From Candidatus Zixiibacteriota bacterium (GTDB taxonomy: Bacteria; Zixibacteria; MSB-5A5; WJJR01; JAJRUJ01), in assembly GCA_024277855.1 (NCBI GenBank), contig JAJRUJ010000051.1:1-44790 (forward strand): DNA of 44,790 nt. The letters are read 5' to 3'. The position numbers were made by a program, and so were the translations under genes. The notes beneath the pieces are model-generated. The model did no database searches. It worked only from the letters and a program-made list of their open reading frames with translations, and was not told the DNA's origin. Of the stretch, positions 1-44,790 are shown in pieces. Positions within the stretch are counted from its first letter, which is position 1. Every line of letters starts with the position of its first letter.

Positions 1-1423
1 CCGTGGCGAAGCCGAGGACGTTCTCGGCATTGGATTCGGCAACACCCACCGATTCAATCTTGACCTTGTACGCCGAACCTTCATCGGCGGTGGTCAACGT
101 GATCTGGTCGGCTCCGGCGACCTTGGTCGCTTCGACATTCAACTTGGCGCCGACACCGGCGGTGACACTACCGAAGGAAACATCGAGCGCCCGGTTGAAT
201 TCGGCAACCAGGTCATCCACTGTCGCAAAGTTTTTGAAAGTGGCTGCTGCCGTCACCAGGTCCAGCGTCTTGGTGTCTGCGGTTTTATTCGCCGTGGTGA
301 TCGTCATCTTGAACTGGTCGTCCGAGTAGCCGCGCTTGGCTTTGGCTACGCCGCCGAAGTCAATATAATCGGTACCGGCAGTCGAGGACTGCGAGACATA
401 CTGGACCGAATACTTCGCGCCGGTCCCGGAGAGGGTCAGGCCAACCGCGCCAATCGCGCCGCCGCCAACAGAGGCAAAGGACATCGTGTCGGCCAAAAGC
501 GCGTTATTCTGGACCGCGGTGTTGAGCTTGGTCGCGACATTAACCGCAGTATCACCGGTGGCGATATGGATAGTCAGCGTTTGCTGGCCGACCGCATTGG
601 AGCCCGCCTCCTGATAATCGAAGACGAAATCATAATCGCCGTTATGAGTACCGCCGGTGGCCGTCGCCGCGGCCGCGACGCCGGAGTTGATCGTCGCCTG
701 TGTGGCGGTATCGGCCAAAGTCAGGGTGGTGCCAAAGGCATCGGTAAAAGGCATCGCATCGCCGGTACGGCTGGCGCCAGCCGAGGCCTGCAACACGTCA
801 ACAGTGTGCACACCTTCAGCAAGGTTGTACGTCGAGCCGCCGGTTTTGACCGAAAGGCCCAGCGACGTGGAGTTCAACGTCGAGGACGATTCGGCTGTCT
901 TGGTCGCCACGATGTCATGGTTACCGGTTTTTAGGCCGGATTCCTTAATCGACAGGTTACTGGAGTTGCCGCTGGTAATCGTGGCAACATTTTCCCGCGT
1001 CCCGTCGAGCAGGGTCTTGGTCCCAAACTGGGTGTTGACCGAAATACGGTCAATGGTCGCCAGGGAGTTGGTGATTTCCGCCTGGTCGGCCGCCAACTGG
1101 CTGGTGTCGTTGAAGCCCTCGTTGGCCGCGTGAATGGCCAATTCGCGCATCTTGACCAGCAGGTTGTTGATTTCGGTTAAGGCGCCCTCAGCGGTTTGGA
1201 TCATGTTCATCGAACCTTCCGAGTTCTCAATCGCCCGGTTCAAGCCGGCGATCTGTGCCCGGAACTGTTCGGAAATAACCAAACCCGCAGGGTTGTCAGA
1301 GGCACGGTTGATGCGATAGCCCGATGACAGTTTCTCCATCGATGAGGACAGGTTCCTGGTAGTCAACATCAAGTTACGATGAGCATCAAATGCCGCGATG
1401 TTATGGTTAATTCGCAGAGACAT
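1..1423 (-). CDS. fliC: flagellin (5' part; runs off the window)
   Basis: Filament subunit, secreted by the flagellar export system and polymerised outside the cell. The reading frame is open for 474 codons from ATG at 1423 to the window edge, so the C-terminal part is missing. The N-terminus MSLRINHNIAAFDAHRNL and the following SSGYRINRASDNPAGL block are the conserved D0/D1 flagellin helices; an Ala/Thr/Gly-rich variable region follows from about residue 180. The start is set by an excellent Shine-Dalgarno AAGGAGGA (1431-1438), seven bases from the ATG. A long leader (about 210 nt) carries a sigma-28-like promoter and a GGA-loop hairpin, so control by FliA and CsrA/FliW is likely. More than 474 residues makes it larger than a minimal flagellin. 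The gene symbol follows the general flagellin name; paralogues may exist elsewhere. Confidence 0.95.
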   Translation of the reverse strand, partial: MSLRINHNIAAFDAHRNLMLTTRNLSSSMEKLSSGYRINRASDNPAGLVISEQFRAQIAGLNRAIENSEGSMNMIQTAEGALTEINNLLVKMRELAIHAANEGFNDTSQLAADQAEITNSLATIDRISVNTQFGTKTLLDGTRENVATITSGNSSNLSIKESGLKTGNHDIVATKTAESSSTLNSTSLGLSVKTGGSTYNLAEGVHTVDVLQASAGASRTGDAMPFTDAFGTTLTLADTATQATINSGVAAAATATGGTHNGDYDFVFDYQEAGSNAVGQQTLTIHIATGDTAVNVATKLNTAVQNNALLADTMSFASVGGGAIGAVGLTLSGTGAKYSVQYVSQSSTAGTDYIDFGGVAKAKRGYSDDQFKMTITTANKTADTKTLDLVTAAATFKNFATVDDLVAEFNRALDVSFGSVTAGVGAKLNVEATKVAGADQITLTTADEGSAYKVKIESVGVAESNAENVLGFAT

Positions 1424-1448
1424 TACGAATTCCTCCTTGAACTTCTTG

Positions 1449-1469
1449 ATCGGATAATCCGTATCCGAT
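1449..1469 (-). promoter_or_regulatory. candidate CsrA-binding hairpin in flagellin leader
   Basis: A perfect 8-bp inverted repeat (ATCGGATA / TATCCGAT) encloses the loop CGGAT on the transcribed strand. A GGA in the loop of a short hairpin is the known CsrA target form. It lies 10 nt upstream of the flagellin Shine-Dalgarno AAGGAGGA, which itself contains GGA and could be a second site. This two-site arrangement resembles the Bacillus subtilis hag leader. Several more GGA motifs occur further up the leader (about 1560-1630). Function is inferred; the structure is seen directly. Confidence 0.6.
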
Positions 1470-1642
1470 TAGTGCAGTTAATTCGTAGTGTGCGACCTCC
1501 GATGGTCTCAAGCGGCATCCTGCCGGTAATCGACGGCCGTTGTGCCGACCGTTAAAGCACGCGATTTGTGCCTGCCTCCTTCCCTGTTTTCAATCCATTT
1601 CCGTGTCCATTCCGCAGATATAATTTCCCTTTGTTACTGATA

Positions 1643-1670
1643 AAATCGGCATACCGCAGGATTCTCTTTA
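1643..1670 (-). promoter_or_regulatory. sigma-28 (FliA)-type promoter for flagellin
   Basis: On the minus strand the sequence reads TAAA (1670-1667), 16 nt, then GCCGATTT (1650-1643). The family consensus is TAAA, about 15 nt, GCCGATAA, so the -35 and the first six -10 bases match, with one extra spacer base. Transcription would begin near 1635 and leave a leader of roughly 210 nt before the flagellin ATG. A fliA gene is present in the same window. Confidence 0.55.
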
Positions 1671-1908
1671 GATAATTTCAGGCCCTGTGCACAATTAGAT
1701 CAACAGGCCTAAAATCCGGCAGCACTGCCCAATACGCGGACATTACGGTCGAGAATCCACGAGAACAATAAACCTAAAGCGCTAATCGATATAATAGACT
1801 TTAGCGTTTGCGATACAACCACTTCACGTAAACCCGAGGGCATGCAAGCGAACGGATCATCGGACGCCAACCCGCGCAAAGGCCATCAGAGCTGAGAATG
1901 CAAACTCC

Positions 1909-1930
1909 GCCCCGGGAGACAGGGGCTTTT
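1909..1930. terminator. weak terminator-like hairpin
   Basis: GCCCC (1909-1913) and GGGGC (1922-1926) form a 5-bp stem with an 8-base loop. The T run (TTTT, 1927-1930) follows it on the plus strand. On the minus strand, where the glycosyltransferase gene at 1950-4094 ends, the stem is not followed by a T run. It could end or process that transcript before the flagellin promoter, but it is not a textbook intrinsic terminator. Confidence 0.3.
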
Positions 1931-1949
1931 CCGTTTCGACAAAACCCGC

Positions 1950-4094
1950 TCAGGTACTCGACAGGGGTTCAAGTCGCGCCTGATTGAATTCACGTTGCCG
2001 AAGCAATTGTTGGCGCAGGTCGGCCAGCCGTTCCAGGGTCGGCCCGTGGTCGGGTTTGAGTTGCAGGACACGCTCATAACCCACTAACGCGGCATCGAAC
2101 GAGCCCCGGTTGTGATAACAATCGGCCAGACGCAGCCAGGTCGCTGTCCGTTCCGGACAGGCGGCAACGACTTCCTCGTAACAGGTGATGGCTTTGCTGA
2201 TGCGTCCGCAACGGCAATAGAGGTCGCCCAAGGTCCCGATGACATCGGTATCACCGGGGAATTTCTGCAGGAAATCTTCGAAAGCGGCAATGGCATCATC
2301 GTCGCGTTCCAGCCGTAACAGGGCGAGTCCCCAATTGCGGTGTGCCTCGACAAATCCCGGATCGGCGCCGGCCGCCTGACGGTAACGGCTCTCAGCCGCA
2401 ACAAAATCACCCTGTTTCAGACAACAATTACCGAGATTGTTTTGTAATAACGCATCGTCGGGATTATTGGCCAGACAGCGTTCATAATCGGCCGCCGCCA
2501 GGGCATATTCATTACGTGCAAAATAAATGTCGGCGCGCCGTTGATAGGCGTCGGTCAATTCCGGATCATAGGCGAGTAAGGAATTGATGTATTCCAACGC
2601 TTTGCCGAAATTCCCTTTTTCCCGCTCGATTGTCGAGAGCCGGTAATAGGCAATACTGTGCTCATCACCGACCGCCAGTGCAGCATGCAGATATTTCTCG
2701 GCCTCTTCAACTCTCCCCTGCCGATGGCGAACCTCAGCCAGGAGGATCTGGCTCTCCCCGTGTTTCGGGTTGAGTTTGAGTTGCTTACGGCAATAGTCGA
2801 CCGTCTGCTCCAGCTCACCCAAGCGATAATGCGCAGCCGCCCGGCGGTAATTGACGTCGAGATAATTCTCTTGTTCACGCTCACACTTGTCGTACCATTT
2901 GAACGCCTCGTGATATTTGTCTTCCTGCTCACACACCAGCCCCAGGCCATAATAGGCATTGGCCCGGCTGTGCAGGTGCAGGACGATAAAAAATTCGACT
3001 TCGTCGTGCTCATTGTAATTTTTTTGCAAATCGAGGTATTCGAGATAGTACTTTCGCGCCTGTTCGAACCGGCCGGTGGCCGCGTAAATATGCCCTAAAT
3101 TGAGCACCGGATCAAGATAGTCCGGCCGCAGGGCCAGCGCCTGATGGCACCACTGTTCGGCCTGTTTATAGTCGCCCTTCTTATGGTAGGCGGTCACCAA
3201 CTGGTGCATCGCCATCAGATGAATATGCCGTTGGTCGGGCACGGCCGGATCGGTCAGTTCAATCGCCCGGGAAGCGTGATAGATGACTTTGTCCATCATC
3301 TCCGGTGAAGGGATTTCCTCCGCCGCCCGCAACAGTTGGGCCAGGTTAAAATGGGCGAAAGCATAGTCGGGGGACTCAGCGAGTTGCGCTTCAAGCAATG
3401 CCCGGGACCTTTCGATCTTTTTGGCCATCTTCTCCGGAGAAAGTGCATAGCCATAGTGCCACAGGTGGGCCGAAATGCGCAATGCCGTTTCGCCCCCGGG
3501 AAGATGAAGCTGGTTATGCACGATGCCGTCGTAATAGGCCCCGAGGTCTCGTCGGAAAAAGCGGATCGAGGGGAGGAACGAAGTAGATTCCCCGGCGCTC
3601 GGTGAAAAATTATAGACTGAAATCGCGACGGCTTTATGCGGCGTCTGGGCCAGCGTCTTTTTGATCAACGGCAGGTCGGCGGCTTCGATTTTTTCATCGG
3701 CATCGATGATAAAAATCCAGTCGCCCGTCCCGTAAGCAATCGAAATATTCCGGGCCTTCGAAAAGTCGTTCTCCCACTGATGGTGATAGACCCGCGCTCC
3801 CGATTTTTCGGCGATCTCGACAGTCTTATCGGTCGACCCGGTATCGACAATCACGATCTCGTCGACGAGGCCTTTGATACTCTCGAGGCACCCGGGAAGG
3901 TATTCTTCCTCGTTCTTGACGATCAGGCAGGCCGAGATTGTCGGGCGGCCGAGGCGGTTGATTTCGGCTACCGGTGGTGTCGTCGCCTGCCGTTTTTCCC
4001 TCTGCTTGCGTCGGTCGGCAGTCACCGGAGCGCCATTGGATTTGCGCACAAGGCGGGAGTGTGGTTTTTTCTTTTTACTACGTCGTGAGGCCAT
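1950..4094 (-). CDS. family 2 glycosyltransferase with long TPR array
   Basis: Predicted cytoplasmic glycosyltransferase of 714 residues. A very basic N-terminus (MASRRSKKKK) leads into a GT-A (GT2) domain at about residues 50-250: the ACLIVKNEE entry strand, the nucleotide-binding VDTGSTD motif, and an intact DxD metal motif in IIDADEKI (residues 131-133). The rest, about 250-700, is a long run of TPR repeats, often used to hold protein substrates. It lies between flagellin and a second TPR-glycosyltransferase, from which it is separated by 21 bp, so flagellin O-glycosylation is the natural guess. The sugar donor cannot be read from the sequence. No signal peptide or membrane segment is seen. 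Confidence 0.85.
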   Translation of the reverse strand: MASRRSKKKKPHSRLVRKSNGAPVTADRRKQREKRQATTPPVAEINRLGRPTISACLIVKNEEEYLPGCLESIKGLVDEIVIVDTGSTDKTVEIAEKSGARVYHHQWENDFSKARNISIAYGTGDWIFIIDADEKIEAADLPLIKKTLAQTPHKAVAISVYNFSPSAGESTSFLPSIRFFRRDLGAYYDGIVHNQLHLPGGETALRISAHLWHYGYALSPEKMAKKIERSRALLEAQLAESPDYAFAHFNLAQLLRAAEEIPSPEMMDKVIYHASRAIELTDPAVPDQRHIHLMAMHQLVTAYHKKGDYKQAEQWCHQALALRPDYLDPVLNLGHIYAATGRFEQARKYYLEYLDLQKNYNEHDEVEFFIVLHLHSRANAYYGLGLVCEQEDKYHEAFKWYDKCEREQENYLDVNYRRAAAHYRLGELEQTVDYCRKQLKLNPKHGESQILLAEVRHRQGRVEEAEKYLHAALAVGDEHSIAYYRLSTIEREKGNFGKALEYINSLLAYDPELTDAYQRRADIYFARNEYALAAADYERCLANNPDDALLQNNLGNCCLKQGDFVAAESRYRQAAGADPGFVEAHRNWGLALLRLERDDDAIAAFEDFLQKFPGDTDVIGTLGDLYCRCGRISKAITCYEEVVAACPERTATWLRLADCYHNRGSFDAALVGYERVLQLKPDHGPTLERLADLRQQLLRQREFNQARLEPLSST

Positions 4095-4115
4095 GGCATT
4101 CTCTTTGTGGACAAC

Positions 4116-6368
4116 TTACTGATTCAGCAATTCGACAAAGTTTTCGACCAGCCGGGCTGTATCCCAATATTGGCGATACCAGGCGGCGGTACGGTTCATA
4201 TTCTTTTTGCGGGTTTTCGGGTCGCCGATCAACATATCGAGACAATCATACAACGCCTCAGCCGATTCGGGCAGCCACCAGGGGAGTTCATCGGTATGCA
4301 GGGCCTGCCGCAGTAACGACCGGGCAAAGGCGTCCAGATAGACAATATTGGCCAAACCCATCGCGCTGTTTTCCAGACTGGTCAGGCCGAATCGCGGCGC
4401 ACCGACCGAGATCCGATCGATGCCGACCTGAGCGTGGCAACGGAGAGTAAGCGCCTCTTCCAGGGACAAATTCGTGCATTGTCCGAACAAGACACGCCGG
4501 CCGTGTTTTTCTTTTAGCAGTTCGATTACCGAGAGAAATATCTCGTCCCCCGCACCCGCATAGGTCGGACGACCATTATAAACCACGCCGACCGGCGAAG
4601 TAGTCCGGTCGGCCCGCGGCAAATCGGCAAATTGCGGGTTGAGCACCGGCGGCACAAAATGCGCCTCGGGGATCTGGAGGCAAATGTCGGGCACCGAGGA
4701 TAAAATCGGCCAGCCACGTTCGGTAAACCGCTTTCCATACCACCGATAGTTACCGCGCACGGACGGGGAGCTGACCAAAAAGGCCGCGCAGGGTCTGCCG
4801 TCGATTATTTTGGTCCAATCGATCTGTCCAAACGGCAGTTCGCTGGTATCTTCAAGGCGACGATCATGCCGGGCGGCACCGGAGGCCACACCGGCAATAA
4901 AAACGAAATGATCTGCCTGACCGGCCAGATGGCTTACTTCTTTCTCGATGAGCACATTGGCGCGCTGGTCGTCCTCACGTCGCAGGATAACACACGAATC
5001 AAAGCTGCCGGTTGTCTGGTGGACAGCAACCCGGCACCGGTGCGGCGTATAGGCATTAATCGCCGCGGCAAATGAAGAAAACATTCCCATCGGGTCGTCG
5101 GCACCGACAAATAATATCGATTTCCCGGTCCGCTTTTCGGTATGTACCGCCGGCACCGGTGCAGTAATTGCGGCATTGACCACCCGGCGTCGACAGGTAA
5201 TAATCTGTCGGTCATATTCATCATCAACTGAGGTATCGGCCGCCGGCAAATCCAGCGCCCCGTGCATCAATCGACGGGCACGGACTCCCCGTTCATCATC
5301 GTCGCAACAGGCGAAAAACCCGTCACTCACCACGCGGTCCCGCCGGAAAATCAAACAGTCATCGTCGTCAGTAGCGGCCGCGCTATTGGCCGCCCCGGCC
5401 GCCCGGCTGACCAGGCCGCTGACGGTTTCCGGAGATACCCGTCCCCCGCCGGCGATCGCCATGATCCACGGTGATCGAACATGCTGGATCCCGGCATTGG
5501 CCGCCGAGGCCCAACCCTCATGCTTGCGGCTGAGTAAAGTAATTTTATTTTGATATGGATCGAGGACGTCCGGTGTATCGTCAACCGAACCATCGTCGAC
5601 GATAACCAGTTCGCAATCGGGATAATCCTGTTTGAGCAAACTTTCCACAGTTTCGACAATCCAGTCTTCCCCGTTATACACCGGCACGACGACCGCCACG
5701 GTCCCGACATTCTTCGGTGTGGCGGTCAACTCCGGCCCGTCGGCTGACGAAGCGGACCGGGTCTCCCCCGCTTTGGTAAATTTATCTTGCCAGGCGGCAA
5801 GTTCGGCATTGGCCGGATCGCGGGCGGCAAGGTTTTCGCTCCAGCGTTTGCCCCCGGCATAGCGTGCCGTGTTGTAGGCAAACTCCAGCGCATTCTGCCA
5901 GCCCTTCCGATAGGCCGGCGCCAAGGTTACCATCGTGTCGTATGTTTTCTCGGCTTCGGCGTGTCGCTCGGTCGACTGGTATAAGACGGCCAGGTCATTG
6001 AGTGTCTCCGGATCGTCGGGATGAATCTTGAGAATCGCCCACAGTTTCTCCTCGGCCAGGGCCGGACGGTTGGTGCCAAAATAGAGGATGGCCAAATTAT
6101 GTAAGGCGGCGGTTGATTCGGGATCACGCCGGACAACCTCGGTAAAGGCCGTCTCGGCCTGGTCGACCCGACCGGTTTCACTGCAGATCACGCCGAAAAG
6201 CAGCCGAATCGACACATCATCGGGGGCCGCCTGAACGAGTTGCCGGAGTGGTTCGTAGGTTTCAGCAATACGGCCGCCCTCCAGGGCGCCGGCAACCATA
6301 TCACGTAACTGGTCGGCCGAAGGGGTAAATGCCTCCGGCCTGGTCGGTGTCGATTGTCTGGTAGTCAT
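4116..6368 (-). CDS. TPR protein with degenerate GT2 and C-terminal glycosyltransferase-like region
   Basis: A 750-residue multidomain protein. Residues about 40-190 are TPR-like repeats. Residues about 222-320 match the start of a GT2 fold, with VVVPVYNGE and the nucleotide-binding VDDGSVDDT. Where the DxD motif should be, the sequence reads IAGGGR (305-310), so the metal-binding aspartates are missing and this domain may be inactive. From about 425 to the end is a separate region that looks like a GT-B or CgeB-like glycosyltransferase, with late GLANIVY and a C-terminal helical tail. That assignment is from overall look and is uncertain. It follows fliW and precedes the other glycosyltransferase and flagellin, so a role in filament glycosylation is likely. 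It starts at ATG 6368 with an AGGGAAG ribosome site upstream. Confidence 0.7.
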   Translation of the reverse strand: MTTRQSTPTRPEAFTPSADQLRDMVAGALEGGRIAETYEPLRQLVQAAPDDVSIRLLFGVICSETGRVDQAETAFTEVVRRDPESTAALHNLAILYFGTNRPALAEEKLWAILKIHPDDPETLNDLAVLYQSTERHAEAEKTYDTMVTLAPAYRKGWQNALEFAYNTARYAGGKRWSENLAARDPANAELAAWQDKFTKAGETRSASSADGPELTATPKNVGTVAVVVPVYNGEDWIVETVESLLKQDYPDCELVIVDDGSVDDTPDVLDPYQNKITLLSRKHEGWASAANAGIQHVRSPWIMAIAGGGRVSPETVSGLVSRAAGAANSAAATDDDDCLIFRRDRVVSDGFFACCDDDERGVRARRLMHGALDLPAADTSVDDEYDRQIITCRRRVVNAAITAPVPAVHTEKRTGKSILFVGADDPMGMFSSFAAAINAYTPHRCRVAVHQTTGSFDSCVILRREDDQRANVLIEKEVSHLAGQADHFVFIAGVASGAARHDRRLEDTSELPFGQIDWTKIIDGRPCAAFLVSSPSVRGNYRWYGKRFTERGWPILSSVPDICLQIPEAHFVPPVLNPQFADLPRADRTTSPVGVVYNGRPTYAGAGDEIFLSVIELLKEKHGRRVLFGQCTNLSLEEALTLRCHAQVGIDRISVGAPRFGLTSLENSAMGLANIVYLDAFARSLLRQALHTDELPWWLPESAEALYDCLDMLIGDPKTRKKNMNRTAAWYRQYWDTARLVENFVELLNQ

Positions 6369-6401
6369 CGCGTCTGCTTCCCTGCAATGCGATAGTTTTA
6401 T

Positions 6402-6427
6402 CGGCGACGGACTGCCGTCCAGCGCCG
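6402..6427. other. hairpin between fliW and glycosyltransferase gene
   Basis: The inner stem GACGG/CCGTC has a four-base loop, and an outer CGGC/GCCG stem is separated from it by a small bulge. It sits directly downstream of the fliW stop and upstream of the glycosyltransferase start. There is no T run after it. It may separate or process the two transcripts. Confidence 0.35.
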
Positions 6428-6439
6428 TCCTGCGAACGG

Positions 6440-6916
6440 TTATTTCCGGTTCCCGGGCCCGTCGGCCGCGGGTAGCGGGTCGAGGAGGTAGTGCCGAGTC
6501 GTATACGGCCCATTGGAGAGCACCAGCTGTTTAGCCAGGTTATTTTGGGTATTAATCAAAATCGGCCCCTGCAGGTTGGCGCTCATTTTAGTCAGCTCAC
6601 CGTCGGGCACCGATACGATCGCATAAGTGGCCACGGTTGATTGGTCTTTTATTTCAAGTTCGTCGAGTTCCCGCCGATCAACATCAATCTTATAGTCGGC
6701 GAAAAACAGCATCGGATTGACAATTACAAAGGCCAGTGCCGGATCGTCCAGCGATTGCATCCAACTGAACGGTTCGGTCTCGGGCGTTTCGATAATTACA
6801 AATCGCCGGCCATTTTCGAACCCCAGAATCCCTTTGGGGAAGGCGACCACCAGTTCCGGTGCCACCGAAATCTCGCCGAAACGTAACGTGGCAAATTGCA
6901 CGGTCTCACCGCTCAT
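6440..6916 (-). CDS. fliW: flagellar assembly factor FliW
   Basis: FliW binds both flagellin and CsrA. When flagellin is secreted, freed FliW sequesters CsrA and flagellin translation resumes. The protein has the family signature: FGEISVAPELVVAFPKGILGF near the N-terminus (in pieces: FGEI, FPKGILGFE), then PFSWMQSLDDPALAFVIVNP and a late LQGPILIN segment. I chose ATG 6916 (158 residues, normal for FliW) because GAGGAG lies 9 bases upstream. A longer frame to ATG 6991 exists but has a ribosome site pressed against the start. It is the last gene of the flgF-to-fliW operon, 80 bp after flgL, and shares that operon with csrA. Confidence 0.93.
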   Translation of the reverse strand: MSGETVQFATLRFGEISVAPELVVAFPKGILGFENGRRFVIIETPETEPFSWMQSLDDPALAFVIVNPMLFFADYKIDVDRRELDELEIKDQSTVATYAIVSVPDGELTKMSANLQGPILINTQNNLAKQLVLSNGPYTTRHYLLDPLPAADGPGNRK

Positions 6917-6996
6917 CGGTTTATTCTCCTCGCCGCCTGAGTTTACTGCGGGCGGAGATGTTTGTGGCGCCGTATTGGTAATCAACGACATACCCC

Positions 6997-8913
6997 TTAT
7001 CTCAGAAAATCGATTAACGACGGGGTCAGCATGCGTGCGGCCGCATTCAGCGCCGCCTGGTATGATGTTTGCCGCCCGGCCAGTTCGGTAGTCACCTGCA
7101 ATAGATCGGCATCTTCGACTTCCGATAACAGAGCGGTCACCGATAAACTTGTTTCGGTCAGCCGATCGTCGGCGGTTTCCAACCTGATGATCTTTGCGCC
7201 AACGGTGGCCCGTTCATTGAGCAACTGGTTGTTGGCCTCGGACATTCCGCCGATCATTTCACCGATGAATTCCCGATCATTGGTCTCCAGTGCCTTGACC
7301 AATAGACTCATACTGCCGAACAAATCCGGCGAGCCATAGATGCCGAGCGCACGCGCAGTATTAGTGCTGTCACCGTCGGTGACCGTCAAAGAGCGGGTGT
7401 GGTCATTGGGAACAATCTGGATTCCGGTTTGGTTATCATTAATTGAGGCGGTGAGATCCAGCCCGGCAGTATTAATCTGGTCGATGACGTCGCCGATCGT
7501 CACCGCGGTTGAAAGGTCGACCATGGCGATAACATTTCCCTGGGCGATCTGCAAGGTCCCAAGCGTGAGGCCTTTGAGGTTGTCCAAATCCATAACCTGA
7601 ACATCGCGGGTCAGGATCGGGTCGAGATCGGTCCCGTCAAAGTCCGTATGAAATTCTCCGAGTAAACCGAGTTCGGCGGCAACCACTCCCCCGGCACTTT
7701 CACCAACCGAGAAATCGACCTGGGGGTCGAGCGGGCCGCTGTCACGCTGCGCGCCAAGATACCCGCTAATCTTCAAATCGTCGGCGGTGGCCTGCGTATC
7801 ATAGTCTTCGACGCTAAGATTGAGCGTGCCCGGATTGGTGTCGGTCAGCCGCAGGCCGGTACCGGCAGGGTCGATTGCCAGGGTAACATTGGCCACGCCG
7901 CCGCCGGCAAGCTGAGTGTTAAATGCCGTGATAAGTTCACCGACAGTCGACGTACCGGACAAGTCTATTTCGACATCAATTGTGCCCGTGTCATTGGTAA
8001 TATGAAATGTGCCGGGGACGGTTTCGACACCGCCGCCGTTGTTCAGATTCGTCAGCGGCGTATTGGCGGTGATTGTCCCGCCCGGCCCGGCAACCGGGGA
8101 AAGCCGGATAGTATTGCCGGCCGATGATATCGAGGCCGTAATATCCGGCACCGCGGCGGTGATCTGATCAATTGCATCCCCGATGGTTACAACCGCGGAG
8201 AGATCGACACTATAGGTAATCCCGCTGTTATTATCGGTAATTTCAAAAATACCGTTGGCGGGCGGACCAAGGTCAAGCCCGGCGCCGCTGTTGATTTCGG
8301 TGAGCAAACTGTCCCGGCTCAGGCCGGGGGCGAGATCGCCCTTTTCACCCAGAGTCAGTATCGGCCGCAGCAGGGTCTCCGAGCCGACCTGGTTGATCTG
8401 CATCCGCGTCTGTTCGGAAACCTGGTATTCGATGACCCCCTGGTCACCCTGATAGATTACTCCTTCATCCGAGGCGACAAACGGCGCGGTGCGGGTTTTG
8501 TGCCCGGAGAAGATGTAGCGGTTGTCGATTTGCGTATTGGCGTCCGCGACCATTCGCTTCAACAATGAACGGACTTCCTGGGCCGCCGCGATTCGCGCAT
8601 TTTGGTCATAGGTGTCATTGCTTAACGCCGTGGCAATCTCCTGCGCCTGCTGAGTCAGCGAGTCGATACCGGAGAGAGCATTTTCGGCCGTGGCCAGCCA
8701 GCTGTTGCCGGCGCGGATATTGCGCTGGTATTGAGCGATGTCGGCCAACTGCGAGCGATAGGACAAAACACGGGTCACACCGAGGGGGTCGTCGGACGGT
8801 TTTTCGATCCGGCGTCCCGAAGAAAGCTGCGATTGCAGGCCGGTCAACCGGGAAAGGGAAGACGATAAATTCCCCACTACCTGGTTGATCATCATTTGTT
8901 GAGTTACTCTCAC
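6997..8913 (-). CDS. flgL: hook-filament junction protein FlgL (HAP3), enlarged
   Basis: FlgL joins the hook to the filament on the outside of the cell. The start is GTG at 8913, giving (M)RVTQQMMINQVVGNL, the classical FlgL N-terminus, with GAGGA 9 bases upstream; the longer frame to 8940 adds a non-homologous leader. SSGRRIEKPSDDPLGVTRVL and a coiled C-terminus are flagellin-like. At about 638 residues it is twice the size of the enteric protein. The extra middle part (about residues 210-560) holds three repeats resembling flagellin hook IN motifs, each built around a V(T/S)IGDxIDQI- or STVGELITAF-type core. The stop codon of a 58-codon ORF overlaps its GTG by four bases (GTGA), which suggests coupled translation. 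Confidence 0.93.
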   Translation of the reverse strand: MRVTQQMMINQVVGNLSSSLSRLTGLQSQLSSGRRIEKPSDDPLGVTRVLSYRSQLADIAQYQRNIRAGNSWLATAENALSGIDSLTQQAQEIATALSNDTYDQNARIAAAQEVRSLLKRMVADANTQIDNRYIFSGHKTRTAPFVASDEGVIYQGDQGVIEYQVSEQTRMQINQVGSETLLRPILTLGEKGDLAPGLSRDSLLTEINSGAGLDLGPPANGIFEITDNNSGITYSVDLSAVVTIGDAIDQITAAVPDITASISSAGNTIRLSPVAGPGGTITANTPLTNLNNGGGVETVPGTFHITNDTGTIDVEIDLSGTSTVGELITAFNTQLAGGGVANVTLAIDPAGTGLRLTDTNPGTLNLSVEDYDTQATADDLKISGYLGAQRDSGPLDPQVDFSVGESAGGVVAAELGLLGEFHTDFDGTDLDPILTRDVQVMDLDNLKGLTLGTLQIAQGNVIAMVDLSTAVTIGDVIDQINTAGLDLTASINDNQTGIQIVPNDHTRSLTVTDGDSTNTARALGIYGSPDLFGSMSLLVKALETNDREFIGEMIGGMSEANNQLLNERATVGAKIIRLETADDRLTETSLSVTALLSEVEDADLLQVTTELAGRQTSYQAALNAAARMLTPSLIDFLR

Positions 8914-9086
8914 GCTCGCTGGTCCTCGCTGTAAAAACAAAAATCGCGGTCGATCCCGCTGGGCTGATCGGCGGCCAGTTTATCGGGTTCGCGGCCGTTA
9001 CCCTGGCGGCGTTGGGCCCGCCGGGCATATTCCAACTGGGGATCGACAATCGGTTCGGTCGGCTTCTCGTCTCGCCGCTTGAACAT
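8910..9086 (-). CDS. 58-residue small protein between csrA and flgL
   Basis: A short ORF reading [20 protein letters not shown] at its N-terminus and ending FCFYSEDQRA. Its ATG overlaps the csrA stop codon as TAATG, and its TGA overlaps the GTG start of flgL as GTGA. A GGAG lies 9 bases upstream of the ATG. Both junctions are the usual form of translational coupling, which makes chance unlikely. The product is rich in Arg, Asp, Glu and Gln, has no signal peptide or membrane segment, and has one cysteine. I do not recognise a family. A regulator or small chaperone acting with CsrA or FlgL is possible but only suggested by position. Confidence 0.7.
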   Translation of the reverse strand: MFKRRDEKPTEPIVDPQLEYARRAQRRQGNGREPDKLAADQPSGIDRDFCFYSEDQRA

Positions 9087-9424
9087 TAATCCGGTCTCCG
9101 TGGCTTATTGTTTTTTGACCCTCGTTTTTTTTGCGGATTGATCGGCCGATACCGCAATTGCGTCTGTTGATTGGACGAGCCGGGATCCGACCTCACTTTG
9201 CCCTTGATGATGCGGGCAATCGAAAGCAGGTCATCCTTGATAGTCCGTGACGCCTTGCGGTTTTCTTCCTGAATCTTGAGATAGACCTCTTCGCGATGCA
9301 CGATGATACTGGCCGGGGCTTCAATGCCGATCCGCACTTGCCGCCCGTAAATCCCCAACACAGTAACTTTGATCTCGTCACCGATTGTAATGCTTTCGCC
9401 CAACTTCCGTGTCAGAATGAGCAT
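9086..9424 (-). CDS. csrA: carbon storage/flagellin regulator CsrA, with long basic tail
   Basis: RNA-binding translational regulator that masks ribosome sites containing GGA. The N-terminal 60 residues are canonical: [18 protein letters not shown], then VRIGIEAP and VHREEVY. Key RNA-binding residues Leu4, Arg6 and Arg44 are kept. Asn55, in IQEEN, is the residue known in Bacillus subtilis to be needed for FliW binding, and it is also kept. At 112 residues it is longer than the usual 60-75; the extra C-terminal part is Lys/Arg/Asn/Gln-rich and probably disordered. It sits between flgK and flgL and shares an operon with fliW, supporting the CsrA-FliW-flagellin switch. Its own ribosome site lies in a GGA hairpin loop. 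Confidence 0.95.
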
Positions 9425-9437
9425 CCACCCTCCGTGG
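9425..9437 (-). promoter_or_regulatory. GGA-loop hairpin over csrA ribosome site
   Basis: CCAC and GTGG form a 4-bp stem around the loop GGAGG, which is the Shine-Dalgarno of csrA and ends four bases from the ATG. This is the expected shape of a CsrA target and points to autoregulation of csrA translation. The stem is short, so the structural claim is moderate. Confidence 0.5.
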
Positions 9438-9443
9438 TGTGGA

Positions 9444-9459
9444 ATGGATATCCGACCAT
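9444..9459 (-). promoter_or_regulatory. second GGA-loop hairpin in csrA leader
   Basis: ATGG and CCAT enclose an eight-base loop TCGGATAT with a central GGA. It lies seven bases upstream of the hairpin over the csrA ribosome site. Another GGA (GAGGATGT) follows about ten bases further upstream. Together they could form a multi-site CsrA target. Confidence 0.4.
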
Positions 9460-9523
9460 GGACATCCTCGCTCTAAGTATCGGATGAAGCGGGCAATCAC
9501 TTTACGCGGCCGTTTTCCTCCTG

Positions 9524-10924
9524 CTATCTCATCCCGACACCAAGTTCGTTGACAATGGTGCCGATGACCTGGTTGATCGTCATGACCATCCGCGCCGCCG
9601 CGTCATAGGCATGTTGGGCGCGGATCATATTCGCCATTTCTTCATCAAGCGAGACCCCCTGCACCGACTGCCGTTGGAACTCCAGTTGGTCGACCACCAG
9701 AGTGAAACTGTCGAATGAATCAGCGGCCTCGCTGGCGCGCACGCCGACATTGCCGACCAGCGACGCGTAGTATTCACTATAACTGACCGTACCCAACTTC
9801 ATCATGGGCGAGGACTTCAAACCGGCAATATTCAGGGCGACAATATTGTTCCCGGGGCTGTCTTCAGCAGAGGACGCGGCGATGTTATTCAAATCGGCCT
9901 TGACATCGTCGGAGAGATCGATCGTCGAGGCCGTAACCCCTTCGGGGTTGAAAAACTGCATCCCGGTCTGGTCATTCAAGCCGAATCCGGTGAGATGGAG
10001 GGCGTTGACCCCCTCGACGATACCTTGTGCGAGTTCATCGAGCTGGGCGATATAGCCGGGGACAATTTCGTCGCGGGCTTTGATCAGCGCCTGTAATTCA
10101 CCGCCGAGGGCAGTCACCCTGGTGGTCGTGTTTTCCCAGACAATTTCATTTACCGTTGTATCATTTTGGGCCACGGTCATCGTGCCCAGTCTCTGATAGT
10201 GGCCATTGCCGACCAACTCCATCGACCCGATAAAAATCCGCGCCGCCCCGGTAGACTCTTCGATGACCGACACTTTCACCATACCGGAAAGCTCGTCAAC
10301 GATATTGTCGCGGCGATCGCGGAGATCATTGGCCGAATGGCCGCTCAGTTCGGCATTGTTGATTTGCCGGTTGATATCGGCCAGCAGCGCCGCCCGTTGG
10401 TTGATTTCCTCGACCCGGGCGCCGATTTCCGCATTGACATTTTCCGCAATTCCGGAAAGGCGTAATGAGTTGCGCTGAAATTCGTTGGCCATAACTTGCG
10501 CCTGCTCTCGCAGGTTCGATCGTTCCGACTGTGAGTCGGGCCGGGTCGACAATGATTGCCAGGCATCGAAAAAGTTATTGACCAGCTCGTTAAGTTGGTT
10601 GTCGTTCGGCTCGAGGAAGACATTTTCAATCAGCGACATCGTCCGGTTGAGCGACTCCCAGGATCCGCGCTGTTCATTTTCCCGGCGGTATTGGCCGGTC
10701 AAAAAATAATCGCGCATCTGGCGCACGGTGGAAACCGTGACACCGGTGCCGATCGAGCCATCCGGCGTCGAAAGCGGCAACGACGTAGCTAAAATCGGTC
10801 GTTGACGCGTAAAACCCGGAGTGTCGACATTGGCGATATTATGCCCGATGGTATTGATTTCATACTGGTGGCTCAGTAGTGCCTGACGGGCGGTTTCCAA
10901 ACCCCCAAAGATCGATAGCGACAT
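9524..10924 (-). CDS. flgK: hook-associated protein 1 FlgK
   Basis: FlgK caps the hook and forms the first junction zone of the filament. The N-terminus MSLSIFGGLETARQALLSHQ and the NTIGHNIANVDTPGFTRQR motif are the family signature for axial proteins. The C-terminus, SLDEEMANMIRAQHAYDAAA and an NQVIGTIVNELG helix, is the matching D0 segment. It has 466 residues, a little shorter than enteric FlgK (about 547), so the outer domains are reduced. It follows its predicted chaperone flgN by 21 bp and precedes csrA by 99 bp. Confidence 0.96.
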   Translation of the reverse strand: MSLSIFGGLETARQALLSHQYEINTIGHNIANVDTPGFTRQRPILATSLPLSTPDGSIGTGVTVSTVRQMRDYFLTGQYRRENEQRGSWESLNRTMSLIENVFLEPNDNQLNELVNNFFDAWQSLSTRPDSQSERSNLREQAQVMANEFQRNSLRLSGIAENVNAEIGARVEEINQRAALLADINRQINNAELSGHSANDLRDRRDNIVDELSGMVKVSVIEESTGAARIFIGSMELVGNGHYQRLGTMTVAQNDTTVNEIVWENTTTRVTALGGELQALIKARDEIVPGYIAQLDELAQGIVEGVNALHLTGFGLNDQTGMQFFNPEGVTASTIDLSDDVKADLNNIAASSAEDSPGNNIVALNIAGLKSSPMMKLGTVSYSEYYASLVGNVGVRASEAADSFDSFTLVVDQLEFQRQSVQGVSLDEEMANMIRAQHAYDAAARMVMTINQVIGTIVNELGVGMR

Positions 10925-10945
10925 AGTTGCCGTCCCTCCCCTCGG

Positions 10946-11485
10946 CTAGCCAATCCGGCTGATTAACGCGGCGGAGGCCCTGGGGCCGCCCGGACGCTCG
11001 GTGTAGGCCTGGACCGTGGGCATCTCCCCGGCCATCATCTTCATCGTTTCGCCGATGTAATGCATCGACCGGTTAATCAACATCGCATTTTTGCGACGGG
11101 TGTTTTCGATATTACCGGAAATCGACAGTAATGTCCGACGCAATTCCCGCAGCCGGGCAGAGTATGTTCCCGATAACAGATCGGTCAGCCGCGCCAAGGT
11201 GAGGTTTTCCACGCGATCATCATAATTTTCGCCCAATTGGGCAAGAATAGCGGTCCGCTCGGCTTCAAGACCTCGCGAAACCCGCAACGCCTCTTCCTGC
11301 CGGGCGACATTCTCAGCGACACCGGCTGCATCACCCTCGACCAACATCCGTTGTTGCCGCGAGAGCAGTTGCAGGAGAGAGTCGAGCTGTTCGGCCTCGC
11401 GTGCGACAATTTTGATCAGACTCCTGGTCAATTCATCGGTTTGTCGCGACGGTGATTTTTGTTCGGTGGTCATGGGCGGACTCAC
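10946..11485 (-). CDS. flgN: FlgN-type export chaperone
   Basis: Predicted cytoplasmic chaperone that keeps FlgK and FlgL unfolded for export. The product is all-helical (about 179 residues), with heptad-rich stretches at about 18-60 and a second helix LRELRRTLLSISGNIENTRR near residue 120, then a hydrophobic C-terminal helix with repeated Met. The assignment rests on this helical make-up and the place directly upstream of flgK, since FlgN sequences are weakly conserved. Two starts are possible: GTG 11485 and ATG 11473 (MTTEQ); neither has a strong ribosome site, though GGTGAG precedes the ATG by eight bases. Confidence 0.75.
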   Translation of the reverse strand: MSPPMTTEQKSPSRQTDELTRSLIKIVAREAEQLDSLLQLLSRQQRMLVEGDAAGVAENVARQEEALRVSRGLEAERTAILAQLGENYDDRVENLTLARLTDLLSGTYSARLRELRRTLLSISGNIENTRRKNAMLINRSMHYIGETMKMMAGEMPTVQAYTERPGGPRASAALISRIG

Positions 11486-11540
11486 CGCCTTTCGTTAGTT
11501 GAGTCTCATTTTCGACTATCGGTCGTATGTGAGCTAAAGA

Positions 11541-11963
11541 TCAGTCAGCGGCTGCGGCGGGTAGTTTCACCAACGCCGGCCGGGGGCTGTTCTCCGGCGG
11601 GAGCGAATCAATAGTCGCAGCTGTCGAGACCCCCTCCGGACGTTCCAATGAGCGCAACAGGACATCGGCCAGCCCAATCCCCCCCTGGCGGGCCAGGAAC
11701 GACGCGAGATGCTCATCAGTGACCTCGCGCATCGTTTCCATGCCGAATTTGTCCTTATCATTTTTAGGCACGGTCGCACGCATGCTTTTTAATAGCTTAT
11801 GGATGAACAGCGCCTCGAAATCCTGCGCCGCGCGACGCATTTTGGCCTTGCGCACCTCATCGCCGGACAGCGATTTTGGCCCGGCAAGTTTATCGGTGCG
11901 CTTGTGGTCGACCACCTGTGGTCGCGGGAGAAATCCCGGCGCGGCTGAAATCGGATCGCTCAT
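11541..11963 (-). CDS. flgJ: FlgJ-like rod-binding protein, no muramidase domain
   Basis: Rod-capping protein needed for assembly of the flagellar rod in the periplasm. The 140-residue product has the rod-binding core: KMRRAAQDFEALFIHKLLKS, a MRATVPK segment, and a late Gly-Ile-Gly-Leu-Ala-Asp helix. The C-terminal peptidoglycan hydrolase of enteric FlgJ is absent, as in many non-gammaproteobacteria, so wall clearance must come from another enzyme. It lies between flgI and flgN in the usual order. Confidence 0.88.
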   Translation of the reverse strand: MSDPISAAPGFLPRPQVVDHKRTDKLAGPKSLSGDEVRKAKMRRAAQDFEALFIHKLLKSMRATVPKNDKDKFGMETMREVTDEHLASFLARQGGIGLADVLLRSLERPEGVSTAATIDSLPPENSPRPALVKLPAAAAD

Positions 11964-11986
11964 CGGTTTCTCGGTAAACCGGCTCC

Positions 11987-13165
11987 TTAAATAATAATCA
12001 ACTCGGCGCGCAATGCTCCAGCCGACTTGAGGGCCTGAAAAATCGCGATGATATCGCGCGGCGTTGCCCCGATACCATTAAGGGCCTGCGCAACATCATG
12101 GATATTGGTCGCTTCAGGCATCGCAATCACCCGTGATCCTTCTTCGGTGACTTCGATATCGGACTGTCGATCAACCACGGTCTCACCGTTGGAAAACGGC
12201 GCCGGCTGCGAAATGATCGGCTGGGTCCGAATTTGAATCGTAATATTTCCGTGAGCTAAGGCCACCGGAGCGATCGAGACTCGCTCGCCGGCGACAATTG
12301 TCCCGGTCTTTTCATTGATTACCACACGGGCCGGCATATCCGGCGTGAGCATGAGCGAACCGAGCGTGGAGATAAAAGCTACTTTCCCTCCCGGGTCGGA
12401 AAACTCATCGGGGATGCCGACTTTGATCGAGGCCTGGTCGACCGGCACCGCCATCTCCGGATAGAGGTCATTAATCACATCGGCTACCGCACGGGCGGTC
12501 GCATAGTCCGGATCGCGCAGGACAATCCGCAGCATACCGTCGGCCGGTTCGAACTGCACCAGTTCGCGTTCGAGAACCGCGCCCCCGGGCACCCGTCCGA
12601 CCAACGTATAATTCTTGGAAACTTTGGTCCCGCCGCCGGCATCGATATTAAATCCGCCGGTCGAGACCGGCCCCTGCGCGTAGGCATAGAGTTGGCCGTC
12701 CAGTCCGGTCAACGGCGTCATTAACAGCACACCGCCCTGCAACGACTTGGCGTCACCCATCGAAGAAACGGTAACATCCAGGTGTGCACCCGATTTCGAC
12801 TCGGTAGATAATTCAGCGGTGACCATCACCGCGGCCACGTTTTTAACTTTGATATCGCGCGCCGAGACAGTCACGCCCAGTCGGGTGAGCATCGAAGCCA
12901 GCGACTGGACGGTAAACTGTGTTCCGGCCCCGTCCCCGGTACCCTGCAAACCGACCACCAAGCCATAACCAAACAGACGGACGTCGGCCCGGCCGGGAAA
13001 ATCGGCGAGGTCTTTCAGCCGAACGTCAGCCGCATCGGCTTGGACGACAGCCGCCATAAGGATTACCAAAATCAAAAGGGATGTGAGATACAACTTCACA
13101 GTATTCGTCGGCATCGATCCAATCGGGGTTACAGACATCTTCCGACTCCGTCCCATTCTTAACAT
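11987..13165 (-). CDS. flgI: flagellar P-ring protein FlgI
   Basis: Forms the P-ring bushing around the rod in the periplasm. A signal peptide is seen (hydrophobic core LYLTSLLILVILMAAVV then QADA). The mature protein begins VRLKDLADFPGRADVRLFGY, followed by GLVVGLQGTGDG, the P-ring signature, and later VVINEKTGTIVAGERV. The 392-residue frame starts at ATG 13165, overlapping the flgH stop by one base (TAATG), a coupled start. Internal ATG codons (residues 4 and 10) could also serve and would leave the signal peptide intact. Presence of FlgI shows a diderm envelope. Confidence 0.95.
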   Translation of the reverse strand: MLRMGRSRKMSVTPIGSMPTNTVKLYLTSLLILVILMAAVVQADAADVRLKDLADFPGRADVRLFGYGLVVGLQGTGDGAGTQFTVQSLASMLTRLGVTVSARDIKVKNVAAVMVTAELSTESKSGAHLDVTVSSMGDAKSLQGGVLLMTPLTGLDGQLYAYAQGPVSTGGFNIDAGGGTKVSKNYTLVGRVPGGAVLERELVQFEPADGMLRIVLRDPDYATARAVADVINDLYPEMAVPVDQASIKVGIPDEFSDPGGKVAFISTLGSLMLTPDMPARVVINEKTGTIVAGERVSIAPVALAHGNITIQIRTQPIISQPAPFSNGETVVDRQSDIEVTEEGSRVIAMPEATNIHDVAQALNGIGATPRDIIAIFQALKSAGALRAELIII

Positions 13166-13746
13166 TAGAACAACCAGTTCAACACCCGCATAATCCAGCC
13201 GGGCTTGCCGCCGTTGGCCGCCGCGCCTTTGCCTCGGTAAGTGATCTGCGCGTCGGCGATTTGATAGGAATAGACCGTATTTTGCGGCGTGATATCCTGC
13301 GGCCGCACAATGCCGGTGAGAACCAGCATCTCCTTGTCATTGTTGATACCCAACACACGGGTGCCCTCGATCACGAGGTCGCCGTTTGATTTTAATCCGA
13401 CAATCTTGACGGCCAACTGCGAAGTCAACGAACCCGAACGGCTGGTTTTACCTTCGTTGGCGCTCTCATTTTTCGAATCGCCCGCGGCGCCGAACGACGG
13501 AATCTCCCGCAGCGGCCAGGCGCCGAATCCCGGCCCGGCATCGAGATCGAAACTGCTTTTTTTGTTGGTCTCGGTTTTGGCCTGGTTGGAGGCGCTGGTT
13601 TGCTCGACGATCAGGACAGTAAGGATATCGCCCACGCCGGTGGCCTTCATGTCGGTAAACAGCGACGGCGCATTGCCCACTTGTTGAGCAACTGCCGCGC
13701 TGCAAAAGATTAGGGCCGTCATCATTGTGATAATCATTCTTTTCAT
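13165..13746 (-). CDS. flgH: flagellar L-ring protein FlgH
   Basis: Forms the L-ring bushing in the outer membrane. It carries GVGDILTVLIVEQTSASNQA near residue 37, a RSGSLTSQLAVKIVGL strand, LVIEGTRVLGINNDKEMLVL, and GIVRPQDITPQNTV, all typical of FlgH. The product is 193 residues. The signal peptide looks like a signal peptidase I type ending AVA-QQ. The only cysteine near it (in LIFCSAA) does not sit in a good lipobox, whereas enteric FlgH is a lipoprotein. The gene overlaps flgI by one base and follows flgA by 10 bp. Confidence 0.93.
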   Translation of the reverse strand: MKRMIITMMTALIFCSAAVAQQVGNAPSLFTDMKATGVGDILTVLIVEQTSASNQAKTETNKKSSFDLDAGPGFGAWPLREIPSFGAAGDSKNESANEGKTSRSGSLTSQLAVKIVGLKSNGDLVIEGTRVLGINNDKEMLVLTGIVRPQDITPQNTVYSYQIADAQITYRGKGAAANGGKPGWIMRVLNWLF

Positions 13747-13756
13747 GCTATTATCC

Positions 13757-14473
13757 TTATAACCCGGCTACTGTGGTCATCAGGTCGACCAGACCGACCC
13801 CGGCGACCACACCGGTAATTTGTTTTTTCGATGATAGATTTTTTATCCGAACGGGCCGTCCTTTCCAACCGTCTTCCAATGCCTCGCCTATGGTGGTCAA
13901 AAGAAGCGAGCCGGTAAGAAATCGTACCGTCACCCGGTCTCCTCGTTTAACCAGCGGATTTTCCTCAACCATCGAGGATTCGACCACCTTCCCGGCGATC
14001 AAGGCCCGCGAGGTCCGCTTACCAACAACATCGCCCAAATCGGTAAAGGGCGTAATACGCCCGAGATCAATCTTACAGCGTTCGAGTGTCAGATCACTTT
14101 GCGAAATAATGGTGTGGCGTTTGAGCCGGCGGGCCGTGACCAGGACCGAATCATAAAGTGTAATCTGCACCGGCACGGGGAACGACCGGAGGGTCTTTCC
14201 ATTTCGGACTGCCGCCACCCGCAGGGTAAGGACTCCGCACAAATCGGCATTGGGCGAATGGCTGACCTGAAGCGAGACGTTTTTCCAGTCGATCGCCGGT
14301 TCGATATAGCGCCGGAATTCGATTTCCAGATCGGCAGGGTTCCAGCCAAGGGTAGACTGAATATAGCTCCGACAGGCCTTTTCGACCCCGTGGTTACCCC
14401 CGGCGACCAGAGTCGCTGTCAGTGAAAACACCAAAAATATCAGTGCGAGAAAAATGCGCAATATCCGGCCCAT
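13757..14473 (-). CDS. flgA: P-ring assembly chaperone FlgA
   Basis: Periplasmic chaperone for FlgI polymerisation. It begins with a signal peptide (ILRIFLALIFLVFSLTATLVAG). The C-terminal half has the SAF domain pattern of FlgA: LVTARRLKRHTIISQSDL, VGKRTSRALIAGKVV, then KRGDRVTVRF and late GVVAGVGLV. At 238 residues it is of normal size. It lies between flgG and flgH, the usual order, with short gaps on both sides, so it is part of the flgF operon. Confidence 0.92.
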   Translation of the reverse strand: MGRILRIFLALIFLVFSLTATLVAGGNHGVEKACRSYIQSTLGWNPADLEIEFRRYIEPAIDWKNVSLQVSHSPNADLCGVLTLRVAAVRNGKTLRSFPVPVQITLYDSVLVTARRLKRHTIISQSDLTLERCKIDLGRITPFTDLGDVVGKRTSRALIAGKVVESSMVEENPLVKRGDRVTVRFLTGSLLLTTIGEALEDGWKGRPVRIKNLSSKKQITGVVAGVGLVDLMTTVAGL

Positions 14474-14488
14474 CAGGCCCCCCAGTAC

Positions 14489-15277
14489 TTATCGTTTCAG
14501 ATTATTGGCCAGCGAGGCCATATCGTCGGCGGTCTGGATCGCCTTCGAATTGATCTCGTAGGCACGCTGGGCGATAATCATGTTGACCATCTCCTCAACC
14601 ACTTCGACATTCGACATTTCCAGATACCCCTGCGCCAGCTCACCAAAACCGTTCTCGGCCGGGTTACCCAGGATCGCGTCGCCCGACGCGGGTGTCGGTT
14701 CGAAGAGATTATGTCCGAGCGCGTTCAACCCGCCGGGATTGACAAACTTGGCCAGCTCGATCCGGCCGACTTCCTGGGGTTCGGTCTGGCCCGGGATCGT
14801 CACCTGGACCGCCCCATTGATTCCAACGGCGATTTCCTCAGCGTCCTGCGGGATCGTCGTATCCGGCACAAGGAAAAATCCGTCGTTGGTCACCAGCCGA
14901 CCGTCGGCCGAGAGCTTAAACGAACCGTCACGAGTATAGGCCGTCGATCCGTCGGGCTTCATCACCTGGAAAAATCCATTCCCGGTGATCGCCAGGTCGA
15001 GCGGTTGGTTGGTTGCCTGCAACTCACCAACCGAATATATCCGCGAAGTCGAGATCGGCTTGGTGCCATACCCAACTTCAAGGTTGACCGGGACAACATT
15101 CTCCGTAGCCACATTGGTTCCGGCACGCCGGACATTCTGATAAAGCACATCCTGAAATTCGATTTTGCTTTTTTTATACCCGGTCGTATTGACATTGGAA
15201 AGGTTGTTGGCAATCGTGTCAACGTTCAACTGCTGGGCAATCATGCCCGAGGCGCCGGTTCTTAGTGCTCTGATCAT
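14489..15277 (-). CDS. flgG: distal rod protein FlgG
   Basis: Subunit of the distal rod. The N-terminus MIRALRTGASGMIAQQLNVD and NNLSNVNTTGYKKSKIEFQD are FlgG signatures; the C-terminus has LEMSNVEVVEEMVNMIIAQR and YEINSKAIQTADDMASLANN. It has 262 residues, matching enteric FlgG (260). GGGAG lies 9 bases upstream of the ATG. It follows the second rod gene (flgF) by 39 bp. Confidence 0.96.
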   Translation of the reverse strand: MIRALRTGASGMIAQQLNVDTIANNLSNVNTTGYKKSKIEFQDVLYQNVRRAGTNVATENVVPVNLEVGYGTKPISTSRIYSVGELQATNQPLDLAITGNGFFQVMKPDGSTAYTRDGSFKLSADGRLVTNDGFFLVPDTTIPQDAEEIAVGINGAVQVTIPGQTEPQEVGRIELAKFVNPGGLNALGHNLFEPTPASGDAILGNPAENGFGELAQGYLEMSNVEVVEEMVNMIIAQRAYEINSKAIQTADDMASLANNLKR

Positions 15278-15316
15278 TGTTTATTCTCCCATCTATTCGG
15301 TCGCGGGAACCCCGCG

Positions 15317-16051
15317 CTACCGTCGCACCGAGCCAAGCTGGTTTATCGCCTTGCCCAACGATTCGTCCTGGATTTGGATCATCCGCTGGCCGGTTTCAAA
15401 GTTCCGGAAACTTTCAATCATCCGTACCATTTCGGTAATCACATCAACGTTGGCCCGTTCGAGCGCACCCTGATGGACCGCGACATTCTCCGCGGTTGCC
15501 GGGCCGGGCGCGTTCGGCAACGGAGCATAGAGACCCGGGGCTGTGCGTGCCAACGGATATGGCGCGTCGAAGGTGACCAGTTGTAACTGCCCAACCGGAC
15601 GGCCATCGACAGTCATTTCCCCGGTTCGGTTGACCACAAACTCATCCCCGTCGACGGTGATGTCACGGCCGTTGGACTGCACGGGATAGCCGTCCGAAGT
15701 CACCAGGGTACCGTCCGGCATCAAAGTGAAATTCCCATTGCGGGTATACATCTCCCCGTCAGGTGTCGCCACGACAAAAAAACCATCCCCGTCGAGAGCC
15801 AGATCGAACGAATTACCGGTCTGCTCAATCGAACCTTGAGAGAAATCGGTGATCAACCCGGTCTCTCCGGGCTGTTCCCAATCGGCTTGACCGACCGTCC
15901 CAACCTGCTGCGCCTTGGCGAATTCCCGCGAAAATACCAGTTCGCGTTTGAAGCCGGCAGTGTTAGCGTTGGCCAGATTGTTCGATACTGTGTCCAGCCG
16001 CTGCATCTGTGGCAGCATTCCCGAGGCGGTTTCGTAAATCCCCTTAAGCAT
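15317..16051 (-). CDS. flgF: proximal rod protein FlgF (FlgG family)
   Basis: First gene of the rod/ring operon; a FlgG-family rod subunit. I place the start at ATG 16051, giving MLKGIYETASGMLPQMQRLD, the family N-terminus, with GGAGGGG eight bases upstream. The frame is open to 16132 but that extension is not homologous and would contain the sigma-54 promoter at 16079-16094. The motif NNLANANTAGFKRELVFSRE and C-terminal VITEMVRMIESFRNFETGQR are typical. The length, 244 residues, fits FlgF (251). The FlgF call over FlgG is by order (upstream of flgG) and by the shorter, more divergent sequence. Confidence 0.9.
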   Translation of the reverse strand: MLKGIYETASGMLPQMQRLDTVSNNLANANTAGFKRELVFSREFAKAQQVGTVGQADWEQPGETGLITDFSQGSIEQTGNSFDLALDGDGFFVVATPDGEMYTRNGNFTLMPDGTLVTSDGYPVQSNGRDITVDGDEFVVNRTGEMTVDGRPVGQLQLVTFDAPYPLARTAPGLYAPLPNAPGPATAENVAVHQGALERANVDVITEMVRMIESFRNFETGQRMIQIQDESLGKAINQLGSVRR

Positions 16052-16078
16052 AGAATATTCCCCTCCGCGTTCCACTTT

Positions 16079-16094
16079 GGCAATTCGCATGCCA
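16079..16094 (-). promoter_or_regulatory. sigma-54 promoter for the flgF operon
   Basis: On the minus strand the sequence is TGGCATGCGAATTGCC. The consensus is TGGCAYR, four bases, TTGCW: all fixed positions match except the last. GG and GC are exactly ten bases apart. The start of transcription would be near 16069, leaving about 18 nt before the flgF ATG, with the GGAGGGG ribosome site inside. This is the best of three such matches in the window. Confidence 0.8.
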
Positions 16095-16353
16095 ATCTGC
16101 AAATCGGGCATTGCGTTCCGGCGGCTAACCACGCCGGAGAACTAAGCAATTAAAGCACTCTACCCGAACACGCCGTTAACATCCTGTGGGTCACGACGTT
16201 GTCGGATTCATTCGGTGGGGCCATTTTCCGGGCTTCGGGCAATAATCTGTATTAGCCGGCTGGATCCGGATATTTGACGATTTGCTGTCACCGTCATTTG
16301 CGGAAAATCATTCCTTACCTGACGGTAACTCTTTCCTTCCCTCAGGTGCGGAA

Positions 16354-16359
16354 TATTAT
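16354..16359 (+). promoter_or_regulatory. possible -10 element for the creatininase gene
   Basis: TATTAT lies about 40 bp upstream of the plus-strand ATG at 16400. No good -35 is seen 17 bp upstream, so this is only a tentative housekeeping promoter. The inverted repeat at 16287-16329 lies just upstream and could act on it too. Confidence 0.25.
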
Positions 16360-16399
16360 ATTGAATCGGCGGGGGCAAAAGGATATGTAAAGACCGGCG

Positions 16400-17356
16400 A
16401 TGAGCGAGGCAAACACCAAAGCGGGCAAACGGCCGTGGCTGGCCTACGAAGAATTATCGATGCCGCAAATTGCGGCCATCGACAAAGATCGTGCAGTGGC
16501 CCTGATCGCCATTGGACCGATCGAGGAGCACGGCCCCCATTTGCCCGTCGGAGTCGACGCATTTAACGCCGAAATCATCGCCGACGTCACCGCACAGATA
16601 ATCAGAGGACTCGCACCGGAAACCACTGTAGTCAAGCTGCCGACCCTCTATCTCGGCGCCCATGTGTACCGGTCGGGCGGCTCGGTCTGGGTTCGGCAGC
16701 GAGTCGTCCGCAACACGGTTGTCGACTGGGGACGCGCCCTCGCCCAGGCAGGTTTTAAGAAATCAATTGTCATTTCGGCCCATGGCGGCCCTCGCCATTG
16801 GGTGGCGCTTGAGGAAGCGGCACAGATTGTCTCCCGCCGTACCAGCGGCCGGATGATCGCCCTCACCTCGAGATTAATTTTCGATTTTCTTAACGGGAAA
16901 TATGTCGGGGCAATCAATGAACAACTGGCCACGCCGTTGACCAAGGAGGAAATCAGGACGCTGACCATGGATTATCATGCCGGCTGGTGGGAAACCTCGA
17001 TGATGCTCCGGCATAAACCGCAGTTGGTCGATCCGGGATATGTCGAGCTGCCTGCATCGCTACTCCCCCGTCATAAACTCAGACCGAATTGCGCGTTCAC
17101 CCAGGGAGTCGGTAAAGGGTATCTCGGCGCACCCGCGCGAGCAACGGCCGCGTTCGCCGACGCCACCGCCGAAGCATTATCTCCGGAAATCACCCGGATT
17201 ATCCGTGAATTCCTGGCTGATACGCTGGCCTGGAAAAGTATTCGCTCGCCAATATACTTCCTCCCGGTATTTCGCACGAATTACAAATTGTATTTGGCGG
17301 GTATGGGCCTCGCCTTAGCCGTCGTGATCTGGGGGATCTTCCTGTTGCTGCGCTAA
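16400..17356 (+). CDS. creatininase-family metal-dependent amidohydrolase, membrane-anchored
   Basis: The only plus-strand gene. The creatininase family hydrolyses cyclic or linear amide bonds using a two-metal centre. Expected ligand motifs are present: GPIEEHGPHLPVGVD (Glu, His and Asp ligands), SAHGGPRHW, and DYHAGWWETS. The 318-residue protein is longer than the family core (about 250) because of a C-terminal extension ending in one membrane helix (LYLAGMGLALAVVIWGIF) and a short LLLR tail. No N-terminal signal is seen, so the catalytic part would face the cytoplasm in an N-in, tail-anchored form. The substrate is unknown. It splits the flagellar cluster and ends 9 bp from the convergent fapA, which may be a chance insertion or a sign of a linked role. 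Confidence 0.85.
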   Translation: MSEANTKAGKRPWLAYEELSMPQIAAIDKDRAVALIAIGPIEEHGPHLPVGVDAFNAEIIADVTAQIIRGLAPETTVVKLPTLYLGAHVYRSGGSVWVRQRVVRNTVVDWGRALAQAGFKKSIVISAHGGPRHWVALEEAAQIVSRRTSGRMIALTSRLIFDFLNGKYVGAINEQLATPLTKEEIRTLTMDYHAGWWETSMMLRHKPQLVDPGYVELPASLLPRHKLRPNCAFTQGVGKGYLGAPARATAAFADATAEALSPEITRIIREFLADTLAWKSIRSPIYFLPVFRTNYKLYLAGMGLALAVVIWGIFLLLR

Positions 17357-17365
17357 CTGAGGCGG

Positions 17366-18778
17366 TTAATCAGTAACAGTGGCATGGTCGACCGGGGCGC
17401 TGGTCACTTTACCGTATTCGTTGCTGTAGACACGGCACTTTTCAACACTATCCAACTGAAGATAGACCAGCCCAAAATGTAATTCGACTCCGAGGTTAGC
17501 TTCATCCTCGACGATGATCTTCGCCTTCGAGTTTTCTTCGATTTTCTTCTCGTACTCGGTTTTTTGATTTTGCAATGCCTCCAATTGGCCGGGCACACTT
17601 TGCATAAACTGGTCAAGCTTGACCAGGACCGGCTTTTTGGCCTCGGGGAGCTTATCGTCGAGTTTCAGGCGATGAAGTGAGTAAAGCGCCTCTTTAACTC
17701 GCTCAATGTCGTTCTCAATCCGTTCGATCTCTTTTTTGGTTTTGTAGTAATTGCGCATCAATTCGGCATCATAACCGACCCGGACGACTGTCGTAGTGCC
17801 GGCATCATTACCCAGGACGTGGGCGTGGATCTGGTTGCGGGCGGTAATCTCCCCCCCAACCATTTTCCCCTTTTTACTTTTGAAATCGATGGTTAACCCG
17901 GCATGGAGGTGAGCATTGATCGCCTCGCCACCGATCACAATGTCCCCGCCGGCCTCGACTGTCTGGTTGTCGACGTTGCCGATGGTCACATTGCCGACAG
18001 CCGTAATCGCCCCCAGACCCTGGCCGATGAAACATCCCTTGACCAACACATTGCCGCCACATTCGATTGTGGAATCGCCGACATTCCCGCCAACTTCGAG
18101 ATCGCCGGCAACTTTGACTTCAAATCCGGACTCGATGTTTCCGCTGACTCGCAGGGATCCGACCGCATTGATATTGCCGGTTTCGATGTTGACATCGCCG
18201 GAGATCGTCGTCACCGGCTGGATACTGATTTTATTGTGGGCGTAGACTACCGAGCCGTCCGCCGTGGCCGTGAGCGTCAGCCCGTTTTCCGACACTTCGG
18301 TGTTGGTCCCCTGGGGCAACGGGATATCTTTGCCGTCTGGCGCCGAGAGCTCGGTGCCAAGAACACTGGTGCCTTTCCGGCCGCTGGTCGCCGGATGCTT
18401 AAGCGCCAGGACACTCCCGGCGGTTGCGTTTTGGAGAAAGTCGATATTCTTGTAATCGATATGTCCGTTTGTAGCAACCTTCGGCAGGCGCGATGGGTTG
18501 AGGTCAACTTTGAATTCGATGCGGGCGTCCTTCCCGGCCTCCGGTGGGTCGCCCCGGGCGATGATTGTCGGGCCGCTTGTGGGATTGGCAAGAAAAGCGT
18601 CAATCGCAGTTTGATCGACGCCGAAATTCACTCCCGCCCGCTCGAGGGCGGCGGCGAGCATAGACCGATCAGGCGGCCCGGCGTCGGACCCGGCAATAAT
18701 AACCGCTTCCAGTTTATCGCTGGAGACGGTGACTTTGATCGGGGAAGACTCCCCTGCCGGTGGCTTCTCGTTGCCCAT
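17366..18778 (-). CDS. fapA: FapA / DUF342 flagellar assembly protein A
   Basis: FapA-type proteins (DUF342) are linked with polar flagellum assembly in Vibrio. The 470-residue product has an N-terminal domain (to about 180), then a right-handed beta-solenoid made of short repeats around 195-330 (GDVNIETGNINAVGSLRVSG, GNVGDSTIECGGNVLVKG, IEGG- and GG-spaced turns), and a C-terminal coiled coil (KKEIERIENDIERVKEALYS and the KTEYEKKIEENSK helix). That order is the FapA plan. GAGGA lies 6 bases before the ATG. It is cytoplasmic, with no signal or membrane segment. It ends the upstream flagellar/accessory block and converges on the creatininase gene. Confidence 0.88.
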   Translation of the reverse strand: MGNEKPPAGESSPIKVTVSSDKLEAVIIAGSDAGPPDRSMLAAALERAGVNFGVDQTAIDAFLANPTSGPTIIARGDPPEAGKDARIEFKVDLNPSRLPKVATNGHIDYKNIDFLQNATAGSVLALKHPATSGRKGTSVLGTELSAPDGKDIPLPQGTNTEVSENGLTLTATADGSVVYAHNKISIQPVTTISGDVNIETGNINAVGSLRVSGNIESGFEVKVAGDLEVGGNVGDSTIECGGNVLVKGCFIGQGLGAITAVGNVTIGNVDNQTVEAGGDIVIGGEAINAHLHAGLTIDFKSKKGKMVGGEITARNQIHAHVLGNDAGTTTVVRVGYDAELMRNYYKTKKEIERIENDIERVKEALYSLHRLKLDDKLPEAKKPVLVKLDQFMQSVPGQLEALQNQKTEYEKKIEENSKAKIIVEDEANLGVELHFGLVYLQLDSVEKCRVYSNEYGKVTSAPVDHATVTD

Positions 18779-18947
18779 AGTCGTCCTCGGCGACGGCCGA
18801 CGCCGCCGTCCAGTGGCGAGACAATCCTCGGTCTAAGGAAATAGTCAACGACAATCCCGCTATATCAGGTGTCGGCGGTCTGCAGTTAAATACTTAATGA
18901 CTGCTCTGGATACGAGACAAGAACAGGGCAGGTAATTGACAGGATAG

Positions 18948-18961
18948 CCGGGACATCCCGG
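18948..18961. repeat. CCGGGA-CA-TCCCGG palindrome
   Basis: A short perfect inverted repeat in the 219-bp gap between fapA and the upstream small gene. No T run follows it on either strand. The rest of the gap shows no clear promoter or ORF; it may be a leader for fapA. Confidence 0.35.
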
Positions 18962-18997
18962 AACTATTCACCTGCGAAGAAACGGCCGGTCCGGCGG

Positions 18998-19429
18998 TTA
19001 TTGTTCGGAGGCCGATTCATGCGCAATCGGCGCCGGTAATTCGACGCCGATTTGTTCGGCGATCCGTTCGGCCAACTCGCGAACCTCATCGACCGACCGT
19101 TCAAGGTGCTGCACGACATCGGTATTGAAAATCCCTTTTTCCAGCAACAGCCGCAACAACCGGTCCGATTCGCTGAACCGACCGCGATCATATCCCTCTT
19201 CGGCGACCGCGGCGATTTCGGTAATTTGTTTGGCGACCGTGCTCATCCGGGTAACCAGACCAAACAGGTCGTCGTTGAGCCGTTTTTTATCGCGGCGCGA
19301 AAATTTGATCTTGGCGGCGCTGACGGCAAGGTTCAACGCCAACAACCGGGCTTGTTCGCCATACCCGGCAACCGCCTTAATCAACCGGCTCAGTTCGTCG
19401 GAATTTTGAGAACAGTCAGACGGCACCAT
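18998..19429 (-). CDS. soluble protein resembling a chemoreceptor signalling tip
   Basis: An all-helical cytoplasmic protein of about 143 residues with no membrane segment. Residues 24-39, GEQARLLALNLAVSAA, align with the MCP hairpin tip (consensus QTNLLALNAAIEAARAGE), and the helices on both sides line up without gaps over about 60 residues, ending VTRMSTVAKQITEI where receptors have the returning helix. The conserved Glu of the tip is replaced by Ser and the GRGF turn by a basic stretch (SRRDKKR). It overlaps the response-regulator stop by 14 bases; GTG 19426 is an alternative start that gives better ribosome-site spacing from GGGAGG. The kinase-regulator-tip gene order suggests a signalling unit. 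Homology is inferred by eye. Confidence 0.65.
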   Translation of the reverse strand: MVPSDCSQNSDELSRLIKAVAGYGEQARLLALNLAVSAAKIKFSRRDKKRLNDDLFGLVTRMSTVAKQITEIAAVAEEGYDRGRFSESDRLLRLLLEKGIFNTDVVQHLERSVDEVRELAERIAEQIGVELPAPIAHESASEQ

Positions 19430-19781
19430 CGCCTCCCAGCAAACGGTCGACTGTTTCAATCAAGACCGAAACATCGGGTGATTTGACGATGTAGTCGTCG
19501 GCCAGCCACGAATGGAAATCATTCTTATAGGAACCGTACGCGCTGTTGATAATAATCGGCAGTCCTTTGTGGTTGCCGCGAATTTTGGAGACGGCGTCGA
19601 GTCCGTTCTCTCCGGGCATACGGATATCCATCACGACGCAATCGACGCCGTGGTTCTCGACGATTTCGACCGCTTCCCGGGCATTTTCGGCAGTGCGTAC
19701 ATCATATCCAGCGCGACGGAACTCGGCATCATAAAGTTCAAGCAGAGCCGTTTCATCGTCGGCGATCAAAACTGTTTTCAT
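19416..19781 (-). CDS. single-domain response regulator (CheY-like)
   Basis: A 121-residue receiver domain with no output domain. The acidic pair Asp8-Asp9 is in VLIADDE, the phospho-acceptor is Asp52 in VVMDIRMPGENGL, the switch Ser80 is in PIIINSAYG, and Lys100 is in DYIVKSPD. All catalytic residues are kept, so it should be phosphorylated. The ATG overlaps the stop of the histidine kinase by four bases (ATGA). The NSAYGSYKNDFHSW segment is like receivers of NtrC-type and Spo0F-type regulators rather than classic CheY. Its partner and target are not shown by the sequence. Confidence 0.92.
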   Translation of the reverse strand: MKTVLIADDETALLELYDAEFRRAGYDVRTAENAREAVEIVENHGVDCVVMDIRMPGENGLDAVSKIRGNHKGLPIIINSAYGSYKNDFHSWLADDYIVKSPDVSVLIETVDRLLGGDGAV

Positions 19782-21520
19782 GCCATTTCCTCCTGGGTTT
19801 CCTGAAAATCGATGATCAATTTTGCCCCGTTCCCGGTGTCGTCAAGTCCCAACGCGCCACCGTGGGCGGTAAGATATTCCAGCGCGAGATTGCGCTGGGC
19901 CGGGTGGGCGTCCCATTCTCCCTGTAATAGACTGATGATCGCCCCGCGGGCCGCGTCGGACGATTGCGGCCATACGGTAATCCGCGCGCCGGCGTCGATG
20001 GTTTCGGCGATGACTGAGACCTCGCTGCCCATTTCCAGCTGCGTAAGCAGTCCGGAGAAGATTTTAAACAGGGTGAACCGCAACGCATCGGGACGTCCGG
20101 TCAGCACAAAATCTCCCAATCTTACATCACAAGACCACTTAATTGCATTCCCGGCAAACCGCGATTTCAAAATTTCAATCGACTGGCGCAGGACCAAAGC
20201 AAGTTCGAACGGTCTTTTGTCTTCTGCTTCCCAACTCTCTACCGAAATTATGCTGTCGATGATCCCACACATCCGGTCGGCTTGTTTGCAAATGATATCG
20301 AGGCCACGGTAGTCAGGATCGTCTTCGGCCTTGCCGGTACGAAGATTCCGCGCGAAACCACCGAGGATAGTCAAGGGGTTGCGCAGTTGATGCGCGACCT
20401 CGCCGGCAATCTCACCGACAATCGAATAGCGTTCAAGTCGACCGACAATATCCTGGCTCAGTTGCAATTGGTCGCGTGCCTGACGCAGGTCTTCGACCCG
20501 GCGGGCAAGATTGTCCGAGAGCGTGGTTCGCTCCACTGCCAATCCGGCTTGTCCGGCGATCAGCTCCAGGGACCGCAACGACGACGGCGTGATCGGATCG
20601 CCGGTAATTCGATGATCGGCCAGTAACAATCCGACCACCCGGTCGCGCGACCGCAATGGCGCGCAGGCGATTGCCTCAGCGTCCAGACGATCGAAAACAG
20701 CGGTGATTTCCGGCCTTCCCGCCTGGTCGCGATAAATGACTCTCGCCGCGGCGCCGTCGATGATCTCCGTGAAGGGATTATCCGGGCCATTATACGGGAT
20801 GCGGGTGTCGGCCACCCGCCGATTGACTTCGGCGTCCGCGCCGTCCAGCGCCAGCCGATAGGTACATACCGCTTCGGCCAATCCACCGGTCCCTTCCCCG
20901 GCAAGGGCCTGCCAGATATCACCGGCCTGCGCCGGTGAGGCCGGACCAATTGCCGTCCGGCCCTGCAACCAGTTGTCATCTTTCTCGCACAGGAAAACAA
21001 AGGCGCGATTGAATCCCAGTCCCTGACGAGCAGTCACTCCGACCAAAATGATATTAAGTGTCTCTTCCAGGCTTAAAGTGGTATGCAGCGCGGTGGTGAT
21101 TTCCTCGACAAGGGCCAGGCGGCGGCGCTGGATTCGCGCCTGCCGATATGCCCTGCGCGTATGATCAATCGAGCGAATAGAGATGAGGATTCGAATGTTG
21201 TTTTCGTCACTTTCGGGGAATCGCGTAAGCCAGATCTCAACCCATTTATCATCAGCCACGGCAAACGAGCAACCCAACCAGTTCAGCCCCTTTGTCCGGC
21301 AGAGATTTTGCACCGCATCGAACAGCGGCGGAGGCAGCTCCCGTTGGGCCGGGTCGTCGGGGCGCAGCAAAGACCAAACCGCCGAGCTACCCGAAATGAC
21401 CCGACCGACCCGATCAAGACAAAGGAATCCACAGGGAAGATTTGCCGCCGCTCCCGTCTCGGGAGACGGTGTGACGGTTTTTCGCGATGTAATCGATGTC
21501 GGCAACATTTGACTACTCAT
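19778..21520 (-). CDS. GAF-containing histidine kinase with degenerate ATPase domain
   Basis: A soluble 580-residue sensor. It has a PAS-like region (about 28-125), a linker helix, a GAF domain (about 140-330), a coiled coil and a HisKA domain with His377 in GEVAHQLRNPLTILGGFA, an NtrB/FlrB-like H-box. The ATP-binding domain looks broken: the N-box has no Asn (LRFTLFKIFSGLLTQLE), the DxGxG G1 box is absent (VWPQSSDAARG), and the GLGL G2 turn is lost (PAQRNLALEYLTAHGGAL), although the fold after it (TAHGGALGL, TGNGAKLIIDF) is recognisable. It may not bind ATP by itself and may act as a phosphotransfer or scaffold partner. It overlaps the response regulator by four bases. No membrane segment is seen. 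Confidence 0.8.
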   Translation of the reverse strand: MSSQMLPTSITSRKTVTPSPETGAAANLPCGFLCLDRVGRVISGSSAVWSLLRPDDPAQRELPPPLFDAVQNLCRTKGLNWLGCSFAVADDKWVEIWLTRFPESDENNIRILISIRSIDHTRRAYRQARIQRRRLALVEEITTALHTTLSLEETLNIILVGVTARQGLGFNRAFVFLCEKDDNWLQGRTAIGPASPAQAGDIWQALAGEGTGGLAEAVCTYRLALDGADAEVNRRVADTRIPYNGPDNPFTEIIDGAAARVIYRDQAGRPEITAVFDRLDAEAIACAPLRSRDRVVGLLLADHRITGDPITPSSLRSLELIAGQAGLAVERTTLSDNLARRVEDLRQARDQLQLSQDIVGRLERYSIVGEIAGEVAHQLRNPLTILGGFARNLRTGKAEDDPDYRGLDIICKQADRMCGIIDSIISVESWEAEDKRPFELALVLRQSIEILKSRFAGNAIKWSCDVRLGDFVLTGRPDALRFTLFKIFSGLLTQLEMGSEVSVIAETIDAGARITVWPQSSDAARGAIISLLQGEWDAHPAQRNLALEYLTAHGGALGLDDTGNGAKLIIDFQETQEEMA

Positions 21521-21543
21521 CTTTGAAACAGCGACCGGCCGAC

Positions 21544-22272
21544 TTAATGGTCGGCGGCATCGCGATCGAGAACAAACGGCCCCGGACCAAGCAGACCCAT
21601 CTGCGTTTTTTCAAGGGGTTCGGCGGGTTCATTACGGGTTACCCATTTGAACCAGAGTGAAATGTCCCGGGCGGCTTCCCATTCCAACTTCTGACCGTCA
21701 CGATAGAGATCGGGCACCGAGTTGTTGTAGTATGGGTCCTGGGCTACGTCCTCAGCCACCTGGTATGATCCGGCGCCGGACTCATTGAGCCGCCAGCGAC
21801 GGGATGATACCAGATTGCCGGTCGCCACATCAATCAGCCGCGCATCAATGAGCATGCGCGAGACGACTTTGCGCCGGGTGAACAAATGTGGAATGGACAA
21901 CCCCTTTTTGGTGTCCACTCTTCGGTCGGCAACTTTCACCCAGATGACCCAGCGAGCACCGAGAACCCGGCCTAATTCGGCCATCTTATATTTGTCGAAG
22001 CCGCCGAGATCGTATAAGCCAACATACGCCGCGGCCGCTTTGACGCGCGGTCCGTTGGTCACCGGGTAAATCCCGTTCGAGCCGAGACGGTCGAGCAAAA
22101 ATTCCTCGAGCGAACCAATCCCCTCAACAGTGGCGGGATGAGTGATCCACACCGCCACCCCGGGAGCCGGCACGTTGCCCGCCCGACAGGGAACAGAGCC
22201 GGAGACAACCAACACCGGAGCCAGCAACATCCACAGACGACACGCTCCCGACATTTTCCTCAGTGTTTTCAT
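21544..22272 (-). CDS. CsgG-like periplasmic protein
   Basis: A 242-residue exported protein with a signal peptide (CRLWMLLAPVLVVSGSVPCRAG). No firm family is recognised. The segments SLEEFLLDRLGSNGIYPV, AELGRVLGARWVIWVKVADR, then MLIDARLIDVATGNLVSSRR follow the pattern of CsgG and TolB-N-type domains, where a small alpha/beta domain ends with a strand meaning 'state of the component and its output'. A cysteine occurs at the end of the signal but not in a clear lipobox. Its start overlaps the PilZ stop by four bases. In other flagellar systems, similar domains occur in envelope factors around the motor, so a periplasmic motor or outer-membrane role is possible. Confidence 0.55.
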   Translation of the reverse strand: MKTLRKMSGACRLWMLLAPVLVVSGSVPCRAGNVPAPGVAVWITHPATVEGIGSLEEFLLDRLGSNGIYPVTNGPRVKAAAAYVGLYDLGGFDKYKMAELGRVLGARWVIWVKVADRRVDTKKGLSIPHLFTRRKVVSRMLIDARLIDVATGNLVSSRRWRLNESGAGSYQVAEDVAQDPYYNNSVPDLYRDGQKLEWEAARDISLWFKWVTRNEPAEPLEKTQMGLLGPGPFVLDRDAADH

Positions 22273-22778
22273 GACGACTCCGTCGGTTTTTCGGCAACCT
22301 GACGGCGGAAAACATAGCGCGAAACCATCTGATGCAGCCGGTCGGAAAAACCCAGTGGGTCCTCGACCAGGCCGGTCAACGTCTCGGACAGCCAGCCATC
22401 ATCCATTTTTTCCGGGGTCAAAAATTCGACACCGATCAACGATTCGCCATCGGGACATTTCTCGATACGTTTGACCCGCGCGAGCACGTCGGCCAGCACC
22501 TCAAAATCCTTGATTTCGAATTTGAGCAGGAGGTAGTCATCCTCACCAAACGAATCGAAGGTGGATAACAACACACCGCCGCCGGAAATGTTCAAAATCA
22601 TCCCGGTCTTTTCCTTACTGATCCGGTGAACGCTCCGGTGGTCGTGATCGACAATGATTTCCTGCACACCGACCGGGCTGCAGATTTCGAGACGCACCCA
22701 GCGCCGTCTTTGCTTGTTTTCTTTGGCGTCCGCAGTTTGTGTATTTGCGGCCTCGGGATCAATAAATAATTCTACCAT
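22269..22778 (-). CDS. PilZ-domain c-di-GMP-binding protein
   Basis: A small cytoplasmic PilZ protein (169 residues). Both c-di-GMP motifs are intact: RxxxR at residues 25-29 (RRWVR) and NxSxxG at 63-68 (NISGGG), 34 residues apart, and the GVEFLTPEK strand closes the domain. The C-terminal 45 residues are an amphipathic helix region (LSETLTGLVEDP, LHQMVSRYVFRR). There is no YcgR N-terminal domain. Placement among flagellar genes suggests a motor or regulatory link to c-di-GMP. It overlaps the gene downstream by four bases. Confidence 0.9.
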   Translation of the reverse strand: MVELFIDPEAANTQTADAKENKQRRRWVRLEICSPVGVQEIIVDHDHRSVHRISKEKTGMILNISGGGVLLSTFDSFGEDDYLLLKFEIKDFEVLADVLARVKRIEKCPDGESLIGVEFLTPEKMDDGWLSETLTGLVEDPLGFSDRLHQMVSRYVFRRQVAEKPTESS

Positions 22779-22801
22779 TTTCCTCTCCTGTCACCAACGC
22801 C

Positions 22802-23947
22802 TCAGGCGTCTGTCCGGCATTCTTTGACCTGGTCGCGCGCCATTTCGATAATCTTGCGGGCCAGGGCCGACCGTGATTCGTCACCGCGGTTGGCATGGAT
22901 GATTTCCTGCCCACCGCGCATCGCCACATTGAAAAACTCTTGAGCCCGGTCGAATTCGCCGATCCGACGGGCGAGTTCACCGATCATATAGGCCAGTTGG
23001 ATTTTCTGATTACCTCCGGAGGTATCGCGCGCAGTCTCGTAAGCCCGGTGATAATACTTCAACGCAGAACGGAGGGCGTCGATTTCGTTTAATGGTATTC
23101 CTTTGTCTTTGGCTTGTAACGAACTGAGAAACACGCCAAACGACGAATCTTCGTCATTGGTGACGGTTATCTCGTTTTCAGACGCCGGTGCGACAGGTTC
23201 GGCCGTGTCGCGCCAGGTCAGCAACTTTTCCACCGAGGACATCATCGGCCCGAGATTGGTCTCCCAATTGGCCAGCGCCGACCGATAGGGGTCTTCAGCG
23301 GTCGGCCCGACTGCCGGTTGCAACTCGACAAGTTCTATGATTTGCTGAATCTGCTCTTCACAATTGCCGAATGAGTTTTGCAGCGACTCGACCATCTTCT
23401 GCAACCGAGACGAATTGATATCCTCTTTGCTCAACACCGTTGCGACCCCCCCGGTACGCTCGCGGAACAGCCAGGCCACCCGGAGATACCAGCGGCCGAG
23501 ATCCAGCCAGTTGGGCCGCTCCATCATCTTCTCGTTAAGGATGCCCAGCAACAACTTGGCAATCGCCGATTCCTGCGGGGCCTTCTGCAGATCGATCGAC
23601 AGGCCGAGCGGTTTTATCAAACCGTCGGCCGAGGCCAGCGCATTGAGATGTTTTTCGCGCACGGCCTTCTGACGGTACGACCGGAAGGCCGAGTCGGATT
23701 TCCACTCCTTGAAATCTTTGTTGAACTCACGCGTGTAGAAACACGACGAACAAGTCGCCATAAAGTACAGCAGCGGGTTGATATGCTGGTATCTCGGGTT
23801 ACGCCATTCCCGTCCGGTCGGGCAGAAATCAGTATCTCTCCCGCTTTCGGTGTAGGCGCCCATCCGGATTGTTTCGAACTCATTGATCGTTTTACAAACC
23901 GGACATTCGACTTTGGTCATAAAAACCGGGATTTCATTTGCCATCAT
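22802..23947 (-). CDS. DUF2225 (zinc-ribbon-like) protein with TPR-like tail
   Basis: A 381-residue cytoplasmic protein. Cysteines at CPVC (15 and 18), FCPTG (42) and TCSSC (66 and 69) form the zinc-binding pattern of the DUF2225 family, and TREFNKDF and RYQHINPLLYF are family-like. The C-terminal part (about 290-370) is helical with TPR-like spacing (LKYYHRAYETARD, ELARRIGEFDRAQEFFNVAM). The biochemical function is unknown. GAGGTG precedes the start; the two adjacent ATGs (23947, 23944) are both possible. It is a known neighbour of motility genes in some lineages, which fits here. Confidence 0.8.
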   Translation of the reverse strand: MMANEIPVFMTKVECPVCKTINEFETIRMGAYTESGRDTDFCPTGREWRNPRYQHINPLLYFMATCSSCFYTREFNKDFKEWKSDSAFRSYRQKAVREKHLNALASADGLIKPLGLSIDLQKAPQESAIAKLLLGILNEKMMERPNWLDLGRWYLRVAWLFRERTGGVATVLSKEDINSSRLQKMVESLQNSFGNCEEQIQQIIELVELQPAVGPTAEDPYRSALANWETNLGPMMSSVEKLLTWRDTAEPVAPASENEITVTNDEDSSFGVFLSSLQAKDKGIPLNEIDALRSALKYYHRAYETARDTSGGNQKIQLAYMIGELARRIGEFDRAQEFFNVAMRGGQEIIHANRGDESRSALARKIIEMARDQVKECRTDA

Positions 23948-23959
23948 TCACCTCGTTTA

Positions 23960-24325
23960 CTATCGTCGCGCGACCTCTCGGCCGGCAACCGGCTTGCCGG
24001 CCAGGTATTGACCCATCTTACTGCGCCAGACCTCGGCGGGATTATCTCGACCTGCACTCTGCGGTGCGCCCTCATTAAAGGAGACAAAGCGCGCCTGTTG
24101 CTGTCGCGCAACCGACGGCGTCGGTATTTCGCGACGCGGGAGAGCCACCGCCGGCTTCCCCACCGATCGGGGAACGGCGACCGGCCGGGCCAGATGGTCG
24201 GTAACTATTTTCACGGCCCAGAGGGCCACCGCGACGACCGAAAGGCGCGCGGCGACGGTCAGGCCTACTCCCTGCCAGAAATCCCACTGGGTCAGGTATT
24301 TCGTCATTTCGCTCCATGATTCCAT
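23960..24325 (-). CDS. hypothetical single-span membrane protein
   Basis: A 121-residue product with one membrane helix near residues 18-42 (WQGVGLTVAARLSVVAVALW, then AVKIVT). The rest is a Pro/Arg-rich linker with no signal peptide cleavage site. I do not recognise a family. It sits between two other accessory genes, 12 bp from DUF2225 and 18 bp from the next gene, so it is in the same operon. AGGGA lies about 9 bases before the ATG. It could anchor one of its neighbours to the inner membrane. Confidence 0.55.
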   Translation of the reverse strand: MESWSEMTKYLTQWDFWQGVGLTVAARLSVVAVALWAVKIVTDHLARPVAVPRSVGKPAVALPRREIPTPSVARQQQARFVSFNEGAPQSAGRDNPAEVWRSKMGQYLAGKPVAGREVARR

Positions 24326-24343
24326 TGTCGACGTCCCTGTCGT

Positions 24344-24697
24344 TCAGACCCGTAGGTCCAGATGCTTCTTGATTATCGGTTTTGTTTTTTCTTTCGCTGC
24401 CTCGACCGGCGTGTCGTCCGGGTTTTCCTTATTTGAATTTTTATTTTCGATTTCTTCTTTTCGTTTTTCTTCTTTTCCTTGTCGTTTATTTTCGCGGTCT
24501 TGTTTTTCGCGATGGATAATCACTTCGTCGGTGCGGTTGGTGGCCGGCGGCCGACGTTTGTGCTCAACATTCTTGCGTTCGGCATCGATGGCGGTCTCGC
24601 GTTGCGCGATTTCCGGCTGGGATTTTTCCACCTGCGTAATCTTCTCCGCAGCAGGAGTCTTGCTCAGATTATCCACTATGGCGATTGGCCGTACCAT
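24344..24697 (-). CDS. hypothetical small flagellar-operon protein
   Basis: A 117-residue hydrophilic protein. The N-terminal 35 residues (VRPIAIVDNLSKTPAAEKIT and QVEKSQPEIAQRE) look like a conserved peptide I associate with small proteins next to fliA in other flagellar clusters; this is recall, not a search. The rest is a highly charged Lys/Glu-rich tail (RENKRQGKEEKRKEEIENKN) with lower GC content than its surroundings and likely disordered. There is no signal or membrane segment. It lies 18 bp after fliA. Function unknown. Confidence 0.6.
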   Translation of the reverse strand: MVRPIAIVDNLSKTPAAEKITQVEKSQPEIAQRETAIDAERKNVEHKRRPPATNRTDEVIIHREKQDRENKRQGKEEKRKEEIENKNSNKENPDDTPVEAAKEKTKPIIKKHLDLRV

Positions 24698-24715
24698 CGG
24701 TACCCCACCGGCTAC

Positions 24716-25576
24716 TTAATTGCCAAAACGCTCCCCGACCAGTTGCCGGAGTTTGGCGACTGCCTTGGTATGGATCTGCGAGACTCGCGACTCCGAGATG
24801 TGCATCACCTCGCCGATCTCCTTGAGGGTCAGTTCCTCATAATAGTACAAGGCGATGACCAATTTTTCCTGTTCGGTAAGATGGGCCATCGAATCGACCA
24901 GGTAGGCGCGCAGTTCCTGGCGTTCGATATTGCCGAGAATATTGCCGTGCGCCTTCGATTCGATTGTCTCCACTCGCGGCACCTGGCGGTTGTCTTCCTC
25001 GCGGTAGACCAGCTCGTCAAGTGAGAGCAATGTCGTGCCGGTAACATCCTTGAGCGCCGCGGCGAGTTCATCGGCCGAATAATCCATCTCCCCGGCCAGC
25101 TCGGTGCGAGTCGGGCGGCGGCCGAGAGTATTCTCCAATTTAACCGTTGCCCGATCGAGTTGCCGGGCCTTGGCGCGGGTCGAACGCGGGACCCAATCAA
25201 GCGACCGCAGGTCGTCGAGAATCGCACCCCGGATACGCGGAACGGCGTATGTCTCGAATTTTACCCCGCGATCAGGATCGAATTTCTTTAGTGCCTCAAT
25301 CAGGCCGATCGACCCCGTGGAGATCAGGTCGGAGAGTTCCACCGACTTGGGGAAGCCCATCGCCATCCGTCCGGCGACATTGCGCACCAGCGGCATGTAG
25401 CGTGTGAGCAACGATTCCCGGACTTCCGGATCCCCGGTGATCTTGTAATGGGTCCATTCCCGTTCGAGCACGATATTGCGTTTTCCCCGCCGGGTCACGG
25501 TCATGGTCGTTTTCCGGCCGGTCGCCTGCTTGCTTGTTGCTCTTCCCGAAGGTCGTTTTGTTGTGTGTGCCGCCAC
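24716..25576 (-). CDS. fliA: RNA polymerase sigma factor FliA (sigma-28)
   Basis: Directs transcription of late flagellar genes such as flagellin. Region 2 includes YMPLVRNVAGRMAMGFPKSV, DLISTGSIGLIEALKKFDPD and GVKFETYAVPRIRGAILDDL; region 3 follows (WVPRSTRAKARQLDRA); region 4 is LTEQEKLVIALYYYEELTLK with EIGEVMHISESRVSQIHTKA, all FliA/WhiG features. The start is GTG 25576 with CGGAG six bases upstream; a second start at residue 25 is possible, since the first 30 residues are basic and not conserved. It is 73 bp after flhF. No anti-sigma factor flgM is seen in the window. Confidence 0.96.
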   Translation of the reverse strand: MAAHTTKRPSGRATSKQATGRKTTMTVTRRGKRNIVLEREWTHYKITGDPEVRESLLTRYMPLVRNVAGRMAMGFPKSVELSDLISTGSIGLIEALKKFDPDRGVKFETYAVPRIRGAILDDLRSLDWVPRSTRAKARQLDRATVKLENTLGRRPTRTELAGEMDYSADELAAALKDVTGTTLLSLDELVYREEDNRQVPRVETIESKAHGNILGNIERQELRAYLVDSMAHLTEQEKLVIALYYYEELTLKEIGEVMHISESRVSQIHTKAVAKLRQLVGERFGN

Positions 25577-25649
25577 GTTATGCTCCGTTTTTTTCTATCG
25601 TTACCGGCTTTACAGCCCTTTTTTCTCGATGTCCTGCTAATTCAGATGG

Positions 25650-26867
25650 TCAGGGTTTTGCGTTTTCTTCGTCGCGATCGGCCTGTTTACCGACACAACC
25701 GGACATACCGATTTCGGCCGCGATCCGGCCGCGCAGAAGGTTATTAGTGAACGGTTCGATCTCGTCGCACGGCGCGACACCGGTCGTGTAGTAGGCCAGC
25801 GGGAGGCCCGAGATCGCCGAAAGATGGCGGGCATCGTCGAAAGCCGCGACCTCATCAAAGCCGGTGAAAGCCAGGTGGGTCGGGTTGAAACCCGCATACC
25901 GCTTGATGAATCGCTCGTTGACCTCGCGCCGAACCAACGAGGATAAGACCAGGACAACAATCCGCGCGCGGATCGTCTTATTCAGCTTTTTCAACTGCCG
26001 GGTGTCGCCGCCTGTCGGCAAATCACAGCGTATGAAGGCCGATTCGGCGTCGACTTCACTCAGATATTTGTGAATCTCACCGGTATCGGTAACGGTCAGT
26101 TTCTTGTGTGTCAGATTGAACAGCTCAGCCCAGGAGCTCAACGGTCCGCCGTTGGCTGCATCCGGACCGATGATTTCCAGAACCGGCAAAGAAGATTTGC
26201 GCGTACGCCACCAGACCGCCAGCGCTTTCATCAATAGCGTTGACTTGCCGCTCCCGGCCGGTCCGACAAAATTGACTACCGCCGGCAGACGGTCGCGGGA
26301 GAGAAACGGTTCAGGGTCGGGCATCGCATCGAGCAGGTACCCGCTATAGGCCTCGGCCAGTTCGGCTTTCAACGTCGCATTGCGGTTCAACCACGGCCGC
26401 ACTTCCGGCGCGTCGATCCAGCGGGCAAATTGAGATGCCGAAACCATGCTGTTAATCATTCCGGATATACCGACCAGAGATTGTTCGACCATTTCAAGAC
26501 GGGCAACCAACTCGTCGTCGTTATGGGCCGTTGGGGTTCCGCCTGGTTTATTGGACGGCCCGACCGCCGTTTCAGGTTCTGCCGCGTCTGGACAGTCTGC
26601 CGTTTCGGGAATCTGAAATCTTTCACCGGGGCCACCTTTGAGATGCAGGGTTTTCGGACCCTCGGTCGATTCCTCGGCATAACTTCCCGGAACCCGGGGC
26701 TGTCCGGAAGCGGCGGTTACGGTGACTTCCGATCCCGGCCCGCCGGAACGGTCGGTCAGACCGCGTTCAACCCGAGTGTCGAGGATAACTGCGGTCGGCC
26801 CCATTTCGTCTTTGATCCTGGCCAGCGCTTCGCGCACCGACGAGGCCGTGTAATTTTTAATCCACAT
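25650..26867 (-). CDS. flhF: FlhF, SRP-type GTPase with degenerate G motifs
   Basis: FlhF sets the place and number of flagella. The N-terminus MWIKNYTASSVREALARIKD and GPTAVILDTR is the FlhF B domain signature. The P-loop is kept (GPAGSGKST, 202-210). Other GTPase motifs are altered: the DTAGR G3 reads DLPTGG (282-287) and the TKLD G4 reads TGFD (335-338), while the position of the DTYR motif reads GPDAANG. GTP binding and hydrolysis are thus likely changed. It has about 405 residues. I place the start at ATG 26867, seven bases after GGAG, overlapping the flhA stop by 11 bases; the upstream TTG of the longer frame is less likely. The next gene is fliA rather than flhG. Confidence 0.85.
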   Translation of the reverse strand: MWIKNYTASSVREALARIKDEMGPTAVILDTRVERGLTDRSGGPGSEVTVTAASGQPRVPGSYAEESTEGPKTLHLKGGPGERFQIPETADCPDAAEPETAVGPSNKPGGTPTAHNDDELVARLEMVEQSLVGISGMINSMVSASQFARWIDAPEVRPWLNRNATLKAELAEAYSGYLLDAMPDPEPFLSRDRLPAVVNFVGPAGSGKSTLLMKALAVWWRTRKSSLPVLEIIGPDAANGGPLSSWAELFNLTHKKLTVTDTGEIHKYLSEVDAESAFIRCDLPTGGDTRQLKKLNKTIRARIVVLVLSSLVRREVNERFIKRYAGFNPTHLAFTGFDEVAAFDDARHLSAISGLPLAYYTTGVAPCDEIEPFTNNLLRGRIAAEIGMSGCVGKQADRDEENAKP

Positions 26868-28911
26868 TAGCAAACTCCAGCGCGCCTGCCGAGACTATCG
26901 GACAGTTGGCCATGAGATCGTTATATGAGAGCACAACCAGCGACGGGTGGCGCGATTCAAACATCCGCCGCACCAACAACCGCAGGTTCGGAGCCACCAG
27001 TAAAATCGGCTGGCGTCCCTGCATGCGCATTTTTTCGATAAAATTCCCGGCCAACCCGGTCAGGTGTTCCTGTTGATCGGGCGGGAGGGTCAGTTGCAGG
27101 CCGGCCGGGGTCTGTTGGATCGCTTCGGCCAAACCGCGTTCGAGTTCGGGACTGAGCGTGAAGACATGGACCTCGCCCTTTTGATCCCGGTACAACTCGG
27201 TGATATTTCGTTTGAGCGCTCGCCGCGCGTACTCCGAGAGAATGTCCGAGTCCTTAGTCAGCGACCAGTAATCGGAAATTGTCTCGAGGATCGTCGGCAG
27301 GTCTTTAATCGGTATGCGCTCTTTCAAGAGATTTTGCAATACGCGCTGAATCGGTCCGGCTGAGGAAGTCTTGCCCATGACTTCTTCGATAATCGCGCCG
27401 GCGTCCTGCTTGTGGTGATCGAGCAATGTTTGGACATCCTGCCGCTGGAGGATTTCGGCGGCATTGGCACGGATGACCTCGGTTAAGTGCGTCGCCAGTA
27501 CGGCGGCCGGCTCGACTACGGTGTAACCGCGCAATTCGGCCAACTCCCGTTGCGTCGGGGTGATCCAGTAAGCCGGCAGGCCGAATGACGGTTCGGTGGT
27601 TTTGATCCCGTCGAGTTCTTCGGTAGCCGCCCCGGGGTTGATCGCCAGCACATTACTCATCATCAACTCACCGGTCGCCACTTTGACGCCCTTGAGCTTT
27701 ATCTCGTACGATGACGGCGCCAACTGGACATTGTCCCGGATGCGAATCGGCGGCACCAACATGCCCATCTCGCCGGCCAACTGGCGGCGAATCATCGCCA
27801 CGCGATCGAGCAGATCGCCGCCCGAAGTAGTATCGACAATCGGAATCAGACCATAACCGATTTCGATTTCGAGCACGTCAAGGCGCAAATATGCTTCCGG
27901 CGGATCGGCCTGGTTCGCGTCGTCGGATTTGATTTCCCGGACCGCGCCGGCATCTTCTTCCATTTTTTTGCGGCGGGAGATTGTTGTCGCCGCCACTGCT
28001 CCACCAGCGAGACCCAGGAAAAGGAACGGCAACGTGGGCATACCCGGCACAAAACCGAATACCGTCAGCATCACTGCGGCCACGGCAATGGCGCGCGGTT
28101 GAGCGGTAAGCTGACGGGTGATATCGGTGCCGATATTGGATTCGGAACCTGCGCGGGTGACAATGATACCGGAGGCGACCGAAACAACCAGCGCCGGGAT
28201 TTGCGAAACCAACCCGTCACCAACGGTCAGGAGGGTGTAGGTCTGGGCCGCTTCGGAGAGCGACATATTCAACTGGAGCACCCCGATAATCAGGCCGCCA
28301 ACCACATTGATAATGGCAATCAGGATCCCGGCAATCGCATCGCCCCGAACAAACTTGGAGGCGCCATCCATCGCGCCGTAAAAATCGGCTTCCCGCGAAA
28401 TCAACGCCCGACGTTCCTTGGCTTCATCATCCGAAATCAAACCGGCGTTCAGGTCCGCGTCGATGGCCATTTGCTTACCGGGCATCGCATCCAAAGTGAA
28501 GCGGGCGGCAACCTCGGAAATCCGGCCCGAACCCTTGGTGATCACGACAAACTGGATGATCACCAAAATCAGGAAAATGATAAACCCGACGACATAGTTG
28601 CCCTTGACGACGAAGCTGCCGAATGACATGATCACTTCCCCGGCATAGGCCTCGCCGAGAATCAGCCGGGTCGAGGCGACATTGAGCGCCAGGCGGAACA
28701 AGGTCAAAACAAGAAGCATCCCCGGGAACACCGACATCTGCAGCGGCGCGGTGACATACATCGTCGACAGCAACACCACCACCGACAGGGTGATATTAAA
28801 TGCCAGCAGGAAATCCAGCAGGCCCGCCGGGAGCGGGAGGATCAATATGGCGATGATCCCGATGACGGCCACGGCAAAATACAGGTCTGAATTTTTACCA
28901 AAATTTTTCAT
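26857..28911 (-). CDS. flhA: flagellar export gate protein FlhA
   Basis: Largest component of the type III export gate, in the inner membrane. The N-terminal half has eight membrane helices; FRLALNVASTRLILGEAYAG and GFIIFLILVIIQFVVITKGS with RISEVAARFTLDAMPGKQMA and DADLNAGLI are the FHIPEP signature region. The C-terminal cytoplasmic domain (about 360-684) binds chaperone-substrate complexes and has LTEVIRANAAEILQRQDVQT. About 684 residues is normal. I use ATG 28911 (MKNFGKNSDLYF); the frame runs to TTG 28917. It is 25 bp after flhB. Confidence 0.97.
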   Translation of the reverse strand: MKNFGKNSDLYFAVAVIGIIAILILPLPAGLLDFLLAFNITLSVVVLLSTMYVTAPLQMSVFPGMLLVLTLFRLALNVASTRLILGEAYAGEVIMSFGSFVVKGNYVVGFIIFLILVIIQFVVITKGSGRISEVAARFTLDAMPGKQMAIDADLNAGLISDDEAKERRALISREADFYGAMDGASKFVRGDAIAGILIAIINVVGGLIIGVLQLNMSLSEAAQTYTLLTVGDGLVSQIPALVVSVASGIIVTRAGSESNIGTDITRQLTAQPRAIAVAAVMLTVFGFVPGMPTLPFLFLGLAGGAVAATTISRRKKMEEDAGAVREIKSDDANQADPPEAYLRLDVLEIEIGYGLIPIVDTTSGGDLLDRVAMIRRQLAGEMGMLVPPIRIRDNVQLAPSSYEIKLKGVKVATGELMMSNVLAINPGAATEELDGIKTTEPSFGLPAYWITPTQRELAELRGYTVVEPAAVLATHLTEVIRANAAEILQRQDVQTLLDHHKQDAGAIIEEVMGKTSSAGPIQRVLQNLLKERIPIKDLPTILETISDYWSLTKDSDILSEYARRALKRNITELYRDQKGEVHVFTLSPELERGLAEAIQQTPAGLQLTLPPDQQEHLTGLAGNFIEKMRMQGRQPILLVAPNLRLLVRRMFESRHPSLVVLSYNDLMANCPIVSAGALEFANVD

Positions 28912-28936
28912 CGTCAACTAATGGCCGGTGTCCCGG

Positions 28937-30034
28937 TTAAATATTCCCCGCTTCCTCTTTTTCGGCGTACATTCCCGGATTTTTCAAGCGGAAGACATAC
29001 GCCAGCACCTCGGCGACCGCCTTGTAGAGGTTGCCCGGAATTTCCATACCGACTTCGACCACTTGATATATGGCCCGCGCCAGCGGCGGATTTTCCACAA
29101 TCGGCACATCGTGCTCGCGGGCGATCTTTTTGATCTTCTGGGCAAACAGCCGCGCGCCCTTGGCGATGACCGTCGGCGCACCCATTTTCTCGGTATCGTA
29201 CTTGAGGGCCACGGCCAGGTGTGTCGGGTTGGTGATTACCACGTCGGCCTTGGGGATTTCCTGCGATTGCCGCATCCGGGAAAGTTCCTGCTGAACCCGC
29301 CGCACGCGAGATTTGGTCAGGGGCGATCCCTCGTACTGCTTGGTCTCGTCTTTGATTTCCTGTTTGGTCATGCGAATTTGTTTCTCGAAGTCCCATCTCT
29401 GATAGGCATAGTCCAGAATCGCCAACACGAGTAACGCGATGGAAACTTTCAGGCAAATATGAAAAGCCGCCATACCCGTCACTTTGAGGAAAGTCAACAA
29501 GTCGGCATCGACTATCGTGACGAAATGCTTCGATTCGGCCCGGATCGCCGTATAGGCAATCCAGCCGATCACCGTCAGCTTGATCAAATTTTTGGTCAAT
29601 TCGACCAGTGAGCGCATCGAAACCAACCGCTTGAGACCTTTGAACACGTCGAGCTTGTCCAGTTTCGGTTCCAGCGGCTTGGGCGTGAGGAAAAATCCGA
29701 CCTGTGCAAAATTGATGGCCAATCCGGCCACCAGTACCGCAATCAACAGCGGCGCCAAAATCACGAAAAACCGTAAAATCAATTCTCCAAAGAGAGCCGG
29801 TATATGGTTGACCGAAAGATCGAACGTCGTGATCGTCTGCAAAATCCAGCGCATCAGCTCGGTAAGCTGGTCGATCATCAGCGGCAATGAGAAAAACAGG
29901 ATCATTACCCCGACGAACAAAACGGCGAAGGAGTTCAGCTCCATCGACCGTCCGACCTGGCCTTTCTTGCGGGCCTCGCGCCGCCGTCGCGGTGTCGCGG
30001 GTTCCGATTTCTCCTGGAATGATTCTTCGCCCAT
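28937..30034 (-). CDS. flhB: flagellar export switch protein FlhB
   Basis: Controls the change from hook to filament export. The N-terminus (SFQEKSEPATPRRRREARKK) and four membrane helices precede a cytoplasmic domain with the self-cleaving NPTH motif in VVITNPTHLAVALKYD, followed by GAPTVIAKGA and late VVEVGMEIPGNLYKAVAEVL. The 365-residue length is typical. It starts 12 bp after fliR. The long overlapping frame at 28914-30896 is a shadow and not a gene. Confidence 0.97.
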   Translation of the reverse strand: MGEESFQEKSEPATPRRRREARKKGQVGRSMELNSFAVLFVGVMILFFSLPLMIDQLTELMRWILQTITTFDLSVNHIPALFGELILRFFVILAPLLIAVLVAGLAINFAQVGFFLTPKPLEPKLDKLDVFKGLKRLVSMRSLVELTKNLIKLTVIGWIAYTAIRAESKHFVTIVDADLLTFLKVTGMAAFHICLKVSIALLVLAILDYAYQRWDFEKQIRMTKQEIKDETKQYEGSPLTKSRVRRVQQELSRMRQSQEIPKADVVITNPTHLAVALKYDTEKMGAPTVIAKGARLFAQKIKKIAREHDVPIVENPPLARAIYQVVEVGMEIPGNLYKAVAEVLAYVFRLKNPGMYAEKEEAGNI

Positions 30035-30046
30035 ATTCAGCGTCCA

Positions 30047-30835
30047 TTATGCCGCGGCCATCAGGCCGATCAGCGCTGTCGTTTGCGCCTGGATTTGGAT
30101 GAGCAGTTTGGAAAACACCACTGTCAACAGCGGAATACTCGCCGCGAGGACGAATAGCCCGACGCCGATCTTGATCGGGAAACCGACGATGAAAATGTTC
30201 ATCTGCGGTACGGTCCTGGCCACAATTCCCAGCGCGACATCGGTGAGCAACAACGTCATCATCATCGGCGAGGCAATCTTGATTGCAATCACAAACGCCG
30301 CCGATGAAATGCGGATCAATTGGTTGGCCAGAGCCGTACTGACCCCCAATGTCCCCACCGGCACCACCCGAAAACTGTCGAAGAGTGATTGCAAAACCAG
30401 ATGATGGCCGTCGATTAACAAAAAGATCAACATCATGATGATGAATTTGTACTGACCGAGCAGGCTGACATTCCGCTGCGAATTGGGATCGATGATATTG
30501 ACGATCGCAAAACCCATCTGCATCCCGGCCGCCATCCCCGCCGAGCGAACACCAATGAAAAGAATCGCATAGGCAAAGCCGATCATTGACCCGGTCACCA
30601 CTTCCCGCAAACCAAGCGCGAGCAGTTCGACCAGATTGCCGACTCCGGTGAAGGCGCCGGCGGAGATCATCGGCGAGAGCATCCACGCCAGCATGATCGC
30701 AATCGCTGCCCTGAGTTTTCTGGGAATCCGGCTGTGCCCCCAGAATGGGGCAAAGATGAAAAATCCCCCCACTCGAAACAGGACCAGACAGAACAGTTCG
30801 AGTCTTTCCGCGCTTAAACCCCATAGCTCCGGCAT
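30047..30835 (-). CDS. fliR: flagellar export gate protein FliR
   Basis: Inner-membrane component of the export gate. The 262-residue product has about six membrane helices, begins MPELWGLSAERLELFCLVLF with RVGGFFIFAPFWG, and keeps the early AMLSPMI/GREVVTGSMIGFA pattern and the late MNIFIVGFPIKIGVGLF segment of the family. An in-frame stop lies two codons upstream of the ATG, so the start is fixed. There is no good ribosome site; a GGGGAGAG about 30 bases upstream lies in a hairpin. The gene is preceded by a 194-bp gap with a sigma-54 promoter match and starts the fliR-flhB-flhA-flhF-fliA unit. Confidence 0.95.
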   Translation of the reverse strand: MPELWGLSAERLELFCLVLFRVGGFFIFAPFWGHSRIPRKLRAAIAIMLAWMLSPMISAGAFTGVGNLVELLALGLREVVTGSMIGFAYAILFIGVRSAGMAAGMQMGFAIVNIIDPNSQRNVSLLGQYKFIIMMLIFLLIDGHHLVLQSLFDSFRVVPVGTLGVSTALANQLIRISSAAFVIAIKIASPMMMTLLLTDVALGIVARTVPQMNIFIVGFPIKIGVGLFVLAASIPLLTVVFSKLLIQIQAQTTALIGLMAAA

Positions 30836-31029
30836 AGCTTAATTTATGCTTTTGAGTACAGCTCTCCCCTTTCGTCAAGAGCTTTAGCAAGCACATTGCC
30901 GGATGCGAAAAAATCTCGTATCGTGTTGTGCAACAGGAAGATTAAAAAATGCGGTCACCGACTAAGACAGGCCAACGGGAAAATATTCCCCATTTGAGGG
31001 CCAAGACTCCGGGAAATTTCTTCCGCTTC
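30836..31029. other. 194-bp gap between fliQ and fliR
   Basis: No gene is supported. It holds a sigma-54 promoter match (30886-30901), an inverted repeat AGCTCT/AGAGCT (30860-30884 region) with a 12-base loop that contains AAGGGG, and GGGAA-AATA-TTCCC-like symmetry near 30978-30991. GTCACCG (30954-30960), also seen upstream of the other two sigma-54 promoters, lies about 80 bp upstream of the predicted start. Confidence 0.5.
30886..30901 (-). promoter_or_regulatory. sigma-54-like promoter for fliR-flhBA-flhF-fliA
   Basis: On the minus strand the sequence is CGGCAATGTGCTTGCT. GG and GC are ten bases apart, and the TTGCT of the -12 element is perfect; the -24 element GGCA is good but AT replaces the following CG. 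A transcription start near 30875 would be about 40 nt from the fliR ATG. Its place inside an otherwise tight gene run, in a 194-bp gap, adds weight. Confidence 0.6.
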
Positions 31030-31296
31030 TCAGGAAAACCCGGAGATACTGGAGATTATCTGGGTCGTGAACGTGATCAAACGGTTGATCATCCACGGCA
31101 AAAACAAAAGCAATGCCGCCGCGACGGCCAGAATCTTGGGAATAAAGGTCAGGGTCATCTCATTAACCTGCGTAACCGCTTGAAAGATAGAGATAATCAG
31201 CCCCACCAACAGACCAAAGATCAACATCGGGGAGGCTACTATTAACGCCGTCAAGATTGCCTCGCGGCCGATACCCAACACCCATTCCGTCGTCAT
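31030..31296 (-). CDS. fliQ: flagellar export gate protein FliQ
   Basis: Small export gate component with two membrane helices (LTALIVASPMLIFGLLVGLI and ILAVAAALLLFLPWMI). The 88-residue length and the start MTTEWVLGIGREAILTALIV, with NEMTLTFIPKI between helices, are typical. GGGAG lies seven bases before the ATG. It is 38 bp after fliP. Confidence 0.96.
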   Translation of the reverse strand: MTTEWVLGIGREAILTALIVASPMLIFGLLVGLIISIFQAVTQVNEMTLTFIPKILAVAAALLLFLPWMINRLITFTTQIISSISGFS

Positions 31297-31335
31297 CTAT
31301 AACTCCCTATCCAATTGTCATTCATAATAGTATGA

Positions 31336-32082
31336 CTAATAGAACGATTGCACTAATGATTGGACAATCAAATACCAGCCGTCAACAAGGACAAACAGGA
31401 GTAATTTGAACGGCATGGCAACCATAACTGGCGGTAACATTAACATACCCATAGACATAAGCACCGACGCCACCACCATGTCGATAATCAAAAATGGCAT
31501 GAAAAGCACGAATCCGATCTGGAAGGCCATCCGTAATTCCGAAATGACGAAAGACGGCAGGATAACCCGTAGTGGCAGATCCTCCGCGCTGTTCGGTTTT
31601 GGTATACCTGACAATTTTACGAACAGTCCGAGATCTTTCTCACGCACCTGTTTGAGCATGAACTGGCGGATTGGCTTGAGACCGTCCTTCAGGGCCTCAT
31701 CTTTGGTCTTCTCCCCCTCCATGTACGGCTTGACCCCATCGACATAGACCTTCTCGGCAGTGGGCGCCATCACAAAAAACGTGAGGATCAACGAAAGCCC
31801 GATCAAAAGTTGCGCAGGCGGGGTCTGTTGCTGCCCGAGCGCATTCTTGAGAAAAGACAGCGAGACCGCAATCCGGGTGAATGAGGTCATCATGATCACA
31901 ATCGAGGGAGCCAGCGACAATACTGTCAGCAGCAAAATGATTTGCAGCGCAACCGAGAGATCACCGGGTTCGTCAGATTGTTCGACCCCGATCGAGATTT
32001 TAGGCAATCCCTGACCATAGGCCTGAGCAGAAAGACAGACCAGCAGGAATATCGTCAGGATAATCAGTACACGGCGTTTCAT
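31336..32082 (-). CDS. fliP: flagellar export gate protein FliP
   Basis: Forms the core channel of the export gate with FliQ and FliR. I place the start at ATG 32082 (MKRRVLIILTIFLLVCLSAQ), which begins a signal peptide, as in most FliP; AGGG lies just upstream. The frame is open to 32295 but that part overlaps fliO and is not homologous. Family motifs: IVIMMTSFTRIAVSLSFLKN, LGQQQTPPAQLLIGLSLILT, FVISELRMAFQIGFVLFMPF and MGMLMLPPVMVAMPFKLLLF. 248 residues is normal. Confidence 0.96.
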   Translation of the reverse strand: MKRRVLIILTIFLLVCLSAQAYGQGLPKISIGVEQSDEPGDLSVALQIILLLTVLSLAPSIVIMMTSFTRIAVSLSFLKNALGQQQTPPAQLLIGLSLILTFFVMAPTAEKVYVDGVKPYMEGEKTKDEALKDGLKPIRQFMLKQVREKDLGLFVKLSGIPKPNSAEDLPLRVILPSFVISELRMAFQIGFVLFMPFLIIDMVVASVLMSMGMLMLPPVMVAMPFKLLLFVLVDGWYLIVQSLVQSFY

Positions 32083-32098
32083 GGCAACCCTGTATAGG

Positions 32099-32716
32099 TT
32101 ATTGCGATCCACTTTCGGAAAGTTCGGCCTGCGCCTCGGCAAAGACATTACGCATCCGGTGTTTGGCCTGGGCCAGCGTGGCGCCAAAACCGGCGGTCGG
32201 CATTTGCGTTGATATTTCCGGCGACGGTTGTCGCGACCGTTGGAATGCCCGGCGTAATTTGGTACCGGCTCCGGCCAAATTGAATTTCTTCCCATCCGGC
32301 CCGGTGGCGATATTTTTCCGGGTGTAGGCGGTCAATTCCTCGGCGGACAATTCAGTTAAGAAACTGATGTTTGTTTCGGTGGTTCCCAGAAGAATCACCC
32401 GCTCGCCGACGGACACAACATCCAGCGACCGTTTAGGCGCCAGATGCACGCGGTCGAGCAGCCGCACCGGGCGATCAGGCGCGCCGCCGGGCCAGCGTTT
32501 AGCCATTAACCGGCGTGAGAGCCAGACAAAAGCGAAGATCACGCCGATGACCAGGGCCAGGGTCAGAAACAACCGCAACCCCATCGACCAAACTGATTCC
32601 AGGGCCAGCCCCTCGGGTATTGGACCCGTGCCGGCCGTATCAACCACCTGGGTCGACCCCGCTACCGGGATTAACAGCAAAGTAATAAGCAGGATTACAA
32701 AGTGATTGCGTCGCAT
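32099..32716 (-). CDS. fliO: flagellar export protein FliO
   Basis: Membrane scaffold that helps assemble FliP. A signal-like segment (HFVILLITLLLIPVAG) is followed by a second membrane helix (LRLFLTLALVIGVIFAFVWL) and a cytoplasmic domain with VRLLDRVHLAPKRSLDVVSV and ERVILLGTTETNISFLTEL, typical of FliO. The start is ATG 32716 with GGAGGAG upstream by about seven bases; the longer frame begins at a TTG inside the region next to the fliN stop. About 205 residues. It lies between fliN and fliP. Confidence 0.9.
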   Translation of the reverse strand: MRRNHFVILLITLLLIPVAGSTQVVDTAGTGPIPEGLALESVWSMGLRLFLTLALVIGVIFAFVWLSRRLMAKRWPGGAPDRPVRLLDRVHLAPKRSLDVVSVGERVILLGTTETNISFLTELSAEELTAYTRKNIATGPDGKKFNLAGAGTKLRRAFQRSRQPSPEISTQMPTAGFGATLAQAKHRMRNVFAEAQAELSESGSQ

Positions 32717-32740
32717 CCGGCCCTCCTCCGGTGAGTCCAA

Positions 32741-33412
32741 CTACAGACTCGCGATTCGTTCTTTCGGGGAAACCAGACTCGTGATCCGGATTCCAAAATT
32801 CTCGTCTACGACAACCACCTCTCCCTGGGCGATACACTTGTTATTGACCAACAAGTCAACCGGTTCACCGGCCAGTTTATCCAACTCGACTACTGAACCG
32901 CTGCCGAGCGCCAGGATGTCGGCAATCGCCAGCGTCGTGCGTCCGAGTTCGATGGCGATCGGCAACTTGACATCCATCAATAAATCGAAATTCTGCCCGC
33001 TGCCGCCGGGTCCTTTCCCCTTCAGTTCGGGAAATTCTGCCGGTTGGGCGGTCAGGCCCGGCTCGTCCAGGTTGGGAAAATTCATTGATGGCTCTTCAAC
33101 ATCCTCGTTGCCGATATCGCCGGGTAATTCATCGCCGCCTTCGCCGGAGGCGGCTTCGCCCATCTCGGCGATCACCGCCTCTTCGGCTTTGGCGCTGACA
33201 TCATCGGGGTTTAACGCCGCCTCACCCGGGTCGATTTCGGCGGCCGGCGCCGCATTCTCCTCCGGCGGCGCTTCATCGTCCACCGCGACTTCAGCTTCCG
33301 GCACAGCGCCTTGCGGTGCTTCCTCATCCACCGCGACTTCGGCTTCCGGCACAGCGCCTTGCGGTGCTTCCTCGCCCGGCGGGATTTCCGGGGTTTCAGG
33401 CTGATCTGCCAT
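32741..33412 (-). CDS. fliN: flagellar motor switch protein FliN with long acidic N-terminus
   Basis: C-ring component that interacts with FliM and the export ATPase. The C-terminal SpoA domain (about 145-223) is canonical: DVKLPIAIELGRTTLAIADI, LGSGSVVELDKLAGEPVDLL, VNNKCIAQGEVVVVDENFGI and RITSLVSP. About 140 residues before it are Glu/Ala/Pro-rich and probably disordered, making it 223 residues against about 137 in enterics. This extension includes two perfect copies of EEAPQGAVPEAEVAVD, encoded by a 2 x 48-bp tandem repeat. It is 26 bp after fliM. Confidence 0.94.
   Translation of the reverse strand: MADQPETPEIPPGEEAPQGAVPEAEVAVDEEAPQGAVPEAEVAVDDEAPPEENAAPAAEIDPGEAALNPDDVSAKAEEAVIAEMGEAASGEGGDELPGDIGNEDVEEPSMNFPNLDEPGLTAQPAEFPELKGKGPGGSGQNFDLLMDVKLPIAIELGRTTLAIADILALGSGSVVELDKLAGEPVDLLVNNKCIAQGEVVVVDENFGIRITSLVSPKERIASL
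33276..33371. repeat. tandem repeat, 2 x 48 bp, inside fliN
   Basis: Two 48-bp copies (33276-33323 and 33324-33371) differ at only two positions and encode identical 16-residue units rich in Ala, Glu, Val and Pro. The near identity, including third codon positions, points to a recent duplication that keeps the reading frame. Copy number may vary between strains. Confidence 0.9.
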
Positions 33413-33438
33413 CGTGCATTCCTTTATCGAAATCTTCG

Positions 33439-34428
33439 TTACACATTTGCAAATTCATCGTACTCGCCAATTACTTGAAAGCCGCGTTTCTTCCCCACGA
33501 TGCCCGGCCGGGCGATAAACTTGGGCCAGTCACGAACCTTGACGACCACCGGCTGGTCGGGTGTCTTTGACAGTTGCAGAACATCGCCGCGCTTAATCGC
33601 CAGAAACTCGCGAATTGTCAGTTCCATCTCGCTGAGGATCATCGAGATGTCGGCCCGCACGCCGCCGAGGTTTTCGCGGTTGGCGTGGCGGTCCTCGTCG
33701 GAGATCCGTTTCTGGGTGGCGTCGATCCAGGACTGGCCGGAGAGTTTGCCGGCCACCGACTCGAGGGTGACATAGGGATAGCAGATGGTCAAGATCCCGG
33801 TGGTTTCCAGCATCTTGATCTGGAAAGTAATGACGATCACTGTCTCGCCGGGCGGGACGATCTGGATGAATTGCGGGTTGGTTTCGAAACCCGTCGGTTT
33901 GACATTGACATCGATAATCCGCGTCCAGGCCTTGCCCAATTCCTGGAAGACCCGTTTGGTGGTACGCTCCATGACCGCGCGTTCGATCCCTGTCAGTTCG
34001 CGTTCGGTCTCGATCTGTTTCCCGGCCCCGCCGAAAATCCGTTCGACAAAGGCGAAGGTCAACAGCGGATTAAAATCGAGAATACACAGCCCTTCCATCG
34101 GCGCAATTTCAAATGTGTAGGTGCAGGAAGGCGAGACCAACGACATGATAAATTCCGAGTAGGTTATCTGATCGACCGACATCAGGTCGATATCGACGAC
34201 TGCCCGAAACAACCCGGACATGACCGAACCAAGATGCCCGCCGAAATTGTCGTGGATATTCTCCAGCGTGCGGATCTGGTCTTTGGAAACCCGGTTCGGG
34301 TGTTTAAAATCATAAGCGACCGCCGACCGACCCGCCGCCGGTTCCTCGCGAATGACTTCTTCTTCCTCCCCTGCCGAGACAGTAGTCAGCAGGGCATCGA
34401 TCTCATCCTGAGATAGTATTTTCCCCAT
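33439..34428 (-). CDS. fliM: flagellar motor switch protein FliM
   Basis: C-ring switch protein; CheY-P binds its N-terminus. The N-terminal LSQDEIDALL is the CheY-binding motif and is intact. The middle domain has LENIHDNFGGHLGSVMSGLF, ITYSEFIMSLVSPSCTYTFE and ILDFNPLLTFAFVERIFGGA, and the SpoA-type C-terminus has LTIREFLAIKRGDVLQLSK. 329 residues is normal. I use ATG 34428; GTG 34431 directly before it is also possible. AGGA lies seven bases upstream. It is 9 bp after fliL. Confidence 0.96.
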   Translation of the reverse strand: MGKILSQDEIDALLTTVSAGEEEEVIREEPAAGRSAVAYDFKHPNRVSKDQIRTLENIHDNFGGHLGSVMSGLFRAVVDIDLMSVDQITYSEFIMSLVSPSCTYTFEIAPMEGLCILDFNPLLTFAFVERIFGGAGKQIETERELTGIERAVMERTTKRVFQELGKAWTRIIDVNVKPTGFETNPQFIQIVPPGETVIVITFQIKMLETTGILTICYPYVTLESVAGKLSGQSWIDATQKRISDEDRHANRENLGGVRADISMILSEMELTIREFLAIKRGDVLQLSKTPDQPVVVKVRDWPKFIARPGIVGKKRGFQVIGEYDEFANV

Positions 34429-34437
34429 CACCCGATC

Positions 34438-34893
34438 CTACTGGAGTACATAGTCCACAAAATACACCGCCGTAATTTGCGCGGGCGCCATCAACGTATT
34501 CAATCGCTCGGCAATCTCCGTCCGCATCCGTTCCCGTTCGGCGGCATCGGTCAACTGGTCGACCGTGCGCGAGGAAAGGATGGTTATCAGCAGATCGCGT
34601 ATTTGCAGGTCTTGCTCTTCGAGCTTGGTCACCGTCTCGGGATTGGAAACTTCCAGACCCAGGTTGGCCGAGAGATAGCGGGTTCCCGAAGTGCCGGTCG
34701 GGTTGACCAGCAACTCCTTGACCATATAAATCTCACCCTTTTCGGTTCCCTCGCCGTCCTGCACCCCCGCAGAATCAGCGGCTTCGGCCATGTCTCCGGG
34801 TTTCGGTTCCGGCGCGAGGAATGTACTGACCGTGAAATAGGCGAGTCCGGCCATGACCACGACAATTACAATAAATATGATCGGTGTTTTCAT
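34438..34893 (-). CDS. fliL: flagellar basal body-associated protein FliL
   Basis: Inner-membrane protein that helps stator units work. It begins with a membrane helix (IIFIVIVVVMAGLAYFTVST), then an acidic linker, then the FliL domain with MVKELLVNPTGTSGTRYLSA, LGLEVSNPETV and LRDLLI-type core (IRDLLITILSSRTVDQL) and a late VYFVDYVLQ strand. 151 residues. Its start overlaps the flbD stop by four bases. motA and motB, which often lie next to it, are not in the window. Confidence 0.93.
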   Translation of the reverse strand: MKTPIIFIVIVVVMAGLAYFTVSTFLAPEPKPGDMAEAADSAGVQDGEGTEKGEIYMVKELLVNPTGTSGTRYLSANLGLEVSNPETVTKLEEQDLQIRDLLITILSSRTVDQLTDAAERERMRTEIAERLNTLMAPAQITAVYFVDYVLQ

Positions 34894-35123
34894 TGTTCAC
34901 ACCCGATGTTTCGATTTTTTCCCTGATAAGGTTCACCGACCGACCCTGAACAGAGCCGCCGAAACGCCGCCACCTTGCCGATGACCGTTTCATCAGGTTC
35001 GCGGACCATGATCTTTTTCCCCGTAGTCAGGCTGATGAGTGTATCGGGTGTGGATTCGACAAACTCAATCAGGTCGGAATTGATCACGATCGCCCGGCCG
35101 TCCAGTCGTGTCAGTCTAATCAT
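34890..35123 (-). CDS. flbD: FlbD family flagellar protein
   Basis: A small 77-residue protein of the FlbD (SwrD-like) family, known to affect motor power in Bacillus subtilis. The signature is MIRLTRLDGRAIVINSDLIE then ESTPDTLISLTTGKKIMVRE. It has no signal or membrane segment. No ribosome site is seen; a strong hairpin (35128-35164) stands almost against the ATG. Its 3' end overlaps fliL by four bases. It follows flgE by 48 bp. Confidence 0.9.
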   Translation of the reverse strand: MIRLTRLDGRAIVINSDLIEFVESTPDTLISLTTGKKIMVREPDETVIGKVAAFRRLCSGSVGEPYQGKNRNIGCEQ

Positions 35124-35127
35124 GGTT

Positions 35128-35164
35128 AGTTCGGGCGGCCCGCGCAGCGGACCGCCCGTTAACT
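35128..35164. other. strong hairpin between flgE and flbD
   Basis: The RNA would pair GGGCGGTCCGC with GCGGGCCGCCC (one G-U pair) around a three-base loop, and AGTT/AACT extends the stem beyond a small bulge. There is no T run, so it is not a classic terminator. It lies four bases upstream of the flbD ATG and directly after the flgE stop; it may end or protect the flgE mRNA, and may lower flbD translation. Confidence 0.7.
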
Positions 35165-35171
35165 CCTCAAC

Positions 35172-37103
35172 TTACTGTTTCAGATTTACCAACTCATTGA
35201 GCATCTGGTCTGCGGTTGAAATCACCCGCGCGTTGGCCTGGAAACCACGCTGCGAAGTGATGATATCGGTGAATTCTTTAGCCAAATCAACGTTGGATGA
35301 TTCGAGCGCACCCGACGAGAGAGTGGCGTTGACCGTCGTTCCCGCAATTCCTTTGATCGGGTCGCCGGAGTTCGCCGAGGCCACAAACAGTGTCTCGCCG
35401 GCTTTCAGCAAACCGCCCTGGTTATTGAAATCGGCCAGGACGAGTTGGGCCAGGGTCCGGGGAATCCCGTTGGTAAAAATACCGGTGATCGTTCCCTGGG
35501 AATCGATTGATATTTGATCGAGCATTCCCATGCCATATCCGTCCTGGTTCTTGGCGATCGCCGTAAACGGCGTCGAAAAGCCGGTTAGGCCGTCGTGTTC
35601 ACCGCCGGTACCCGGGAAGATCTTAATGCTCATTACGGCGGCGCCGTTGTTCGGATCGATGACCAGCGCGCTGGAAAGATCGTCAAAGGTAAACGAACCC
35701 AGCGAACCGTCGGCCGTGAAAGTCACCTGGCCGTTGAAGCCGGAACGCAACGACTCATTGCCGGCGGTCTCGACTTCCCATTTCCAGGTATTCGGCGTCA
35801 ATGTCTTGGTAAAATTGAACACCACCGTGTGCTTGCCTCCCTGTGAATCGAAAGCGGTAATCGAGGTGGCATGTTCGGTTTCGGCAGTTTCGATGGTCGC
35901 TGTTCCGGCCGCAAGAGCCGACGACGAAATAATCCGGACCCCGCCTTCACCAAGACCGGTAATCCCGGTCACCAGACCGGTGGTATCATTGATTTCCAGC
36001 CCCAACGCCACCGCGGGCTTCGCGACTTCACCGGTCGGGGTGAACACATCGGTAACCGTGAACGTATGGGCCGTGCCGTTGTTGACGTTGAATGTGTTGG
36101 TGCCGTTGCCATTAGTAAACAGCCGTTCGATGATATTATCGGGGTCTGCGCCGCCGGAAGTCAGCACCGCGTTGTACTGGCCGCCATCACCGGCGTAATC
36201 ACGGGTAACAACCAGGTTTCCGCCGGTCAATTCGGCGCTCATCCCGGAGATAGCGTTAATTGCCGCAACGACATCGGAAACTGTTGAGGTCAAAGTCAGG
36301 CCCGTCAATGGAATTGCCGACGCGCCGTCGACCGAGATGTTTAAACCATCGGCCAATCCTGCGGCCGTGACTCCGAGTGTCGTCAACGAATCAGTCAAAT
36401 TCAGCGCACCGACCACGGCAGTTCCGGCCGCCGTTGAATTCGTCGGCTGTGCGCCGGCTATGGTCAACTCGTGGGTCCCGCCGGCACCGTTAATCGCCGT
36501 CCCGGTCACCGCATCGATATTGGTCGTCCCGCTGGAAACCAACAAGGCCACCGAATTGGTTGCCGTGGCGTTAAGGTTGTTGGCCAATTCGATCCGGGCT
36601 GTGGCTCGCGCCGGATCCTGCTGGCCGAACGGGAGGGTAATGTTCCCCAGGGCGGTCGTCGCCGGGATATTGCCGTCTGAACTGGCCATCTTGCCCTGGA
36701 CATAATAGCCCGTGGCGGTGTTTACAAGATTCGAGTTGGCGTCGAGACCAAATGCGCCTGCCCGGGTGTAATACTCACTAAGGCCGTCGGAAAGAACGAA
36801 AAATCCGGACCCTTGAATTGCCAAATCGGTCAGGACCCCGGTGGTTTCCAACCCACCCTGGGTGAACAGGTTGTCCACCGAGGAGACATTCATCCCCAAA
36901 CCCAATTGAATCGGGTTGGTACCACCGGTGTTCCCCACCGGACGGCCCGCACCGCGCAGGGTCTGGACCAATGACTCCTGGAAAGTGACTCGTGCACCCT
37001 TATAACCGATGGTATTAATGTTGGCGATATTATCACCGACAACGTTCATCTTGGTCATGTGGTTTTGCAGGCCCGAAACTCCTGCAAATAGCGCGCTCAT
37101 CAT
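35172..37103 (-). CDS. flgE: flagellar hook protein FlgE, enlarged
   Basis: Hook subunit. The N-terminus MMSALFAGVSGLQNHMTKMN with VVGDNIANINTIGYKGARVT, and GLGMNVSSVDNLFTQGGLET, are FlgE signatures; the C-terminus has LESSNVDLAKEFTDIITSQR and GFQANARVISTADQMLNELV. 643 residues is far above enteric FlgE (402). The extra mass is a Thr/Ala/Gly-rich middle region (about 165-450) expected to form surface domains. No cysteine is present, so spirochaete-type hook cross-linking is not expected. It lies upstream of flbD. Confidence 0.95.
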   Translation of the reverse strand: MMSALFAGVSGLQNHMTKMNVVGDNIANINTIGYKGARVTFQESLVQTLRGAGRPVGNTGGTNPIQLGLGMNVSSVDNLFTQGGLETTGVLTDLAIQGSGFFVLSDGLSEYYTRAGAFGLDANSNLVNTATGYYVQGKMASSDGNIPATTALGNITLPFGQQDPARATARIELANNLNATATNSVALLVSSGTTNIDAVTGTAINGAGGTHELTIAGAQPTNSTAAGTAVVGALNLTDSLTTLGVTAAGLADGLNISVDGASAIPLTGLTLTSTVSDVVAAINAISGMSAELTGGNLVVTRDYAGDGGQYNAVLTSGGADPDNIIERLFTNGNGTNTFNVNNGTAHTFTVTDVFTPTGEVAKPAVALGLEINDTTGLVTGITGLGEGGVRIISSSALAAGTATIETAETEHATSITAFDSQGGKHTVVFNFTKTLTPNTWKWEVETAGNESLRSGFNGQVTFTADGSLGSFTFDDLSSALVIDPNNGAAVMSIKIFPGTGGEHDGLTGFSTPFTAIAKNQDGYGMGMLDQISIDSQGTITGIFTNGIPRTLAQLVLADFNNQGGLLKAGETLFVASANSGDPIKGIAGTTVNATLSSGALESSNVDLAKEFTDIITSQRGFQANARVISTADQMLNELVNLKQ

Positions 37104-37105
37104 CG

Positions 37106-37594
37106 CTACTGCGCTCCTGTCTCGACTAAAGCCTCCTCAGCGGAGGACCGGCCTTCGTCGCGGTTAACCGTTGCTATTTCATTTTTTGTTTGCGTGTCGT
37201 TACGGGGCAGGACCACTGCCGAATCAATGTGGGTGAAAACCCCGTTGGAAAGATTGCGCGCGTCCATCGCGGTCGTAATCGACCGGTCGGAAACCGAGGC
37301 GATAACCGCCAGATCATCGAGAAGGAACAGCGCGTTTTTTGACCCTTTCTGTTGGGCCATATCAAAGGCCTGGTTAATCCGATCAACCGTGCTCTCGTCG
37401 ATATTCAGTCCGCGCCGCGCGAGCCGGTCGGCGGCATGCAACGAGAGGGTAATCTCCCGGTTGTTTAACTGGCTGGACAGTTCACGGGCAAACTCGGTAT
37501 CCCGGCCGCGTGTCCTGCCCGAGGAAACACTCCTTCCTGTCGGTGAGATCCCGCTCGGTTGGATCGGATTGATTGTCGGTGATTGAATCGTCAT
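37106..37594 (-). CDS. flagellar operon protein, TIGR02530 type
   Basis: A 162-residue protein found between flgD and flgE in many non-enteric flagellar clusters; its function is unknown. The conserved core is ISLHA-type (ITLSLHAADRLARRGLNIDE), then AFDMAQQKGSKNALFLLDDL, and AVIASVSDRSITTAMDA with a late NGVFTHIDSAVVL. The first 35 residues are polar and variable. The stop lies two bases before the flgE start, so the two genes are very likely co-translated. Confidence 0.85.
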   Translation of the reverse strand: MTIQSPTINPIQPSGISPTGRSVSSGRTRGRDTEFARELSSQLNNREITLSLHAADRLARRGLNIDESTVDRINQAFDMAQQKGSKNALFLLDDLAVIASVSDRSITTAMDARNLSNGVFTHIDSAVVLPRNDTQTKNEIATVNRDEGRSSAEEALVETGAQ

Positions 37595-37608
37595 AATGAC
37601 CCTTACTC

Positions 37609-38370
37609 TTACTCTGCAGATATTTCCATGACGTCGGCCAGCGAGACCAGGACGTCATTAATGTTCAAGTATGCCTGTCCTTCGCGATACAGCACACCGT
37701 CGACTTTGCCCTCGAAATAGGGCAATAACTGCTGTTCGTTCCCGTCGGCGTCATAGGCGAACAATTCAATTTTATAGACCCCGGCCGGTTGACGGACGCC
37801 GGCGGCATTCTTGCCGTCCCAAGCCAGGCTGTGCTCGCCGTCGGATTTGTCGGTCTCGGTGATAATGTTGACCAACGCGCCGCTCTCATCATAGATTTTG
37901 GCAACGACCGAGTCGGCATGGGCATCAAGTCCATACATCATCTCGACATCACCGCTTTCTTCCAAACCGACCTGGCCCGCCTGCCATTTGATTGTCCGGT
38001 CAATGAAGGAGGCAATCATCGTGTTGTTGATTGACTGGGAAAGCAGGGCGTTATACTGCACACTTTGATTGAGCAGCTCCTGAATATCGGCCAGCGACCC
38101 CAGCGGCGCCAAATCCTCAGACAGGCCCATTCCGCCTTTGAGCGTGGTATTAATCTGCGTCATTTGCTCCAGAGAGGAAAACTGCGCCAATTGGGCGATA
38201 AACTCGGTATCGGCCTGTGGCTCCATCGGGTCCTGATACTGCATTTGGGTAACCAGCAGTTTCATAAACTCGTCTTCGCCTAAATTGCCGGACCCCACGG
38301 GGGCATCAGCTCGGGCAAAGGGGTCGTATTTGGGAATGTCAGTCAGGGCAATGCCGTCGATTTCAGACAT
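37609..38370 (-). CDS. flgD: hook capping/scaffold protein FlgD
   Basis: Caps the growing hook. The N-terminal signature is LGEDEFMKLLVTQMQYQDPM with EPQADTEFIAQLAQFSSLEQ; the C-terminal part has the FlgD Ig-like domain (IYDESGALVNIITETDKSDG, HSLAWDGKNAAGVRQPAGVY, KIELFAYDADGN). About 253 residues. I choose ATG 38370, five bases after GGAGG; ATG 38373 is too close and the longer frame starts at TTG 38388. It lies 14 bp upstream of the TIGR02530-type gene. Confidence 0.93.
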   Translation of the reverse strand: MSEIDGIALTDIPKYDPFARADAPVGSGNLGEDEFMKLLVTQMQYQDPMEPQADTEFIAQLAQFSSLEQMTQINTTLKGGMGLSEDLAPLGSLADIQELLNQSVQYNALLSQSINNTMIASFIDRTIKWQAGQVGLEESGDVEMMYGLDAHADSVVAKIYDESGALVNIITETDKSDGEHSLAWDGKNAAGVRQPAGVYKIELFAYDADGNEQQLLPYFEGKVDGVLYREGQAYLNINDVLVSLADVMEISAE

Positions 38371-38388
38371 CATTTCCTCCGGTATCAA

Positions 38389-40374
38389 TCAGGCGACCAG
38401 ATTCAAACTCTGCTCACCGGCCGTGTGGGCCGTCACCCCGGCGATAGCCGGGCCGTTAAAACCGCTCATGGGCCCAATTTTCGCCGCGCGTTCATAGCGG
38501 CGATTCGTTTTCGGTTTGAACTGATAGCGACGCCGTTGGTTTTGCGCATCGGGGTTAAGCATTGACGACGACGCGGTTTGACCCACGTTGACCTCAAAGC
38601 GGTTAATCACGATGCCCACCTCATTCATCTGTCGCTGCAATTGTGAAAGACTGCCGTCCACTGCCGCCTTGGCGCCCTCGGACTGCACGACTACCCGCGC
38701 GGTCAGATGCTGCCCGACCGTGCGCAATTGCAGCCGAATCGTCCCGAGTTCCGCCGGCTGTAATTTGAGGCGGATCTCCGAGGGCATCTTACCCGACCGC
38801 GGGAGCGAATCCGGCTCTACGGTGTACCGAATCGGAGACACAGTTTCGCGGCCCCCGGCTTTAAGCTCGGCCGTGGGTTGTGAATCACTACTACCCAGAA
38901 TCGCCACCGACTTGCCGTCGGTTTCGTGCGTCAAGATCCGGGTAATATTTTTCATCTCTGATTTTTTCACAGAATATTGCACATCAGACGGGGCGATTGT
39001 TTGTCTATAATGCGAGAGATCACCAAAATCCGGCTGCGCTTTTGCCGGGCTGTCTGCTGTCGGTGTCGTCGGGGTAAACGTTCCTGCCGGTCTTGGTTCG
39101 ACAAAAGTATCCGGCTGAACGACTGTCGGCCGTGCGTTGGCCGGGACTTGTGGTGATTGCAATGTTGGTGACGATTGCGATATTTGGGACGATTTGCCGG
39201 TAACGTACGTGTCTGTTTTTGGAGTCACCGTTTTAAATAGTGAGTCGACAAATTCCCGCGCACTCATCGGAGTATGCACCGGTTTTGGCGCGGGAGTTCC
39301 GACTTTCTCTTCGGGAGCGATAGTCAATGATTCGACTTTGACATCGGGAAACAATTTGACCAACTCGTCAGCAGTCAGCCCCTGCTTTTCACCGTATTGA
39401 CCGAGGACTTCCACTTCCGGCGGGACGACAACCGAACCATTATTTGCAATGGTAAGCGGTGTATCCGCGTGTATAATTTGCTCTGCTGCTGAAGCAGGTA
39501 TGACATTTTGGCGGGCGGCATAATCGGCAATCGACGCCGGCGGAACGATCAACTGTTCAATTCCCGGAATCGAATGCCGGGTTACACCGGACGCCGCAAT
39601 TTCAACGACGGCCGCTTCATCCATGTGTCGCGAATGCATATGGGATGGGCGTAAGCCGTAACCAACCCGCCTGGTAGCCACAGTCTCTTCTTCAGAGTGT
39701 TGCTGCTCTTCTGTATCGACGATCCCGGTTCCTGAAATGTCCGGGGGAATTAGCGGTTCGAGGACAATCGGCTCAGCCGATTCGGCTACTGTGATCCCGC
39801 CGCCTTGCTTATCCCCAAATACCACCGGTAAATCCGAAGGCGGTTCCCCTTCAGTTTTAATGATCTCGATTCCCGGGACTTTCGATTCGGCGGCCAATTG
39901 GGTCGACTGATCTGTGACTATCGGTACGGCTGATTCGGCGATATTGATCCCACCAGGTTGCTCATCACTGACTGCAGGATGGCCCGCCGACTCAATTGGC
40001 ACCCCGTAGCCGACGAGATCCGCCGACGGAGCCGATATGACGGGGACGGCGGCTTGATCCTCGGCCGGGAGCGGGCGAAGGGAATAGCCATAAATGCGTT
40101 CGCCGTTTTCCCCGACTGGTCCCAGGGTCAAGCCCAACGTCGTCAAATTGACCAGATTGCCTTCGGCAGTGACAACCTCGCCGGTAGGCGCCGATACATC
40201 GGTATCGTTGAGTGTCGGCATCACAACACCCGGCGACTCCGGTGCAAGCAACCCAAAGAAAAACGAGCTGAACCCCCCGGCCAGGGGAGTTGTCCCGGTT
40301 GTCGATCCTCCGGCGGCATTGGCATCAGCCATGGTGGCGGCCAACAAAGATGTGATCAATGGTGTCTGCATCAT
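38389..40374 (-). CDS. fliK: flagellar hook-length control protein FliK
   Basis: Measures hook length and switches FlhB specificity. Only the C-terminal Flg_hook domain is conserved: IRLKLQPAELGTIRLQLRTV, ARVVVQSEGAKAAVDGSLSQ and LQRQMNEVGIVINRFEVNVG (about residues 570-635). The rest, about 540 residues, is a Pro/Thr/Ser-rich linker with no recognisable domain, as usual for FliK. About 661 residues is long. ATG 40374 (MMQTPLITSLLAA) follows GGGAA and lies eight bases after the upstream stop; the longer frame to 40440 overlaps the preceding gene. Confidence 0.9.
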   Translation of the reverse strand: MMQTPLITSLLAATMADANAAGGSTTGTTPLAGGFSSFFFGLLAPESPGVVMPTLNDTDVSAPTGEVVTAEGNLVNLTTLGLTLGPVGENGERIYGYSLRPLPAEDQAAVPVISAPSADLVGYGVPIESAGHPAVSDEQPGGINIAESAVPIVTDQSTQLAAESKVPGIEIIKTEGEPPSDLPVVFGDKQGGGITVAESAEPIVLEPLIPPDISGTGIVDTEEQQHSEEETVATRRVGYGLRPSHMHSRHMDEAAVVEIAASGVTRHSIPGIEQLIVPPASIADYAARQNVIPASAAEQIIHADTPLTIANNGSVVVPPEVEVLGQYGEKQGLTADELVKLFPDVKVESLTIAPEEKVGTPAPKPVHTPMSAREFVDSLFKTVTPKTDTYVTGKSSQISQSSPTLQSPQVPANARPTVVQPDTFVEPRPAGTFTPTTPTADSPAKAQPDFGDLSHYRQTIAPSDVQYSVKKSEMKNITRILTHETDGKSVAILGSSDSQPTAELKAGGRETVSPIRYTVEPDSLPRSGKMPSEIRLKLQPAELGTIRLQLRTVGQHLTARVVVQSEGAKAAVDGSLSQLQRQMNEVGIVINRFEVNVGQTASSSMLNPDAQNQRRRYQFKPKTNRRYERAAKIGPMSGFNGPAIAGVTAHTAGEQSLNLVA

Positions 40375-40381
40375 TTCCCGT

Positions 40382-40672
40382 TTATGATTCGTCCAACCCC
40401 AGTAACATGGTCGTGATCTTGGCGGCGCGTTTCGGGTCAAACATTGCCAGCACCTTGGCCGCCGAGGCGGCTTTCATTTGGGGCAGCACGGCGACAATCG
40501 TTTTGTTTTCCAATTGCGACATCACCTTGCTGACCTCTTCCTGCTTCATCCCGTCGAATAACTTGGCGAGGTAGGCAATCTTCTCGGCATCGACTACCGA
40601 CTTGCGCGCCAGCAATGCCTCGACTTCGCGTTTGAGCGATTCAAGTTGTTTGCGTTCAACGGCGATTGCCAA
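40382..40672 (-). CDS. MotE/YlxF-like protein, C-terminal part (MgtE-N-like domain)
   Basis: C-terminal piece of a MotE-like protein (Bacillus YlxF position: fliJ, motE, fliK). It consists of a coiled coil (ERKQLESLKREVEALLARKS) and an MgtE_N-like helical domain (LAKLFDGMKQEEVSKVMSQL, NKTIVAVLPQMKAASAAKVL, AMFDPKRAAKITTMLL). The only start codon near is TTG 40672; there is no ATG or ribosome site. It is in the same frame as the upstream ORF (40697-41080), and only a single TAA at 40697-40699 separates them, followed by coding-looking KKKINADKL. Most likely one gene split by a nonsense codon or sequencing error; translation from TTG or readthrough is possible. Confidence 0.7.
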   Translation of the reverse strand: MAIAVERKQLESLKREVEALLARKSVVDAEKIAYLAKLFDGMKQEEVSKVMSQLENKTIVAVLPQMKAASAAKVLAMFDPKRAAKITTMLLGLDES

Positions 40673-40696
40673 TTTATCGGCGTTGATTTTCTTCTT

Positions 40697-41080
40697 TTAC
40701 GATTCGATCCAGGAATATTCGGCAAGTGTATCGATCTCTTTGCTGCCGAAATTGAATTCAATTCCGCTATCGCTGGAGGCCGAGTCAGTCTCCTGCTGGT
40801 CGGTATGTTCGGCGACAATTGGTTGCGACTCATAATTGGCCGAACCTTCGGTCGTCGCATCAGCACTTTGAGACGCGGTCGCCTCGCCGGTCGGCGCGTC
40901 GTCGAAAACGCCCATCATGAAACTGAACACGCCCAAAAACACGATAAATGTCACCAGCGCACTGACGATTAGTACCAGCGGCGATGGTCCCGATTTTTTG
41001 GGCTTGGCTGCTTCATCTTCGGAAGAATCGGTATCTTTGAATTCTTCCTCGCCGTCTTGTTTTGTTTCCTGGTCAGCCAT
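40697..41080 (-). CDS. MotE/YlxF-like protein, N-terminal part (ends at in-frame TAA)
   Basis: N-terminal piece of the same MotE-like gene: an acidic cytoplasmic start (MADQETKQDGEEEFKD), one membrane helix (PLVLIVSALVTFIVFLGVFS), then a Ser/Thr/Asp/Glu-rich periplasmic linker ending TLAEYSWIES. The TAA at 40697-40699 cuts it directly before the predicted coiled coil. MotE is a periplasmic chaperone-like protein for the motor protein MotC in Sinorhizobium; MotE-like proteins in flagellar operons likely help stator or FliL-type assembly. The gene begins about 50 nt after a predicted sigma-54 start point. GGGAAG upstream of the ATG serves as a weak ribosome site. Confidence 0.7.
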   Translation of the reverse strand: MADQETKQDGEEEFKDTDSSEDEAAKPKKSGPSPLVLIVSALVTFIVFLGVFSFMMGVFDDAPTGEATASQSADATTEGSANYESQPIVAEHTDQQETDSASSDSGIEFNFGSKEIDTLAEYSWIES

Positions 41081-41141
41081 CTTTTTTCTCTTCCCTGTTC
41101 AAATCGAACATACGAGCATACTTTAACTCACGAATCGTTTT

Positions 41142-41157
41142 AGCATGAGCCGTGCCG
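41142..41157 (-). promoter_or_regulatory. sigma-54-like promoter for the MotE-like/fliK/flgD/flgE unit
   Basis: On the minus strand the sequence is CGGCACGGCTCATGCT. It matches TGGCACG, four bases, TTGCW at all positions but the first T and the first T of TTGC. GG and GC are ten bases apart. The start of transcription would be near 41131, about 50 nt before the ATG at 41080. The 238-bp gap between fliJ and this gene supports a promoter here. Confidence 0.7.
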
Positions 41158-41318
41158 TTCACGGGAGAAAGACATGAAAATAATTTGTAACGCGATTAGT
41201 CTTAAGAAGATATAAACTGAGAAACACAGGGGTGATTACCAGTTGGCAACTGATAACAAGGATTTTTGTGGAGTGAATTTCCGAGTCACCGGGAATGATT
41301 TTCCGGAAACCCAATGGA

Positions 41319-41774
41319 TTAGTCGGTCACCTGGTGCCGACGGAAGTATCCCTGCCGGGCCGATTCATCGATCTGTTTTTGTTTCTGTTTCTGGGCTTCT
41401 CTGGCGAAATCTTCCGCGCGGCGTTCGCGCAGCCGGTCGAGGACTTTTTTGTTTTTAGTTTTTTCGACCAGGTCGACCCGCGCTTCTTCGGCCTCGCCCT
41501 CGGCTTTGTTTACTTTCCCCTGCTGGGCGGCGACCTCAAATTCGCTGGCGAAAACATAGCGATGCGCCGCAGCAACGGCAGATGCAACTGTCCGGCCCTG
41601 CGTCGATGAAGAATACATCGATTCGGCCCGGTCTACTTCTGCCTTGCGGCGGGCCAGTCGATCAAGTTGTTGGGAGAGGAGGCGCCGGGCGTGCAGGAAT
41701 TGTGCCTGTGATTCCCGCCGTTGAGTTTCCCTGATCTGGCGCACCTTCTCCAGGCGGAACCGGAATGCTTTCAT
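41319..41774 (-). CDS. fliJ: flagellar export protein FliJ
   Basis: Coiled-coil stalk of the export ATPase. The 151-residue product is two long charged helices; MKAFRFRLEKVRQIRETQRR is the family N-terminus, and the rest is Lys/Glu/Arg-rich with LLSQQLDRLARRKAEVDRAE and LDRLRERRAEDFAREAQKQK. I place the start at ATG 41774; TTG 41780 is also in frame. It overlaps the 3' end of fliI by 113 bases in another frame, an unusually long overlap. No strong ribosome site is seen. Confidence 0.9.
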   Translation of the reverse strand: MKAFRFRLEKVRQIRETQRRESQAQFLHARRLLSQQLDRLARRKAEVDRAESMYSSSTQGRTVASAVAAAHRYVFASEFEVAAQQGKVNKAEGEAEEARVDLVEKTKNKKVLDRLRERRAEDFAREAQKQKQKQIDESARQGYFRRHQVTD

Positions 41775-43098
41775 CAGCAAGCACCATCTTTAATTTGCCC
41801 CAACTTTCGTCGGCATCGGCGGTTTCGAGAATCCCCTGCCGGAGAAAGGCCTTCATCGGCCCGATTTTCGCCAGAGCCAGGTCGATCTCCGGCGAGGCGC
41901 CCGGTTTGTAGGCGCCGATATTAATCATATCCTCGGCCTCCCGATAGGTCGCCATGATATCTTTGAAACGTCCGGCAAGTTTGAATCGTTCGTCATCGAC
42001 AACCTCGGGAGCGACTCGTGAGATAGAATCAAGCACGTCGATCGCCGGGAACTGGTTCTGCGCCGCCAAACGGCGGGAAAGGACAATATGGCCGTCGAGG
42101 ATGGAACGCACGGTGTCGGCAATCGGTTCGGTAAAATCATCACCCTCAACTAAGACACTATAAATGCCGGTGATACTCCCCCGCTCCGCACGCCCGGCCC
42201 GTTCGAGCAGCTTGGGCATCATCGCGAAGACCGACGGTGGATATCCTCGGGTCGTCGGCGGCTCACCGGCGGTCAGGCCGACCTCCCGCTGAGCCATGGC
42301 GAGACGAGTAATCGAATCGACCAGCAACATCACATCCTTACCCTGGTCCCGGAAATATTCGGCAACGGCCGTGGCGACAAAAGCCCCTTTAAGCCGTTCC
42401 AGCGATGGTCGGTCGGAGGTCGACACCACCATTACCGTGCGTTTAAGCGCTTCCTCACCGAGGTCTCGTTCGAGAAAATCGCGTACCTCTTTACCCCGTT
42501 CACCGACCAGACCGATAACATTGACCTGCGCGTCGGAATTACGGGCGATCATCCCCAGCAACGTACTTTTCCCCACTCCCGAACCGGCAAAAATGCCAAT
42601 ACGCTGGCCCCGGCCCATACTCAACATTGTATCGATACTGCGTACACCGGTATGGAGCGGTTCGGTGATCCGGGGGCTGCTCATCGCCGGGGGCGGTTCG
42701 GCATCGACAATCTGATCTTTGACGTTGTCGATTTTGCCCTTGCCGTCCAGCGGCCGCCCGAGTCCATCGATTACCCGCCCCAGCAAACCATCACCAACCG
42801 GAACAGTGAACCGTCCGCCGGTACCGGTGACCAGACTGCCCGGTCCGATCCCGGTGGTATCGCCAAACGGCATGAGAATCAGCCGGCCGCGACGGATTCC
42901 AACCGCCTCCGCCGGAATCGTCAGCCGGTTATCGACACATTCGATCAGACAAGTCTCCCCCACATTGACCGCGGGGCCATCCGACTCGACGGTAAGACCA
43001 ACCACTTCAACCACCCGGCCAACCGGCCGAACGGTAGTGGCTGTCTCCAGCAGCCGGCCATACCGGTCCAGATCGATTTTCTCACTGGCCGGGGACAT
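41662..43098 (-). CDS. fliI: flagellum-specific ATPase FliI
   Basis: Hexameric ATPase that drives export. Walker A is AGSGVGKST (about residues 171-179), with GLVGERGKEVRDFLERDLGE, VMLLVDSITRLAMAQREVGL as Walker B region and GEPPTTRGYPPSVFAMMPKL. The start is ATG 43098, overlapping the fliH stop as TAATG; the longer frame to 43221 is a shadow of fliH. About 478 residues; the last 40 (after LKMVLADES) are a Pro/Gly-rich tail beyond the usual end and are read within fliJ in another frame. Confidence 0.96.
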   Translation of the reverse strand: MSPASEKIDLDRYGRLLETATTVRPVGRVVEVVGLTVESDGPAVNVGETCLIECVDNRLTIPAEAVGIRRGRLILMPFGDTTGIGPGSLVTGTGGRFTVPVGDGLLGRVIDGLGRPLDGKGKIDNVKDQIVDAEPPPAMSSPRITEPLHTGVRSIDTMLSMGRGQRIGIFAGSGVGKSTLLGMIARNSDAQVNVIGLVGERGKEVRDFLERDLGEEALKRTVMVVSTSDRPSLERLKGAFVATAVAEYFRDQGKDVMLLVDSITRLAMAQREVGLTAGEPPTTRGYPPSVFAMMPKLLERAGRAERGSITGIYSVLVEGDDFTEPIADTVRSILDGHIVLSRRLAAQNQFPAIDVLDSISRVAPEVVDDERFKLAGRFKDIMATYREAEDMINIGAYKPGASPEIDLALAKIGPMKAFLRQGILETADADESWGKLKMVLADESIPVPPGEGAPDQGNSTAGITGTIPARPAPPLPTT

Positions 43099-43787
43099 TA
43101 TTGATTCTCCAGCGGGGCGGGCGGGAGTTCTTTGGCGGCATCGCGCCAGATCTGCTTGAGGACAGACAGCCGTTTTTCGACCCGGGCATCGACCATCCCC
43201 CACTCGGTTTCCACAATACATCCGCCGGTTTTAATCGCCGGATCTTCACGAATTGTATAGGAGGTAATATCTTCGAATTCGTCGGCATGTTCAGTCAGGA
43301 GGTTACGCATGAAAGCGGCGTCCGACGGCGCACAGACGATTGTCAGGTGGTCCTTACTCAACAGTTGGGCAAACGCATCGCGCAAAGCCGGGCCGATCGC
43401 TTCGGTCGACGCCGGGCGGGCGGCAATGATCGTATCGAGCACGCGGAGGATAAGTTCGACGGCCTGTGATTCCACCTGATGGAGCGCCTCGCGGCGGGCT
43501 CCCGCCAACTGCTGTAACATCCCCGCCCAACGCTTGTATTCCTCGTCAAAGCGGGCCTGGGCGCGTAATTCTCCTTCGTGGCGGCCTTCGTTGCGGGCCT
43601 GCTCCGTTTCGGCCTGCAGACGGGCCTCCAACGCGGCAATTCGCGCCTGCGCCTGCTCTTCCTGCAGTCGCAGGCGGCCCTCGAGTGAATATTTGTCGCC
43701 CGCCCGTCCCCCGCCGGGAACGCCTATTTTGTATGCCTGTTCTGAGAGTTGAACCCGCGGCAGAACGGCCTTAGACGATGATATCAT
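43098..43787 (-). CDS. fliH: flagellar assembly protein FliH
   Basis: Regulates FliI and tethers it to FliN. A variable N-terminus leads into a coiled coil (LEGRLRLQEEQAQARIAALE, then ARLQAETEQA) and the conserved C-terminal domain (VELILRVLDTIIAARPASTE, LTIVCAPSDAAFMRNLLT, TGGCIVETEWGMVDARVEKR). 229 residues is normal. GGAGG lies five bases before the ATG, which is inside the fliG 3' end (17-base overlap). The stop overlaps the fliI start by one base. Confidence 0.94.
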   Translation of the reverse strand: MISSSKAVLPRVQLSEQAYKIGVPGGGRAGDKYSLEGRLRLQEEQAQARIAALEARLQAETEQARNEGRHEGELRAQARFDEEYKRWAGMLQQLAGARREALHQVESQAVELILRVLDTIIAARPASTEAIGPALRDAFAQLLSKDHLTIVCAPSDAAFMRNLLTEHADEFEDITSYTIREDPAIKTGGCIVETEWGMVDARVEKRLSVLKQIWRDAAKELPPAPLENQ

Positions 43788-44781
43788 CCTTGCCTCCGCG
43801 CCCGCTGATCACAATCTGGCCCTCTTCCTCCAGACGCCTGATGGCCTCAACAATTTTCTGTTGTGCCGATTCGACGTCAGAGAGGCGCATCGGCCCCAGG
43901 AATTCCATCTCTTCTTTAATCATCGTGGCCACCCGTTCGGAAACATTGGAAAATATCTTTGTCTTTATTTCGTCGGAGGCGGCTTTGAGGGCAATGGCCA
44001 GGTCTTTGGTTTCGACTTCTTTTAACAGTCTCTGGACCGAACGATCATCGAGTAAAATTAAATCTTCGAAGACAAACATCATATTCTTGATTTCTGCGGC
44101 CAGGTCCGCGTCCTCGCCTTCCATCGTTTGCATGATGTGTTTTTCCGCGGAGGTTTCGATTAAATTGAGAATATCAGCCACGACTTTGGTGCCGCCGGAA
44201 AGCGACAGGTCGCGCGAGCTGGCGCCCTCGAACTGGTTTTCGAGTTCTTTTTCCATCTGATGCAGGATATCCGGCGAGATTTTTTCCATCGTGGCGATAC
44301 GCAGGGTAACTTCCGCCTGTAATTCCGCCGGCAATTCGCTCAACACCGCCGAGGCGCTATGCGGCGGAATCTGGGTTAACAGGACAGCAATTGTCTGAGG
44401 GTGCTCGTTCTGGACAAACCCGACCAGCTGTTTGGGGTCGATATTACGCAGGAGACTGAAACCGGTTTGGCGCAGCGAGCCCTCCAACCGTTTGAGAATC
44501 TCGCCGGCCTTGCTCGAGCCAAGCGCCGATTCGAGCACATTACGCGCATAGTCGACACCGCCCTGGGCGACATACTCGCGCGCCATAAAAATCGTATGGC
44601 ACTCCTTGATCACCGCTTCCTCGAGATCGGGCGGCACCTCGCGCAGGTTGGCGATCTCCACGGTCAGCTTCTCGATCTCCAGCTCATTGAGGTTTTTGAA
44701 CACCTCGGAGGAGACTTCCGGACCGAGCACCACCAGGGCGACTGCGGCTTTCTGAATCGGTGTAATATTTTCTAAATCCAC
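43771..44781 (-). CDS. fliG: flagellar motor switch protein FliG
   Basis: Rotor protein that contacts the stator and MS-ring. It has 336 residues. The N-terminus has QKAAVALVVLGPEVSSEVFK, the middle domain the EHPQ motif (126-129, QNEHPQTIAVLLTQIP), and the C-terminal domain the charged torque helix (LLLDDRSVQRLLKEVETKDL, ALKAASDEIKTKIFSNVSER). The start is GTG 44781, in frame with MDLENITPIQK; the gene upstream (probably fliF) lies beyond the window edge. It overlaps fliH by 17 bases. Confidence 0.97.
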   Translation of the reverse strand: MDLENITPIQKAAVALVVLGPEVSSEVFKNLNELEIEKLTVEIANLREVPPDLEEAVIKECHTIFMAREYVAQGGVDYARNVLESALGSSKAGEILKRLEGSLRQTGFSLLRNIDPKQLVGFVQNEHPQTIAVLLTQIPPHSASAVLSELPAELQAEVTLRIATMEKISPDILHQMEKELENQFEGASSRDLSLSGGTKVVADILNLIETSAEKHIMQTMEGEDADLAAEIKNMMFVFEDLILLDDRSVQRLLKEVETKDLAIALKAASDEIKTKIFSNVSERVATMIKEEMEFLGPMRLSDVESAQQKIVEAIRRLEEEGQIVISGRGGKDDIIV

Positions 44782-44790
44782 GACATTTCC

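Follow-up and report, generated by a model that had tools for sequence, protein, structure and literature searches.

The FlhF encoded in the window (the whole stretch of DNA analysed, 44,790 nt from a genome whose closest named relatives are Candidatus Zixiibacteriota MAGs) is, as judged from sequence and a predicted fold, a true FlhF orthologue by domain and place, and is by its motifs not a canonical SRP-type GTPase. The preferred reading, with a probability of roughly 0.6, is that this FlhF has turned into a pseudo-GTPase, or into a GTPase that only binds its nucleotide, and would tether FliG constitutively while hydrolysing GTP hardly or not at all. As the N-terminal FliG-interaction domain (FID) is kept and both the hydrolysis motifs and FlhG are gone, a tether is the simplest reading.

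flhF (25650..26867, minus strand, like all window features below) has an ATG start and encodes 405 aa. It is the sole FlhF gene of the genome; a scan of the whole genome found no second FlhF, the other SRP-GTPase matches being Ffh and FtsY. The start of flhF overlaps the stop of its upstream neighbour flhA (26857..28917) by 11 bp (ATGTGGATTAA), and flhF is thus probably translationally coupled to flhA. The downstream neighbour is fliA (sigma-28; 24716..25576), which puts the gene between flhA and flhG/fliA as expected of flhF, though flhG is missing. Pfam matches in the surrounding flagellar cluster include FliG, FliM, FliN, FlhA, hook protein, FlgK, FlgI and flagellin, and this gene content suggests a cluster sufficiently complete to build a functional flagellum. 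The fliG product (43771..44781) has all three domains and is the presumed binding partner of the FID.

The protein matches the FlhF profile TIGR03499 over residues 1-216 (E 2.8e-11) with 43.9 bits, below the NCBIfam equivalog cut-off of 174.15 bits, which a single one of the 132 class genomes passes. An N-terminal B domain with a FID (residues 1-54, 26706..26867; the domain as defined in PMC11236974) is indicated by this match, which starts at position 1, and by a strand-helix-strand-strand arrangement at residues 2-54 of the AF2 model. In residues 1-30, and again in about 156-388, which covers the NG domain, the pLDDT of the model is mostly >90. Foldseek with this model returned FlhF 8R9R (TMt 0.69) and 2PX0 (TMt 0.65), plus Ffh and FtsY, at probability 1.00, and model and search together place the protein in the SRP-type NG fold. 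With a profile built from 50 class sequences, the top two PDB sequence matches are both of the solved FlhF.

Motif positions were taken from an alignment with FlhF of B. subtilis (2PX0) and S. putrefaciens (8R9R). The G1 P-loop GPAGSGKST (residues 202-210, G202-T210; 26238..26264) is intact and agrees with GxxGxGK[ST]. The insertion-box position (residues 233-236; 26160..26171) reads IGPD instead of DTYR, the D-x-[YF]-R of SRP GTPases, which builds the composite active site of the FlhF dimer. The G3 position (DxxG; residues 282-285; 26013..26024) reads DLPT, with the Asp (D282) kept and the Gly lost; the alignment requires a two-residue gap here, and D282 is placed as the G3 Asp by the solved structures and by its position at the end of a beta strand in the AF2 model. 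The G4 position (TKxD; residues 335-338; 25854..25865) reads TGFD, with the Lys lost and the Asp (D338) kept. The first-pass annotation of this DNA had described a retained B domain and P-loop together with changes of DTAGR to DLPTGG, of TKLD to TGFD and of the DTYR motif, all of which the profile match and the structure-based alignment bear out. With the P-loop Lys and Ser (K208/S209) and the Asp residues of G3 and G4 kept, the protein may have kept GTP binding and even a slow hydrolysis.

Among 93 FlhF loci in the class, fliA is visible in 91, and flhG lies between flhF and fliA in 85 of these. The exceptions are the window's genome (G000), its sister G001, G005 and three g26 genomes, and correspond to three changes on a quick FlhA+FliA tree. 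The class gene downstream of flhF has FlhG/FleN (4RZ2, 5J1J) as the best structure matches of its profile, and is thus FlhG. In the window, no flhG is found between the flhF stop and the fliA GTG, where a gap of 73 bp (25577..25649) leaves no room for it. The FlhG profile A2, run over the assembly, has ParA as its best match (6e-19), the controls being found at 1e-76 to 1e-82. Each match followed up as FlhG was rejected: C63 is ParA beside ParB, C105 an ArsA-like ATPase, C107 Mrp, C54 MinD with a ferredoxin insert, and C30 a Wzz/BY-kinase tail. The assembly is a draft of 129 contigs, rated 100% complete, and the absence is also backed by the direct adjacency of flhF and fliA. An assembly or frameshift artefact is rejected because G001 has the identical gene order and also lacks flhG. 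The absence of flhG before fliA, already claimed from the window alone, thus holds in both genomes, and over the whole genome only ParA/MinD-type proteins, and no second FlhF, come up.

The order of the window's genome, one of the uncultured Zixibacteria, contains f1, represented by two genomes (G000 and G001), and f2; the class as a whole consists mostly of draft MAGs. FlhF is encoded beside flhA in 6/6 flhA-bearing genomes of the order and is absent from 3/3 without flhA. The flhF of G006 (L022:5020-6951) has an apparent frameshift and reads into FlhG, which may be a mutation or an assembly error; it was excluded from the motif counts. The insertion-box motif DxYR is lost in all five readable FlhF of the order, and such loss is confined to the order. 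G4 has kept its Asp and lost its Lys in 5/5; the Asp position of G3 is occupied by D in the window's FlhF and by E in its four counterparts. The P-loop Lys position reads K, V, K, R and R, the change being to V (codon GTA) in G001 and to R in G005 and G008; these substitutions argue that selection is not keeping tight nucleotide binding across the order. FlhG is absent from both f1 genomes and from G005, and is present in G006, G007 and G008 (two f2 genera), with Gln in place of the Walker A Lys.

In most of the class (f7-f12), the GTP site is altered yet recognisable (SLDxxK, IDTPxx, TMTDLT), and f17 and f18 FlhF are near-canonical. The joint loss of partner and GTPase motifs, on which the first-pass annotation had built, is found in f1, the motif loss being order-wide, but does not hold as a rule, as strict co-loss is ruled out by g26, f18 and f19. 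The g26 genomes (L076, L079, L082) have lost flhG independently, with the FlhF P-loop, the G3 Asp and the DUF2802-like tail of a neighbouring protein (see below) all kept. In f18 (L066, L067), a near-canonical FlhF is paired with an FlhG that has lost its Walker A signature (SGSPLYGKS, SGAGGSGRT). The FlhF of f19 (L094, L104, L106, L145) has undergone a degradation of its own (R for K in the P-loop, DLP, loss of G4), and FlhG has a canonical Walker A in 3/4 of these. FlhG loss and FlhF motif loss are, at the level of sequence, separable. The stimulation of FlhF GTPase activity by FlhG, assumed by the same annotation, does not carry over to the class: the DQAxxLR enhancer helix, with which FlhG stimulates FlhF in other phyla (PMC12826062), was sought in about 85 class FlhG sequences and is carried by none. 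Loss of the stimulation link between FlhG and FlhF thus probably predates the loss of flhG.

In gamma-proteobacteria, FlhF is bound by the pole determinant FipA, a DUF2802 protein with a single TM helix (PMC11620751), whose gene has the same position as that of a small single-TM protein in the window. This 121-aa protein (23960..24325), two genes after fliA, resembles FipA in its N-terminal TM helix and in its gene lying directly downstream of the flhF-fliA operon; however, DUF2802 with its conserved G and E/L motif is missing from its C-terminus, and it has no Pfam match, the window's order retaining only the TM part and a linker. The f17 homologue matches DUF2802 at 2.4e-5, below the Pfam cut-off, and outside f17 the homology of the class protein with FipA is suggested. 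The families f3, f7-f10, f17 and f18 share a C-terminal motif G-x(n)-[ED]-x-x-L, and in these a tail profile made with the family in question left out gives 10-57 bits among the best scores listed. The same profile gives at most 2 bits in f1/f2, 4 bits in f19 and less than 0 for the single f12 sequence. The DUF2802-like tail is absent in both lineages with the most degraded FlhF, namely the window's order and f19.

For FlhF of S. putrefaciens, the FID is known to hold FliG and the NG domain to bind HubP nucleotide-independently; FliG is proposed to become available to FliM/FliN when FlhG stimulates GTP hydrolysis (PMC11236974). On the tether reading, the FID of the window's FlhF would still capture FliG, and via FliG also FliF, at the membrane, and the protein would not cycle through GTP hydrolysis. 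Regulated release of FliG to FliM/FliN would be lacking without FlhG, as would any restraint of flagellar number by FlhG. Most simply, the tether would release FliG/FliF by mass action or through competition by FliM, and flagellar site and number would be set otherwise, as the first-pass annotation had also suggested, for example by expression level or a landmark. The likely sequence of events would start from an FlhG whose stimulating helix was already missing class-wide, and continue with loss of the FlhF insertion-box motif in the common ancestor of f1 and f2, degradation of the FlhG Walker A in f2, and deletion of flhG in f1 and, separately, in G005.

Against a tether stands the requirement of other known FlhF for at least GTP binding in localisation (PMC12713375, citing Schniederberend 2013). 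FlhF might still be a GTP-dependent dimer that binds GTP and hydrolyses little of it, with spontaneous turnover replacing FlhG. The retention of K208/S209, D282 and D338 would allow this, and in P. aeruginosa and V. alginolyticus binding without hydrolysis is enough for polar placement (PMC12713375). However, the P-loop Lys is V in G001 and R in G005 and G008, and the insertion-box motif of the composite site is gone order-wide, which leaves this explanation rather unlikely. It is improbable that another MinD/ParA-type ATPase controls flagellar number instead of FlhG: although the genome has ParA, Mrp, ArsA-like and ferredoxin-bearing MinD proteins, and MinD represses fliA in E. coli (PMC12826062), none of these ATPases is encoded in the flagellar cluster, ParA lies beside parB as usual, and no dedicated MinD was found in the genome.

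Neutral decay, with FlhF heading for loss after flhG, would account for the eroding catalytic motifs and for the lost flhG and DUF2802-like tail, but the pattern of constraint speaks strongly against it. Between G000 and G001, the FID is conserved like FlhA (74% and 72% identity, respectively) and the NG domain is 51% identical, whereas FlhG-bearing families at a comparable FlhA identity (70-75%) have means of 63% for the FID and 39% for the NG domain. On these values, FlhF of f1 is not in decay. When f1 is compared with f2, FID (33-41%) and NG (23-29%) identities are both under the class mean, which points to a faster phase in between. As the frame is also open in 5/6 genomes of the order, and FlhF is retained beside flhA in every flagellated one, decay is very improbable.

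The window's FlhF shares with FlhF of S. putrefaciens and B. subtilis (8R9R, 2PX0) the B-NG architecture, the N-terminal FID, the NG fold and the gene order flhA-flhF-[flhG]-fliA, but differs in lacking DTYR, the DxxG Gly, the TKxD Lys and FlhG, and in its profile score (44 bits vs 174). Another close parallel is offered by P. aeruginosa and V. alginolyticus mutants whose FlhF is deficient in hydrolysis (cited in PMC12713375), as in both cases hydrolysis is expected to be missing and placement may persist. However, these mutants are laboratory-made and still have FlhG and an otherwise unchanged active site, whereas the state of the window's FlhF is natural and, being order-wide, old. In a 2025 review, FlhF flagellar placement and the purpose of its GTP cycle are described as incompletely understood, and flhF and flhG as consistently encoded together (PMC12826062); a literature search found no paper on a pseudo-GTPase FlhF and none focused on Zixibacteria flagellation. 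The lineage has kept the presumed FliG-binding part and the fold, and has dropped FlhG, the FipA-type tail and the motifs for hydrolysis; sister families preserve intermediates. The order is therefore a natural test of whether the FlhF switch needs switching, and provides natural variants with which the parts of the switch needed for placement could be told from those needed for number. A wider proposal, put forward tentatively and at somewhat under even odds, is that a natural pseudo-GTPase FlhF without FlhG or a FipA-type recruiter places flagella by nucleotide-independent FliG capture; the SRP-type GTP cycle would then be dispensable in a wild lineage, and would have been dismantled stepwise.

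Directly after fliA, a further gene (24344-24697, minus strand) encodes a charged protein of ~110 aa (MVRPIxLQDNLSKTQAAERxNQIQK...). The window's copy has no match in a Pfam and NCBIfam search. The protein is present in 81 surveyed stretches, and is possibly an undescribed flagellar-operon family.
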